Position numbers and translations under genes: made by a program. A stretch of 38,958 nt of DNA from a virus. Position 1 is the stretch's first letter, and each line of letters opens with the position of its first letter. The notes under the pieces are model-generated. The model searched no databases. It worked only from the letters and a program-made list of their open reading frames with translations, and was not told the origin of the DNA. The stretch is taken from the IMG/VR virus record IMGVR_UViG_3300036900_000195, positions 1 through 38,958 of that record. One strand, given 5' to 3'. This document shows, in pieces, positions 1-38,958 of this stretch.

Positions 1-127
1 TGATCCTTGCGATCGCGCGCGACTACAAGGCGAATCCCGCGTACCCGAAGCCCACGGCCGGATGGTTCCTGAAGAAGCTGCCGGGCTACGCCGCGGCGCT
101 CCTGCGCCAGACGCCCGAACCGCACGC
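1..127. repeat. Left copy of 127-bp terminal direct repeat (circular contig overlap)
   Basis: These 127 bases are identical to 38832-38958. An exact terminal overlap of this length is what a de Bruijn assembler with k=127 leaves on a circular contig, so it most likely shows that the genome is complete and circular or circularly permuted, rather than a biological repeat. Headful packaging by a P22-like terminase would give circularly permuted ends, which fits. A true 127-bp terminal redundancy cannot be excluded from sequence alone. Confidence 0.9.
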
Positions 128-140
128 GCGCACGGGTTAG
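1..140 (+). CDS. Replication initiator-like protein, C-terminal end (continues from 38120)
   Basis: The frame is open from the first base and ends at TAG 138-140. It encodes the last 46 residues of the winged-helix replication protein that starts at GTG 38120. Joining the two across the 127-bp overlap keeps the frame and gives a 283-residue protein. This tail (motifs YKANPAYPKPTAGWFLKKLPGY) is typical of the C-terminal helical tail of phage and plasmid replication proteins, where a conserved 'GWFLKKLP'-type segment often occurs. The candidate origin lies directly downstream, the usual arrangement of an initiator and its target. Confidence 0.8.
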   Translation, partial: ILAIARDYKANPAYPKPTAGWFLKKLPGYAAALLRQTPEPHARTG

Positions 141-244
141 CGCCGCCCTTCCCTTCCCGACAATCCGCCCGCCCCGCCCCGCTGTAATCCGAAGTGTGCG
201 CAGCCGCGCATAAACTACGCCGGTAGAACCGCAAAACGCCCTGA

Positions 245-291
245 TGACCCGCTAGTGACCCGCGCAATGACCCGCGCCATGACCTCGCCGG
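245..291 (+). repeat. Four tandem 11-12-bp iteron-like repeats
   Basis: Units begin at 245 (TGACCCGCTAG), 256 (TGACCCGCGCAA), 268 (TGACCCGCGCCA) and 280 (TGACCTCGCCGG). The first eight bases are identical in three units and the fourth has one inserted T. The period is close to one helical turn, as expected for binding sites of a replication initiator on one face of the DNA. Confidence 0.6.
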
Positions 292-389
292 GATATTCAC
301 AGCGCTCCGGACGTGACTCCGTACCAGATCAGGATGTAGAACTCAATACCAGATCAGATACGGTACCCGATACCATATCTTCCTTATAA
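255..389 (+). CDS. Doubtful small ORF across the origin repeats (44 aa)
   Basis: GTG 255 to TAA 387-389 encodes 44 residues beginning with an MTRAMTRAMT repeat that reflects the iterons. The product is hydrophilic and rich in Ser, Asp and Arg, with no recognisable domain. ATG codons at 267 and 279 are alternative starts. No clear ribosome binding site is present. It may simply be an open frame over the origin. It is listed so that the stretch is accounted for. Confidence 0.2.
   Translation: MTRAMTRAMTSPGYSQRSGRDSVPDQDVELNTRSDTVPDTISSL
322..357 (+). repeat. Two copies of an 11-bp direct repeat (TACCAGATCAG)
   Basis: Exact copies lie at 322-332 and 347-357, 25 bp apart start to start, followed by the looser relatives TACCCGAT and TACCATAT. 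They sit between the TGACCC iterons and the consensus DnaA box and may be a second set of initiator sites. Confidence 0.55.
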
Positions 390-550
390 GGCTTTAGTCC
401 TGATGGACTTCAGGAGGTATCTGTAGCGCTCCGCGCTGTGGAAAACAGGATGCCGCTCCCGCGGCTGCTCCCCACTTCATAACGAACCGCCTGACGGCGG
501 GCTCCCTTACCCAATCCCGAAGGCAGACGCGCCGACCGGCCGGCTGATCC

Positions 551-691
551 ATGAATCGCGCAGCCCGCCGCGGGCAACCGCAGCCGAAAAGCCAGCCGCA
601 GCGCGCTCCGACCGACCGCCTTGGGATTCCGGCACACCCGGGGCGTGCCGGGAAGCGGACGACCGCCCGGAAGGGCAAAGGGCGGGATTAG
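551..691 (+). CDS. Possible small basic protein (46 aa)
   Basis: ATG 551 to TAG 689-691 encodes 46 residues rich in Arg, Lys, Pro and Gln with no acidic cluster, so the product would be strongly basic. An in-frame TGA at 545-547 fixes the ATG as the first possible start. There is no convincing Shine-Dalgarno sequence and no recognised family. It lies directly before the promoter at 696-724. It could be a small nucleic-acid-binding peptide or a chance ORF in GC-rich DNA. Confidence 0.25.
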   Translation: MNRAARRGQPQPKSQPQRAPTDRLGIPAHPGRAGKRTTARKGKGRD

Positions 692-695
692 AGCG

Positions 696-724
696 TTGAC
701 CCTGAGCGCCCGAGACGGTAGAAT
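696..724 (+). promoter_or_regulatory. Sigma70-type promoter for the small membrane-protein operon
   Basis: The sequence reads TTGACC (696-701), a 17-bp spacer, then TAGAAT (719-724). Both hexamers differ from consensus by one base and the spacing is optimal. Transcription would start near 731. It would read the genes from 751, whose first start codon is preceded by a GAGGTG ribosome binding site at 740-745. This is the clearest housekeeping-type promoter in the window. Confidence 0.75.
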
Positions 725-750
725 CCGACCACCCCGACCGAGGTGCTGAT

Positions 751-945
751 ATGTTCCCTGCGTTCCTGCTCTGGATCCTGATCGTCCTGATCGTCGTCGG
801 GCTGATCCTCTGGCTGCTGCGCCAGTTGCCGATCGACGCGCAGCTCGCCAACATCATCCGCGTGGTCGTGATTGTGCTGGTGGTGATCTGGCTGATCTAT
901 ATCCTCGCCGGCGCGGCGGGCTACGGGCCGCCATTCCGGCGCTGA
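751..945 (+). CDS. Small two-helix membrane protein, candidate holin
   Basis: The 64-residue protein has two hydrophobic segments at about residues 3-22 (FLLWILIVLIVVGLILWLL) and 34-54 (ANIIRVVVIVLVVIWLIYIL), separated by a short polar turn (RQLPIDAQL), with a short charged C-terminus. This resembles the small two-TM phage and bacterial proteins of the Thivi_2564 type (from memory). Its size, topology and position in an operon of small membrane proteins suggest a holin, which would form lesions in the inner membrane at lysis. No endolysin follows, so this is inference. The start has a good ribosome binding site (GAGGTG, 5 bp from the ATG). Confidence 0.7.
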   Translation: MFPAFLLWILIVLIVVGLILWLLRQLPIDAQLANIIRVVVIVLVVIWLIYILAGAAGYGPPFRR

Positions 946-952
946 CGGCGAT

Positions 953-1099
953 ATGAAGCTCTCGCGCGTCGATACCGGCATCCTGCTTTCGCTCGCGTAC
1001 AGCGTCGGGCTCTCTGTGGTTTACGCGCGGCTGCGCGACCGTTACGATGCGCTGCGCCGCCGCTATGATGACCTGATGCGGACGCGCAAACGCTCATGA
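953..1099 (+). CDS. Small single-TM protein (48 aa)
   Basis: ATG 953 to TGA 1097-1099 encodes 48 residues. A weakly hydrophobic segment at about 8-24 (TGILLSLAYSVGLSVVYA) is followed by a highly basic, amphipathic tail (RLRDRYDALRRRYDDLMR). It lies 7 bp after the candidate holin and just before another small membrane protein. This layout (short TM plus cytoplasmic helix) recalls antiholin or Rz-like small lysis proteins, but no family is recognised and the function is unknown. Confidence 0.55.
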   Translation: MKLSRVDTGILLSLAYSVGLSVVYARLRDRYDALRRRYDDLMRTRKRS

Positions 1100-1100
1100 G

Positions 1101-1277
1101 ATGGCCGAGCGCTTTATCGACTGGTTCTACGACGAACTGCGCCGGGATGCCGAGCACTTCTCAGGAGTAGCAAACGTGCGCCTCGTGATTACCTGCGCGG
1201 TTTTCGCGCCCGTCGCCTTCGGCGCGCTGCTGTGGCTTGGCTGCCGGGATCTGGTAAAAACGTACCGGAGGCGCTGA
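1101..1277 (+). CDS. Small membrane protein (58 aa)
   Basis: ATG 1101 to TGA 1275-1277 encodes 58 residues. A polar, acidic N-terminus (MAERFIDWFYDELRRDAEHF) leads to one hydrophobic helix at about 27-48 (RLVITCAVFAPVAFGALLWL) and ends in the basic motif TYRRR, consistent with one membrane span and a positive-inside C-terminus. It starts one base after the preceding stop and is one base before the next start, so it is translationally coupled. A role in lysis is possible from context. The family is not recognised. Confidence 0.6.
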   Translation: MAERFIDWFYDELRRDAEHFSGVANVRLVITCAVFAPVAFGALLWLGCRDLVKTYRRR

Positions 1278-1278
1278 A

Positions 1279-1407
1279 ATGGACGAATTCTTTCGGGAGC
1301 CGGAACGCCTGCGGACGCCGGGCGAACGGAAGCGCGGCGCTGATTGGAATGGGCGGGTCTGCAGATTTCTCCGCAGGATTGCAAGTCTGTTTCAACCCGG
1401 CCCATGA
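1279..1407 (+). CDS. Small basic hypothetical protein (42 aa)
   Basis: ATG 1279, one base after the previous stop, to TGA 1405-1407. The 42-residue product is rich in Arg, Pro and Glu and has no membrane segment. The tight spacing to the upstream gene is the main support for it being real. An RBS-like GGAGGCG occurs at 1267-1273 inside the end of the upstream gene. It is the last gene of the small operon and faces the minus-strand regulator. Function unknown. Confidence 0.45.
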   Translation: MDEFFREPERLRTPGERKRGADWNGRVCRFLRRIASLFQPGP

Positions 1408-1440
1408 TAGGCTCGGTTCCCCTGCCTACACATGCAAATT

Positions 1441-1935
1441 TCATCGTAGCCCCTCGCGGGGGAACATCCACCGTTCCCGCTTAACGCCCACGTTCTGCGC
1501 GCGCATCTTCCCTGCCCGCGCCGCCTCAGCCAGCCAGCGCGCCGGCAGCCCGGAGTACTCGGCAGCTTCCCTCACCGTCAGCCAGCGCTTCAGCTTCGGC
1601 TTTTCAGCGGGCGGCGGCAGCGCGCGCATGAGCTGGGCGAGTTGCGCGACAAACCCGGCGGGTGGCTCACCTGGTGAGCTACCCACGACGGCGAGCGACG
1701 GCTTTGGCGCCGCGGGTTCGCCGTAGCGATTCGGCCGCCCGGCGCGGATCGCGTCGATATCCTCGATCGAGTACAGCACCCGCGCCGCGCGCTCGTTCAG
1801 TTGCCGCGGCAGCGTGTTTTTACGGATTTCGCCTTTGGCGGCGCGGTTCTCGAGCTGCCGGATACTGACCCCGAGCAGCTTCGCGGCTTTGTCCTTTGCG
1901 AGCCAGCCGGGCTCGATCGTGAGCGCGTTTTTCAA
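1441..1935 (-). CDS. Two-HTH DNA-binding regulator (candidate lysogeny repressor)
   Basis: This is a 164-residue protein when started at TTG 1935. That start has a perfect GGAGG 8 nt upstream, whereas the longer open frame above it has no signal. Two excisionase/MerR-like helix-turn-helix units are visible: residues about 9-35 (WLAKDKAAKLLGVSIRQLEN) and about 117-145 (WLTVREAAEYSGLPARWLAE), the second followed by a beta-wing-like WMFP end. A proline-rich linker joins them. It is transcribed divergently from the long structural operon and sits directly next to palindromic sequences at 1963-2005. It could therefore repress its own and the rightward promoter. An alternative is an excisionase-type or transposon-like adaptor protein. 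Confidence 0.7.
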   Translation of the reverse strand: MKNALTIEPGWLAKDKAAKLLGVSIRQLENRAAKGEIRKNTLPRQLNERAARVLYSIEDIDAIRAGRPNRYGEPAAPKPSLAVVGSSPGEPPAGFVAQLAQLMRALPPPAEKPKLKRWLTVREAAEYSGLPARWLAEAARAGKMRAQNVGVKRERWMFPREGLR

Positions 1936-1962
1936 TGGTCCATCCTCCGAAACGTGCGCATT

Positions 1963-2005
1963 GCGCGGTATATATCGCGAATTGCGTATGTCGATTATAA
2001 TCGAC
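1963..2005. promoter_or_regulatory. Divergent promoter/operator region with two palindromes
   Basis: Between the minus-strand regulator (start 1935) and the rightward gene at 1988 are a near-palindrome CGCGGTATATATCGCG (1963-1978, 14 of 16 positions symmetric) and a perfect 16-bp palindrome GTCGATTATAATCGAC (1990-2005). The latter contains TATAAT on both strands, so it could be a -10 box for either direction with a bound regulator blocking it. No good -35 box is visible. The perfect palindrome overlaps the first codons of the gene at 1988, which makes that start or that promoter uncertain. Confidence 0.5.
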
Positions 2006-2749
2006 ACCCGCGCTCTCGCGTACAATCCAGGCAATCTGAAAGCGGATTACGTAAAGATCGAGCCGTTTCCCTGCATTAACTGCGGCGCGCGGATCACCGA
2101 AGTACGCTCGCTTTCGGGCGAGCACTGGGGGATCGCCGAGGAGGAAGGCGTCTCCGTTATGTGTGTCCACTGCAGCGCGGTTATGGACGTTAAAGCAGTG
2201 CCCGACCGGATGTTTCCCGGTATTCACTATGCCTACGTGACACTGGATGACGACGGAACAGCCGGCGGAAGCGTCAATCTGCGCTATCCGGCGCGCTTTA
2301 TGCCCGGCCAGTACGCAGATGCGCTGCGGCAGCGGAACGAAGACCTGTTGCGGGTGTGGTGGGGCCCGCCCGTAATACAGCCGCGCCGCAAGTCCTTAAA
2401 CCAGGCACGCAAACGCCGCGAGCACCTCGCGAAGATCCGCGAGAAATGGCAAGAGCACGCGCGGCCGCCGGAGCCGCCGCCGCGCGGTTTCTCTCTGGCA
2501 TCCATTCGCGCGTGTATGGCCTGCGAAAACACGACGCCGATCGGCCAGCCCGATATTCCCGCGCCTTACTACGGCCGGCGAACCCGGAAACCATCGCTCG
2601 ACGACTACGACTGTATGAGCGTTTCTGATGTTTCTGATGTTTCTGATGTTTCTGAGCTTTCTGAGCTATCTGAGCTATCTGAGCTTTCTGAGCTTTCTGA
2701 GCCGACGCCACCGCTGCGGCGGTCCTCGCGTATAATCCGACCCAAATGA
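1988..2749 (+). CDS. Hypothetical zinc-finger-like protein with acidic tripeptide repeat
   Basis: The 253-residue protein starts at ATG 1988, the only standard start codon in the first part of the frame. It has a probable zinc site made of two CxxC pairs about 31 residues apart (CINC near residue 29, CVHC near 60), a basic helical middle region (RKSLNQARKRREHLAKIREK), and a third CMAC pair near 177. Near the C-terminus are nine tandem tripeptides, VSD x3, VSE, then LSE x5. It is the first gene of the long rightward operon and overlaps the next start (ATGA). The family is not recognised. A nucleic-acid-binding role is only suggested by the zinc-like cysteines. Confidence 0.65.
   Translation: MSIIIDTRALAYNPGNLKADYVKIEPFPCINCGARITEVRSLSGEHWGIAEEEGVSVMCVHCSAVMDVKAVPDRMFPGIHYAYVTLDDDGTAGGSVNLRYPARFMPGQYADALRQRNEDLLRVWWGPPVIQPRRKSLNQARKRREHLAKIREKWQEHARPPEPPPRGFSLASIRACMACENTTPIGQPDIPAPYYGRRTRKPSLDDYDCMSVSDVSDVSDVSELSELSELSELSELSEPTPPLRRSSRIIRPK
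2621..2701 (+). repeat. Nine-unit 9-bp coding tandem repeat
   Basis: Units of GTTTCTGAT (x3), GTTTCTGAG, then CTTTCTGAG or CTATCTGAG (x5) run without interruption and stay in frame. They encode (V/L)-S-(D/E) tripeptides. A 9-bp unit lets copy number change without a frameshift, so the acidic tail could vary in length between isolates. Confidence 0.9.
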
Positions 2750-3195
2750 GCACCGCCCGCAAACCCGCCGCGGCGCCGCCCGCTCCCAAACGCGCGCCGC
2801 GCCTCGCAGTCGTCGAGCGCGATCCCGCCGTCCTGCTCGCGCAGCACGTCGACGAGTTGGGCGCGCTCGAGGCCGAACTGGTGGAAGCCCGCGCGAAAAT
2901 CCGGCGCGCCGAAACGCTGCGCGAACTGATCCGCCGGCACTACGAAAAGGAACCCGCGGCGAAGGCGTTTGAAGCCCGCGGCGCGCGCTTTTTCGCCACG
3001 CTCGGGCCGCGCGCGTGGCACTCATCGGTTGACTACGAAGCCGTGATTAAGGCGCTCGGGCTGAGAGCCTACGCGGAGATCGCGCGCCCGACGCTTAAAA
3101 TCCTCGAAGAAACGCTCGCGCCCGACGTGCTCGCCCGCGTCGTTAAGCAGGATTACACCGGCGCGCGGCCGCTCAAAACGTTTGAGATCGGCTGA
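2746..3195 (+). CDS. Hypothetical coiled-coil protein (149 aa)
   Basis: ATG 2746 overlaps the previous stop (ATGA). The N-terminus is Ala/Pro/Lys-rich and probably disordered (residues 1-25). A long charged helix follows at about 28-68, with heptad-like Leu/Ala spacing (VDELGALEAELVEARAKIRR), then a more globular part ending DVLARVVKQDYTGARP. No enzymatic motif is seen. A TATAAT sequence at 2731-2736, nine bases before the start, could be an extra promoter, but no -35 is evident. It lies upstream of packaging genes. Function unknown. Confidence 0.6.
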   Translation: MSTARKPAAAPPAPKRAPRLAVVERDPAVLLAQHVDELGALEAELVEARAKIRRAETLRELIRRHYEKEPAAKAFEARGARFFATLGPRAWHSSVDYEAVIKALGLRAYAEIARPTLKILEETLAPDVLARVVKQDYTGARPLKTFEIG

Positions 3196-3671
3196 TGCCT
3201 TCGGGCGTGGGCTCGTGGCGGCGCGGACGTAAAGCGATATTCGTGCCATGCCCGCATTGCGGTATATCCGTAACGCTCACGGAAGCGCAGACGCGGCACG
3301 CCGGTTGTACGCGCGTAATACGGCGCGGCTCGGGGCGGCACGCGAATCACGCCAACGCCGGAAGGAAACCCGTCTGGACCCTCTGCCCGCGCTGCGGCCG
3401 GGCCGTTAAACGGACTGAAGCGCAGTCCGGGCACGCGGGCTGCGCGCGCCAAAGGCGGCTTCCGCCGCGGCGACGGGCGAAGCGGCCGAAAGAGGAGATC
3501 GCCCGCGGCCTCGTGCGCGACGAGGTAACGGGCGAAATGATTCTTCCGCTCACGCGCGAGGATATCGCGCAAAAAATCGCCGCGATGAGCAAAGGCGCAT
3601 TCGGGCGCATGGCGCGGCGGCTGCTGCTCAGACGCGGCCGAGGGCGGAACGAACTGAAACGCGCAGGATGA
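3195..3671 (+). CDS. Protein with two tandem C2HC zinc fingers
   Basis: The 158-residue protein starts at ATG 3195 overlapping the previous stop (TGATG). Two copies of the same finger occur: CPHCGISVTLTEAQTRHAGC near residue 19 and CPRCGRAVKRTEAQSGHAGC near 64. Each gives a C-x2-C-x12-H-x2-C zinc ligand set, and the pair clearly arose by duplication. A strongly basic linker (about residues 84-98) and a mixed helical C-terminus (TREDIAQKIAAMSKGAFGRM) follow. This composition suggests DNA or RNA binding. It sits directly upstream of the NusG-like gene, so a transcription role is possible but unproven. Confidence 0.65.
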   Translation: MPSGVGSWRRGRKAIFVPCPHCGISVTLTEAQTRHAGCTRVIRRGSGRHANHANAGRKPVWTLCPRCGRAVKRTEAQSGHAGCARQRRLPPRRRAKRPKEEIARGLVRDEVTGEMILPLTREDIAQKIAAMSKGAFGRMARRLLLRRGRGRNELKRAG

Positions 3672-3699
3672 CGCGCGCGGGCCGCGCTTTGGTGTATAA

Positions 3700-4251
3700 A
3701 TGGACGAAGGCGTGTCCGTTTTCCGCCATGCGGCTGCAGTCAGCGGGCGCGTAGCGTGTCCGGAAACCGGCGCTTCAGATCAAAAAGCCTGGTATGCGAT
3801 CCACACCCGGAGCCGCGCCGAGTTTCAGGTACGCGACCGCCTCACCGCAAAAGGAATTGCGGTTTTTTTCCCCTCTCTCGATCGCCCCTCACAGCGCCGT
3901 AATCAGCGCATCACAGTAACGCGGCCGCTGTTCCGCTGCTACCTGTTCGCAAGGGCCGAAAGGCGCGAACTGGTGGCCGTAACGGGCGTTTCGCATGTTT
4001 CGGGACCGCTCGCCGATGAGGATCTCGCCGAAATCCGGCACGCGGTCATGCCCGGCAATACCGGCGGCTTTGCGAATGTCCGCGGCGAGGGCGAAAGCGT
4101 GACAGTAGCGCGCGGCCCGTTCGCCGGCATTACAGGCGTTATCACGCGCCTGGGCCCGCGGCGGCTCGTGATCCGGGCCGCGATTCTCGGCCGCCCCTGT
4201 GTGGTTGAGATCGGCGCGGGCGACGTATTCGGCCGAAGGGCTGCAGCATAG
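3700..4251 (+). CDS. NusG/RfaH-family transcription antitermination protein
   Basis: The 183-residue protein has an N-terminal NGN domain at about residues 30-115, with the family hallmarks WYAIHTRSRAEFQVRDRL and PLFRCYLFAR, and a C-terminal KOW domain at about 131-160 (VTVARGPFAGITGVITRLG). Family members ride on RNA polymerase. Specialised paralogues (RfaH, LoaP, UpxY) suppress pausing and termination over long operons. Here the gene lies near the start of a long rightward operon, immediately before terminase, so a processive antiterminator for late genes is the natural reading. ATG 3700 is used as start, and GTG 3712 is an in-frame alternative. The first 28 residues are outside the NGN domain. 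Confidence 0.88.
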   Translation: MDEGVSVFRHAAAVSGRVACPETGASDQKAWYAIHTRSRAEFQVRDRLTAKGIAVFFPSLDRPSQRRNQRITVTRPLFRCYLFARAERRELVAVTGVSHVSGPLADEDLAEIRHAVMPGNTGGFANVRGEGESVTVARGPFAGITGVITRLGPRRLVIRAAILGRPCVVEIGAGDVFGRRAAA

Positions 4252-4877
4252 CGACGAAGGCCAAAAAACGCACGAGCGCCGCCAAAGCGAAGCCCGTCAA
4301 AGAAAAAAAGACGAAGCCCGCCAGATCGGGCCCGACGCGCACAATCGACAAGCGGCGCGCTTTTCTCGCGGCCTACGGAATCCTCGCATCAGTGCGCCAG
4401 GCGGCGAAGGCGGCCGGCGTCAACCATCACCAGCACTACAAATGGATGGACGACCCGGCCTACTTCGCGGCGTTTCAGCAGGCGAAGACGCGCGCCGCGC
4501 AGGCGCTCGAGGACGAAGCGGTAGAGCGCGCAATGGTCGGCGTTTTCGAGCCCAACATCTTTCAGGGCCGCTTCATTTACCCGCAGGAGGAGTACGTCGA
4601 GACGCCGGCGGTGATCGGGCCCCGCGGCGGGATCCGCGAGCCCGAGGTGCGCGCGTGGCGCGACGTGCCCGGCGCGCCGCCGCTCGGCGTGTACAAAAAA
4701 TCGGACGCGCTCATGCTGCGGCTGCTCTCGGGCTTCATGCCGGAGAAATACCGCGCGAATGCCTCGGTCGAGCTCTCGGGCCCGCACGGCGGCCCGATCG
4801 AGATTGTGCAGCGGTTAAACGCGGCGCGGGCGCGCATGGCGGCGAAGGCGCGCGAGTCGGGGGAGTGTGACTCATGA
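4248..4877 (+). CDS. terS: Terminase small subunit (HTH), apparent AUA start
   Basis: The coding frame clearly extends upstream of the first standard start (GTG 4392). The first helix of the DNA-binding domain (TIDKRRAFLAAYGILASVRQ) lies before that codon and the second (AAGVNHHQHYKWMDDPAYF) after it. No ATG, GTG or TTG exists between the upstream in-frame TGA (4206-4208) and 4392. The best start is ATA at 4248-4250, which overlaps the NusG stop as ATAG in the way other genes here use ATGA, and it has GAAGGG about 8 nt upstream. This gives 209 residues: a Lys/Ala-rich tail, an HTH, then a region for oligomerisation. The small subunit recognises viral DNA (pac) and starts packaging. The next gene overlaps as ATGA. 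Confidence 0.75.
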   Translation: MATKAKKRTSAAKAKPVKEKKTKPARSGPTRTIDKRRAFLAAYGILASVRQAAKAAGVNHHQHYKWMDDPAYFAAFQQAKTRAAQALEDEAVERAMVGVFEPNIFQGRFIYPQEEYVETPAVIGPRGGIREPEVRAWRDVPGAPPLGVYKKSDALMLRLLSGFMPEKYRANASVELSGPHGGPIEIVQRLNAARARMAAKARESGECDS

Positions 4878-6376
4878 TGGCCGCGGCCGCAAACCTCACA
4901 CTCTCCGAAGAAGTCGGCCTCTATTACGCGGACCCGCTCGGTTTCGTCCTGTGGGCGTACCCCTGGGGCGAGCCCGGACACCTCGAGAACGAAGCCGGCC
5001 CGGATGAATGGCAGACGGCTTTTCTTCGCGACCTCGGCCGTGAAGTGCGCAAACGCGGTTTCGCCGGCGCTATGGCCGTCGCCGCGGTGCGCATGGCGGC
5101 CGCGTCCGGGCACGGGATCGGGAAATCGACGCTCGTCGCGTGGCTCGTGGACTGGATTATGTCGACGCGCCCGTTTGCGCAGGGCACGGTAACGGCGAAT
5201 ACGTTCATCCAGTTGCAGACAAAAACATGGGCGGCGGTCCAGCACTGGACAGGGCTTTGCATAACGGGCCACTGGTTCCGGGTGACGGGCGACCGCATGT
5301 ATCACCGGGCGTATCCGGCGAAATGGTTTTGCTCGGCGCAGACGTGCCGCGAGGAAAACAGCGAAGCGTTCCACGGCCAGCACGCGGCAACCTCGACGAG
5401 CTTCTACATCTTCGATGAAGCCTCGGCGGTGCCGGACAGCATTTTTACGGCGTCAGAGGGCGGGCTCACCGACGGCGAGCCAATGGTTTTCATGTTCGGG
5501 AATCCGACGCGAAATACCGGCATGTTCTACCGCGCTACTTTCGGCGTGGCGCGCCCGCGCTGGAATCACCGCTCGATCGACTCGCGTACGAGCTCGCGGA
5601 CTAACAAAGACCAAATCGCGCAATGGGTTCAGGATTACGGCGAGGATTCCGACTTTGTGCGCGTCCGCGTCCGCGGGCTGCCGCCAAACGCTTCGGAGCT
5701 GCAGTACATCGACCTCGGGCGCGTCAACGCCGCGCAGCAGCGCGCCGTCGAGGCGCTCTCAGACGATCCGCTGGTCGCGGGCTGCGACGTTTCGGCAGGC
5801 GGCGAGGCGTGGAACGTCGTGCGCTTCCGCCGCGGGCTCAACGCCCGGCCATGCGCGAACGTGCCCGCGCCGATCCGGCTCGCGGGCGAAAGCGGTACGC
5901 GCGAAGTGATGATCGCGGCGCTTGCGCGAGTACTCGCGTCGCGGGAGACCGAAAAGCGTGTCGCCATGCTGTTTGTCGATTCCGCCTTCGGCGCGCCGAT
6001 TGTGGAACGGCTGAAAACGCTCGGTTTCGACAACGTTGTGGAAGTGAATTTTGGGGAGACCCGGACGCCCGATAACCACTTCGCGAATATGCGCTCCTAC
6101 ATGTGGTCGGAGCTCAAAGAGTGGCTCGCGCACGGCGCAATTGACCGCAACGACGAAAAGCTCGAGGTGGATCTCACGAGTCCCGGCTATCACCTGAACC
6201 GCTCAAACGCGCTCCTGCTCGAATCGAAGGCCGCAATGCAGGAGCGCGGCGTCGCGCCCGTCGATGACGCGGACGCGCTCGCGCTCACGTTCGCGCAGCG
6301 CGTGGCGCCGATCGCGCCCGCGCGGTATGCGGAAGCGGGCGTTTACCGCCCCGCGCGCGGGAGCTGGATGTCATGA
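4874..6376 (+). CDS. terL: Terminase large subunit (packaging ATPase/nuclease)
   Basis: The 500-residue protein has an N-terminal ATPase with Walker A SGHGIGKST (about 78-86) and Walker B FYIFDEAS (about 177-184), where the Glu is the catalytic carboxylate. A C-terminal RNase-H-like nuclease follows, with acidic residues in GCDVSAGG (D305), LFVDSAFGA (D369) and DDADALAL (464-471). It pumps DNA into the prohead through the portal and cuts the concatemer. Length and motif order are normal for headful tailed phages. ATG 4874 overlaps the small-subunit stop. A second ATG follows at 4877. Confidence 0.95.
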   Translation: MMAAAANLTLSEEVGLYYADPLGFVLWAYPWGEPGHLENEAGPDEWQTAFLRDLGREVRKRGFAGAMAVAAVRMAAASGHGIGKSTLVAWLVDWIMSTRPFAQGTVTANTFIQLQTKTWAAVQHWTGLCITGHWFRVTGDRMYHRAYPAKWFCSAQTCREENSEAFHGQHAATSTSFYIFDEASAVPDSIFTASEGGLTDGEPMVFMFGNPTRNTGMFYRATFGVARPRWNHRSIDSRTSSRTNKDQIAQWVQDYGEDSDFVRVRVRGLPPNASELQYIDLGRVNAAQQRAVEALSDDPLVAGCDVSAGGEAWNVVRFRRGLNARPCANVPAPIRLAGESGTREVMIAALARVLASRETEKRVAMLFVDSAFGAPIVERLKTLGFDNVVEVNFGETRTPDNHFANMRSYMWSELKEWLAHGAIDRNDEKLEVDLTSPGYHLNRSNALLLESKAAMQERGVAPVDDADALALTFAQRVAPIAPARYAEAGVYRPARGSWMS

Positions 6377-7122
6377 AGCCGTATTACGAAGACGGCGGGA
6401 TTTCGATCTTTCACGGGGATTGCCGCGAAGTACTCGGACGCATCGAGGCCTGCGACTTGCTGCTGACGGATCCGCCCTACGGGATCGGATTTGCAGCGGA
6501 TCCGACAAAGTGGCAGGAGCGCCGCGGCCACGCGCCCGACGACTGGGACGACCGGACCTTCGACGATCTGACGTCAGTTCTTCCGCACGGAGAAATTCAG
6601 GTGATCTGGGGCGGCAACTACTACCCGCTGCCGCCTTCGCGCGGCTGGCTTGCATGGTGCAAACCGGACGCCCCGCCGAGTATGGGCGGCCTTGAATTCG
6701 CCTGGACTAATCAGGACCGGAACGCCCGGTATTTAGTCCAGTCGATTGCGGCCACCAACGCCGAGCGCGTCGGGCATCCGACGCAGAAACCGCTCGCGCT
6801 CATGAAATGGTGTATCGGCCAGTTTCCCGCCGTGCGGTCAGTGATTGACCCGTTCATGGGAAGCGGGACGACGCTCGTCGCCGCGCGCGCGTTCGGCTGC
6901 GCCGCGATCGGGATCGAAATCTCAGAAAAATACTGTGAAATGGCGGCGCGTAGGCTCTCGCAGCAGGTGCTCGATTTCGCCCCGCCTGACGGGGAGCGCG
7001 TTTTATCCGAACAGCGCGCGGCGCGCGACGCGATCGCCGCGGGCGACGAAAGCCGGGGCGCGCGGCTGTGGCTCGCCGACTGGGTAGCCGAGGAAGTTCT
7101 GACTGAAGCGGAGGCGCGTTAA
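6373..7122 (+). CDS. DNA methyltransferase (N6-adenine or N4-cytosine type, beta class)
   Basis: In this 249-residue protein the catalytic motif DPPY is at residues 33-36, followed by the target-recognition stretch. HPTQKP is at 135-140 and the AdoMet-binding motif DPFMGSGTT at 159-167. Catalytic motif before AdoMet motif is the beta-class order. It transfers a methyl group from S-adenosylmethionine to an exocyclic amino group of adenine or cytosine. No restriction enzyme lies nearby, so it is probably an orphan enzyme that protects phage DNA or marks it, possibly for packaging. It is embedded between terminase and portal with ATGA and TAATG overlaps, so it is expressed with the late genes. 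Confidence 0.92.
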   Translation: MKPYYEDGGISIFHGDCREVLGRIEACDLLLTDPPYGIGFAADPTKWQERRGHAPDDWDDRTFDDLTSVLPHGEIQVIWGGNYYPLPPSRGWLAWCKPDAPPSMGGLEFAWTNQDRNARYLVQSIAATNAERVGHPTQKPLALMKWCIGQFPAVRSVIDPFMGSGTTLVAARAFGCAAIGIEISEKYCEMAARRLSQQVLDFAPPDGERVLSEQRAARDAIAAGDESRGARLWLADWVAEEVLTEAEAR

Positions 7123-7331
7123 TGCCCAGATTTCTCGAGCGCAGGCTGCAGGCCGAGTACGGCGCGGGTTCCTCAATTCCGTACGCCATCATGAACAAAA
7201 TCGGCGCGCTCAGGGGCAACAAAGAGACTCCGAAGGGTCGCGCGATGGAGCGGAAACACGCCCGCGACACGGCCGCAAAAAGCGGCCGCACGGGCCTGCT
7301 CCGGGCGCTCATGGGGCGCAGGCGTGCCTAA
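7122..7331 (+). CDS. Small basic hypothetical protein (69 aa)
   Basis: ATG 7122 overlaps the methyltransferase stop (TAATG), and the end overlaps the portal start by 8 bp. The protein is basic, with a central motif IPYAIMNKIGALRGNKETPK and an Arg-rich C-terminus (RALMGRRRA). Small proteins of this kind occur next to portal genes in other podoviruses (from memory), but no function is known. No cysteine or membrane segment is present. Confidence 0.65.
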   Translation: MPRFLERRLQAEYGAGSSIPYAIMNKIGALRGNKETPKGRAMERKHARDTAAKSGRTGLLRALMGRRRA

Positions 7332-9864
7332 GACCGTCAAAGATCCGGATGAATTTCTGCGCGTCGCGCGCGACCGCTGGGCGCGCTCTGAAGCGTCCGA
7401 GGACAACATCCGCAAAGCCGCGGCGCGCGATCTCCGGTTTTTAACGGGCAACCAGTGGCCGGAAGGTGAGCCCGAGGCGCGGCGCAACGCGCAGCGCCCC
7501 GCGCTCACGATTAATAAGCTGCCGCCGTTCGTCTCGCAGGTGACGAACGAACAGCGCAAAAACCGGCCGGGCGCGAAAGTGAGCCCGCAGGGCGAGGGCG
7601 CGGACAAAGTTACGGCCGAAATTTATCAGGGGCTCATCCGCCATATCGAGTACTCCTCGCAGGCCGACGTGGCTTACGACACCGCCTTCGATTACGCGGT
7701 TAGTTCAGGCTTCGGCTACTGGCGCTACACGACCGAGTACGTCAGCGACCGATCGACGAATCAGGAGATCCGCGTCGCGCGCATCAAGGACGCCTCGACC
7801 GTGCGGATGGATTCGGATTGTGAGGAGGTCGATTGCTCAGACGCGATGTGGGCGTTTGTCTGGCGCACGGTATCGACGGAAGCATTCAAGCGGCTTTATC
7901 CGGAATCCGAAACCGCGCAGACGAATTTCGCGCCCGCCGGCGGTTTCAGCGCGCCGTCATGGCTGCAGGGCGATAACTGCATCGTCGCCGAATACTGGCA
8001 GGTAGAACCGGAAACGAAAAAGCTGTGGATGTACCGCGGGATCCCGCAGCCCGCCGAGGATGACGAAGCAGGCGCCGCGCCCGCCGCCGCCCCGCTCAAT
8101 GCGCCGCCGCTTCAGAACATGCAGGCCGGCGGCCCGGCGGCATCTATGCCGGGTGCGCCGCCCAATCCCGCGGCAGCCGGCGGCCCCGGAATGGCGCCGG
8201 GAGCGGCGCCCGCGCCGCCGCAGCCGGGAATGATACCTCCTGCGCTCGCCGCGATCGCCCGCGCCGCGCTCGCGCCCGACGCCGACGAGCAGGGCCGCGT
8301 TACCCGCGGCTTTTATGACGATGAGGACGTACCCGAGGGATTCGAGCCCGATTTAGACGAGGACGGCGAGCATATCGGCCGCGAAGTCGAAGTGCGGCGC
8401 GTATGGCGCTATGACGTGAACGGCCACGAGATCCTCGGTAAGCCGAAAGAGTGGGCCGGCAAATATATCCCGATCGTGCCGGTCTGGGGACAGGAGAAGT
8501 ACGTCGAGGGCGAGCGGCACCTGTTCAGCGCGATCCGCTTCGCGCTCGACCCGCAGCAGCTCTATAACTACTACAAAACGGCCGAGGCTGAAGTAATTCA
8601 GATGACGCCGAAAAACCCGTTTATAGGCGTACTCGGGCAGTTCAAGACCATGCAACTCCAGTGGTCCGAGATGAACACTGTACCGCGGCCGTTTGTCGAA
8701 TACGACCCGGTTGTAGTGGGCGGGACGCCCGCGCCGCCGCCGCAACGGCAGCAGTACGAACCGGCGACGCAGGCGCTCACGCTCGGAGCGGCCGCGGCGA
8801 ATGAGGACATCAAAGCGACTACCGGCCTGTTTGACGCCTCGCGCGGCAAAGAAAACCCGAGCGCGGATTCGGGCGTCGCGATCGGGCTGCTGCAGCAGCA
8901 GGGCGAAACGAGCACCTGGCACTTTTTCGATAACTTCCTGCGCTCGATGTGGCACGGCTACCGGATCCTGCTGGACCTGATACCGAAAATCTACGACGCG
9001 CCGCGCGTGGTGCGCATCGTGCGCCCGGACGACGCCGAGGAACTCATACACATTAACCGGCTGTTTACCGGCCCGGACGGAAAACAGACCCGTTACGACT
9101 TATCGCAGGGCGACTATGCCGTAGCCGTGGGCGTGCAGCCGTCTCACGCGACGCAGCGCCAGCAGGCGGCCGCGGACCTCGGGCAGCTCGCGCGCGCGAG
9201 TCCGGAATCGCTGCCGCTCTGGTCGGACCTGTTTGTAAAGCAGCTCGACATCGGGCCGATCGGCGACCAGATCGCGGACAGACTCACGCCGGCGCAGTTC
9301 CGTACCGACACCAACGTGCAGCAGTTGCAGCAGTCGGCCGCGGCGCTCGCCGCGCAGAATAAGCAGCTCGTCGATCAGGTGAACCAGCTCACGCAGACGC
9401 TTGCGACCGAGAGCTACCAGACGCAGGCCAAAAACGAGCAGAACGCGCGCGACAACGCGGCGAAGATCCACATTGCGCAGATGCAGGAAGAAACCAAGCG
9501 CATGAATGCGGCGAATCAGCTCGCGATGGCTGAGATCAATACCAAGACGCAGACCGCGGCGCGCATCTTTTCCGACATGCTCGCGCGCATGGAAGCGCAT
9601 GAAGCGATGGCGCATGAAGTCGCAACGGGCGCGCAGGACCGCGCGCTCGCCGCGGTTATGGGCGATAACGGCCAACCCGCGCCGCCCGCGATCGCAGGCG
9701 GCCCGGCGCAGCCGGGAATCCCGCCGGGAGCGCAGCCGGGAGCGCCGGGCGCGCAGCCCGCGCGGCCGCCGCGCAGCCGGATTCCGACCGATCAGGATTT
9801 GATGGCGCTCGTCGGAGCGCCGGCGAACGGCGCGCCGCCGCCACAACCGGGAGGCGGCCAGTGA
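7324..9864 (+). CDS. Portal protein, P22 gp1 type
   Basis: The 846-residue protein starts at GTG 7324. Its N-terminal half carries the P22-portal pattern: a WARSEASEDNIRKAAARDLR helix, the GNQWPE motif, RPALTINKLPPFVSQVTNEQ, and YDTAFDYAVSSGFGYWR. Portals form the dodecameric ring at one capsid vertex through which DNA enters and leaves. A Pro/Ala/Gly-rich insert at about residues 245-320 interrupts the fold and makes the protein longer than P22 gp1. The C-terminal third has a long Gln/Ala-rich coiled coil (about 660-780, the barrel region in P22-like portals) and another collagen-like Pro/Gly tail. Confidence 0.93.
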   Translation: MPKTVKDPDEFLRVARDRWARSEASEDNIRKAAARDLRFLTGNQWPEGEPEARRNAQRPALTINKLPPFVSQVTNEQRKNRPGAKVSPQGEGADKVTAEIYQGLIRHIEYSSQADVAYDTAFDYAVSSGFGYWRYTTEYVSDRSTNQEIRVARIKDASTVRMDSDCEEVDCSDAMWAFVWRTVSTEAFKRLYPESETAQTNFAPAGGFSAPSWLQGDNCIVAEYWQVEPETKKLWMYRGIPQPAEDDEAGAAPAAAPLNAPPLQNMQAGGPAASMPGAPPNPAAAGGPGMAPGAAPAPPQPGMIPPALAAIARAALAPDADEQGRVTRGFYDDEDVPEGFEPDLDEDGEHIGREVEVRRVWRYDVNGHEILGKPKEWAGKYIPIVPVWGQEKYVEGERHLFSAIRFALDPQQLYNYYKTAEAEVIQMTPKNPFIGVLGQFKTMQLQWSEMNTVPRPFVEYDPVVVGGTPAPPPQRQQYEPATQALTLGAAAANEDIKATTGLFDASRGKENPSADSGVAIGLLQQQGETSTWHFFDNFLRSMWHGYRILLDLIPKIYDAPRVVRIVRPDDAEELIHINRLFTGPDGKQTRYDLSQGDYAVAVGVQPSHATQRQQAAADLGQLARASPESLPLWSDLFVKQLDIGPIGDQIADRLTPAQFRTDTNVQQLQQSAAALAAQNKQLVDQVNQLTQTLATESYQTQAKNEQNARDNAAKIHIAQMQEETKRMNAANQLAMAEINTKTQTAARIFSDMLARMEAHEAMAHEVATGAQDRALAAVMGDNGQPAPPAIAGGPAQPGIPPGAQPGAPGAQPARPPRSRIPTDQDLMALVGAPANGAPPPQPGGGQ

Positions 9865-10091
9865 TTACCTACGGGTCAGTATTCGACTTAAAAGAAGAAG
9901 GCTCGATCCGACGATGCGTTATCTATGACTCAACAAAAATCCTTAGCATCGTGCGGGCGGCTGACCACGAGGCCGCATCTGCGGTCGATCGCTTCATGCG
10001 CGCCAACCCGAACGCGCGCATAGGAGTTTTGAAGACAACCAAAAACGGAGCGCAACCGGGAATACCGGGCGCGCCCGCAGGAGATCAATGA
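9861..10091 (+). CDS. Small hypothetical protein (76 aa)
   Basis: GTG 9861 overlaps the portal stop (GTGA), and the end overlaps the scaffold start (ATGA). The protein begins MITYGSVFDLKEEGSIRRCV, looks like a small beta/alpha fold, and ends in a Gly/Pro tail (QPGIPGAPAGDQ) similar to the end of the portal. No family is recognised. Its position between portal and scaffold suggests a structural or assembly role. Confidence 0.6.
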   Translation: MITYGSVFDLKEEGSIRRCVIYDSTKILSIVRAADHEAASAVDRFMRANPNARIGVLKTTKNGAQPGIPGAPAGDQ

Positions 10092-11167
10092 GCGAAAGCA
10101 ATAACACCGCGCAGGCAACCGATACCGAGTTGCGCGACGTTCCTTCGGATATCAGCGAATACCGGAAATTCGTTGAAGACGGCGGGCTCGGGCACAACGA
10201 AAAGGTATTGGGCCGCGAGGCCGCCGTCGCAGCCGCAAAGGCCGCGGGAATCGTACCGGATTCGGCGCCCGGCGATCAGGCTGAGGTTAAGAAGCAGCTA
10301 AACCGTCGTCAACGAAAGATACAGAATCTGTTCCGAGAGATCGGGGCGAAAGACGCCGAGATAGCGGAGCTCCGCAAAAGCCTCGAGGCGCGCGCAAACG
10401 GCGCGCCGAAGGCGAACGGAGCGCCCGCGGTTCCCGCGGAAGGCGAGGGCCCGGCGAAAGCCGAGGCGAAGCCGGCCGCGAAAGACGCGCCCGCGCGCCC
10501 GAAAGAAGAAGATTTCAAGACCTATTCCGAATTTGTCGAAGCATTGACCGAGTGGAAAACCGACCGGAAGATTCAGGAGCGGGAAGCCGCGCGCCAGCAG
10601 GAACGGGCGCGCGCCGCGCATGAATCGGAATCAAAGAAAGTTCTCGAGGCTCATAACGCGCGCGTTGACGAAGCGAAAACCCGCTACGCCGACTGGAACG
10701 ACGCTTTTAAAGGGCTCGATGACAATTCTTTTTCCGATCCGATGGTGGTTTTCATCTTCGAGAGCGAGCGCGGGCCCGACGTGACGTATTACCTCGCCAC
10801 GCACAGGGACGAGCTCGAGCGCATACGCGCGCTTTCGCCGATCAAACAGGCGGCCGCGCTCGGGCGTATCGAAGACCGCCTCGAGGCGGAATCGGACAAA
10901 GGCGACAAAGGCGAAGACGGAGCAGGCGACAAAGGCGAAGACGCGAAAGACGCGAAACCGCCGCAATTCGCGAAACACAAAGACGACGAAAACGAAGACG
11001 GCGACGAACCTCAGCCAAAACGAAAATCCAGCGCATCGAAAGCGCCGCCGCCTGTAAAGCCGCTCGGCGGCAAAGGCGGCAGCAGCGACGATATGCCCGA
11101 CCCGAAGGACTTCAAAGCCTACGAGGCATGGGCGAAGCGCCAGGCCGCGAAAGGGATCAAGCGATGA
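10088..11167 (+). CDS. Scaffolding protein
   Basis: The 359-residue protein is almost wholly charged and helical. Coiled-coil stretches lie at about residues 55-100 (QLNRRQRKIQNLFREIGAKD) and 155-195. An acidic Asp/Glu/Lys repeat region is near 265-305 (DKGDKGEDGAGDKGED), and a basic C-terminal helix ends KRQAAKGIKR. P22-type scaffold proteins have this composition and bind coat protein through a basic C-terminal helix-turn-helix. Its place between portal and coat genes is the same as gp8 in P22. Assignment rests on composition and gene order, not on clear sequence motifs. Confidence 0.8.
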   Translation: MSESNNTAQATDTELRDVPSDISEYRKFVEDGGLGHNEKVLGREAAVAAAKAAGIVPDSAPGDQAEVKKQLNRRQRKIQNLFREIGAKDAEIAELRKSLEARANGAPKANGAPAVPAEGEGPAKAEAKPAAKDAPARPKEEDFKTYSEFVEALTEWKTDRKIQEREAARQQERARAAHESESKKVLEAHNARVDEAKTRYADWNDAFKGLDDNSFSDPMVVFIFESERGPDVTYYLATHRDELERIRALSPIKQAAALGRIEDRLEAESDKGDKGEDGAGDKGEDAKDAKPPQFAKHKDDENEDGDEPQPKRKSSASKAPPPVKPLGGKGGSSDDMPDPKDFKAYEAWAKRQAAKGIKR

Positions 11168-11206
11168 AACACGCGCGCCCGCTCGCGAGGATCAGAGAAA
11201 AATACT

Positions 11207-12415
11207 TTGGCTACGAACGCGTACCAGCCGTGGCAAGTCTACACAAACGAAACGCTCATGATCCTGAAGAATCAGCTTCAGCTATTGGGCAACGTCAACC
11301 GCGATAACGAGTATTTATTCGCCAAAAAAGGCATGAAGGCCGGCAACGCCGTTAACCTGCGCTACCCGGCGCGGTTTCTCGGGCGCTCGGGTGAAACCTA
11401 CACGCCGGAAGCCTATACCGAAACGTCCTACAGCCTGGTTATCAGGCCGTTGCAGGGCGTCGATGTGGATATCCCCTCAACCGAGTGGACGCTCCAGCTC
11501 GACGACGTGAAAAAGCGCGTGCTCGCGCCGGCCGCGGCGCAGCTTGCGAACAACATCGAGCGCGACTGTCTGCAGATCGCGAAAAACGCGGTCGGTAACA
11601 GCGTGGGCACGCCCGGCACGCCGCCGACCGACGTAAAGATCATTAACCAGGCGCGCGCGCTGCTCGTCAACGAAGGATTCCCCGATTCGTCCGACAACTG
11701 CCTGATGATTACGCCGGATATGAATGTCGCTTTCGCGGCGCAGCAGGCGACCATATTTAATCCGCAGAACACGGTCGAGACGACCTACAAAAAAGGTCTG
11801 ATCGGCCAGGGCTACGGGTTCAAGTGGTACGAATCCGCGAACCTCTGGACGCAGATCGCGGGCACCCGCGTCGCGACGGCCGGCACGCTCTCGGGCGTGC
11901 CCGCGAATGGTTCCTCGACATTCGCGGTTGCGGGCTTCGCCGCGGGCGCAACCGTCAAAGCGGGCTGCACCTTCACGCTCGCCGCGGTCAACGCCGTAAA
12001 TCCGATGACGCGCGCAAGCTACGGCAAACTGCGCCGTTTCACGGTTACGGCGGACGCGACGCTCGCAGGCGGCGCGGGCAATATCACCGTATCGCCCGCG
12101 ATCACCTACTCGGGCGCATTCGCGAATGTGGACGCCGCGCCGGCATCGAACGCCGCGATTACCTTCGACGGGGCGGCCGGTTCGCAGTCACCGCAGGGTA
12201 TCGCGTGGAGCCCGCAGGCGTTTACCTGGGCCTGCATCAATCAGGAGCAGCCCGGCAACGCCGATACGTACTATGCGACCGACGCCGACACCGGAATTCA
12301 GTTGCGCTTTGCAAGACAGTGGGAAGGCCGCACGAACAATTTCATTAACAGATTTGACGTGCTCTACGCCTTCGGCGTGCCGTACCCGACCGGCGCTGTG
12401 AGGATTCAGGGATAG
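11207..12415 (+). CDS. Major capsid (coat) protein, P22 gp5 type
   Basis: The 402-residue protein starts at TTG 11207 (MATNAYQPWQVYTNETLMIL), the natural N-terminus of this family although a strong RBS is not evident. The spine-helix region (VKKRVLAPAAAQLANNIERD) and the following CLMITPDMNVAFAAQQ match P22-like coat proteins of the HK97 fold. A Gly/Ala/Thr-rich beta insertion at about residues 225-320 corresponds to the I-domain position. It builds the icosahedral head. The order terminase, portal, scaffold, coat supports the call. Confidence 0.9.
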   Translation: MATNAYQPWQVYTNETLMILKNQLQLLGNVNRDNEYLFAKKGMKAGNAVNLRYPARFLGRSGETYTPEAYTETSYSLVIRPLQGVDVDIPSTEWTLQLDDVKKRVLAPAAAQLANNIERDCLQIAKNAVGNSVGTPGTPPTDVKIINQARALLVNEGFPDSSDNCLMITPDMNVAFAAQQATIFNPQNTVETTYKKGLIGQGYGFKWYESANLWTQIAGTRVATAGTLSGVPANGSSTFAVAGFAAGATVKAGCTFTLAAVNAVNPMTRASYGKLRRFTVTADATLAGGAGNITVSPAITYSGAFANVDAAPASNAAITFDGAAGSQSPQGIAWSPQAFTWACINQEQPGNADTYYATDADTGIQLRFARQWEGRTNNFINRFDVLYAFGVPYPTGAVRIQG

Positions 12416-12457
12416 GCACGCGACGTGCGCGCCTGAGACGCGAAGGAGCTTCAATAT

Positions 12458-12880
12458 ATGGACGCAATTCCATACCCGAAAATCAGATACCAGGGCGTGC
12501 CGCGCGACCCGCTCACGCCCCATACGCAGAACCCCGGCTACATCTGGGTCCGGGTTCAGGACGCCGACGCCGAGCGCGCGCTCGGCGACAACTGGCACGA
12601 TACGCCGGCCGACGCCGTAAAATCCGTACCCGAGGGCGCGAAAATCACGGCCGACCAGTATGCCGCGCTTGCGGCGCAGGCGGTCGAGCGCGGCGCGCTC
12701 GCGCCCGCCAGGCCGCAGCAGTTCGCGGATGCGGATAAGCCGCAGCCCGCGGCGCATCAGGCATCAACCCATCACGCAGACGCGCCGAGCGATCCCTCCG
12801 CGCAGATCCACGACCCGTCAGACAAACCGCACCACGAGGGCGAGTGGCCCGTCGAGAGCGAGAAAAGAAGGAGACGCTAA
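12458..12880 (+). CDS. Hypothetical structural-region protein (140 aa)
   Basis: ATG 12458 has AAGGAG at 12443-12448. The first 75 residues look folded (PGYIWVRVQDADAERALGDN). The rest is disordered and rich in His, Pro, Ala and Asp, ending in EKRRRR. It lies between coat and the repeat protein at 12883, where small head-decoration or completion proteins usually sit. No family recognised. Confidence 0.6.
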   Translation: MDAIPYPKIRYQGVPRDPLTPHTQNPGYIWVRVQDADAERALGDNWHDTPADAVKSVPEGAKITADQYAALAAQAVERGALAPARPQQFADADKPQPAAHQASTHHADAPSDPSAQIHDPSDKPHHEGEWPVESEKRRRR

Positions 12881-12882
12881 GA

Positions 12883-13395
12883 ATGACAAAACCAACACAC
12901 CAGGCGGCCACGATCACTTACCCGACGACCGTGTACCAGAAGAAAACCGACGTGCCGCCGGGCTACGTCGCCGTGCCGGTAGCGAGCGAGGCCGAAATGA
13001 AAATGCTCAGTGGCCCCGTCTTCCTCACCGCCGAAGAAGCGGCGCTCGGGCTGCATCCGAGCCAGTTGCACCCGCAGATCGTGACTTACCCGACGACGGT
13101 TTACCAGAAAACCGACGTGCCGCCGGGCTATGTCGCCGTGCCGGTTGCCAGCGAGGCGGAAGTGATCGCGCTTACCGGCGCGGTATTTCTCACGCCCGAG
13201 GGCGCGCTGCGCTATCAGCCGCCCGTCGAGCAGCCGATGGCGCATATTGCGCGCACCGACAACCTCGAGCAGTACAGGCCGGGCAAGACCGTGTTAGGCG
13301 TCGAGACGCCCGTACCCGTCGGCCGCGAAAACCCGCTGCCGGGTACTTTCGTCCGCGGCAGCGTGCCCGAGCAGCCGCCGCCGCCGCTGCCGTAA
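12883..13395 (+). CDS. Hypothetical protein with internal duplication (170 aa)
   Basis: ATG 12883 has a strong AAGGAGA ribosome binding site at 12868-12874. Residues about 10-52 and 66-106 are two copies of the same unit: TYPTTVYQK, then TDVPPGYVAVPVASEAE, then FLT. The linker has little similarity. The C-terminus is Pro-rich. A tandem pair of small beta-rich units in the head-tail region suggests a decoration or connector protein, but this is only inference from position. Confidence 0.65.
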   Translation: MTKPTHQAATITYPTTVYQKKTDVPPGYVAVPVASEAEMKMLSGPVFLTAEEAALGLHPSQLHPQIVTYPTTVYQKTDVPPGYVAVPVASEAEVIALTGAVFLTPEGALRYQPPVEQPMAHIARTDNLEQYRPGKTVLGVETPVPVGRENPLPGTFVRGSVPEQPPPPLP

Positions 13396-13418
13396 ACGTG
13401 TGAACCGAGGGCGCGCGC

Positions 13419-14210
13419 ATGACTGTTATTGAGCTCATCAGCGAAGCACTTCTGACGTGCGGGATTATCGGCGTGGCCGACCCGCCCTCTGACGCTCAGG
13501 CCACAACAGCATTTCGCGCGCTTATCGGTTCAGTGGACACCGCGAGCGCGGATCCGCTCAAACAACTCACGGTCGCTAACCGCACTTTCACGCTGCAGCC
13601 GTTGAAGCAGGCGTACACGATCGGGCCCGATTCGTCGCTCGATATCAACGCGCCGCGGCCGCAGGCGATTCTGCGCGCGAACATGATCGACCTCACGAGC
13701 TCGCCGAACCCGCCGCACATTCCGATGGACGTTCTCGAGTGGGACGGCTATCGGTCGTGGTCGTTTCGCAATTCGCCCACGCCGCTGCCTACCGCGCTCT
13801 GGTATGACGGCGGCTATCAGGCGATTCCCGCGCCCGCGGACCCGCCCGGCGCGCCCGAGGCTCCGGTCGAGGGATTCGGGACGATCAATATCCTCGGCGT
13901 GCCGATGAACTTCAACCAGATCGAATTCTGGGCGAGCGCGCCGCTTACGCAGGCCTCGAGCTACTTCGACGATCTGGTTTTCCCGCCCGGCTATTACGAA
14001 TTTCTGCTGTACGGGCTCTGCGGGCGGCTTTATCCGCGCTTCGGGCGCGCGCCCGATCCGGTTGTAATCGAGCTCTACAAGGAAGCGCGCCTCGCCGTCG
14101 AGAGCGCGAATGCAATGCCCGCGCCCGTGATGACGCTCGACTCCGGACTCCCGAACGTCACGGGCGGCTACTGGGACGGGCGCACCAACAGTTACATCAG
14201 GAGACGCTAG
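13419..14210 (+). CDS. Head-tail connector / tail accessory factor, P22 gp4-like
   Basis: The 263-residue protein begins MTVIELISEALLTCGIIG, a start typical of the gp4 group, with helices in the first half followed by WDGYRSWSFRNSPTPLPTAL. It sits between coat and the gp10-like gene, where P22 gp4 lies. gp4 binds below the portal ring and closes the filled head. The C-terminal region (PPGYYEFLLYGLCGRLYPRF) is also typical. ATG 13419 is 23 bp after the previous stop. Confidence 0.8.
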   Translation: MTVIELISEALLTCGIIGVADPPSDAQATTAFRALIGSVDTASADPLKQLTVANRTFTLQPLKQAYTIGPDSSLDINAPRPQAILRANMIDLTSSPNPPHIPMDVLEWDGYRSWSFRNSPTPLPTALWYDGGYQAIPAPADPPGAPEAPVEGFGTINILGVPMNFNQIEFWASAPLTQASSYFDDLVFPPGYYEFLLYGLCGRLYPRFGRAPDPVVIELYKEARLAVESANAMPAPVMTLDSGLPNVTGGYWDGRTNSYIRRR

Positions 14211-15740
14211 GTGGAATATCCGGGTATGGTGGGCGAGACTTATCCCGCGCGCAGCTTTGCGGTGTCGATCGACCGGCTCGTGAACTGGTACCCGGAAATC
14301 GTGGAATCGCGCAAGGGGAAATCGCTCATCAACTATTACCCGACGCCGGGCCTTACCCTCGTCGCCGACACCTCGGCGCTCGGCAGCGGGCGCGCGGCGT
14401 TCGCGATCGACGGCCGCCAGTTCGCCGTGATCGGGAAATATCTCGTCGAATTCGATCAGTTCGGCACCTACGCGAAGCATCCGGGCGACACTGACCCCGC
14501 GCCCGTTTTTCTTCTCGACGACGGCAACCCGGCGATGATTGTCGCGAATTCGAAGACGCCGCCGCAGCTCATGATTACGTCGGGCGGCAAGGGCTATATT
14601 TTCGATCTCTCAAGTAACGCGCTTACCGAGATCACCGGCGGCATTATCGACCCCGGCGGCACAAATACGCCCGGCCAGTTCCTCGGTTCCTCGATGGCCG
14701 CGTTTCTCGACGGCTACTTTATTGCGCTGACGCCCGATTCGCGGGGATTTCAGATTTCGCAGCTTAACGACGGCTTTACCTGGGCCGCGGATGACGTGCA
14801 GTTTAATAACGGCTCGGCCGACAAGATCAAGGCGATCATTACGGATCACGAGTACCTGTATCTGGCGGGCTCAAAGCGCATGGCGGTCTACGCGAATACG
14901 GGCCCCATAGGCACCTCGGATTTTCCGATTAACCCCGTACCCGGCGCGTTCATCGAGCAGGGGATCCGCGCGCCTTTCACGTTTCAGCGCATCGACAATA
15001 CGCTGATGTGGTTCGGGGAAAACGAGCACGGCGCGGGCTGCGTGTACCGCGCTGAGGGCTTTATCCCGAAGCGCGTTTCCACGCACGCCATTGAATCCGT
15101 ATGGACCCGTTACGGCGAAGATACCGACGCGATCGCATTCACCGATCACCGCGAGGGGCACACCTTCTACCGGCTCACGTTTCCCGCCGCGGATCAGACA
15201 TGGATTTACGACCTTGCTACAGATATGTGGCACGAGCGCGCCTCGTGGGATTCAGCGCTCGGGGCTTATCACGCGCAGGTGCAGCGCTTCCACTGCTACG
15301 CGACGGGCGGCGTCTCGCCCTTCGGCCGTCACTTTGTCGTTGGCGCGGACGGGAAAATCTATCGCGAAGACGCTTACGTTTTCACCGAAGACGGGCGCGC
15401 GATCCGGCGCGTGCGCATCGCGCCCGTGATCGCGAAAGAAAACAAGCTGATGTTTGTTTCGCGGCTCGAGATCGTCGTTCAGCCCGGCGTCGGGCTCGAC
15501 GGCGATCCCGCGGCGCAGGGCGCAAACCCGGAAATGATGCTGCGCTATTCGCCCGACTCGGGCGCTACCTGGTCCTCGGTCCTCACCGCGCGGGCCGGGC
15601 GCTCGGGGCAGTATGGCAGGCGCGTCGTATTCGATCAGCTCGGCTCCGGGCGCGCGTGGGTGCCTGAAATCTCGGTTACGGACCCGGTTAACTGGGTGAT
15701 CGTTTCCGCGCAGATCGAAGCGCAGGCGGGGGCCTGGTAA
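14211..15740 (+). CDS. Packaged-DNA stabilisation / tail hub protein, P22 gp10-like
   Basis: The 509-residue protein starts at GTG 14211, directly after the previous stop. The N-terminus (GETYPARSFAVSIDRLVNWY) and the string of beta-rich repeats in the middle (FAIDGRQFAVIGKYLVEFD, MAAFLDGYFIALTPDS, YLYLAGSKRMAVYANTG) fit the beta-propeller-like P22 gp10 hub, which stacks under gp4 and holds the DNA in the head. The end overlaps the tail-fibre start by one base (TAATG). Confidence 0.85.
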   Translation: MEYPGMVGETYPARSFAVSIDRLVNWYPEIVESRKGKSLINYYPTPGLTLVADTSALGSGRAAFAIDGRQFAVIGKYLVEFDQFGTYAKHPGDTDPAPVFLLDDGNPAMIVANSKTPPQLMITSGGKGYIFDLSSNALTEITGGIIDPGGTNTPGQFLGSSMAAFLDGYFIALTPDSRGFQISQLNDGFTWAADDVQFNNGSADKIKAIITDHEYLYLAGSKRMAVYANTGPIGTSDFPINPVPGAFIEQGIRAPFTFQRIDNTLMWFGENEHGAGCVYRAEGFIPKRVSTHAIESVWTRYGEDTDAIAFTDHREGHTFYRLTFPAADQTWIYDLATDMWHERASWDSALGAYHAQVQRFHCYATGGVSPFGRHFVVGADGKIYREDAYVFTEDGRAIRRVRIAPVIAKENKLMFVSRLEIVVQPGVGLDGDPAAQGANPEMMLRYSPDSGATWSSVLTARAGRSGQYGRRVVFDQLGSGRAWVPEISVTDPVNWVIVSAQIEAQAGAW

Positions 15741-18700
15741 TGGCGGCCACTCAAAGCGCCGGAACCGCGGGACTCGCGCCGCAGATGTCGATCGTAAACG
15801 CGGACGGCACGCCCACGGTGTTTTTCTTCCGCTGGCTGCTGAACACGGCGGCAACGGCCGCGGCGGGCGCGGGCGGCGGGAACGCGCCCGGCGACGATAC
15901 GCAGGTTGTTTTCAACGCCGGCGGCTCGCTCAGTTCTGATCCCACTTTCACGTTTCATGACGGAAGTCTCTGGCTCTCGGGGCCTCCGGGCACAGGCGTC
16001 GCAGCCCCGCTGTTCAATTCGACGGCCGAGGGCGTCGAGCACGCCTTTCAGCAGAAAGACGGGCGCTTTTACGTCACCGGCGCAGGCGACGGCTACTTTC
16101 AGAACCTCATCGTTACCGCGACTTTCAACTCGGAAGCTACCGGCACAACCGCGGCGGTCCAGCAATACACGGGCACATTCGTAATTTTCGGGAACGGCAA
16201 TGCGCAGTTTCAGGCGCTCGCGATCGCGGGGCCGCTTACGTTTCCCGACGGCACGGTTCAGATCACGGCGGCTACCTCGGGCGGCGGCGGGGGCGGGCAG
16301 AATCAGACGCCGTGGTTATCGAACATCGACGCCGCAAGTCACAGCCTCGACAAGCTCGATTTCCTGCAGTTCTCCGCAACCGGCTCGCAGGCCATTCTGT
16401 CACCCGGGGCGCTTGCTCTGATTCCCCAACAGCCGCTTTATCTTTTGCCCAAAGGCAGCCTCTTTATCGCTACGGGCTCATCGCAAACGACGCGCCTCTC
16501 GATCGACACGGCGGGGCACATTACGGCGAGCGCGGCGGATGACGGCGGGATCGTACTGGCGGCCGCGGGGAAAATTAAGAGCAGCGCGGGCGGGTTCGTT
16601 TTTCCCGACAATACGGTTCAGATCACGGCGGCCACCGGCGGCGGCGGCTCACAGACGCCGTGGCTGTCCGACATCGACGCGGCTTCTCATAACCTGCTGA
16701 ACGCAGCAAGCGTCGGCGCTGCGGCGGGCGCTGCGCTTGCGCTGAAGACGTCGGCAATATCGCGGATTTCAATCGACACTCAGGGCCACGTCTCAATCGG
16801 CAAACCAGACGGCGGCGCGGCGGCATCCCTGCTCGCCACCGATGAAATACGCATTACGACCGCAGGGGCGAACGCCAATTTCGTCATTTTTGGACCGCAG
16901 GGCAGTAACCGGAATCTCGCCTTCGGCGATAACGCGAACGGCTTCCGCTGGACGTTCGCGTGCGACAACTCCGCCGAAAGCGGCGGCAATATCGGCAGCG
17001 CGTTTTTCATCGCCCGCTGGAGTGACACCGGCAGCTATATCGACGCGCCGCTCTACATCTCGCGCAACGACGGCACCGTAACCGTTAAGGCCCTTTACAC
17101 CTCCGGGCAGATAAACGCGAACAAACTCGTACTGTCGTCCGGCGGCAGCGTGCAATTCGGCGACGGCACAATCCAGACCACGGCGGCGACCGGCGGCGGG
17201 TCACAGACGCCGTGGACGCAGAACATCAACGCCGCCGGCTTCCAGCTGCAGAACGCGGGGAAAATAGGCATCGGCACCTCGTCGCCCGCTTCCGGCCTCG
17301 TCGTTACCGGCAACGCCTCGCCCCTCACCGCTCTGATAAACGGAGCCATCGGCGCGGTGCAGGTTGCGGCTGCCGACGGGTCTTTCCCTGAAATCGGCTT
17401 CGACGGCTTCGGCGCTAACAACTGCGGCCTTCTGACGTTCCGCAGCAGCAACGGTACGAACGCGGCGAAAACGGCGAGCGGCTCCGCGCAGTACCTGGGA
17501 CAGATTCGGGGTTACGGATACGGCGCGACCGGCTATGGCGCTCTCGCGTCTGCGCTGATCGGATTTCTTTCGACCCAGGCGTACAGCGACACCGCACGCG
17601 GCGGAGCAATCGCTTTCCGCGTCATCGCGAACAACACCGTAACGCAGTCTGAAGCCATGCGGATTGACCAAAGCGGCTTCGTCGGCATCGGCAATAGCTC
17701 ACCCGCTGCTTTGCTGGACCTTATCGGGGCGACGAACGCCTCTATTCGCATCGCAAGCGCATTGACCGGGCAGCCCATGATCCGGCTGAATGCGGCTACT
17801 TCATCTGCGCCGCCATACATCCAGTTTCAGCTCGATGATTTGGCGACGAAATCGGTAACGCTCTGCATGGGCGGCGTTCCGGCCGGCGGAGCCCCGACAT
17901 CGGGCGATTTCGTAATCGCAACTTATCCCGGCAGCGGCGGGTGGATAGAGCGGTTCCGTATTCTGAACACCAACGGCAACGTGGGCATCGGCCAGGCGTC
18001 ACCCGCCGTTAAGCTCGACATCGTTTCAAACGACAGCAGCGATTCGGGCGGGGCAATTCGTATCCTTCCGGCGAATCTTACGCAGTCCGCAACCTACAGC
18101 TTCGGCGGGATTACCGGATCCTACTATTTCAAGATTCAGTCAGCTACCAACCAGTACCTGGCCCTGAATGGTGGGGGCGGGCCGGTCGTAGTGGGTTCGC
18201 TTGCAATAGGCGGCGCGGCTGCGCTGGAAGTGGGCGGCAATATCCGCATGAACGGCACGCGGTCTACCATCTTTTGTCATGGAGACACCGCAGGGCATGT
18301 AGGCGGCTTTCAACTCCTCAGTCTCGGCTCGGGCAGTCCGATGATTATCACCCCGACCGATAACGCCGGTACTCCCGCAGCCGTGCCGATTACTCTCGGC
18401 GGCTTCGGCGCATTCAACAGCACTATCGTCGGGTTGTGCGTAAGCGGCAATCTTGCCGTCGGAAGCAACGCGAACAACTCACTGACGAACGCGCTCGTCG
18501 TCAGCAAAAACACCGCCGCGCCGCGAGCGATGAGCTACAGCGACGGCATCCAGTACGTCGGCGCAGATGCGCAGATGGCGCAGATGTCGCTCGACTCCTA
18601 TGGGGCGCAGGGGGCATTGGTTAACTTCCGCTGCGCGGGCGGGACGAACGCCGCGCCAGCGGCGGTAGCGGCCAGCCAGATTATCGGCCAGGTGAACGCG

Positions 18701-19270
18701 ATGGGCTGGAACGGCTCCGGTTACGCGCAGTCGGCCTGCATTCAGTTCGTCAGTAAGGCAGCGTGGAATCCGTCGAATAACTCGACCTGCATGACTTTCA
18801 ACATCACCAGGCTGGCCTCAACGGGAATTTTCGAGGTGATGCGAGTCACCGAAGGAAGCTGCGTCGGCATAATGACGGCCACCCCCACCTATTCGCTGGA
18901 GATAGGTACTGACCTGGCCCTGAAGGCCTCAACGAGTACCTGGCAGGTTGCGTCTGACCTACGACTGAAACGCAACGTGCGGAACCTGAAAGGCGGCCTC
19001 GACGTGATTCGCAGGCTGCGCCCCGTCGAAGCCGAATACAACGGACTCGCGGGCACGAAAGACGGGCAGCGCGTCGTTTCGTTCATTGCGGACGAAGTGC
19101 GGGACGTCGTTCCGCACGCGGTCGGTTCGTCGCGGCGCAGGCTCCGCAAAGACGACGAAGACGAAACCGACGTCCTCGACCTCAACATCCACGAAATTCT
19201 GATGCATGCGATTCTTGCGATTCAGCAACTCGCGGGCGCGAAACAACTGCCCGTACAGGAGGGTTTTTAA
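15740..19270 (+). CDS. Tail fibre with C-terminal S74 self-cleaving chaperone
   Basis: This 1176-residue protein is built from Gly/Ala/Thr-rich beta repeats. A linker repeats three times at about residues 165-205, 290-320 and 470-500 (FPDGTVQITAA followed by QTPWLSNIDAA). The last ~106 residues form a peptidase S74 intramolecular chaperone: SDLRLKRN at about 1071 carries the cleavage Ser and downstream Lys, and later comes VVSFIADEVRDVVPHAV. In this family (phage endosialidases, T5 L-shaped fibre) the domain trimerises the fibre and then cuts itself off. The N-terminus probably attaches to the tail. Receptor target unknown. Confidence 0.88.
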   Translation: MAATQSAGTAGLAPQMSIVNADGTPTVFFFRWLLNTAATAAAGAGGGNAPGDDTQVVFNAGGSLSSDPTFTFHDGSLWLSGPPGTGVAAPLFNSTAEGVEHAFQQKDGRFYVTGAGDGYFQNLIVTATFNSEATGTTAAVQQYTGTFVIFGNGNAQFQALAIAGPLTFPDGTVQITAATSGGGGGGQNQTPWLSNIDAASHSLDKLDFLQFSATGSQAILSPGALALIPQQPLYLLPKGSLFIATGSSQTTRLSIDTAGHITASAADDGGIVLAAAGKIKSSAGGFVFPDNTVQITAATGGGGSQTPWLSDIDAASHNLLNAASVGAAAGAALALKTSAISRISIDTQGHVSIGKPDGGAAASLLATDEIRITTAGANANFVIFGPQGSNRNLAFGDNANGFRWTFACDNSAESGGNIGSAFFIARWSDTGSYIDAPLYISRNDGTVTVKALYTSGQINANKLVLSSGGSVQFGDGTIQTTAATGGGSQTPWTQNINAAGFQLQNAGKIGIGTSSPASGLVVTGNASPLTALINGAIGAVQVAAADGSFPEIGFDGFGANNCGLLTFRSSNGTNAAKTASGSAQYLGQIRGYGYGATGYGALASALIGFLSTQAYSDTARGGAIAFRVIANNTVTQSEAMRIDQSGFVGIGNSSPAALLDLIGATNASIRIASALTGQPMIRLNAATSSAPPYIQFQLDDLATKSVTLCMGGVPAGGAPTSGDFVIATYPGSGGWIERFRILNTNGNVGIGQASPAVKLDIVSNDSSDSGGAIRILPANLTQSATYSFGGITGSYYFKIQSATNQYLALNGGGGPVVVGSLAIGGAAALEVGGNIRMNGTRSTIFCHGDTAGHVGGFQLLSLGSGSPMIITPTDNAGTPAAVPITLGGFGAFNSTIVGLCVSGNLAVGSNANNSLTNALVVSKNTAAPRAMSYSDGIQYVGADAQMAQMSLDSYGAQGALVNFRCAGGTNAAPAAVAASQIIGQVNAMGWNGSGYAQSACIQFVSKAAWNPSNNSTCMTFNITRLASTGIFEVMRVTEGSCVGIMTATPTYSLEIGTDLALKASTSTWQVASDLRLKRNVRNLKGGLDVIRRLRPVEAEYNGLAGTKDGQRVVSFIADEVRDVVPHAVGSSRRRLRKDDEDETDVLDLNIHEILMHAILAIQQLAGAKQLPVQEGF

Positions 19271-19680
19271 TGGCCGCTTTAGACAATACACTGCAAAGCA
19301 AATATCTTTCGCGCCCCGTCGTGCGCCAGCGCAACTCGATCACGCTCGTGAACTGGTCCGGATACTATACGGCGCTCGCAATTCCGCCGACGCCCGATGA
19401 CGCCTGGGTACGCCAGCGGATACTCGCCGAGCAGATGCCGCTCACGCTCGACTATGCCACAACGCAGACGCTCACGTACTTCCTGCAGGACACGATTACG
19501 CAGACCAATATCCTGCAGTTCATCAGCGAGGACAACGACGGCGCGACCGAAGTCGCGCTCTCGGGCCAGAACGACTCGATAGCCGCGGCCTTCATGCCGC
19601 GTTACGCGGCCGCCGTGATAAACGACGGCCAGGTTACGCAGTGGCGCGAGCGCAACAACGCGCCGGCGGCGGGGCAGTAA
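19270..19680 (+). CDS. Hypothetical virion-region protein (136 aa)
   Basis: ATG 19270 overlaps the fibre stop by one base (TAATG), showing translational coupling. The protein is mainly beta/alpha with no cysteine, no signal peptide and no membrane helix. Motifs include VVRQRNSITLVNWSGYYTAL and LQFISEDNDGATEVALSGQN. Its tight coupling to the fibre suggests a fibre accessory or assembly factor, but no family is recognised. Confidence 0.65.
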   Translation: MAALDNTLQSKYLSRPVVRQRNSITLVNWSGYYTALAIPPTPDDAWVRQRILAEQMPLTLDYATTQTLTYFLQDTITQTNILQFISEDNDGATEVALSGQNDSIAAAFMPRYAAAVINDGQVTQWRERNNAPAAGQ

Positions 19681-19688
19681 AGGACGCC

Positions 19689-19943
19689 ATGAACGAACAG
19701 GCCGCAATGAAGGAACGGAACGGAAACAGCCGGCCGGAAGCCGCGGAAGAAGCCGCCCGGGCGGAAGTCGTCGCGCTCGACGAGCCGCTGATCGCGCTGC
19801 TCGCGGACTTCCGCCAGCAGGCGCAGGCGATCGAGGCGCAGGCGCGCGGCGCGCTCGCGCTCTTTATGCGCCAGCACGCGCTCGCCGGCAACTGGCAGAT
19901 AGCCGCGAACGGGCGCGAGCTGGTACGCGCGGGCGGCGAATGA
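19689..19943 (+). CDS. Small hypothetical protein (84 aa)
   Basis: ATG 19689 lies 8 bp after the previous stop, with AAAGGA at 19678-19683. It has an acidic N-terminus (PEAAEEAARAEVVALDEP), a helical middle (LLADFRQQAQAIEAQARGAL), and a C-terminal motif NWQIAANGRELVR. Short proteins with this pattern occur in tail regions of other phages (from memory), without known function. Confidence 0.6.
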   Translation: MNEQAAMKERNGNSRPEAAEEAARAEVVALDEPLIALLADFRQQAQAIEAQARGALALFMRQHALAGNWQIAANGRELVRAGGE

Positions 19944-19944
19944 A

Positions 19945-20388
19945 GTGATACGGGAAATAGGCATCGACGAACTCGACCGCGTGGAAGAAACGGCGCACGC
20001 GTTTTACGCCTCGTCGCGTTTCCTCGATCACTTTTCACTCGCGAAATTTCGCGAGATATGGACGCAGTTTCTCGAGCTCGACGCCGGCGTAATCTTCGCC
20101 GCGGATTCTGATGGCGAAATCGTGGGCGTGATCGGCGGGCTCGTGCATCCGGAGATATACGGCAACGGGATCGTAGCCGAGGAGTTTTTCTGGTTCGTGC
20201 GCCCGGAATTCCGCGGCGCAGGCGTGCGGCTTTACCGGCGCTTCGAGCAGTGGGCGCGCTCGCGCGGCGCGGGCGAAATCCAGATGGTTCATCTGTTCGA
20301 CTCAATGCCCGAAAAGGTCGCGAAATTCTACCTGCACAGCGGTTTTGAGCCCGTCGAAATGCGCTACCGGAAGGCGCTCACGGCATGA
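19945..20388 (+). CDS. GNAT-family acetyltransferase
   Basis: The 147-residue protein starts at GTG 19945. It has a GNAT fold: beta strands VIFAADSDGEIVGVIGGLVH, the acetyl-CoA-binding part EEFFWFVRPEFRGAGVRLYR (similar to the R/Q-x-x-G-x-G/A motif: RGAGVR), and the C-terminal FYLHSGFEPVEMRY typical of GNAT enzymes (a Y followed by GF). It would acetylate an amino group of an unknown substrate. GNAT genes next to ejection-protein genes occur in other podoviruses. The end overlaps the oxygenase-like gene (ATGA), so they are probably made together. Confidence 0.85.
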   Translation: MIREIGIDELDRVEETAHAFYASSRFLDHFSLAKFREIWTQFLELDAGVIFAADSDGEIVGVIGGLVHPEIYGNGIVAEEFFWFVRPEFRGAGVRLYRRFEQWARSRGAGEIQMVHLFDSMPEKVAKFYLHSGFEPVEMRYRKALTA

Positions 20389-20933
20389 AAGGCTACCGCG
20401 TTTTCGATGACTTTCTGCCGGATCCGGCCCGGCACCGGGCCCGCGCGCTCACGCTCGAGTACAAAACCTATGCGTTCCCCGAGGCGACGTTTCACGGTAT
20501 AGCGATCCCGCCCGAGGGCGATGTCGCGCTCGCGCTCGCCGGCCGCTTTCCGGGCGCGACGCCCACGCTTTCGTTTTTCCGGAAGTCGCCCGAGGGGCAG
20601 ACCGAGCCGCACTTTATTCACACCGATGTCGATATGGGCGATTGGACGGCGCTGCTGTATCTCAATCCGGATCCGCCCGCGGGCGACGGTACGGTTTTCT
20701 GGGAGCACGTCGCGACGGGCGAGCGCGAAAACGCCGCGCCGCATCTGCGCTCCGTCGAGGGCCGCTCGGCCGAGGGCTGGAAACCGTGGCGCAGGACCGC
20801 GGCGCGCTTTAACCGGATGCTCTTATTTCCGGCGACATACTTTCACTCGCGCGCGATCTTCGCCAATTGGGGCGACGGGGACGGCGCGCGGCTTACTCAG
20901 GTCACTTTCGGCAGGGGAGATTTACCGCTATGA
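20385..20933 (+). CDS. 2OG-Fe(II) oxygenase-like protein (DUF6445-like)
   Basis: The 182-residue protein starts at ATG 20385. It has the facial-triad pattern of 2-oxoglutarate and Fe(II) oxygenases: HTDVDMGDWTALLYLNP supplies His-x-Asp, and FPATYFHSRAIFANWG supplies the distal His. Between them are GTVFWEH and NRMLLFP, strands typical of the double-stranded beta-helix. Substrate unknown. The arrangement resembles prolyl-hydroxylase-like proteins (DUF6445, from memory). It is coupled to a GNAT gene, so the pair may modify the same target, such as a virion protein or host factor. Confidence 0.72.
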   Translation: MKGYRVFDDFLPDPARHRARALTLEYKTYAFPEATFHGIAIPPEGDVALALAGRFPGATPTLSFFRKSPEGQTEPHFIHTDVDMGDWTALLYLNPDPPAGDGTVFWEHVATGERENAAPHLRSVEGRSAEGWKPWRRTAARFNRMLLFPATYFHSRAIFANWGDGDGARLTQVTFGRGDLPL

Positions 20934-21904
20934 GCATAGGGACAGGGGCGGCGATCGCGCTCGGCGTCGGCGCGGCGGCGACGGCCGCCGGCGGGATCGG
21001 GAGCGCGCTCATCAATAAAAGCGCCGCACAGAAAGCGTCCGCGCAGCAAACGCAATCGGGACAGGCGGCGATCGACGAGCAGAAACGGCAGTTTGATATC
21101 ACGCAGGGGAATCTCGCCCCGTGGCTCACGGCGGGACAGGGCGGGCTCGCGCAGCTCGTATCGGGCACGCAGCCCGGCGGCGCGCTCGTAACGCCGTTCG
21201 GCGAAACGTACAACACGCCCGCGCCGTTTTCCTATGCGGCATTTGATCCGGGCGCCGCTTTCACCGCGCCTACGCTCGATAACACCAACGATCCCGGTTA
21301 TGCGTTCCGGCTGCAGCAGAGCCAGCAGGCGCTCACGCGCGCCGCGGCGGCGTCGGGCGGGGCATTTTCGGGCGGCACAGTCGCGGCGCTCACGCGTGCC
21401 GGACAGGACTACGCGTCGAACGAATACCAAAACGTGTACAACCGCGCTCTGACGGGCTATAACACCAATTTCAACGACCGGCTGAACTCCTATTCGACGA
21501 ATCTCGCGGGGGCGCTCAACACCTACAACACGAATGTAAATACCGGGCTCAACGCTTACAACACGCGCTTTAATGCCTTCAACACCGGGCAGACGAACAC
21601 CTACAACCGGCTCGCGGCGCTCTCGGGCAGCGGGCAGACCGCGGGAAGCACGCTCGCGACGACGGGCGCGGCCGAAGCGAACGCCGTAGCGAACCTGATT
21701 ACCGAGCAGGGCAACGCTCAGGCGGGCGGGACGCTCGGGCAGGGGGCCGCGGTCAATCAGGGCATCAATTCAGTTACCGGCGCGATCGGCGGGGGGATTA
21801 ACAGCTACCTTACCGGCTCGCTTCTCAGCAGCCTTATGGGCGGTAGCAACAAAAACCCGAGTCTGCCGGCGTGGGTTGGCGCGCCGCTCGGCTATCAGGG
21901 GTAG
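20930..21904 (+). CDS. Ejection / DNA transfer protein (324 aa)
   Basis: ATG 20930 overlaps the oxygenase-like stop. The product starts with a hydrophobic Gly/Ala-rich segment (about 4-26) and then has the pattern QFDITQGNLAPWLTAGQGGL, DPGYAFRLQQSQQALTR, GAFSGGTVAALTRAGQDYAS and NEYQNVYNRALTGYN. This series is typical of podovirus 'DNA transfer protein' relatives that leave the virion and help DNA cross the cell envelope. Asn/Tyr-rich repeats (YNTNFNDRLNSYSTN) occupy residues 175-235. It is the first of three ejection-type genes in a row, as gp7, gp20 and gp16 are in P22. Confidence 0.8.
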   Translation: MSIGTGAAIALGVGAAATAAGGIGSALINKSAAQKASAQQTQSGQAAIDEQKRQFDITQGNLAPWLTAGQGGLAQLVSGTQPGGALVTPFGETYNTPAPFSYAAFDPGAAFTAPTLDNTNDPGYAFRLQQSQQALTRAAAASGGAFSGGTVAALTRAGQDYASNEYQNVYNRALTGYNTNFNDRLNSYSTNLAGALNTYNTNVNTGLNAYNTRFNAFNTGQTNTYNRLAALSGSGQTAGSTLATTGAAEANAVANLITEQGNAQAGGTLGQGAAVNQGINSVTGAIGGGINSYLTGSLLSSLMGGSNKNPSLPAWVGAPLGYQG

Positions 21905-21913
21905 GAGGATTTT

Positions 21914-23623
21914 ATGGCGCTCGATCCGACTCTCATTACGAACGCGATGCAGGGATGGCAGGCGCCGCAGTCTTTCGACCCGTTGAGCCAGATCGCGAAG
22001 ATTCAGGCGCTCAAAAACGGCTTTGTTCAGTCGCAGGTACAGCAGCAGGCGCTTCAGTCGGGCGCGCTCGAGCTGCAGGAAAGGCAAAAAGCGATTCAGG
22101 AGCAGGACGCGCTGAACGCTGTTTTCAAATCGGCGTACATGACCGATCCCAATACCGGCGCGGTAACGCTCGACGAAAACAAACTTTATCCGGGGCTCGC
22201 GCAGGCCGGGCTCGGCGCAAAGATCCCGGGGATTCAGACGGCTATCACGGCCTCGAAGAAAAACGCCGTAGAGTTCCAGAAAGCGGACACCGACGCGAAG
22301 ACGGCAAAGGCGAATTATCTCGGGCAGGAGGTTCTGGACATTGCCGACAGCGGTTACGATCCGGGCACGTTTACCGCGAAAATCGCGTCGGCCGTCCAGC
22401 ACGGCGCGTTAACGCAGGCCGACGCCGCGCAGGCGCTCCGGCAGTTCCAGCAGAACCCGACAACTGACGGCGTTAAGGCGATCGTCGGCCCGATGCTCTC
22501 GCACTCGCCCGTGGTGCAGGATCTTCTCGACAAGCGGAAGACCGCGCAGGCCGCGGCTGATCGCGGGACGGCGGCCATACAGGGGGCGGATCTTGCGAAA
22601 GAAAAAGAACGCGTCGTGAAAGTGACCACCGCGCTGCAGGCGGCCGCCGCCGCTCAGACGCCGGATCAACTGGAAGCCGCGCGCAGCGCAGCAATTGCCG
22701 CGAAAGCGACACCGGATGAACTGAAGCGGATCCCGATGGCGCTCGATACGGCCGCGCAGGCCGCGCTGCGCCGCTCGCTTCTGACGGCCGAACAGCAGAC
22801 GACGGCCGATCAGGCGGCGCTCAACGCGAAAAACACCGAAGCCGACCGCAAGGTGACGCAGGCGCAGAACGCGAAGCGAATCGCCTTTGAGCAGCAGAAC
22901 GCCAGCATCAACGCGAAGAAATTCGCGATGGAATTCGGCGGCGACGCGGTTAAAGGATGGGCGAAACAGGTACAGGACAATCCCGACACCGCAAACACCG
23001 TCCCGCCGCCGCTGCGCACCGCCGTTATGCAGGCGTTCACGGCGAACACGGGATTACCCTATCCGAAGCCGCTCACCGGCACGGCTGTCGATCAGGAACG
23101 CGCCTCGCGTAACGCGCTCGATGCGGTCGCGCAGGTAAAGGCAGCGCTTGCGGATCCGGCGATTCAAAGCCGCATCGGGCCGATTCTCGGCCGTCTCGGC
23201 AGCGCCGAACAGACGGCGGGAACGGCTATCGGGCTAACGCCCGAACAGGAAGCGAAGGCGCAGCAGCTCAGGACCAACATGAGGTACCTGGTGTTTCAGG
23301 AGGGTAAAGCGCTCATGGGCGGCCGTATGCCGGCGCAGCTCATGACGCAGCTCGAGCAGTCAAGCCCGAATGTCGCAATGGATGCGGGCACGCTCAACGG
23401 CGCGCTCGCGGGCGTCACCGACGCTGCGGGCCGCAACCTTGATCAGACCTTCAAACAGCGCTACGGCGAAAACGCCGCGCGCCCGAAACCGGCGGCGGCC
23501 GCGCCGGCGGCCGTGCCGGCTGATGTAAAAGCCGCGCTCGCGAACCAGCCGCCCGGCGTTCACAAACTGAGCGACGGCTCGAAATGGATGAAAGCGGCCG
23601 ACGGGAGTATTACGCCGCAATAA
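21914..23623 (+). CDS. Internal virion (ejection) protein, coiled-coil (569 aa)
   Basis: ATG 21914 has a perfect TAGGAGG ribosome binding site at 21902-21908. The protein is highly helical and Gln/Ala/Lys-rich, with long coiled-coil stretches (about residues 30-85 and 215-340) and a beginning MALDPTLITNAMQGWQAPQS typical of phage internal virion proteins. No catalytic motif is seen. By position and composition it corresponds to the second P22-type ejection protein. It is followed four bases later by the large ParB-domain protein. Confidence 0.72.
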   Translation: MALDPTLITNAMQGWQAPQSFDPLSQIAKIQALKNGFVQSQVQQQALQSGALELQERQKAIQEQDALNAVFKSAYMTDPNTGAVTLDENKLYPGLAQAGLGAKIPGIQTAITASKKNAVEFQKADTDAKTAKANYLGQEVLDIADSGYDPGTFTAKIASAVQHGALTQADAAQALRQFQQNPTTDGVKAIVGPMLSHSPVVQDLLDKRKTAQAAADRGTAAIQGADLAKEKERVVKVTTALQAAAAAQTPDQLEAARSAAIAAKATPDELKRIPMALDTAAQAALRRSLLTAEQQTTADQAALNAKNTEADRKVTQAQNAKRIAFEQQNASINAKKFAMEFGGDAVKGWAKQVQDNPDTANTVPPPLRTAVMQAFTANTGLPYPKPLTGTAVDQERASRNALDAVAQVKAALADPAIQSRIGPILGRLGSAEQTAGTAIGLTPEQEAKAQQLRTNMRYLVFQEGKALMGGRMPAQLMTQLEQSSPNVAMDAGTLNGALAGVTDAAGRNLDQTFKQRYGENAARPKPAAAAPAAVPADVKAALANQPPGVHKLSDGSKWMKAADGSITPQ

Positions 23624-23627
23624 AATC

Positions 23628-26600
23628 ATGGCCGCCCTTACGGTAGTCAGTTCCGAACCGCTCCCGCCGCTCACGGTTGTGAGCTCCGAGCCGCTGCCCG
23701 CCGCACCCGAAACCGGCCGCAGCAGCTTTTTCGAGCCCGCAAATCCGGCGCTCAAACCGGCCGGGCACTTTTTCAAGTCGTTTTACGATGACGCGGTTAC
23801 GCCGTTCGTAGACGAGGTGCTCGATACGATCCACCGCGGCGATGTGGGCGCGGGCACGGTAGGAAAGCTCCTCGGCGCGTTTAAGGATCAGCTCTGGAAT
23901 TTTCAGCAGCATCCGGATATACGGAATCTTCCGATCGTAGGGCCCGGCGCGACCGCAACCGCGAACCGGATGCAGGAGCAGTACAACAAGGGCGATTATG
24001 CGGGCGCGCTCGGCTCGGCGGCCGGGTTTGTCGCTCCGCTCGTCGCGCCCGAAGCCGCGGCGGCCGCATGGGAAAAACTGCCGGCAGCAGCAAAAAGCGC
24101 GGCGTCCGCAGTGAGCAATGGCACACGGGGCGCGCTTGAAACGTTCATGGCGGCGAGCGATCCCCGCCGTCTGCTGAAACTGGTCCCGAAGGGGCAGGCT
24201 GCGGTTGACGCTTTCGATGCGGTTCAGGCCGAAAGAGCGGCCGCCCGCGCTGCGCGCACGCCTGCGCCGCCGCCCAATGTAATACGCGAATCTCCCGCAT
24301 GGGCGGATATCCAGCCGTCGCCCGCCGCGGCGACCGATTTCTCCCCGATACCGGCCGAGGGCTTGCCGTCGGGCCGAGTACCCGGCAGCCTCGCCCGCGC
24401 GGAAGCCGCGCGCGCCACGGAAGCCGAAGCGGCGGCAACTCCCGAAGTCAACCGCGACGTTATCGACGAACGCCCGGACGCGCGAACCGTAACCGAGCCA
24501 GCGGCGACGCTGCCGGAACCGTGGCAGGTTCCTAAGTCCGAAATCATCGATTATCGCGATACGCGCCCGCAGCGCACGGCGGCCGCCGCACCCGAAACAG
24601 GGGGCTACACCGAAGCGGAAATGCACGCGCGCACGCTCGAAAACCGCGCGAATGAAGACACGCCGCCCACGTTCAACCGCTACCCGGTCGGCACCTATGC
24701 AAAGGATTCCGACGGCGAGTTGTTACAGCTTCGCCGCTATCCGCTCGACGATCCGAAACTCATCTTTCCCGAGGGGATGCCGCACCCCGGAAACCAGACC
24801 GTTCAGAAATATGTGGACTGGATCGGGCAGGGCTCAGAACCGCCGCCGCTCACGGGTATTGAAACCGAAGCGGGAAATATCAAGATTCAGGAGGGCCACC
24901 ACCGCGCTGAGGCGATCCGGCAGACTGGCGGAAACGCCGCCGATGTCTGGGTAAACCTCACCCATAACAGGCCGATTGGGAACGGGCAGGTAATGGGCGA
25001 GGGCGTAACGCACGAGGGCGCTGTAAGGCGCGCGCTCGATGCGGGCGAAACCGTGCCCGCAGCCGTCCTGAACGATTACCCGGCGCTCATGGCGAAGGCG
25101 AACCCGGCGCAGATCAGCGCCGAGCCCGCCGCGGCAGAACCCGCAAGCGACCTCGAGCAGCAGCTCCGCGCCTCGATCGACCTCGCGAACGCGCGGCGCG
25201 CCGGGACGCCGGCGCTGACGCCGGCCCAGATCCTCGAGGACCACATCGACAAACACAGCGCCTATCTCGCGAATCAGGCCGAGGACATCGTATGGGCGAA
25301 CCGGGCCCGCAAAGCCGACCGCATCGCGCAGCACCTCATCGAAAACAACCTCGAGGCGACGCCCGACAACATAGCTACTGCGGCGCGGCAGCTCGACGAA
25401 GCGCGGCCGCCGTCCGAAGAAACGATCCCGATGATTCAGGACCGCGTCGACTGGCACAACGCGCGCATGGCGCAGGTAGAATCAGGGAGTGCAGGACAGC
25501 CAGCAGCAGCCGGAACAGCCGGCGAAGTGGACGCCGGAACAACTGGCGAAGTGGACGCCGGAACAACTGGAATTCGGCCGCCGGTTTACGAATCGAATCG
25601 CCCAGGCGCGAGAAAAATACGCGCGGCGGGCGATGGAACGACGGTTGAAACCCCCGGCGAAAGTCATACCTATCCGGGCCGATACGAAGTAAGGGAACTT
25701 TCCGAAGTCCAGCCCTCGCACAATCCGCACAACTTCAACCGCAACCCGCGTTACGAATACGAGAACGACCGCAACTACGACGACCCCGAAAATCAGCGCA
25801 AGATAATCGACTGGTCGCAGGGTTCACGCTTCCGGCCGCGCAACCTGCTGAACACCGCGCCCGACGCCTCGAGCGGACCGCCCATAATCGACGGCGACGG
25901 TAATGTACTCGGCGGCAACGGCCGCACCATGATTCTCGGGCGCGTCTATGAGAACAATCCCGCGGGCGCGGCCGCCTACCGGGCCGAGCTCGACCGCACG
26001 GCGGCGCACTACGGGATTGATCCCGAATCCTACGCGTACATGAAACAGCCCGTGCTCGTGCGGCGTGTGGAAGACGGCGCGCTCGAAACGCCCGAGGCGG
26101 CGCAGAAGGCGATTACCGATTTCAACAAAGCCGGCACCGCGGCGCTCACGCCGGCCGAGCGCGCGATCGCCGACGCGCGGCGCGTCTCGACAGCTACCCT
26201 CGAGGACATTTCAAAGCGTATGGACGCGATCGGGCCCGACGCCACGCTCGCGCAGGCGCTCGAGGGTAAATCGGGCGGCGAAGTACTCGCGCGTTTGATG
26301 GACGACGGCGTTATCAGCCCGCAGGAGGGCGCGCAGTTGCGCCGCGGCGGCGCGCTTACCCGCTCCGGGCAGGAGCGGGTATCCGGGCTCATGCTCGGGC
26401 GTTTCTTCTCAAACGCAAAACAGCTCGACTCGATTCCGGATGCGCTGCGCGGCAAAATGGAGCGGCTCGCCGCGCCGCTTGCGCGCGTTGAAGGGAACGC
26501 GGATTATTCGCTTTCGCCGCAGATCAGGCGCGCGCTCGATCTGACTGAAGACGCCGCGGCGCACGATATGACGCTCGACGACTTTACCCGCCAGTCGAAT

Positions 26601-26888
26601 TTCTTCGCCAGTCACAACTACCCGCCCGACGTGGTTGTGCTCGCGAAGAATCTCCAGAAGCGGAATCCGGTAGCGCTCACGCAGGCCGTGCGCAATTACG
26701 CCGAGCGCGCAAAGTACGCCGAAGAATTTCAGGGCTCCGGAATGTTCGGGGAGTTTCCGCCGCCGGTATCACCCGGCGCAGCCTTCCGCGAGAACTTCAG
26801 CGAGGAAGCAATGGCGAAGGAAGCGGCCGACGCCGCGGCGAAAAAAGCCGAAGCCGCGGCAAAGAAGAAAAAGACAGGAACGGAGTAA
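23628..26888 (+). CDS. Large ejection-type protein with two ParB-like domains (polyvalent-like)
   Basis: In this 1086-residue protein, the first 230 residues are virion-like and helical. A first ParB/sulfiredoxin-like domain lies at about 335-440, with the diagnostic IKIQEGHHRAEAI. A second, DdrB-like ParB domain lies at about 687-825, with LSEVQPSHNPHNF and VLGGNGRTMIL. The rest is helical, ending in a Lys/Ala tail. Such domains occur in phage and plasmid 'polyvalent' proteins thought to act on DNA or nucleotides in the new host (from comparative studies of these families). It may be injected with the DNA. The region at about residues 620-688 looks foreign in codon use and contains an overlapping ORF (25489-25692). 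Confidence 0.78.
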   Translation: MAALTVVSSEPLPPLTVVSSEPLPAAPETGRSSFFEPANPALKPAGHFFKSFYDDAVTPFVDEVLDTIHRGDVGAGTVGKLLGAFKDQLWNFQQHPDIRNLPIVGPGATATANRMQEQYNKGDYAGALGSAAGFVAPLVAPEAAAAAWEKLPAAAKSAASAVSNGTRGALETFMAASDPRRLLKLVPKGQAAVDAFDAVQAERAAARAARTPAPPPNVIRESPAWADIQPSPAAATDFSPIPAEGLPSGRVPGSLARAEAARATEAEAAATPEVNRDVIDERPDARTVTEPAATLPEPWQVPKSEIIDYRDTRPQRTAAAAPETGGYTEAEMHARTLENRANEDTPPTFNRYPVGTYAKDSDGELLQLRRYPLDDPKLIFPEGMPHPGNQTVQKYVDWIGQGSEPPPLTGIETEAGNIKIQEGHHRAEAIRQTGGNAADVWVNLTHNRPIGNGQVMGEGVTHEGAVRRALDAGETVPAAVLNDYPALMAKANPAQISAEPAAAEPASDLEQQLRASIDLANARRAGTPALTPAQILEDHIDKHSAYLANQAEDIVWANRARKADRIAQHLIENNLEATPDNIATAARQLDEARPPSEETIPMIQDRVDWHNARMAQVESGSAGQPAAAGTAGEVDAGTTGEVDAGTTGIRPPVYESNRPGARKIRAAGDGTTVETPGESHTYPGRYEVRELSEVQPSHNPHNFNRNPRYEYENDRNYDDPENQRKIIDWSQGSRFRPRNLLNTAPDASSGPPIIDGDGNVLGGNGRTMILGRVYENNPAGAAAYRAELDRTAAHYGIDPESYAYMKQPVLVRRVEDGALETPEAAQKAITDFNKAGTAALTPAERAIADARRVSTATLEDISKRMDAIGPDATLAQALEGKSGGEVLARLMDDGVISPQEGAQLRRGGALTRSGQERVSGLMLGRFFSNAKQLDSIPDALRGKMERLAAPLARVEGNADYSLSPQIRRALDLTEDAAAHDMTLDDFTRQSNFFASHNYPPDVVVLAKNLQKRNPVALTQAVRNYAERAKYAEEFQGSGMFGEFPPPVSPGAAFRENFSEEAMAKEAADAAAKKAEAAAKKKKTGTE
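25489..25692 (+). CDS. Possible overlapping gene inside the ParB-domain protein (67 aa)
   Basis: GTG 25489 to TAA 25690-25692, read in another frame from the large ORF. The protein has two tandem copies of KWTPEQLA/E then a basic helical stretch (RFTNRIAQAREKYARRAMER) and ends IPIRADTK. In this frame the codons (GAA, CGG, GCG, AAA) look like normal phage genes, while the main frame here uses rarer ones (GGA ACA ACT, CCA, AGA, ATA). TAGAAT at 25477-25482 lies exactly six bases before the start, the same TAnnnT-N6 pattern seen at other candidate leaderless starts. It could be a true overprinted gene, or a former separate gene now read through in the other frame. Confidence 0.4.
   Translation: MQDSQQQPEQPAKWTPEQLAKWTPEQLEFGRRFTNRIAQAREKYARRAMERRLKPPAKVIPIRADTK
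25521..25568 (+). repeat. Two perfect 24-bp tandem repeats
   Basis: Units 25521-25544 and 25545-25568 are identical. They encode GEVDAGTT twice in the large protein and KWTPEQLA/E twice in the overlapping frame. Since 24 is a multiple of three, both frames stay open. Confidence 0.9.
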
Positions 26889-26893
26889 CCACC

Positions 26894-29800
26894 ATGAAAG
26901 CGATTATTCTTATCGGCGCGCTCGCGATCGCGGGCGCGCCCGCCGTTTACGGGCAGGCCGCGGCGTCGCTTTCGCCCGCGCCGCGGCTGCAGTTTTTCGA
27001 CAACGCAGGCAAGCCGCTCGCCGGCGGCTGTATCCAGTCCTATCAGGCGGGCTCGACGACGCCGCTCGCAACCTATTCAAACGCCGCGGGCGCGGCGAAC
27101 CCGAACCCGGTAATACTTGACGCCTACGGGCGCGCCGACATCTGGCTCGGCGGCGGCATCGCCTACAAGCTCGTCATACGCGCGAAAACAACGGGCTGCG
27201 CGGGCGGCGGCGGCGCGATCCTTTACACGACCGACGGGATTATAGATCAGGGCTTTTCTCTCGCGCACTCGCTCCAGGCCGGCACGCTCGCGATCGGGCT
27301 GCGCTCGTCGCCCGCGACGGGCGCGGGCGGCGGCGTCGGAGTGGGTAACGCGCTGCTTTCGGCAACCACGACGGGGCTTTATGTCTCGGTCAACGGCGGC
27401 GCGCCCGTTCTGCTGAACGGGGGCGGCGGCGGCGGAAGCGGCAGCCCCGGCGGCCCGATCAACAGCGTGCAGTACAACAGCGGAGCAGCGCTCGGCGGTT
27501 CCTTAAATATGGTGTGGGACAACCCCGACGCCATCATGACGATATGCGGGCCGCCGGCGACCGGATGCACGCCGAATTCCGGCTTTCAGGCGCCGACCTT
27601 CTCGAGCTCGGCCACGGGGATAAATAACGCTTTTGAAACCGCCGGCGGAACCTTCACCATTAAAGGCAACGGCGACGGGTTATTTCAGGATCTCAGCGTC
27701 ACCGCGACCTTTAACTCGCTTGCGACGGGCTCGACCTCGGCGATTCAGCAGGCGAGCGGAACTTTCAGGATCACGGGCGCGGGCGCCGGATTATTTCAAA
27801 GCGTCGCGATGGGCCTGCAGGCCGCGCCCGTCACCGGCATCGGGGGCGGTACGGGCGTCGGCAGCGCGCAGCTCTCGGCGACTACCGCGGGGCTCTATCT
27901 CTCCCTCAACGGCGGCGCGCCGGCGCTTATCACGGGCGGCGGCGGCGCCGGAAGTCCGGGCGCTCCGATAAATTCGATCCAGTACAACAACGCCGGCACA
28001 TTCGCCGGCACCGCGAATCTGCTCTGGAACAACAGCGCGAACCAGATGACGATCACGGGCGCGGCGACGGCCGGTTTTCAGGCGCCCGCGTTCTCGAGCT
28101 CAAACAGCGGCACGGCCGTCGCCTATACGAACTCGGGCGGTACCTTTCAGGTGTTCGGGAACGGCGACGGGTTATTTCAGGATCTGAGCGTCACCGCTAC
28201 GTTTAACTCGCTCGCCACCGGCGCGACCTCCGCGATTCAGCAGGGGAGCGGGACTTTCAGAATCACCGGCGCAGGCGACGGGTTATTTCAGACGACGGCG
28301 CTCGGTCTGAAAAATGCGGCAGTGACCGGGCTCGGCGGCGGCACGGGCGTCGGTAATGCCCTGCTCTCGGCGACCACGGCCGGGCTGTACCTCTCGCTCA
28401 ACGGCGCGCCGCCGGTGGCGCTCACGGGCGGGGGCGGCGGCTCGGGAACGCCCGGCGGCCCGGCGACTTCGATCCAGTACAACAACGCCGGCGCGTTTGC
28501 CGGTTCCGCGAATCTGGTTTTTAACAGCACCGCGAATATCATGACGATCACCGGCGGCGTGAATGCCGGTTTTCAGGCGCCGGTATTCTCGAGCTCGGCG
28601 ACGGGCACGAACGCGGCTTTCGTGGCGAATAACGGGGCCGCTCAGATTCTCGGCAACGGCGACGCCACGTTTCAGAATGTGGTTGTCAACGCCACGTTTA
28701 ACAGCGTGGCAACCGGCGCGACTAAGGTTATCCAGCAGTCGAGCGGTACGTTTTCGATCACGGGCGCGGGCGATGCGGGCTTTCAAAGCACCGCGCTCGG
28801 TCTGAAAGCCGCGGCGACGACCGGCCTCGGCGGCGGCACGGGCGTCGGTAACGCCATGCTTTCGGCGACTACGGCCGGGCTCTGGCTGTCCGTAAACGGC
28901 GGTGCGCCGGCGCTGCTCGCCGCGGGCGGCGCGCCCGGCGGGCCGTCTGGCGCGGTCCAGTTCAACAGCGGCGGCGTTTTTACCGGGAACTCTAATTTTG
29001 TGGTGACCGGCGGCGGCGTGGTGACCGTCTGCGCGCCGCCGGCCGTCAACTGCACAGTTAACAGCGGCTATCAGGGGCCGAGCTTCTCGAGCTCGGCAAC
29101 CGGCGCGAATCCGGCTTTCGTTGCGGGAAACGGGGCCGGCCAGATCAACGGCAACGGAGCCGCGGCTTTTCAGTCGCTCGCCCTTACCGGCGGCATTACC
29201 GTCGGCAACGGCTTTTATGGGCTCACCGGCGGCGGCGCTCTCACCGTCTCGAGCTGCTCGGGCTGCAGCGCGGGCGTTACGAGCTGGAACGCGCGCACGG
29301 GCGCGGTGGCGCTGACAAAAGCGGATGTTACGACCGTCGAAGGCCAGGGCCTCGGGACCGCCGACAGCGTTTCATTTAACGCCGTAACGGCTAATCAGCA
29401 TAACGGCGGAACCTACGCCGGCACGCTCTATAACTGCAGCTCGGCCGGCTCGTCGTCCTGTTTTCAGCAGTCGAGCGGGCGATTCCAGATCAACGGCGAC
29501 GGCAACGCCTATTTTCAGAGTCTTTGCGTGATTAACGGCTTTCCGGGCTCGGATACGTGCAACGGGGTTACGCCCGCCGCGGGCAGCGTAGTCGGCAGCG
29601 GCATCAGCGCGCTTACTCTCGGGGCGACGATCCGCAATACCGCGGCTAACTACGGCATCGCCGAAACCGACACCGGCGGGAACTGCAACATCGGCACGGC
29701 GTACGCGGGCGGGATCGGCTGCGCATCGGACGCGCGGCTCAAGACAAAGATCGCCGATCTTCCGGCCGCGCTCGCGGGAGTCCTCAAGCTGCGGCCCGTC

Positions 29801-29995
29801 ACATTCACCTGGACGAAAAACAGCGCGCCGGGTATCGGGTTCATTGCGCAGGACGTTGAAAAGGTATTCCCCGGCGTCGTCCGGAAGGAAACCGACGGCT
29901 ATCTCTCGGTCGCGTATATGGGGCTGATTCCGGAGCTCGTGAAAGCCATACAGGAACTTACGGCGCGCGTCGCCGTTCTCGAGGGGCATAAATGA
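26894..29995 (+). CDS. Second S74 tail fibre with N-terminal signal peptide
   Basis: In this 1033-residue protein, the N-terminus MKAIILIGALAIAGAPAVYG is a good Sec signal peptide with likely cleavage before Gln. A tail-type domain (LQFFDNAGKPLAGGCIQSYQ ... PVILDAYGRADIWL) follows at about 32-100. Then come four tandem ~165-residue beta repeats (about 130-680), each with TGVGNALLSATTAGLY and ASGTFRITGAG-type motifs. The C-terminus is an S74 chaperone starting at SDARLKTK (about 945) with GIGFIAQDVEKVFPGVV. Such signal peptides are unusual in virion fibres. The stop overlaps the next start (ATGA). Confidence 0.85.
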   Translation: MKAIILIGALAIAGAPAVYGQAAASLSPAPRLQFFDNAGKPLAGGCIQSYQAGSTTPLATYSNAAGAANPNPVILDAYGRADIWLGGGIAYKLVIRAKTTGCAGGGGAILYTTDGIIDQGFSLAHSLQAGTLAIGLRSSPATGAGGGVGVGNALLSATTTGLYVSVNGGAPVLLNGGGGGGSGSPGGPINSVQYNSGAALGGSLNMVWDNPDAIMTICGPPATGCTPNSGFQAPTFSSSATGINNAFETAGGTFTIKGNGDGLFQDLSVTATFNSLATGSTSAIQQASGTFRITGAGAGLFQSVAMGLQAAPVTGIGGGTGVGSAQLSATTAGLYLSLNGGAPALITGGGGAGSPGAPINSIQYNNAGTFAGTANLLWNNSANQMTITGAATAGFQAPAFSSSNSGTAVAYTNSGGTFQVFGNGDGLFQDLSVTATFNSLATGATSAIQQGSGTFRITGAGDGLFQTTALGLKNAAVTGLGGGTGVGNALLSATTAGLYLSLNGAPPVALTGGGGGSGTPGGPATSIQYNNAGAFAGSANLVFNSTANIMTITGGVNAGFQAPVFSSSATGTNAAFVANNGAAQILGNGDATFQNVVVNATFNSVATGATKVIQQSSGTFSITGAGDAGFQSTALGLKAAATTGLGGGTGVGNAMLSATTAGLWLSVNGGAPALLAAGGAPGGPSGAVQFNSGGVFTGNSNFVVTGGGVVTVCAPPAVNCTVNSGYQGPSFSSSATGANPAFVAGNGAGQINGNGAAAFQSLALTGGITVGNGFYGLTGGGALTVSSCSGCSAGVTSWNARTGAVALTKADVTTVEGQGLGTADSVSFNAVTANQHNGGTYAGTLYNCSSAGSSSCFQQSSGRFQINGDGNAYFQSLCVINGFPGSDTCNGVTPAAGSVVGSGISALTLGATIRNTAANYGIAETDTGGNCNIGTAYAGGIGCASDARLKTKIADLPAALAGVLKLRPVTFTWTKNSAPGIGFIAQDVEKVFPGVVRKETDGYLSVAYMGLIPELVKAIQELTARVAVLEGHK
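27280..29000 (+). repeat. Four ~500-bp coding repeats in the second fibre gene
   Basis: Units begin near 27280, 27805, 28300 and 28795. The shared protein landmarks are GGGTGVGNALLSATTAGLYL, SIQYNNAG, GFQAPxFSSS, and FNSLATGATSAIQQxSGTF. They are similar but not identical, with the last the most diverged. Related motifs (ATFNSEATGTTAAVQQYTGT) also occur once in the first fibre (near 16120-16185), so the two fibres share an ancestor or exchange modules. Confidence 0.8.
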
Positions 29996-30306
29996 AACTG
30001 CTTATCGCGCTCGCGTCATTCCTCGTGTTCGCCGCGCTCGCGCAGACGGGCGGTGACGTGACCGCCGGCGGATCCGGGCCCGCGGCCGCGGCGACAATAC
30101 CGCTCGATCATCAGCTCGAGTACTTCCGCACCGACGGCCGGCTCGCGCATCTCCGGGCCGAGCTCGCCGCGGCGAACACCGAATACGAGGCGGCCGTTAA
30201 AGTAGTCGTGAAAGACTGCGGCGAGGGATCCGGGCCCGTGCTGACGCAGGACGGCAGGCACCTTTTCTGCGTGGCGCAGGCGCCCGCGGCCGCGGCGAAA
30301 AAATAA
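29992..30306 (+). CDS. Small exported protein (104 aa)
   Basis: ATG 29992 overlaps the fibre stop. A signal peptide is clear (MKLLIALASFLVFAALAQTG, cleavage likely after ALA). The mature part has a Gly/Ala-rich linker, a helix (YFRTDGRLAHLRAELAAANT), and two cysteines about 19 residues apart (KDCGEG, LFCVAQ) that could form a disulfide in the periplasm. It is coupled to a fibre that also has a signal peptide, so the two may work together outside the cytoplasm. Spanin-like function is possible but not supported by a motif. Confidence 0.65.
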   Translation: MKLLIALASFLVFAALAQTGGDVTAGGSGPAAAATIPLDHQLEYFRTDGRLAHLRAELAAANTEYEAAVKVVVKDCGEGSGPVLTQDGRHLFCVAQAPAAAAKK

Positions 30307-30521
30307 TGGCCGACGATTACACCTGCGACGCCTGCGGAACCCGCACCCACGCCGAGCAGGCGCGCGGTCACTGGCTCGCGCTGCGGCTTGCCGGCGACCG
30401 GCGCGGCATCGAAATCAGGAAATTCGAGAATTCCGGGCCGGATGATCGGTACGTGTGCAGCGCGGCCTGCGCGCTGAGCCGCATATCAGAGGTATTCGCC
30501 GGGCTGCAGCCGCCCCGCTGA
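30306..30521 (+). CDS. Small zinc-ribbon-like protein (71 aa)
   Basis: ATG 30306 overlaps the previous stop (TAATG). A probable zinc site is formed by CDAC near residue 7 and CSAAC near residue 51, with an intervening amphipathic stretch (GHWLALRLAGDRRGIEIRKF). It is the last gene of the long rightward operon. Its stop codon lies inside an inverted repeat shared with the convergent gene. Function unknown, possibly DNA or protein binding. Confidence 0.6.
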   Translation: MADDYTCDACGTRTHAEQARGHWLALRLAGDRRGIEIRKFENSGPDDRYVCSAACALSRISEVFAGLQPPR

Positions 30522-30540
30522 TTCAGCACCCGATCAGCGG
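30515..30540. terminator. Candidate bidirectional terminator hairpin
   Basis: CCGCTGAT (30515-30522) and ATCAGCGG (30533-30540) form an 8-bp perfect inverted repeat with a 10-nt loop. It contains the stop codons of both convergent genes (30521 on plus, 30534 on minus). There is no T-run on either side, so it may work poorly as an intrinsic terminator, but it is exactly where one is expected. Confidence 0.4.
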
Positions 30541-30797
30541 CGCCCGCCGCTGTCCGCCAGCAGGAACAGGTCGCACCGCCCGCGGATCTCGCCGAGCGCC
30601 CGCATTGCGCCCGCGTAGGCGCGCGCCGCGGGCGAATCGCTGATCGACGCCGCGGGCACCGGCAGCGGTTCGATCCCCCGGATCGCGGCGATCGTGGCGC
30701 GCGCCATTTCGGCGCGCGCGTCCATGATGCGCAGGAGCGAATCGCGCGATTCGCACGTTTCGCAGGTTTCGCGCTCGTATCGCGCGGGCACGCTCAC
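30534..30797 (-). CDS. Hypothetical protein, leftward operon (87 aa)
   Basis: GTG 30797 overlaps the stop of the upstream gene (GTGA). The protein is helical, with one CxxC pair (CETCESRDS) near residue 12, then mostly Ala/Arg-rich helices. It is the last of three leftward genes under the promoter at 31879-31907. No family recognised. Confidence 0.6.
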   Translation of the reverse strand: MSVPARYERETCETCESRDSLLRIMDARAEMARATIAAIRGIEPLPVPAASISDSPAARAYAGAMRALGEIRGRCDLFLLADSGGRR

Positions 30798-31447
30798 CGC
30801 CGTACCTCGAGCATGGCTTTCTCAAACTGGATATAGGCGCTGATCGCCGTCGCGCGGACGTCTTCGGGCCCGAAAGTGACCTTGAGCCCGCGGCGGTCGG
30901 CGTACGCCTGCGCTTCGCTGATCGCGTCGATCGACGCCATGTAGCAGGACATCAGGCGCGCGGCGACGGGGTTATCCTGCGAGTGTCCATGTCTCACAGC
31001 GCCGGCGGCGGCGGTCTGGACCTCGGGGGAGGCGGGCGCCGCCGCCGGCAATACGTGGGCGTTACGCTGAAACGCGGCCGGGCCTTCAGAGCGCGCGATC
31101 GCGATCGACTTCTCGAGCTGCGCGGCGGTGTCGTCCGCGGGCGCGCTGAAGCCTTCGGCGAGGCGCTCGACGCGCACGCAATGACCGCCGCCGCGGGGAT
31201 ATTTCACCTTCGTAACGCGAACCGTTTCGCCTTTGCTTACGCCGAGCTCGCGGATCTGGCGCTCGACCTCCGAGCCGTCTTCGGCGTCCAGCCACATGCG
31301 GCGTTCGCCCTCGAGCGTGAAAAGCGCGCGCGGGCCGAATGAGCCGTCGAAAACCTTCGCGGTGAGAAAGCGAAACGCGATGTGCTCCGGGCGGCCGTAT
31401 TCGAGTTTCACTTCGGTCGCGGGCGCTGCTGTCTGTGCGGTTGCCAT
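30794..31447 (-). CDS. Hypothetical protein, leftward operon (217 aa)
   Basis: ATG 31447 has a perfect GGAGG on the minus strand (+ coordinates 31455-31459). The N-terminal ~95 residues look like a beta-rich domain (PEHIAFRFLTAKVFDGSFG, then FTLEGERRMWLDAEDGSEVE and GETVRVTKVKYPRGGGHCVR), which recalls a small OB- or SH3-like fold. The C-terminal ~100 residues are helical (AISEAQAYADRRGLKVTFGP). A single-stranded DNA-binding or transcription-related role is possible. No family is recognised. Confidence 0.68.
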   Translation of the reverse strand: MATAQTAAPATEVKLEYGRPEHIAFRFLTAKVFDGSFGPRALFTLEGERRMWLDAEDGSEVERQIRELGVSKGETVRVTKVKYPRGGGHCVRVERLAEGFSAPADDTAAQLEKSIAIARSEGPAAFQRNAHVLPAAAPASPEVQTAAAGAVRHGHSQDNPVAARLMSCYMASIDAISEAQAYADRRGLKVTFGPEDVRATAISAYIQFEKAMLEVRR

Positions 31448-31470
31448 TTATTTTTCCTCCGAAAAAGTCG

Positions 31471-31872
31471 TTAAGCAGCGGCGGCGAAAGCCGCGCGCTG
31501 CGCGTTGAGCCAGCCGTCGACGGCGAGCGCAACCGGGTTCGCGATCGCGCCGGGCAGCGCGAGGAGCGCCGCGCGCTCCGCATCCGCGCGGCGGTCGATC
31601 GCGTCGATCAACTGATCGAGCGAAGCAACCGCGTCCTCATAAGCGGAGGAATCGCCGATCGGATCCGCCGCCTGAAGCGCCGCGAAACCCGCTTCCACTG
31701 CGTCGCGCTCGGCAGCCGAGGCGAACTGCTGAACAAAAACTGTGTAAGCGGCGCGAAGGTCGGCGATATCGCGGGCGATCGCGCGGGCGGCCGCCGTGCG
31801 GGCGAGCGCGGCCTGCTCGCGTTCGTAGTGGTACGCGTGATCTTCGATCCATGCTTGATAACTGGTTGCCAT
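31471..31872 (-). CDS. Hypothetical helical protein, first gene of leftward operon (133 aa)
   Basis: ATG 31872 is six bases after a -10 box, so the message may be leaderless. The protein is almost all helix, rich in Ala and Asp (YQAWIEDHAYHYEREQAALA, AERDAVEAGFAALQAADPIG), with no cysteine. No family is recognised. Being the first gene of an early-looking unit controlled by an operator, it may be an early function. Confidence 0.65.
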   Translation of the reverse strand: MATSYQAWIEDHAYHYEREQAALARTAAARAIARDIADLRAAYTVFVQQFASAAERDAVEAGFAALQAADPIGDSSAYEDAVASLDQLIDAIDRRADAERAALLALPGAIANPVALAVDGWLNAQRAAFAAAA

Positions 31873-31878
31873 GAGTTA

Positions 31879-31907
31879 AGTATACGTAGCCGCTACGAAG
31901 AATGCAA
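31879..31907 (-). promoter_or_regulatory. Leftward promoter with operator in the spacer
   Basis: On the minus strand: TTGCAT (+ 31902-31907), a 17-bp spacer, TATACT (+ 31879-31884), then six bases and the ATG at 31872. The dyad CGTAGC-C-GCTACG (31885-31897) fills most of the spacer, so a bound repressor would block RNA polymerase. Transcription should start on or next to the A of the ATG, giving a leaderless message. Confidence 0.75.
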
Positions 31908-31925
31908 TACGTAAGTGCCACGTAT
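31907..31925. promoter_or_regulatory. Dyad ATACGT-N7-ACGTAT, possible operator
   Basis: A 6-bp perfect inverted repeat with 7-bp spacing (31907-31912 and 31920-31925) lies between the two CGTAGC dyads, at the upstream edge of the leftward promoter. It may be a second type of regulator site. The binding protein is unknown. Confidence 0.45.
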
Positions 31926-31967
31926 GGTAAATTATTTTCAGGGAGAAAAAAAGATGCGAATCAGCCA

Positions 31968-31988
31968 CGTAGCGCTACGCGCTAAACT
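31968..31988 (+). promoter_or_regulatory. Rightward operator palindrome and -10 box
   Basis: A perfect 12-bp palindrome CGTAGCGCTACG (31968-31979) has the same half-sites as the leftward operator. It is followed by TAAACT (31983-31988), then six bases and ATG 31995. The palindrome falls in the expected spacer of this promoter. The -35 position (around 31960) is poor, so the promoter may need an activator or be weak. The layout mirrors the leftward side and again predicts a leaderless message. Confidence 0.6.
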
Positions 31989-31994
31989 GGATTC

Positions 31995-32174
31995 ATGGCA
32001 GGCACGAACAACGGAGGGAAAGTGTTAGTCGATGTAGCGGCCGCAGGGCGTAAGGGCGGCCATGCCCGCGCGAAGGCGATGACGAAAGAGGAGCGCAGCG
32101 AGAGCGCGCGTAAAGCCGTTCAGGCGCGATGGGCGAAAGCGCCTAAAAAGAAGGCGGCGAAGAAGGCGAAATGA
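31995..32174 (+). CDS. Small basic Lys-rich protein (59 aa), KGG/ARW-type
   Basis: ATG 31995 to TGA 32172-32174. It has the motifs GRKGGHARAKAMTKEERSES and ARKAVQARWAK, followed by a histone-like Lys/Ala tail (KAPKKKAAKKAK). The pattern 'KGG... MT..ER...ARKA...RW' is frequent in small DNA-binding and antitoxin-like proteins (from memory). It is the first gene of the rightward unit, next to the palindromic operators, so it may be the regulator. It ends overlapping the next start (ATGA). Confidence 0.65.
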   Translation: MAGTNNGGKVLVDVAAAGRKGGHARAKAMTKEERSESARKAVQARWAKAPKKKAAKKAK

Positions 32175-32632
32175 ATAAATTACGGATTCAGGCCATTCTG
32201 GCGTTTGCGCTCATCTGCGCGCCGCTCACGGCCGCGCAGCCGGTTTACCAGGTGCTTCTCGAGGTGACTGCGCCGGATGACTCGGGGCTGAAGACGAGGA
32301 TTATCAGCGCCGCTTCGCGAGAACTTCGCAAGCTCGGTGATGTCACCGTGGCTGACGAAAAAAATTCCTATTTTGCTTTGCATATTATCGCTATGCGCAC
32401 TAAGAACAGAGCAGGGGTTGAAACCGGTTATGCTTTCGCAGCTACGGCGAACTGGTCGAAAACAGGCGCCGAACAGTCGAAGGCCGAAAACTGGATAACT
32501 ACATTCCTGATGTCAGATTCGGACCTTGATGCCCTATGTGTGGACACGGTGGCGACTTTCGACACCGAAATACTGAACCGAGCCCGAAAGATGTTTGCCG
32601 CGGCGCCCCGCGCCGGGGAAGACCCGAAATAA
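32171..32632 (+). CDS. Exported hypothetical protein (153 aa)
   Basis: A signal peptide is visible (MNKLRIQAILAFALICAPLT, cleavage likely after TA-A). The mature protein has an alpha/beta pattern (VYQVLLEVTAPDDSGLKTRI, TVADEKNSYFALHIIAMRTK) with Asp/Thr-rich segments and one Cys near residue 123. It follows the small regulator-like gene in a unit close to the integrase, so it could be expressed in the lysogen, for example for surface change or superinfection exclusion. Family not recognised. The stop overlaps the next start (TAATG). Confidence 0.65.
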   Translation: MNKLRIQAILAFALICAPLTAAQPVYQVLLEVTAPDDSGLKTRIISAASRELRKLGDVTVADEKNSYFALHIIAMRTKNRAGVETGYAFAATANWSKTGAEQSKAENWITTFLMSDSDLDALCVDTVATFDTEILNRARKMFAAAPRAGEDPK

Positions 32633-32829
32633 TGGACCCAGAACTGAAAGAGCTTTTTGCTGTGCTGATCGGCCAGCAGACCGCTACCTCAAAATCAATC
32701 GGCGATCTGGCCGAAACGGTCACGAAATACGTGGCCGCTTCCGATGCCCGCATGGCGCGCCTCGAAGAGAACCTCGACGGCCTGATCCGCGCCATCACCA
32801 GCGAACATTCGAACGGCAAAGCGCACTAG
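32632..32829 (+). CDS. Small helical protein (65 aa)
   Basis: ATG 32632 overlaps the previous stop by one base. The protein is a single amphipathic/coiled-coil-like helix, acidic at the start (MDPELKELFAVLIGQQTATS) and with heptad-like ARMARLEENLDGLIRAI. It may oligomerise. Function unknown. Confidence 0.55.
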   Translation: MDPELKELFAVLIGQQTATSKSIGDLAETVTKYVAASDARMARLEENLDGLIRAITSEHSNGKAH

Positions 32830-32837
32830 AAAGCGAA

Positions 32838-32969
32838 ATGATTAACGGGAAGACGCGACTGGATCAGGGTGGATGCGGCCTCACTATATTCGCCGGCATT
32901 TACGCCTGCGCGCTTCTCGGCGGCCTTTATCTGTTAGTCCGGTTCATTCACTGGGCATGGACTAATTAG
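32838..32969 (+). CDS. Small membrane protein (43 aa)
   Basis: ATG 32838 to TAG 32967-32969 encodes 43 residues with one hydrophobic helix at about 14-38 (GLTIFAGIYACALLGGLYLL) and a short polar tail. It lies 8 bp after the previous gene, so it is probably in the same unit. Its last four bases overlap the convergent integrase gene. Possible partner of the exported protein upstream; function unknown. Confidence 0.5.
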   Translation: MINGKTRLDQGGCGLTIFAGIYACALLGGLYLLVRFIHWAWTN

Positions 32970-33637
32970 CGCCAGTCCCGGTTACGCTCCCACGCCGCGG
33001 CGCGCCGGCGATCGCTGAAGTGCATGTAAACCTGGGTGCTTTTCGCCGCCCGGTGCCCGAGCCAGTCCTGAATCTCATCCGCCGAATTGCCGCGCTCGGC
33101 AAGGTGCGTCCCGCACGAGTGCTTGAGCGCGTGCATGTGCGCCTTCTCGGGCCGGATCCCGGCGTCGGCGCAGTAGCGCCGGAATAACCGGTCGAGCTGG
33201 TTACGGTGGATCCCGAAGCCGCCGGCGCGCCGCTGCCGCGAGGGAAACAGCGGGCCCGGTTCGCGTCCGCGGATCCGGATCCACGCGCGCAGCGCCTGCG
33301 CCTCGACGGCTACCAGGCGATGATCGCGCGATATCGAATTCTTTCCGCGGCGGACGTGTAACAGCCCGTCGCGCTCATTCCAGTCGGAGAGCTGCAGTAA
33401 TCCGGGTTCGCTCGAGCGCAGCCCGCGGTGGTAGACGAGCCGGAATATCGCGCGATCGCGCGGCGTGCGGATCACGTCGAAAAGCGCGTCCACCTCGCCC
33501 TGCGTCAGATACGAAGAATCGGGATTTGCGGTGTACGCGCGGCGTATCCGCGGCGGGGCTTTCCGCGGGGTTTTTCCCGACGCCCGCGGCTGTTTCCGGG
33601 GCTTTTTCGGTGAGTCAGTCTGAGCATTTTGACTCAC
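32966..33637 (-). CDS. int: Tyrosine recombinase (integrase)
   Basis: The 223-residue protein starts at GTG 33637. It has the tyrosine-recombinase catalytic set: R74 in YHRGLRSSE, K99 in RRGKNS, H169 and K172 in HMHALKHSCGTHLAERG (Lys where most members have Arg), H195 in LGHRAAKS and the nucleophile Y204 in QVYMHF. The N-terminal SAM-like core-binding domain is missing, replaced by a ~35-residue basic tail. An upstream in-frame GTG (33712) would add 25 more basic residues. It integrates and perhaps excises the phage genome, which makes this a temperate phage. Confidence 0.88.
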   Translation of the reverse strand: MSQNAQTDSPKKPRKQPRASGKTPRKAPPRIRRAYTANPDSSYLTQGEVDALFDVIRTPRDRAIFRLVYHRGLRSSEPGLLQLSDWNERDGLLHVRRGKNSISRDHRLVAVEAQALRAWIRIRGREPGPLFPSRQRRAGGFGIHRNQLDRLFRRYCADAGIRPEKAHMHALKHSCGTHLAERGNSADEIQDWLGHRAAKSTQVYMHFSDRRRAAAWERNRDWR

Positions 33638-33710
33638 ACGGCGCGTTTTTGCCTGTTTTTTCGCTGGTTTCTGCTTCTGCGGCGTCTTACCGTCCGAACT
33701 TTTTGACTCA
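33611..33710. repeat. Three TGA(G/C)TCA motifs at the integrase 5' end
   Basis: TGAGTCA at 33611-33617 and TGACTCA at 33630-33636 and 33704-33710 are the same 7-bp near-palindrome. The last two sit at the two possible start codons. They may be arm-type sites or operators for integrase or excisionase, or an accidental duplication of the basic tail, since GTGAGTCAAAA begins both start regions. Confidence 0.4.
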
Positions 33711-33712
33711 CT

Positions 33713-34079
33713 CAGTAACCGCTGTTTTTTGGGCGCCTTCGCGGCGCGCGGAAGTGCGGGGCGTTTTCGTGAGGACGTAATAGCCTGATCTTACAGCTAT
33801 TCCGGGGTTCAGGAAAGTACGGCCTTCGGCGCCCGTCACTGCACACAAGGGCACACGACGGGGGGCTGAAAAGTCGGAATTCCGACCCGTTCGCGCTGCC
33901 GCCTCCCTGCCCTCCGCTTTCGGGCGTATGCTGTAAGCAATGATCGGCCCTGCGTCGTTGGGGGCCGCTGGTTGCAAATACACGGGCAAAACCATTCAAT
34001 CTTCGATTTGATGTACTCAGCAAAACGGCCCGCTCCGGGTAATACCGGAACGGGCCGTTTTGTTTTACACTTCCCTGAA
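33713..34079. other. Non-coding region, probable attP and terminator
   Basis: No convincing gene is present: the open frames here lack ribosome sites and phage-like composition. The stretch lies beside the integrase and carries the strong hairpin at 34021-34066. A phage attachment site is most often next to the integrase, so attP is expected here, but no tRNA-end-like sequence or other core could be recognised. Confidence 0.4.
34021..34066 (+). terminator. Strong Rho-independent terminator
   Basis: CAAAACGGCCCGCTCCGGG (34021-34039) pairs with CCGGAACGGGCCGTTTTG (34045-34062) around a short loop, with one mismatch. The stem is followed by TTTTA. The same hairpin with its A-rich 5' side could also act leftward, though less well. 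It separates the integrase region from the small rightward genes. Confidence 0.85.
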
Positions 34080-34262
34080 ATGCCTAAAGTGTTTCGCTGC
34101 GCAGACTGCGGACACCCGGACTCGCGCGACGAGACGCACGCGCAGGGCTGCCCGCACGTTCCGGCGCTCTCAAAAGAGGAACTGATCGCGCTCGCGCGGA
34201 TCGTCGAGGCGCAGGCGGCGGAAAAGGAAGCCGCGGTGCGCGACTGGCGCCGGGCGTCATAA
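34080..34262 (+). CDS. Small zinc-finger-like protein (60 aa)
   Basis: ATG 34080 comes after the terminator. TACACT at 34066-34071 could be the -10 of its own promoter. The N-terminal half has a probable zinc site (CADCGHPDSRDETHAQGCPH; C-x2-C...H...C-x2-H), the rest is one helix (KEELIALARIVEAQAAEKEA). It ends in TAA, which is also the start of the next gene's TAAACT. Function unknown. Confidence 0.55.
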   Translation: MPKVFRCADCGHPDSRDETHAQGCPHVPALSKEELIALARIVEAQAAEKEAAVRDWRRAS

Positions 34263-34265
34263 ACT
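34260..34265 (+). promoter_or_regulatory. Candidate leaderless -10 (TAAACT, six bases before ATG)
   Basis: TAAACT lies exactly six bases before ATG 34272, the same hexamer and spacing as upstream of ATG 31995. No -35-like box is evident 17 bp upstream. Its first three bases are the stop codon of the previous gene. Confidence 0.4.
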
Positions 34266-34271
34266 CTCTTT

Positions 34272-34568
34272 ATGCCAAGCGATCCGCGTGTTGCAACCGC
34301 GCAGGCAATCGAAGCGGCGCTGATCTCGCCGAATGAGACAGATCGGAATGGCGAGGCCGCGAATGTGGTCGACGGCCTTTTCGCGATCGCCCGCTCGCTC
34401 GACGGCGTAGCCAACGCGCTGCGCTACTTTACGAACTCAGTTGTTACCGACAAACTGGACGGGGCGCTCAGGGGATTAGCCGCTCTCGAGTTTGTGCCGC
34501 ACGTAGCGGATGCGATTCGCGAGCTGGAGATAACGTGTCCTCTGGTAACAGAGGGCGCGCCGGAATGA
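34272..34568 (+). CDS. Hypothetical protein (98 aa)
   Basis: ATG 34272, with no Shine-Dalgarno; see the leaderless -10 at 34260. The protein is helical (QAIEAALISPNETDRNGEAA, GLFAIARSLDGVANALRYFT), with one Cys near the end. The stop overlaps the next start (ATGA). No family recognised. Confidence 0.55.
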   Translation: MPSDPRVATAQAIEAALISPNETDRNGEAANVVDGLFAIARSLDGVANALRYFTNSVVTDKLDGALRGLAALEFVPHVADAIRELEITCPLVTEGAPE

Positions 34569-34741
34569 TGCTGATGATAACGGTCGACTACGCGGCGCAC
34601 GCGCCGGTCGTAATAAACACGGCGGGCTACGCGCGGATCGATATAAGCCCCGAGGACATCCGCGTGCGGCACGACGGAAAGACGGAAGTCTTTCCGACCG
34701 CGGCGACGCGGGCGGTCGTGAGCGTGGTGGTGGCGCAGTAG
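34565..34741 (+). CDS. Small hypothetical protein (58 aa)
   Basis: ATG 34565 overlaps the previous stop. The protein is beta-rich (MLMITVDYAAHAPVVINTAG, IDISPEDIRVRHDGKTEVFP), with no cysteine and a hydrophobic C-terminus VVSVVVAQ. Function unknown. Confidence 0.5.
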   Translation: MMLMITVDYAAHAPVVINTAGYARIDISPEDIRVRHDGKTEVFPTAATRAVVSVVVAQ

Positions 34742-34747
34742 CCTGTG

Positions 34748-34918
34748 ATGCCAATAATACAGATTGCGCTGCTGGTGCTGATTGCGCTGCTGCTGGTCGC
34801 GGACATTGTTCTTACCCGCCGTATGACGCGCGCCGCAGACCGATGGCTGCGCGCAACTCAGAAAGTAACTGAACGGATGGGCTATAAGCCCGAGGCATCC
34901 GATGCCGATCAGACCTGA
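34748..34918 (+). CDS. Small single-TM protein (56 aa)
   Basis: ATG 34748 (GTG 34745 is just upstream) to TGA 34916-34918. One strong transmembrane helix spans about residues 3-22 (IIQIALLVLIALLLVADIVL), followed by a basic cytoplasmic-type helix (TRRMTRAADRWLRATQKVTE). It overlaps the HNH gene by 17 bp. Function unknown. Confidence 0.55.
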   Translation: MPIIQIALLVLIALLLVADIVLTRRMTRAADRWLRATQKVTERMGYKPEASDADQT

Positions 34919-35252
34919 ATACCGCGCGTTCTACGGCCACGCCTGGCGGCGCTTTCGCGCGCGCCTGCTCGAGGTGCGCGGCGCGGTCTGCCGCGACTGC
35001 GGCCGCGCGATCGGGCGCTACGCGAACCTCAGCCACGAGACGCATGATCCTCTGACGAGCGGGATCCGGATCCGCTGCGCAGGCTGTCATGCGCGCGCGG
35101 ATTCGGCGCACCGTATCGCGGTAATCCGCCGGCGGCGCGCGGGCGAAGCGGGGCAGCTCTGGCTATGGCCCGAGGTCGAGTACGCCGCGACGCCGGCGTG
35201 GGCGATTCCGCGCGCGTACTTCGAGGCGCTGCAGGCGAGGCTGTTTCAATGA
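34902..35252 (+). CDS. HNH endonuclease-like protein (116 aa)
   Basis: ATG 34902. It has the HNH zinc/metal pattern: CRDCGRAI (about 30-37), LSHETHDP (about 47-54) and CAGCHARAD (about 63-71). The first and third are zinc-type CxxC pairs, the His residues between are the expected metal ligands. HNH proteins cut DNA. They often sit near packaging genes, and small ones also act as homing endonucleases or in DNA ejection. Here it is in an accessory region, so its role is open. Confidence 0.7.
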   Translation: MPIRPEYRAFYGHAWRRFRARLLEVRGAVCRDCGRAIGRYANLSHETHDPLTSGIRIRCAGCHARADSAHRIAVIRRRRAGEAGQLWLWPEVEYAATPAWAIPRAYFEALQARLFQ

Positions 35253-35590
35253 GCACCGCGTTTGTCATTACCGGGCGTTCCGTAAAAGACTGGCAGCTCG
35301 GCGGAAGCGCGCCGCCGCCCGACGTCGTCTGGACCCGTTGTATCGGATGCGATCAGGACGTTACCATCAGCGCGGACGGCGCGCGGAAGATGGCCGAGGC
35401 GAAACGCGACGGCATGGATCCCTGCGGCGCGCTGTGTACGCCGTGCCTCCTTATTTTTGCTGCGGACGGCCGGAACAAGGGTAAGGTGGCCGGCGTAACG
35501 GCAAGCGACAATGGCCTCGCGCTGCTTGAACGCAGCGCGGCTGCGCGCGAGATCGCTGACGTCATACGCTCGATGAAGGCGAAGCCGTGA
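35249..35590 (+). CDS. Hypothetical protein with Cys pairs (113 aa)
   Basis: ATG 35249 overlaps the HNH stop (ATGA). Probable zinc ligands are CIGCDQD (about 31-34) and CGALCTPC (about 59-66), with a helical C-terminus (ALLERSAAAREIADVIRSMK). Its place after the HNH gene could mean that they act together. No family recognised. Confidence 0.55.
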   Translation: MSTAFVITGRSVKDWQLGGSAPPPDVVWTRCIGCDQDVTISADGARKMAEAKRDGMDPCGALCTPCLLIFAADGRNKGKVAGVTASDNGLALLERSAAAREIADVIRSMKAKP

Positions 35591-35617
35591 GCCCTGCCGC
35601 AGGCTAGGCTGGTTCAG

Positions 35618-35911
35618 ATGCCCTGGTTTTACCTCAGTTTCGCGTCAGAGCACGGTTTTCTCGGCGCGTGCGTCGTCGAGGCGGCCGACGGGCCCGAAGC
35701 TCTTAAAATCGCGAGCGAGCGCGGCATCAATCCGGGCGGCCAAGTGATGATATTGCCGACGCCCGCCGGCAAGATGCCGCCTTTCCCTAAATACAGACTG
35801 CTTTCCCGCGAGGAGCTCGGCGAGGGCGCGACGTTGGGGGAGACACAGCGAATGGGCCTGCGGCCGCCCGCCGGCACGCTGCTTATCTGCGAGGACCATA
35901 ACAAGCAGTGA
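35618..35911 (+). CDS. Hypothetical protein (97 aa)
   Basis: ATG 35618. TAGGCT, seven bases upstream, could be a -10 for a leaderless start; no good ribosome site is visible. The protein looks like a small alpha/beta domain (MPWFYLSFASEHGFLGACVV, EALKIASERGINPGGQVMIL). Similar small proteins occur in other phages and soil bacteria (from memory), without known function. The stop overlaps the next start (GTGA). Confidence 0.6.
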   Translation: MPWFYLSFASEHGFLGACVVEAADGPEALKIASERGINPGGQVMILPTPAGKMPPFPKYRLLSREELGEGATLGETQRMGLRPPAGTLLICEDHNKQ

Positions 35912-36165
35912 CCCCCGCCGCCCATCAGTCGCGCGATTTCACCCGCGAGAACGTGACGGGCGCGATCGAGGAAGCGACGGGCGTCGCGCTTTCGGCCAAC
36001 GACCCGCTGCCCGATTCGCTGATCGCGAACGCGCAGGCGCTCGGGCTTTCGCCCGATGCGCTCAGGCTTTACATCTACGACGAACCGGCGCGCGACGACT
36101 GGAGTATGCAGGCGATGGCGCACTGGGCGGCGCGGTTCCTGCTGATGAAAGGCGAGCGGGAGTGA
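35908..36165 (+). CDS. Hypothetical protein (85 aa)
   Basis: GTG 35908 overlaps the previous stop. The protein is acidic and helical (FTRENVTGAIEEATGVALSA, IANAQALGLSPDALRLYIYD), with a Trp/Met-rich end (WSMQAMAHWAARFLLMKG). The stop overlaps the next start (GTGA). Function unknown. Confidence 0.55.
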   Translation: MTPAAHQSRDFTRENVTGAIEEATGVALSANDPLPDSLIANAQALGLSPDALRLYIYDEPARDDWSMQAMAHWAARFLLMKGERE

Positions 36166-36443
36166 CCTGGTATATCGTCCCGAACTCAGGAAAAAAACGC
36201 CTGCCGAAGTGGATGCGGCTATTTGCGCTTGACGAAAATGGAGATTTCTGGGTTCCGGCCATCATCGGCGGAAGCGAAATGGCCGTATTGCTTGCCTGCG
36301 GGTTCGATGGCGAAGCCATATGTACGAACGATAATCACGTCTACGCGCGAGCGGCGTGGATGGCGCGGGAATACCCGAAGCTGGCCGCCTCACTTGAAAA
36401 GATGCGCGCGAGAGTGCAGCCCGTCGGCCCTGTCCGCGACTGA
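36162..36443 (+). CDS. Hypothetical protein (93 aa)
   Basis: GTG 36162. It has a compact alpha/beta look (WYIVPNSGKKRLPKWMRLFA, GSEMAVLLACGFDGEAICTN). The last 54 bp overlap the 3' end of the convergent minus-strand gene. It is the last gene of the accessory run. No family recognised. Confidence 0.55.
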   Translation: MTWYIVPNSGKKRLPKWMRLFALDENGDFWVPAIIGGSEMAVLLACGFDGEAICTNDNHVYARAAWMAREYPKLAASLEKMRARVQPVGPVRD

Positions 36444-36965
36444 CGCCGCAAACCGCGCCGCGACCTGATTGTAAAGAAGCGCGAGCGCCCGCTCGTGCGC
36501 TTCGTCCTCAAGCAGATCGAGCTCGCCCTCGAGCGCCGCGATCACGCGCCGCGACGCTTCGCGCGCTTCACTGTTCGGGCTGACCGGGGGCCGCCGGATG
36601 TGCCGGCGGACGATCGGCTCGAGGTGATGCAGCCACTCCGCGCCGTCGCTCCGGACGCGCGCGATCTCGTCGAACCCGCGGCGCGCTGAGTCATAACGCC
36701 ACAGCAGATGTATGTCGGGCGAACGGCTATGACCGCGCCCCGTGCGCTCGCTGCCGGCGAACTCGAGCAGGAGCGGAACTTCCGGGTATGCGGGCGCGGG
36801 CCAGAGGGCGGACTCGTCGACGCGTTGACCCGTACGGAAGAAACGCCCGTCGATCAGTCCGGAACGGCGCACCCTGAGAATGAGCTGCGCGTAGGTCGGC
36901 TCCGGACGGCCGCCCGGCGCTGAACGGGGGATGGTGATGAACACGGCGCGCAGAGTACCCGACAC
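36390..36965 (-). CDS. Hypothetical protein (191 aa), minus strand
   Basis: GTG 36965 is the assumed start; TATTCT lies five bases upstream and could be a -10 for a leaderless start. The N-terminal half is beta-rich (AVFITIPRSAPGGRPEPTYA, LIDGRFFRTGQRVDESAL), with a WLHHLEPIVRRHIRRPP segment in the middle and a helical C-terminus (VIAALEGELDLLEDEAHERA). It is the only minus-strand gene between 33637 and the junction, and looks like an independent accessory gene. No family recognised. Confidence 0.6.
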   Translation of the reverse strand: MSGTLRAVFITIPRSAPGGRPEPTYAQLILRVRRSGLIDGRFFRTGQRVDESALWPAPAYPEVPLLLEFAGSERTGRGHSRSPDIHLLWRYDSARRGFDEIARVRSDGAEWLHHLEPIVRRHIRRPPVSPNSEAREASRRVIAALEGELDLLEDEAHERALALLYNQVAARFAASVADRADGLHSRAHLFK

Positions 36966-37176
36966 CGCGCAGAATACAGCCCCGCGAATGGTGCTGAAAA
37001 GCGCATCCGTACCGGGTCGGTCGTAATGGGGCAGGTATTTCTACGGGGCGGCAGCGGGTAATTTTCCCTGCTTTCGCCGTTTGTTCGCATGTAAACGAGC
37101 GGTACCCGTAGACCGCCGACCCGCACGGCGATACATTACTGACATCGGATTTTTACCGACCTTCGCCCGTTTTCCG

Positions 37177-37212
37177 TTCGTGCTTTCGGCACGAAGGACG
37201 CGAAGCGCGTCC
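37177..37212. other. Two adjacent hairpins
   Basis: TTCGTGC-TTTCG-GCACGAA (37177-37195) is followed at once by GGACGCG-AAG-CGCGTCC (37196-37212). Both have 7-bp perfect stems. No T-run follows, so termination is unlikely. A structured RNA or protein site is more probable. Confidence 0.6.
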
Positions 37213-37269
37213 GCCAGACGCGCGCCCGCGAGATTTATGATGCGTGAACGGGTCGTGTTTTGTAGAATT

Positions 37270-37285
37270 TAGGGTTTGAACCCTA
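37270..37285. promoter_or_regulatory. Inverted repeat TAGGGTT-TG-AACCCTA
   Basis: A 7-bp perfect inverted repeat with a 2-bp centre lies just after TAGAAT (37263-37268), a possible -10 box. It could be an operator over a rightward promoter. Confidence 0.45.
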
Positions 37286-37620
37286 TGACATCTCCCATGT
37301 CACCCGCCGCCGCCCGCATTTCCGCCGGAATTTCCTTAAATCCGGCCGCATTTCGCGGGATGGTTTCGGGCGGGGTTCCGGTCGGGAAACCGGACAATAA
37401 TATCTGTTATCGGAAGCCCGGCGTCAGCAGTGACTACCAGGATTCATCCGACACAATATTACGGCCGAGTCCCTCTGGACCCCAAGCCCCTCCGGACCCC
37501 TGACATTTTTCACATCCGCTGAATTCTTTTTTCTTGGCCGGAATTTGGATCTCAGCGAACGCGGGTGGAAGCATCAGTGATTGGAAGGGCCGGGCGCTTA
37601 GCAAGCGCACGAAAGTAATA

Positions 37621-37709
37621 TAACAACCCTCCGGTCGGCTGACAAGTAAAAGTACAACTCCCCTCCGTTCGCTAACAACCTTTTCCTGCCGCTCATAACC
37701 TTTTGCTGC
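37621..37709 (+). repeat. Degenerate ~20-bp direct repeats upstream of replication genes
   Basis: Four related units start near 37621, 37653, 37673 and 37694, with the pattern (T/C)AACAACC(C/T)T..CC...CGCT. They are imperfect. They lie directly before the replication genes and may bind the initiator or a regulator. Confidence 0.4.
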
Positions 37710-37710
37710 A

Positions 37711-37923
37711 TTGCTGCGAGCCGGAAATCTGTCAGAACCCGCACAACACGACCCTAAGAACGCGCCGCCTGCGAGCGATCGCGCCCGTGCTCTCTGGCCG
37801 TGCTTTGTGTGCAAGGCGCCCGGCGCGTGCCCGCACCGGGAAGCCGACCTCCTGCTCTGGATGCTGCGGCGGCCGCCGGGCCGCGAGACGCGCGGCGCGG
37901 CGCGGAAAGAGCGCGCGCGATGA
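37711..37923 (+). CDS. Small zinc-site-like protein (70 aa), start uncertain
   Basis: The frame ends at TGA 37921-37923, overlapping the next start (ATGA), which supports it being a gene. The only usable standard start near the 5' end is TTG 37711. The middle has a probable zinc site (CFVCKAPGACPHREADLLLW; C-x2-C...C-x-H), and the end is very basic. Function unknown; it is the first gene of the replication module. Confidence 0.45.
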   Translation: MLRAGNLSEPAQHDPKNAPPASDRARALWPCFVCKAPGACPHREADLLLWMLRRPPGRETRGAARKERAR

Positions 37924-38123
37924 GCCTGAACGCACGCGAGCGGCGGGACCGCGAAAGGCGCGTCAGATACCCCAAAGGCTCCGTTATCCAGATTGCGCCC
38001 GATTGGGAAAGCAAGGCTGAAGGTTTAGGCGCCGAAGAACGCAAAGTCATCCGGGCAATGTGGGAAGCGGGCGAGCCGCTTCCGGACGGATCACGGATTT
38101 ATATCCTCGAGCGCAACCTGTGA
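37920..38123 (+). CDS. Small basic protein of the replication module (67 aa)
   Basis: ATG 37920 overlaps the previous stop, and the end overlaps the replication gene start (GTGA). It has a basic N-terminus (MSLNARERRDRERRVRYPKG) then a helical/beta stretch (GLGAEERKVIRAMWEAGEPL). Its place in the replication operon suggests an accessory role. No family recognised. Confidence 0.55.
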   Translation: MSLNARERRDRERRVRYPKGSVIQIAPDWESKAEGLGAEERKVIRAMWEAGEPLPDGSRIYILERNL

Positions 38124-38958
38124 TATCCGACGCCCCAAAAGCGAGCGCGCGCCATTGGCGGCCGGAAGGAAGCCCGGTTAACTGCTGCCTGCCGAAAGAG
38201 CTCCGCAACATCGAGGATTACTTTTCGCCGACGCGCTGGCGCGTGTTCGAGGCCATGACAACCAAGGCGACGCCGGGATTTGCGACGCGTCGGCCGGATC
38301 ACTCCTGGCACACGAAAGGTAGTTACGGATACTTTGCCGCGATCGCCCGCGTCTGCCCGAAGACGGCGCAAAACATGATTTTGCAGGCGCGCGCGATGGG
38401 GCTAATGCAGGTTTTTGAAACCGTCATGCAGGGCGGCCGCCGCATCGAAACGCACTACGTTATACGGCCGTTTGCGGTAGTGCTCGCCGAGCTCAGGAAG
38501 AAAGCCGAGTACTTTCACACCGCCGCCGGGCATACCGTAGGCGTCGGGCGCAATCCGCGCATACTGACGGCGGCCGAGGCGGCAGCCTGGAAGATCAACC
38601 CGAACGCGCCGCCGCCGCCGCGCTCCGCGGGCCCGCTGCCCTCGCCGGCGCAGGACGCGACGCGCCGGGCCGTTCGGAAAGCCCGCCCGGCGATCACGAG
38701 CGCCGCAGACCTCGAGATGGTGTGCGCGGCGTTTGAGCGCGCGCAGGTGACGGCCGACCGTGAGCTCGCGACGCAGGCGATCGCCGCGGCGTCCGGATCG
38801 GGTGAGGTTTCGGCCGAGGCCGTTGCCGCCCTGATCCTTGCGATCGCGCGCGACTACAAGGCGAATCCCGCGTACCCGAAGCCCACGGCCGGATGGTTCC
38901 TGAAGAAGCTGCCGGGCTACGCCGCGGCGCTCCTGCGCCAGACGCCCGAACCGCACGC
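38120..38958 (+). CDS. Replication initiator-like winged-helix protein (start; continues at 1-140)
   Basis: GTG 38120 overlaps the previous stop (GTGA). With positions 128-140 added after the junction it has 283 residues. A winged-helix domain is visible at about residues 20-110 (WRVFEAMTTKATPGFATRRP, YFAAIARVCPKTAQNMILQA, RIETHYVIRPFAVVLAELRK). A Pro/Ala-rich linker (about 150-200) and a helical C-terminal domain (about 205-283, with EAVAALILAIARDYKANPAY and GWFLKKLP) follow. This two-domain build is common in phage O-type initiators, which bind origin iterons and load the host helicase. The predicted origin lies just downstream (220-450). Confidence 0.7.
   Translation, partial: MISDAPKASARHWRPEGSPVNCCLPKELRNIEDYFSPTRWRVFEAMTTKATPGFATRRPDHSWHTKGSYGYFAAIARVCPKTAQNMILQARAMGLMQVFETVMQGGRRIETHYVIRPFAVVLAELRKKAEYFHTAAGHTVGVGRNPRILTAAEAAAWKINPNAPPPPRSAGPLPSPAQDATRRAVRKARPAITSAADLEMVCAAFERAQVTADRELATQAIAAASGSGEVSAEAVAALILAIARDYKANPAYPKPTAGWFLKKLPGYAAALLRQTPEPH
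38832..38958. repeat. Right copy of 127-bp terminal direct repeat
   Basis: Identical to 1-127. See the left copy. The replication gene reads without interruption through this overlap, which supports joining the ends into one circle. Confidence 0.9.

Follow-up and report, generated by a model that had tools for sequence, protein, structure and literature searches.

The gene at 26894..29995 (+) of the window, the 38,958-base virus record analysed here as a whole, encodes a 1033-residue fibre that begins with a Sec-like signal and that, by its head-binding (HB) domain and gene position, is identifiable from sequence as the virion tailspike of a P22-like phage. The explanation we favour, by a little over even odds, is that a family of uncultured P22-like phages exports its receptor-binding tailspike via a cleavable signal, that the spike acquires disulfide bonds, and that it joins finished particles only at lysis. 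The fibre and a small partner protein coupled to it are well supported as exported proteins; signal cleavage, actual disulfide formation, mounting at lysis, and a role for the partner are what we infer beyond this. The accepted view places completion of tailed-phage virions in the cytoplasm. A literature search for exported tailspikes or decoration proteins in tailed phages returned no match, and a signal-exported tailspike with paired cysteines, added only at cell burst, would be without known precedent among them.

The fibre consists of a Sec-like signal, an HB domain, a repeated shaft, and a C-terminal S74 chaperone. A ribosome-binding site, GGAG (26882..26885, +), lies 8 nt upstream of the ATG, and the predicted signal peptide occupies residues 1-20 (26894..26953, +). 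The N-terminus reads MKAIILIGALAIAGAPAVYG|QAAASLSP, with a positive n-region, a hydrophobic core, and a predicted cleavage site at VYG|Q. The HB domain follows at residues 22-117, its start being approximate (26957..27244, +), and includes Cys46 and Cys102, the pair that is conserved among the exported proteins. The repeated shaft (27245..29725, +) has cysteine pairs at residues 218/225, 713/720, 788/791, 848/856, 878/889, and 931/943, and leads into the Peptidase_S74 intramolecular chaperone at residues 945-996 (29726..29881, +; Pfam, 55 bits against a cut-off of 22), which opens with the catalytic motif SDARLK at residue 945. The window fibre thus has the C-terminal S74 domain with SDxxxK that defines S74 chaperone-fibres, and the S74 fibre with a Sec-like start reported in the preliminary description is borne out. 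A wrong start codon was ruled out, as there is no in-frame ATG, GTG, or TTG between the start at 26894 and the conserved domain; the hydrophobic stretch therefore could not be skipped by an ordinary start, and the fibre begins at 26894.

Identification as a tailspike draws on the HB domain, which corresponds to residues common to many phage proteins, and on its surroundings. A profile of nine signal-bearing HB domains matches PDB 7eeq, the Pam1 'Tailspike head-binding domain', at 1.8e-8, and also the tail spike proteins in 9vyg and 9vyh. An AlphaFold model of the domain, built with 40 sequences (mean pLDDT 80.8), gave a Foldseek search in which the first 14 rows were all podovirus structures, headed by the head-binding domains of Pan3, Pam1, and P22 (P22: 1lkt, 2vky, 9jg6) and with Sf6 among them. 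The fibre gene also lies directly after the ejection proteins in a genome with a gp4/gp10-type tail, the late operon running in the order terminase, P22-like portal, coat, gp4- and gp10-like tail proteins (the latter, Hc3, at 14211..15740, +), fibre 1, GNAT and 2OG genes, three ejection-type proteins in the gp7, gp20, and gp16 positions (20930..26888, +; all lacking signals and cysteines), and the fibre. Xanthomonas phage PBR31 has its tail spike directly after internal proteins A, B, and C (PMC10975493). Its gene order is that of the window, with a signal-less tail spike at the position of the fibre, and this synteny, together with the sequence and model of the HB domain, is why the fibre is assigned as the tailspike. 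A gp10-like homolog was present in all signal-bearing records of one survey and in nearly all loci of another. The modules C-terminal to the HB domain differ between records, with S74 in the window and in relative L092, and bodies that by eye resemble beta-helix tailspikes in L139 and L099. A bacterial adhesin or a stray phage fragment was ruled out by the complete late operon around the fibre. Upstream of the terminase genes, the window also encodes a NusG-like protein (3700-4251; Pfam NusG, 8.6e-12), possibly a phage antiterminator.

Signals were sought with a home-made, simple tripartite rule set, on genes called by a crude script. Three of the 39 window genes pass: the fibre, its partner, and 32171-32632, a third exported-looking protein of 153 residues that lies near the integrase and belongs to no known family. 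The background rate is 3.6% of all open start-codon sites, and shuffled versions of the fibre's first 30 residues still pass 52% of the time, so that the pattern, seen in one sequence only, would be weak evidence. What carries the case for a signal is conservation: 32 signal-bearing HB proteins were found in viral contigs, their signals diverse in sequence and all in the same place, and 31 of them have the HB cysteine pair. A chance hydrophobic start was ruled out by this conservation, despite the frequent passing of shuffled N-termini. The preliminary description proposed a search of relatives for the same signal, and 31 others have one; that relatives might start after the hydrophobic segment is true of the signal-less relatives and does not hold for these 31. 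In the signal-less relatives, the start corresponds to the expected start of the mature protein, which fits cleavage of the exported form to a normal spike.

The HB proteins encoded by isolated or sequenced phages (PBR31, P26218, DSL-LC05, and two spring phages) and by bacterial genomes, in the phyla reached via two bacterial matches, lack a signal and contain zero or one cysteine. Genome contigs, plasmids, and phage records were searched for the host; the search returned signal-less relatives or nothing, and found no bacterial group with signal-bearing copies. Trees of the short HB domain are weakly resolved, with most signal-bearing rows in one group and L292/L293 and L294 apart; on these trees the export label changes three to four times, so that more than one origin is possible, and a single origin is also compatible. 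The HB protein of L294 (7944-10913), which has a signal but no HB cysteines, stands separately: its phage is of the gp10 type and lies outside the main group, and export may have been gained there independently.

Cysteine pairing co-occurs with the signal. In the enlarged sample, exactly two HB-domain cysteines were found in 31/32 signal-bearing versus 0/102 signal-less proteins (first sample: 11/11 versus 0/91), counts that are not independent because the HB sequences are related, and in which the share of signal-bearing copies is a biased frequency, since the queries of the two last scans included the signal. In most copies the first of the two occupies either of two positions separated by two residues (GGC.. 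or GG..C), a shift that a disulfide on one face of a beta-strand would be expected to allow. The cysteine total over the mature protein is even in 31/32 signal-bearing proteins (p=1.5e-8) versus 36/58 signal-less ones; the exception, L091, is cut by the contig end, and some others of the 32 are also truncated. The window fibre has 14 cysteines that form seven putative pairs, in six of which the partners lie no more than 12 residues apart (mean of simulations 1.8, P=0.0001), whereas the nine cysteines of fibre 1 are scattered with zero local pairs. Where the two shafts are homologous over 128 residues, only the exported copy has a pair (ICGPPATGC versus LSGPPGTGV in fibre 1).

The two genes flanking the tailspike differ sharply in the same respects. 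Across records, the gene before it has a signal in 0/30 cases and 0.04 cysteines per 100 residues, and the gene after it, in an unselected set, has a signal in 17/19 cases and 2.04 cysteines per 100 residues; in both misses the ORF as called overlaps the tailspike. Signals are present in 0/81 cases among terminase, portal, scaffold, coat, gp4, and gp10, and 3/31 gp7-type proteins pass the test. As judged by these predicted signals, export begins exactly at the tailspike gene. In the window, the following gene (29992..30306, +) overlaps the fibre gene by an exact ATGA, as the preliminary description had it, and encodes a 104-residue partner with a predicted signal of its own (residues 1-17, MKLLIALASFLVFAALA|QTG, site ALA|Q) and a putative Cys76/Cys93 pair. 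No Pfam family above cut-off and no PHROGs family was found for the partner; its one ortholog lies directly after the exported tailspike of L092. Next in both genomes is a small protein with four cysteines, zinc-ribbon-like by eye (30306..30521, +, in the window). Relatives often have further exported proteins after the tailspike, of up to 1608 residues, and large, cysteine-rich, signal-bearing proteins (up to 1608-1663 residues) follow the ejection genes at L280:9406-15527, L282:9402-14228, and L246:2224-10534, possibly as exported fibres.

These observations bear on whether the hydrophobic N-terminus is a signal at all. It could instead be a part of the virion, such as a membrane-inserting or tail-docking segment, as would befit the normally cytoplasmic spikes of tailed phages and the weakness of the single-sequence pattern that the shuffles reveal. 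We consider this highly improbable, given that 32 diverse sequences share the tripartite organisation and have small residues ahead of the domain edge, that signals co-occur with cysteine pairs, and that a similar N-terminus is encoded by the following gene.

If the fibre is exported, the question becomes whether it still reaches the virion. The preliminary description proposed that it masks receptors or is released as a decoy; the export part of that proposal, for fibre and partner alike, is strongly supported, with the 32 conserved signals and the cysteine pairs behind it, but the mask or decoy role runs against the HB domain, the tailspike position, the single HB protein per record, and Sec delivery to the periplasm. 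If the host is a diderm, transport by Sec and nothing further would take the protein no farther than the periplasm, a point against a released decoy. A broader version of the idea, in which a tailspike copy now works off the virion, in the periplasm or at the surface, to mask receptors, exclude superinfection, or act as a released decoy, and the partner serves as its anchor or chaperone, also accommodates the signals and cysteine pairs, and bacterial exported S74 fibres are known in the Bdellovibrio MAT family (PMC10769870). Fibre 1 (15740..19270, +), a signal-less S74 fibre of 1176 residues in the position of the PBR31 'tail spike adaptor', could then be the virion fibre, having an S74 domain and shaft repeats in common with the exported fibre. 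Such a role nevertheless leaves the retained HB domain and gene position to be accounted for, and with one HB gene in each record examined, these phages would be without a head-bound spike. The fibre 1 position is, moreover, filled by proteins of only 267-322 residues in the close relatives L090, L091, L118, and L139 (638 in L092), and no outer-membrane export part was seen. A lipoprotein, including an Llp/Cor-type surface-exclusion lipoprotein, was ruled out by the absence of a lipobox cysteine at the cleavage sites of both fibre and partner. A non-virion role is, on balance, doubtful.

Less probable again is a dual fate, in which some chains stay in the cytoplasm and are mounted in the usual way while others are exported to act outside. 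This would reconcile the HB domain with the signal, and a few relatives (L097, L204) have a GTG at the domain start; no such start exists in the window, L090, or L118, and cysteine pairs that lie within the HB domain suit a chain that folds in an oxidising environment.

Under the favoured explanation of export followed by mounting at lysis, the tailspike chain would be made with a cleavable Sec signal, exported, and relieved of the signal. The trimer would fold outside the cytoplasm, with the paired cysteines forming disulfides, probably in the periplasm, where the small coupled protein would be a partner. Because a spike with an intact HB domain that leaves the cytoplasm can meet a virion only once the inner membrane fails, the mature spike, with its ordinary HB domain, would mount on the tails of completed particles once lysis brings cytoplasmic virions into contact with the periplasm. 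In P22, the spike is added last and can be mounted on particles in vitro; Israel et al. (1967, cited in PMC3741392) are said to have joined P22 heads and tail parts in vitro. The decoration protein Dec of phage L binds finished P22 capsids in vitro (PMC6449081). Together, the in vitro joining and the binding of Dec make late mounting feasible. Counting against the explanation, no holin, endolysin, or other lysis gene was recognised in the window, and fibre 1, long and signal-less, could serve adsorption. The isolated phages PBR31, P26218, and DSL-LC05 make an HB spike with no signal, so that export is not required for a spike to work.

The gene directly after the coat, the position of decoration proteins, encodes a Sec-like signal at L241:14327-15325(-), L245:5376-6113(-), L248:11610-12449(-), and L252:9568-10563(-); homologous post-coat genes at L239:12374-13018(-), L247:5071-5688(-), and L249:14711-15400(-) have no signal and start near the mature boundary. 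A wider split of assembly, in which heads and tails are cytoplasmic and the tailspike, further fibres, and some decoration-position proteins are exported, disulfide-bonded in the periplasm, and added only at lysis, may be given an even chance. A whole group of phages with Sec signals and paired cysteines on the receptor-binding spikes would imply a second assembly compartment, spikes that disulfides stabilise for the environment, and free periplasmic spikes before lysis. By the same token, signal peptides on metagenomic phage fibres would not have to be annotation noise, and laboratory expression of such spikes would change to the mature form in an oxidising compartment.

Among known systems, the window is most readily set beside the gp9-type tailspikes of P22, Sf6, Pam1, and Pan3 and that of PBR31, which it resembles in the HB domain (by profile and modelled fold) and in the gp4/gp10-type tail, and with PBR31 also in gene position directly after the ejection proteins. 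P22-type tailspikes are made without a signal and folded in the cytoplasm, unlike the window fibre with its Sec-like signal, HB cysteine pair, further cysteine pairs, and exported partner; the body of the P22 spike is a beta-helix enzyme, in place of which the window has an S74 shaft. Judged by these features, the window fibre is an exported variant, and not a standard member, of the P22-type tailspikes. The endosialidase-type S74 fibres of K1F and T5 share the C-terminal S74 domain with SDxxxK, but are cytoplasmic products without a signal. The filamentous phage protein pIII, a virion receptor-binding protein with a Sec signal and disulfides, is like the window protein in its signal and in the receptor-binding role and disulfides proposed for the latter, but belongs to a phage that is not tailed and assembles by extrusion through the membrane. 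The Bdellovibrio MAT fibres have a signal peptide, a beta-rich domain, and a long trimeric fibre, with an S74 end in 13/21 (PMC10769870), a plan similar to that of the window fibre. MAT proteins are surface adhesins encoded on bacterial chromosomes, whereas the window fibre is encoded in a phage late operon, in the tailspike position and with a podoviral HB domain.

Follow-up and report, generated by a model that had tools for sequence, protein, structure and literature searches.

In phage lambda, the cI gene (transcribed from PRM) adjoins operators that are shared with a divergent promoter, and the CI protein activates transcription at PRM. The C proteins of restriction-modification systems, in turn, are HTH proteins of about 80 amino acids that are encoded next to restriction and methylase genes. 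Published accounts add leaderless messages to this picture. The lambda cI message is leaderless (PMC9031893), and in the immB region of PY54 both cI and cro are leaderless, with their promoters arranged around the operator region (PMC4488713). In a cryptic prophage of E. coli O157:H7, paaR2 and ydaS diverge from a region of 97 bp in which two regulators bind operators, and paaR2 was found to be leaderless by 5' RACE (PMC8630535). The C proteins of AhdI, PvuII, Csp231I and EcoRV are small autoregulators with a palindromic ‘C-box’ in their own promoter; their transcripts are often leaderless, and a divergent form is described for EcoRV, the C transcript of which is itself reported not to be leaderless (PMC4824078, PMC5333194).

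The present report concerns a virus record 38,958 bases long (‘the window’, by which the whole stretch of analysed DNA is meant), in which a short control region separates a leftward operon from a small rightward gene, termed KGG. The virus probably infects Acidobacteriota, a major soil phylum whose phages are known mostly from metagenomes. To our knowledge no switch has been characterised for Acidobacteriota phages, and a literature search, mostly at the level of titles and abstracts and covering few subscription journals, found no description of a KGG-type switch in Acidobacteria. On balance, we favour a reading in which the control region serves a phage of Acidobacteriota, probably a temperate one, as an autoregulated switch between divergent genes: KGG would bind palindromes and control transcription in both directions.

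Comparison with the described systems places this locus close to several of them and inside none. PY54 encodes a lambda-like CI and Cro, whereas no HTH match was obtained for either gene flanking the control region, and the operon that begins with the left gene has another function; paaR2/ydaS controls a toxin-antitoxin operon, and the genes of the window show no match to these families. The likeness to C proteins lies in the palindromic box within KGG’s own promoter (O2 and O3 in the window), but KGG is without an HTH match and its neighbours are not restriction or methylase genes by Pfam or PHROGs. As in lambda, several related operators are common to divergent promoters (in the order O1, promoter, O2 in four regions); a lambda-type cI/cro pair was nevertheless rejected, because the 31471 and 31995 products have no HTH match and no CI or Cro homologue adjoins them. 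Similar TACGTA palindromes lie around a TTGAC -35 in five hicA-like loci (by eye), but membership of hicAB was rejected, since neither of the genes flanking the control region matches hicA or hicB. The best reading is that KGG would work in the manner of C proteins or of leaderless phage repressors while standing outside those families. The initial annotation had thought the switch different from the lambda cI/cro region; this holds for the proteins (no flanking HTH) and not for the logic, which is already represented by lambda cI, PY54, paaR2 and the C proteins. A bolder reading makes KGG a possible new regulator family.

Anatomy and conservation of the control region

On its sequence features, the stretch from 31872 to 31995 is an AT-rich divergent control region: the G+C content of its intergenic part (31873-31953) is 38%, against 64% for the whole window. 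Its elements are listed in Table 1, together with the genes discussed below.

Table 1. Positions of promoter elements, candidate operators and genes in the window
Feature	Position	Strand	Remarks
Leftward -35, TTGCAT	31907-31902	-	exactly 17 bp from the -10
Leftward -10, TATACT	31884-31879	-	six bases, then ATG at 31872
Predicted operator O1, ATACGTAGCCGCTACGAAG	31882-31900		in spacer of leftward promoter; overlaps leftward -10
Predicted operator O2, ATACGTAAGTGCCACGTAT	31907-31925		touches leftward -35; directly upstream of TGG-TAAATT
Extended -10 TGG-TAAATT, perhaps a second promoter on the rightward side	31925-31933	+
Shine-Dalgarno-like AGGGAG	31940-31945	+	before 24-codon ORF; direct reading
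Putative 24-codon ORF	31954-32028	+	other frame, overlaps KGG gene start; direct reading
Operator-like dyad O3	31965-31982		core CGTAGCGCTACG at 31968-31979; spacer position of rightward -10
Rightward -10, TAAACT	31983-31988	+	six bases, then KGG ATG at 31995
KGG gene	31995-32174	+	59 aa, basic product; leaderless candidate, candidate autoregulator
153-aa protein	32171-32632	+	signal-peptide-like N terminus by eye; start codon overlaps KGG stop
Integrase gene	32966-33637		Pfam/PHROGs; adjoins control region
Left gene	31471-31872	-	133 aa; first of leftward operon; ATG 6 nt after TATACT
Second leftward-operon gene	30794-31447	-	217 aa; family in leftward operons of other KGG loci
HTH protein, MerR/excisionase-like	1441-2034		two HTH-like stretches; about 30 kb from region
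NusG-like protein	3700-4251		PF02357, E=8.6e-12; PHROG transcription antiterminator

The initial annotation had pointed to TATACT-N6-ATG on the left, with TTGCAT 17 bp away, to TAAACT-N6-ATG on the right, and to two dyads, one per promoter, at the site of the spacer; all of these are where it had placed them. TTGCAT matches the consensus -35 at just three of six positions, and the rightward TAAACT has no recognisable -35 (TCAGCC, ATCAGC and AATCAG lie at 16, 17 and 18 bp). No Shine-Dalgarno sequence precedes the ATG at 31995 by direct reading; both starts have a -10 at 6-7 nt, the rightward box without a -35, and no Shine-Dalgarno sequence, as is typical of leaderless genes. The CGTAGC-C-GCTACG dyad at 31885-31897 and the core of O3 are each found only once in exact form within the window. 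O3 lacks the outer bases and is shorter; it has a core half-site in common with O1 and O2. The annotation had not included O2, which is among the best conserved parts of the region, and O1 and O2 are the only sites in the 39 kb within two mismatches of the 19-bp pattern ATACGYAN5TRCGTAT.

Perfect dyads of 12 bp occur 38 times in the window and those of 13 bp 24 times; inverted repeats (arms of 6, loops of 0-8) number four in 31860-31996, two of them overlapping, where 0.87 would be expected per 124 bp, so that the dyads by themselves amount to a modest excess, and it is the conservation in relatives that lifts the control region beyond chance. A consensus promoter scan of 29900-34500 returned a single site (chance expectation 1.1) and reported neither of the promoters described here. 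That one chance-level site (leftward TTCGCA-18-AATAAT, 31960-31931, minus strand) would, if used, provide the left gene with a leader about 50 nt long.

Relatives were sought in the collection viral_contigs by the pattern of two successive operators, which yielded 12 stretches. In three (L102, L110 and L107, the last being the same as L101) the divergent region recurs together with the small gene next to it; five stand before hicA-like genes (by eye), and four are of other kinds. In an alignment of the four control regions (the window and these three relatives), O1, the leftward promoter and O2 are kept, and an operator sits between the leftward -35 and -10 in all four. The leftward -35 is TTGACA in the three relatives versus TTGCAT in the window, and the -10 reads TATACT in L101, TATGCT in L102 and TATAGA or TAGACT in L110. 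On the other side, the distance from the -10-like box to the KGG ATG is 6 nt in the window and 7 nt in the three relatives, with TAGAAT in L115 (the L102 contig), TAAAAT in L116 (the L110 contig) and TATAGT in L119 (the L101 contig); in L101 this box, TGG-TATAGT, occupies the place of the window’s TGG-TAAATT. A comparable O3-like dyad lies before the KGG -10 in L102 and L110 (by eye), and in a further relative (G002, L099) the gene order is kept with half-sites of TGCTTG/CAAGCA instead (by eye).

Promoters on both sides with spacer operators, a single operator type and a rightward gene of leaderless type, all features that had been proposed from the window, thus recur in relatives. The claim of two leaderless outputs fares differently on the two sides: the rightward type recurs, but in each of the three relatives the left gene is preceded by a leader in which a Shine-Dalgarno-like sequence occurs (AAAGGAG in L101, GCGGGAG in L110, GGAGGG in L102), so that the two-sided arrangement, and with it a leaderless left gene, looks confined to this phage.

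The hicA-like stretches (L104, L106, L109, L111 and L112) carry pairs of TACGTA-type operators around a TTGAC -35, and those of L104, L106, L109 and L111 are identical. The L101 record (related record G024) also contains, at L101:636-1400, an ORF that resembles a sigma-70 family factor by eye, and after its KGG gene a different signal-peptide-like ORF (by eye).

The 133-aa left gene has no Pfam or PHROGs match above cutoff, no relative by pattern in viral_contigs, and none in the 29 records searched, a search that was run without a positive control. The family of the 217-aa gene occurs at 12 of the 58 loci in the neighbour clustering described below (the window included) and in three of 29 records; a pattern search of viral_contigs found no relative of the protein, nor did a search of INPHARED phages. 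On the right, the overlap between the KGG stop and the start codon at 32171 suggests that the 153-aa gene is probably co-transcribed with KGG, and its exported-looking product would fit a prophage-maintenance operon. The integrase gene next to the control region suggests that the phage is probably temperate. Its large terminase is at most 81% identical to those of other IMG/VR records (for the best 80 of 142 relatives) and less than 60% identical throughout to those of 167 deposited phages.

The KGG family, its leaderless-type starts and candidate operators

The product of the 31995 gene and its relatives have in common the motif GRKGGxARAxxMTxEERSESARKAVQARW, and the N terminus (MAGTKEPVLVDVA versus MAGTNNGGKVLVDVA) is kept in L102, which supports the start at 31995; an alternative start, the GTG at 32022 behind GGAGGG, was rejected because the conserved N terminus lies upstream of it. 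Profile searches with KGG found 77 loci in viral_contigs and 21 in genome contigs, and in 20 of the latter the titles name Acidobacteriota (the remaining one names Rubrobacteraceae), which indicates an Acidobacteriota host for the KGG family.

Among 33 members, no Pfam or NCBIfam family was matched above cutoff, HTH and ribbon-helix-helix families included, and no HTH family at E<=0.05. The nearest family is the actinobacterial IHF, with weak matches in four of the 33 (best E=0.017); PF10685, the ‘KGG stress repeat’, also matches four of the 33 at E<=0.05 (best E=0.015) and was rejected, with 14.8 bits against a gathering cutoff of 20.4. KGG matches two PHROGs, both of unknown function. AlphaFold predicts three helices (residues 14-28, 31-46 and 49-58; mean pLDDT 76.6), with a pTM of 0.42 that, together with the lack of any match in the PDB by Foldseek or VIA, makes the fold uncertain; the KGG profile gave only matches of E 0.2 and above against PDB sequences. 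KGG had no match at E<=1 among INPHARED phages, and the KGG of L195 none at E<=0.01 among PLSDB plasmids.

The spacing of promoter and start was compared across the family by a simple rule, which required a -10 (four or more of six matches, with A as its second and T as its sixth base) at 6-7 nt before the start codon. Such a box precedes 15 of 56 viral KGG genes versus 18 of 517 ORF starts that served as controls within these loci (p=3e-8), and the distribution of -10 distances in the viral loci peaks at 6-7 nt; the other 41 have no box there by the strict rule. Shine-Dalgarno-like 4-mers precede 8 of the 56, against 140 of the 517 controls. The 56 are what remained of the 77 after omission of 10 proteins above 130 aa, two loci without a usable start, five duplicates of upstream sequence and four loci whose start codon was too distant from the motif (L173, L185, L188 and L189). 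Because the pattern had been suggested by L102, L110 and L101, which recur in this set as L115, L116 and L119 (L143 and L151 were also known beforehand, as L005 and L008), the genomic loci provide the cleaner test: there the box is present at 9 of 19 loci versus 7 of 194 controls (p=3.7e-7), two of the 21 having no start in view. Seven genomic loci have a perfect TATAAT (in L195 and L204 with TTGACA upstream, by eye), and four more have a -10-like box at 12 nt from the ATG. Leaderless spacing is, by this computation, a trait of the KGG family. It also fits the host phylum, given that a survey counts 13.3% leaderless genes in three Acidobacteria genomes (PMC3160421).

The candidate operators also go with KGG. 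Palindromes of the form ATACG...CGTAT, with at most one mismatch, lie upstream of 27 of 71 KGG genes, where shuffling predicts 1.42 and control ORFs give 18 of 660; the remaining 44 loci have no operator by this rule, and some of the one-mismatch operators (for example, in L141 and L160) may be due to chance. A test that ignores the letters and asks for perfect 7-bp arms gave 20 of 71 (3.4 expected; 8.5% of 667 controls). These tests, and the comparison of lengths below, took 14 of the 19 genomic loci, and the omission of the other five (L200, L202, L203, L207 and L212), made after no clear promoter with an operator had been seen there, favours the KGG reading; with the five counted as misses, the first figure becomes 27 of 76.

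In 11 Acidobacteriota genomes, the 20-bp operator (up to three mismatches) occurs at 15 distinct places in eight genomes (three have no match), and 14 of the 15 adjoin a KGG gene, the exception lying within a long open frame; a reversed control pattern gave two matches. As the genomes were chosen through KGG, the result speaks to the operator being found almost nowhere else, not to its presence at every KGG gene. Reciprocal scans of viral contigs found eight exact operator matches, three of which adjoin KGG genes that were already known and five of which lie inside open frames of 160-477 codons.

The length of the operator also goes with that of the protein. Wherever the KGG protein contains a 4-residue repeat (GGxKGG or a similar one), the operator measures 20-21 bp (13 of 13 loci), and wherever this insert is absent it measures 18-19 bp (14 of 14), an agreement of 27 out of 27 for which a Fisher test, which ignores kinship, gives 5e-8. 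On a tree built with the insert removed, two supported independent pairs (four on the best tree) change in the same direction, and with 2-4 independent changes the match is not significant by a sign test.

The neighbours of KGG genes were clustered over 58 loci, five of which were replaced by longer stretches of the same contigs. A YqaJ-type exonuclease cluster accompanies six KGG loci (Pfam was applied to L121), with other recombination-like genes as well; IS1-like transposases are neighbours in L005, L008, L156, L195, L197, L204 and L206, called by Pfam for L195 and by clustering or by eye for the rest. A serine recombinase directly follows KGG in L194, L198, L201 and L209 (by Pfam for L198, by eye for the others), L193, L196 and L199 have no conserved neighbour by eye, and no regulator was recognised by eye among the clusters of at least four loci, few of which were family-searched. 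Since the loci were gathered through KGG, its occurrence at each of them carries no information, unlike the variety of its partners; that variety, with KGG constant beside it, is the main reason for preferring KGG as the regulator.

Candidate regulators and the proposed switch

The anatomy of the region, its conservation, the leaderless spacing, the association of operators with KGG and the match of operator to KGG length are computed results; the working of the switch would follow from them along these lines. The KGG message would begin at or very near its AUG. KGG would then bind palindromes of the type ATACG-N8-11-CGTAT, presumably directly, and occlude RNA polymerase at the leftward promoter (O1 lies in its spacer, O2 at its -35) and, through O2 and O3, at its own start, so as to limit itself. 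With KGG present, the leftward operon (from 31872 leftwards) would be off by repression; with KGG lost, it would come on, including the recombination genes found in the leftward operons of some relatives, and the state served by the switch would be lysogeny. Given the absence of a -35 at 31983, KGG binding might also activate its own promoter, as CI does at PRM.

Against KGG as the regulator stand its lack of a recognised DNA-binding domain and the existence of an HTH protein, the 1441-2034 product, which is its chief rival. On the same side weigh several results given above: the length match that is not significant, the few viral operator matches beside KGG, the missing rightward -35, and the loci at which the rules used found no operator or no -10 at 6-7 nt. 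The initial annotation had named the 31995, 31471 and 1441 products as candidates; the first of these now has the strongest support. If the 1441 product were the repressor acting on the dyads, KGG would be a mere regulated output (a nucleoid-like or partner protein). In its favour are an HTH_17 match at E=2.8e-9, matches to excisionase and MerR PHROGs and, among 12 related phage records, homologues in eight. Against it, its gene and the control region are about 30 kb apart in this record, no homologue turned up in four of the 12 records (all possibly fragments), the operators follow KGG to places without recognised phage genes (beside IS1-like neighbours, and at 14 of 15 places in genomes) and their length goes with that of KGG; we regard this explanation as unlikely. 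A host transcription factor (for example, a LexA-like global repressor) might instead own the palindromes and be exploited by the phage, and the recurrence of one palindrome type in phages, mobile elements and genomes of a single phylum would suit it. The half-sites and their spacing vary between elements, however (G002 being an example, by eye), and the near confinement of the 20-bp operator to KGG genes in the 11 genomes, with no spread over a regulon, led to rejection of a host regulon; a host factor is thereby left very improbable.

A different doubt concerns the transcript rather than the regulator, and is compatible with KGG in that role. Rightward transcription may start from TGG-TAAATT, with TAAACT a chance resemblance, in which case KGG would here have a leader containing AGGGAG and the 24-codon ORF. 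TAAACT indeed lacks a -35, TGG-TAAATT lies where L101 has its KGG promoter, and AGGGAG at 31940 is well placed before the ATG at 31954; but L102, L110, L101 and others likewise have a -10 placed 6-7 nt before KGG, and the ATG at 31995 has no Shine-Dalgarno sequence before it, so that a leader is rather doubtful, if still worth bearing in mind. That the palindromes serve recombination or RNA hairpins, and are not operators at all, would accord with the transposases or recombinases that often lie beside KGG genes. Recombination sites would not need a fixed place relative to -35 and -10, and yet the palindromes hold theirs in four aligned regions and, in the window, lie upstream of both leaderless starts; such a role appears the most improbable of all.

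Beyond this one phage, the proposal may be widened: KGG proteins may form a new family of minimal DNA-binding regulators (a helical core of about 45-65 aa), common to phages, IS1-like elements and free-standing Acidobacteriota genes and expressed from leaderless starts, in which the insert of a 4-residue GG repeat sets the spacing of operator half-sites (18-19 versus 20-21 bp). We offer this more as a conjecture than as an expectation. Were KGG the regulator, it would be a very small repressor, made from leaderless messages in phages as well as in transposons, and a 4-residue repeat would encode the length of its target. The rule of operator, -10, 6-7 nt and start codon would find KGG genes together with their right start codons, and an unannotated small protein becomes a testable regulator.

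Several observations lie to the side of this argument. KGG-like genes are divergent from IS1-like transposases in L195:2950-3777, L008:2752-3702, L156, L197, L204 and L206, and several of these loci have more than one operator between the two genes, possibly marking a regulated mobile element. In L194, L198, L201 and L209 (all Acidobacteriota MAG loci), the gene accompanying KGG encodes a large serine recombinase, and the distance from the -10-like box to the ATG is 12 nt, not 6-7. P63C-domain proteins (PF10546) in L150, L147, L153, L176 and L186 have an N-terminal KGG-like motif and, in all of these except L147, inverted repeats just upstream (by eye), as KGG genes do; they differ in their size (300-350 aa), in their half-sites (GCTATCGC or TGCTTGC) and, for L150, in a Shine-Dalgarno-like sequence. 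Within the window, a 24-base inverted match of 92% links 25982-26005 (in a structural gene) with 31790-31813 (in the left operon gene), possibly by chance, as both sides are G+C-rich coding sequence. Finally, the NusG-like gene precedes the terminase genes and is a candidate for a phage-encoded antiterminator.
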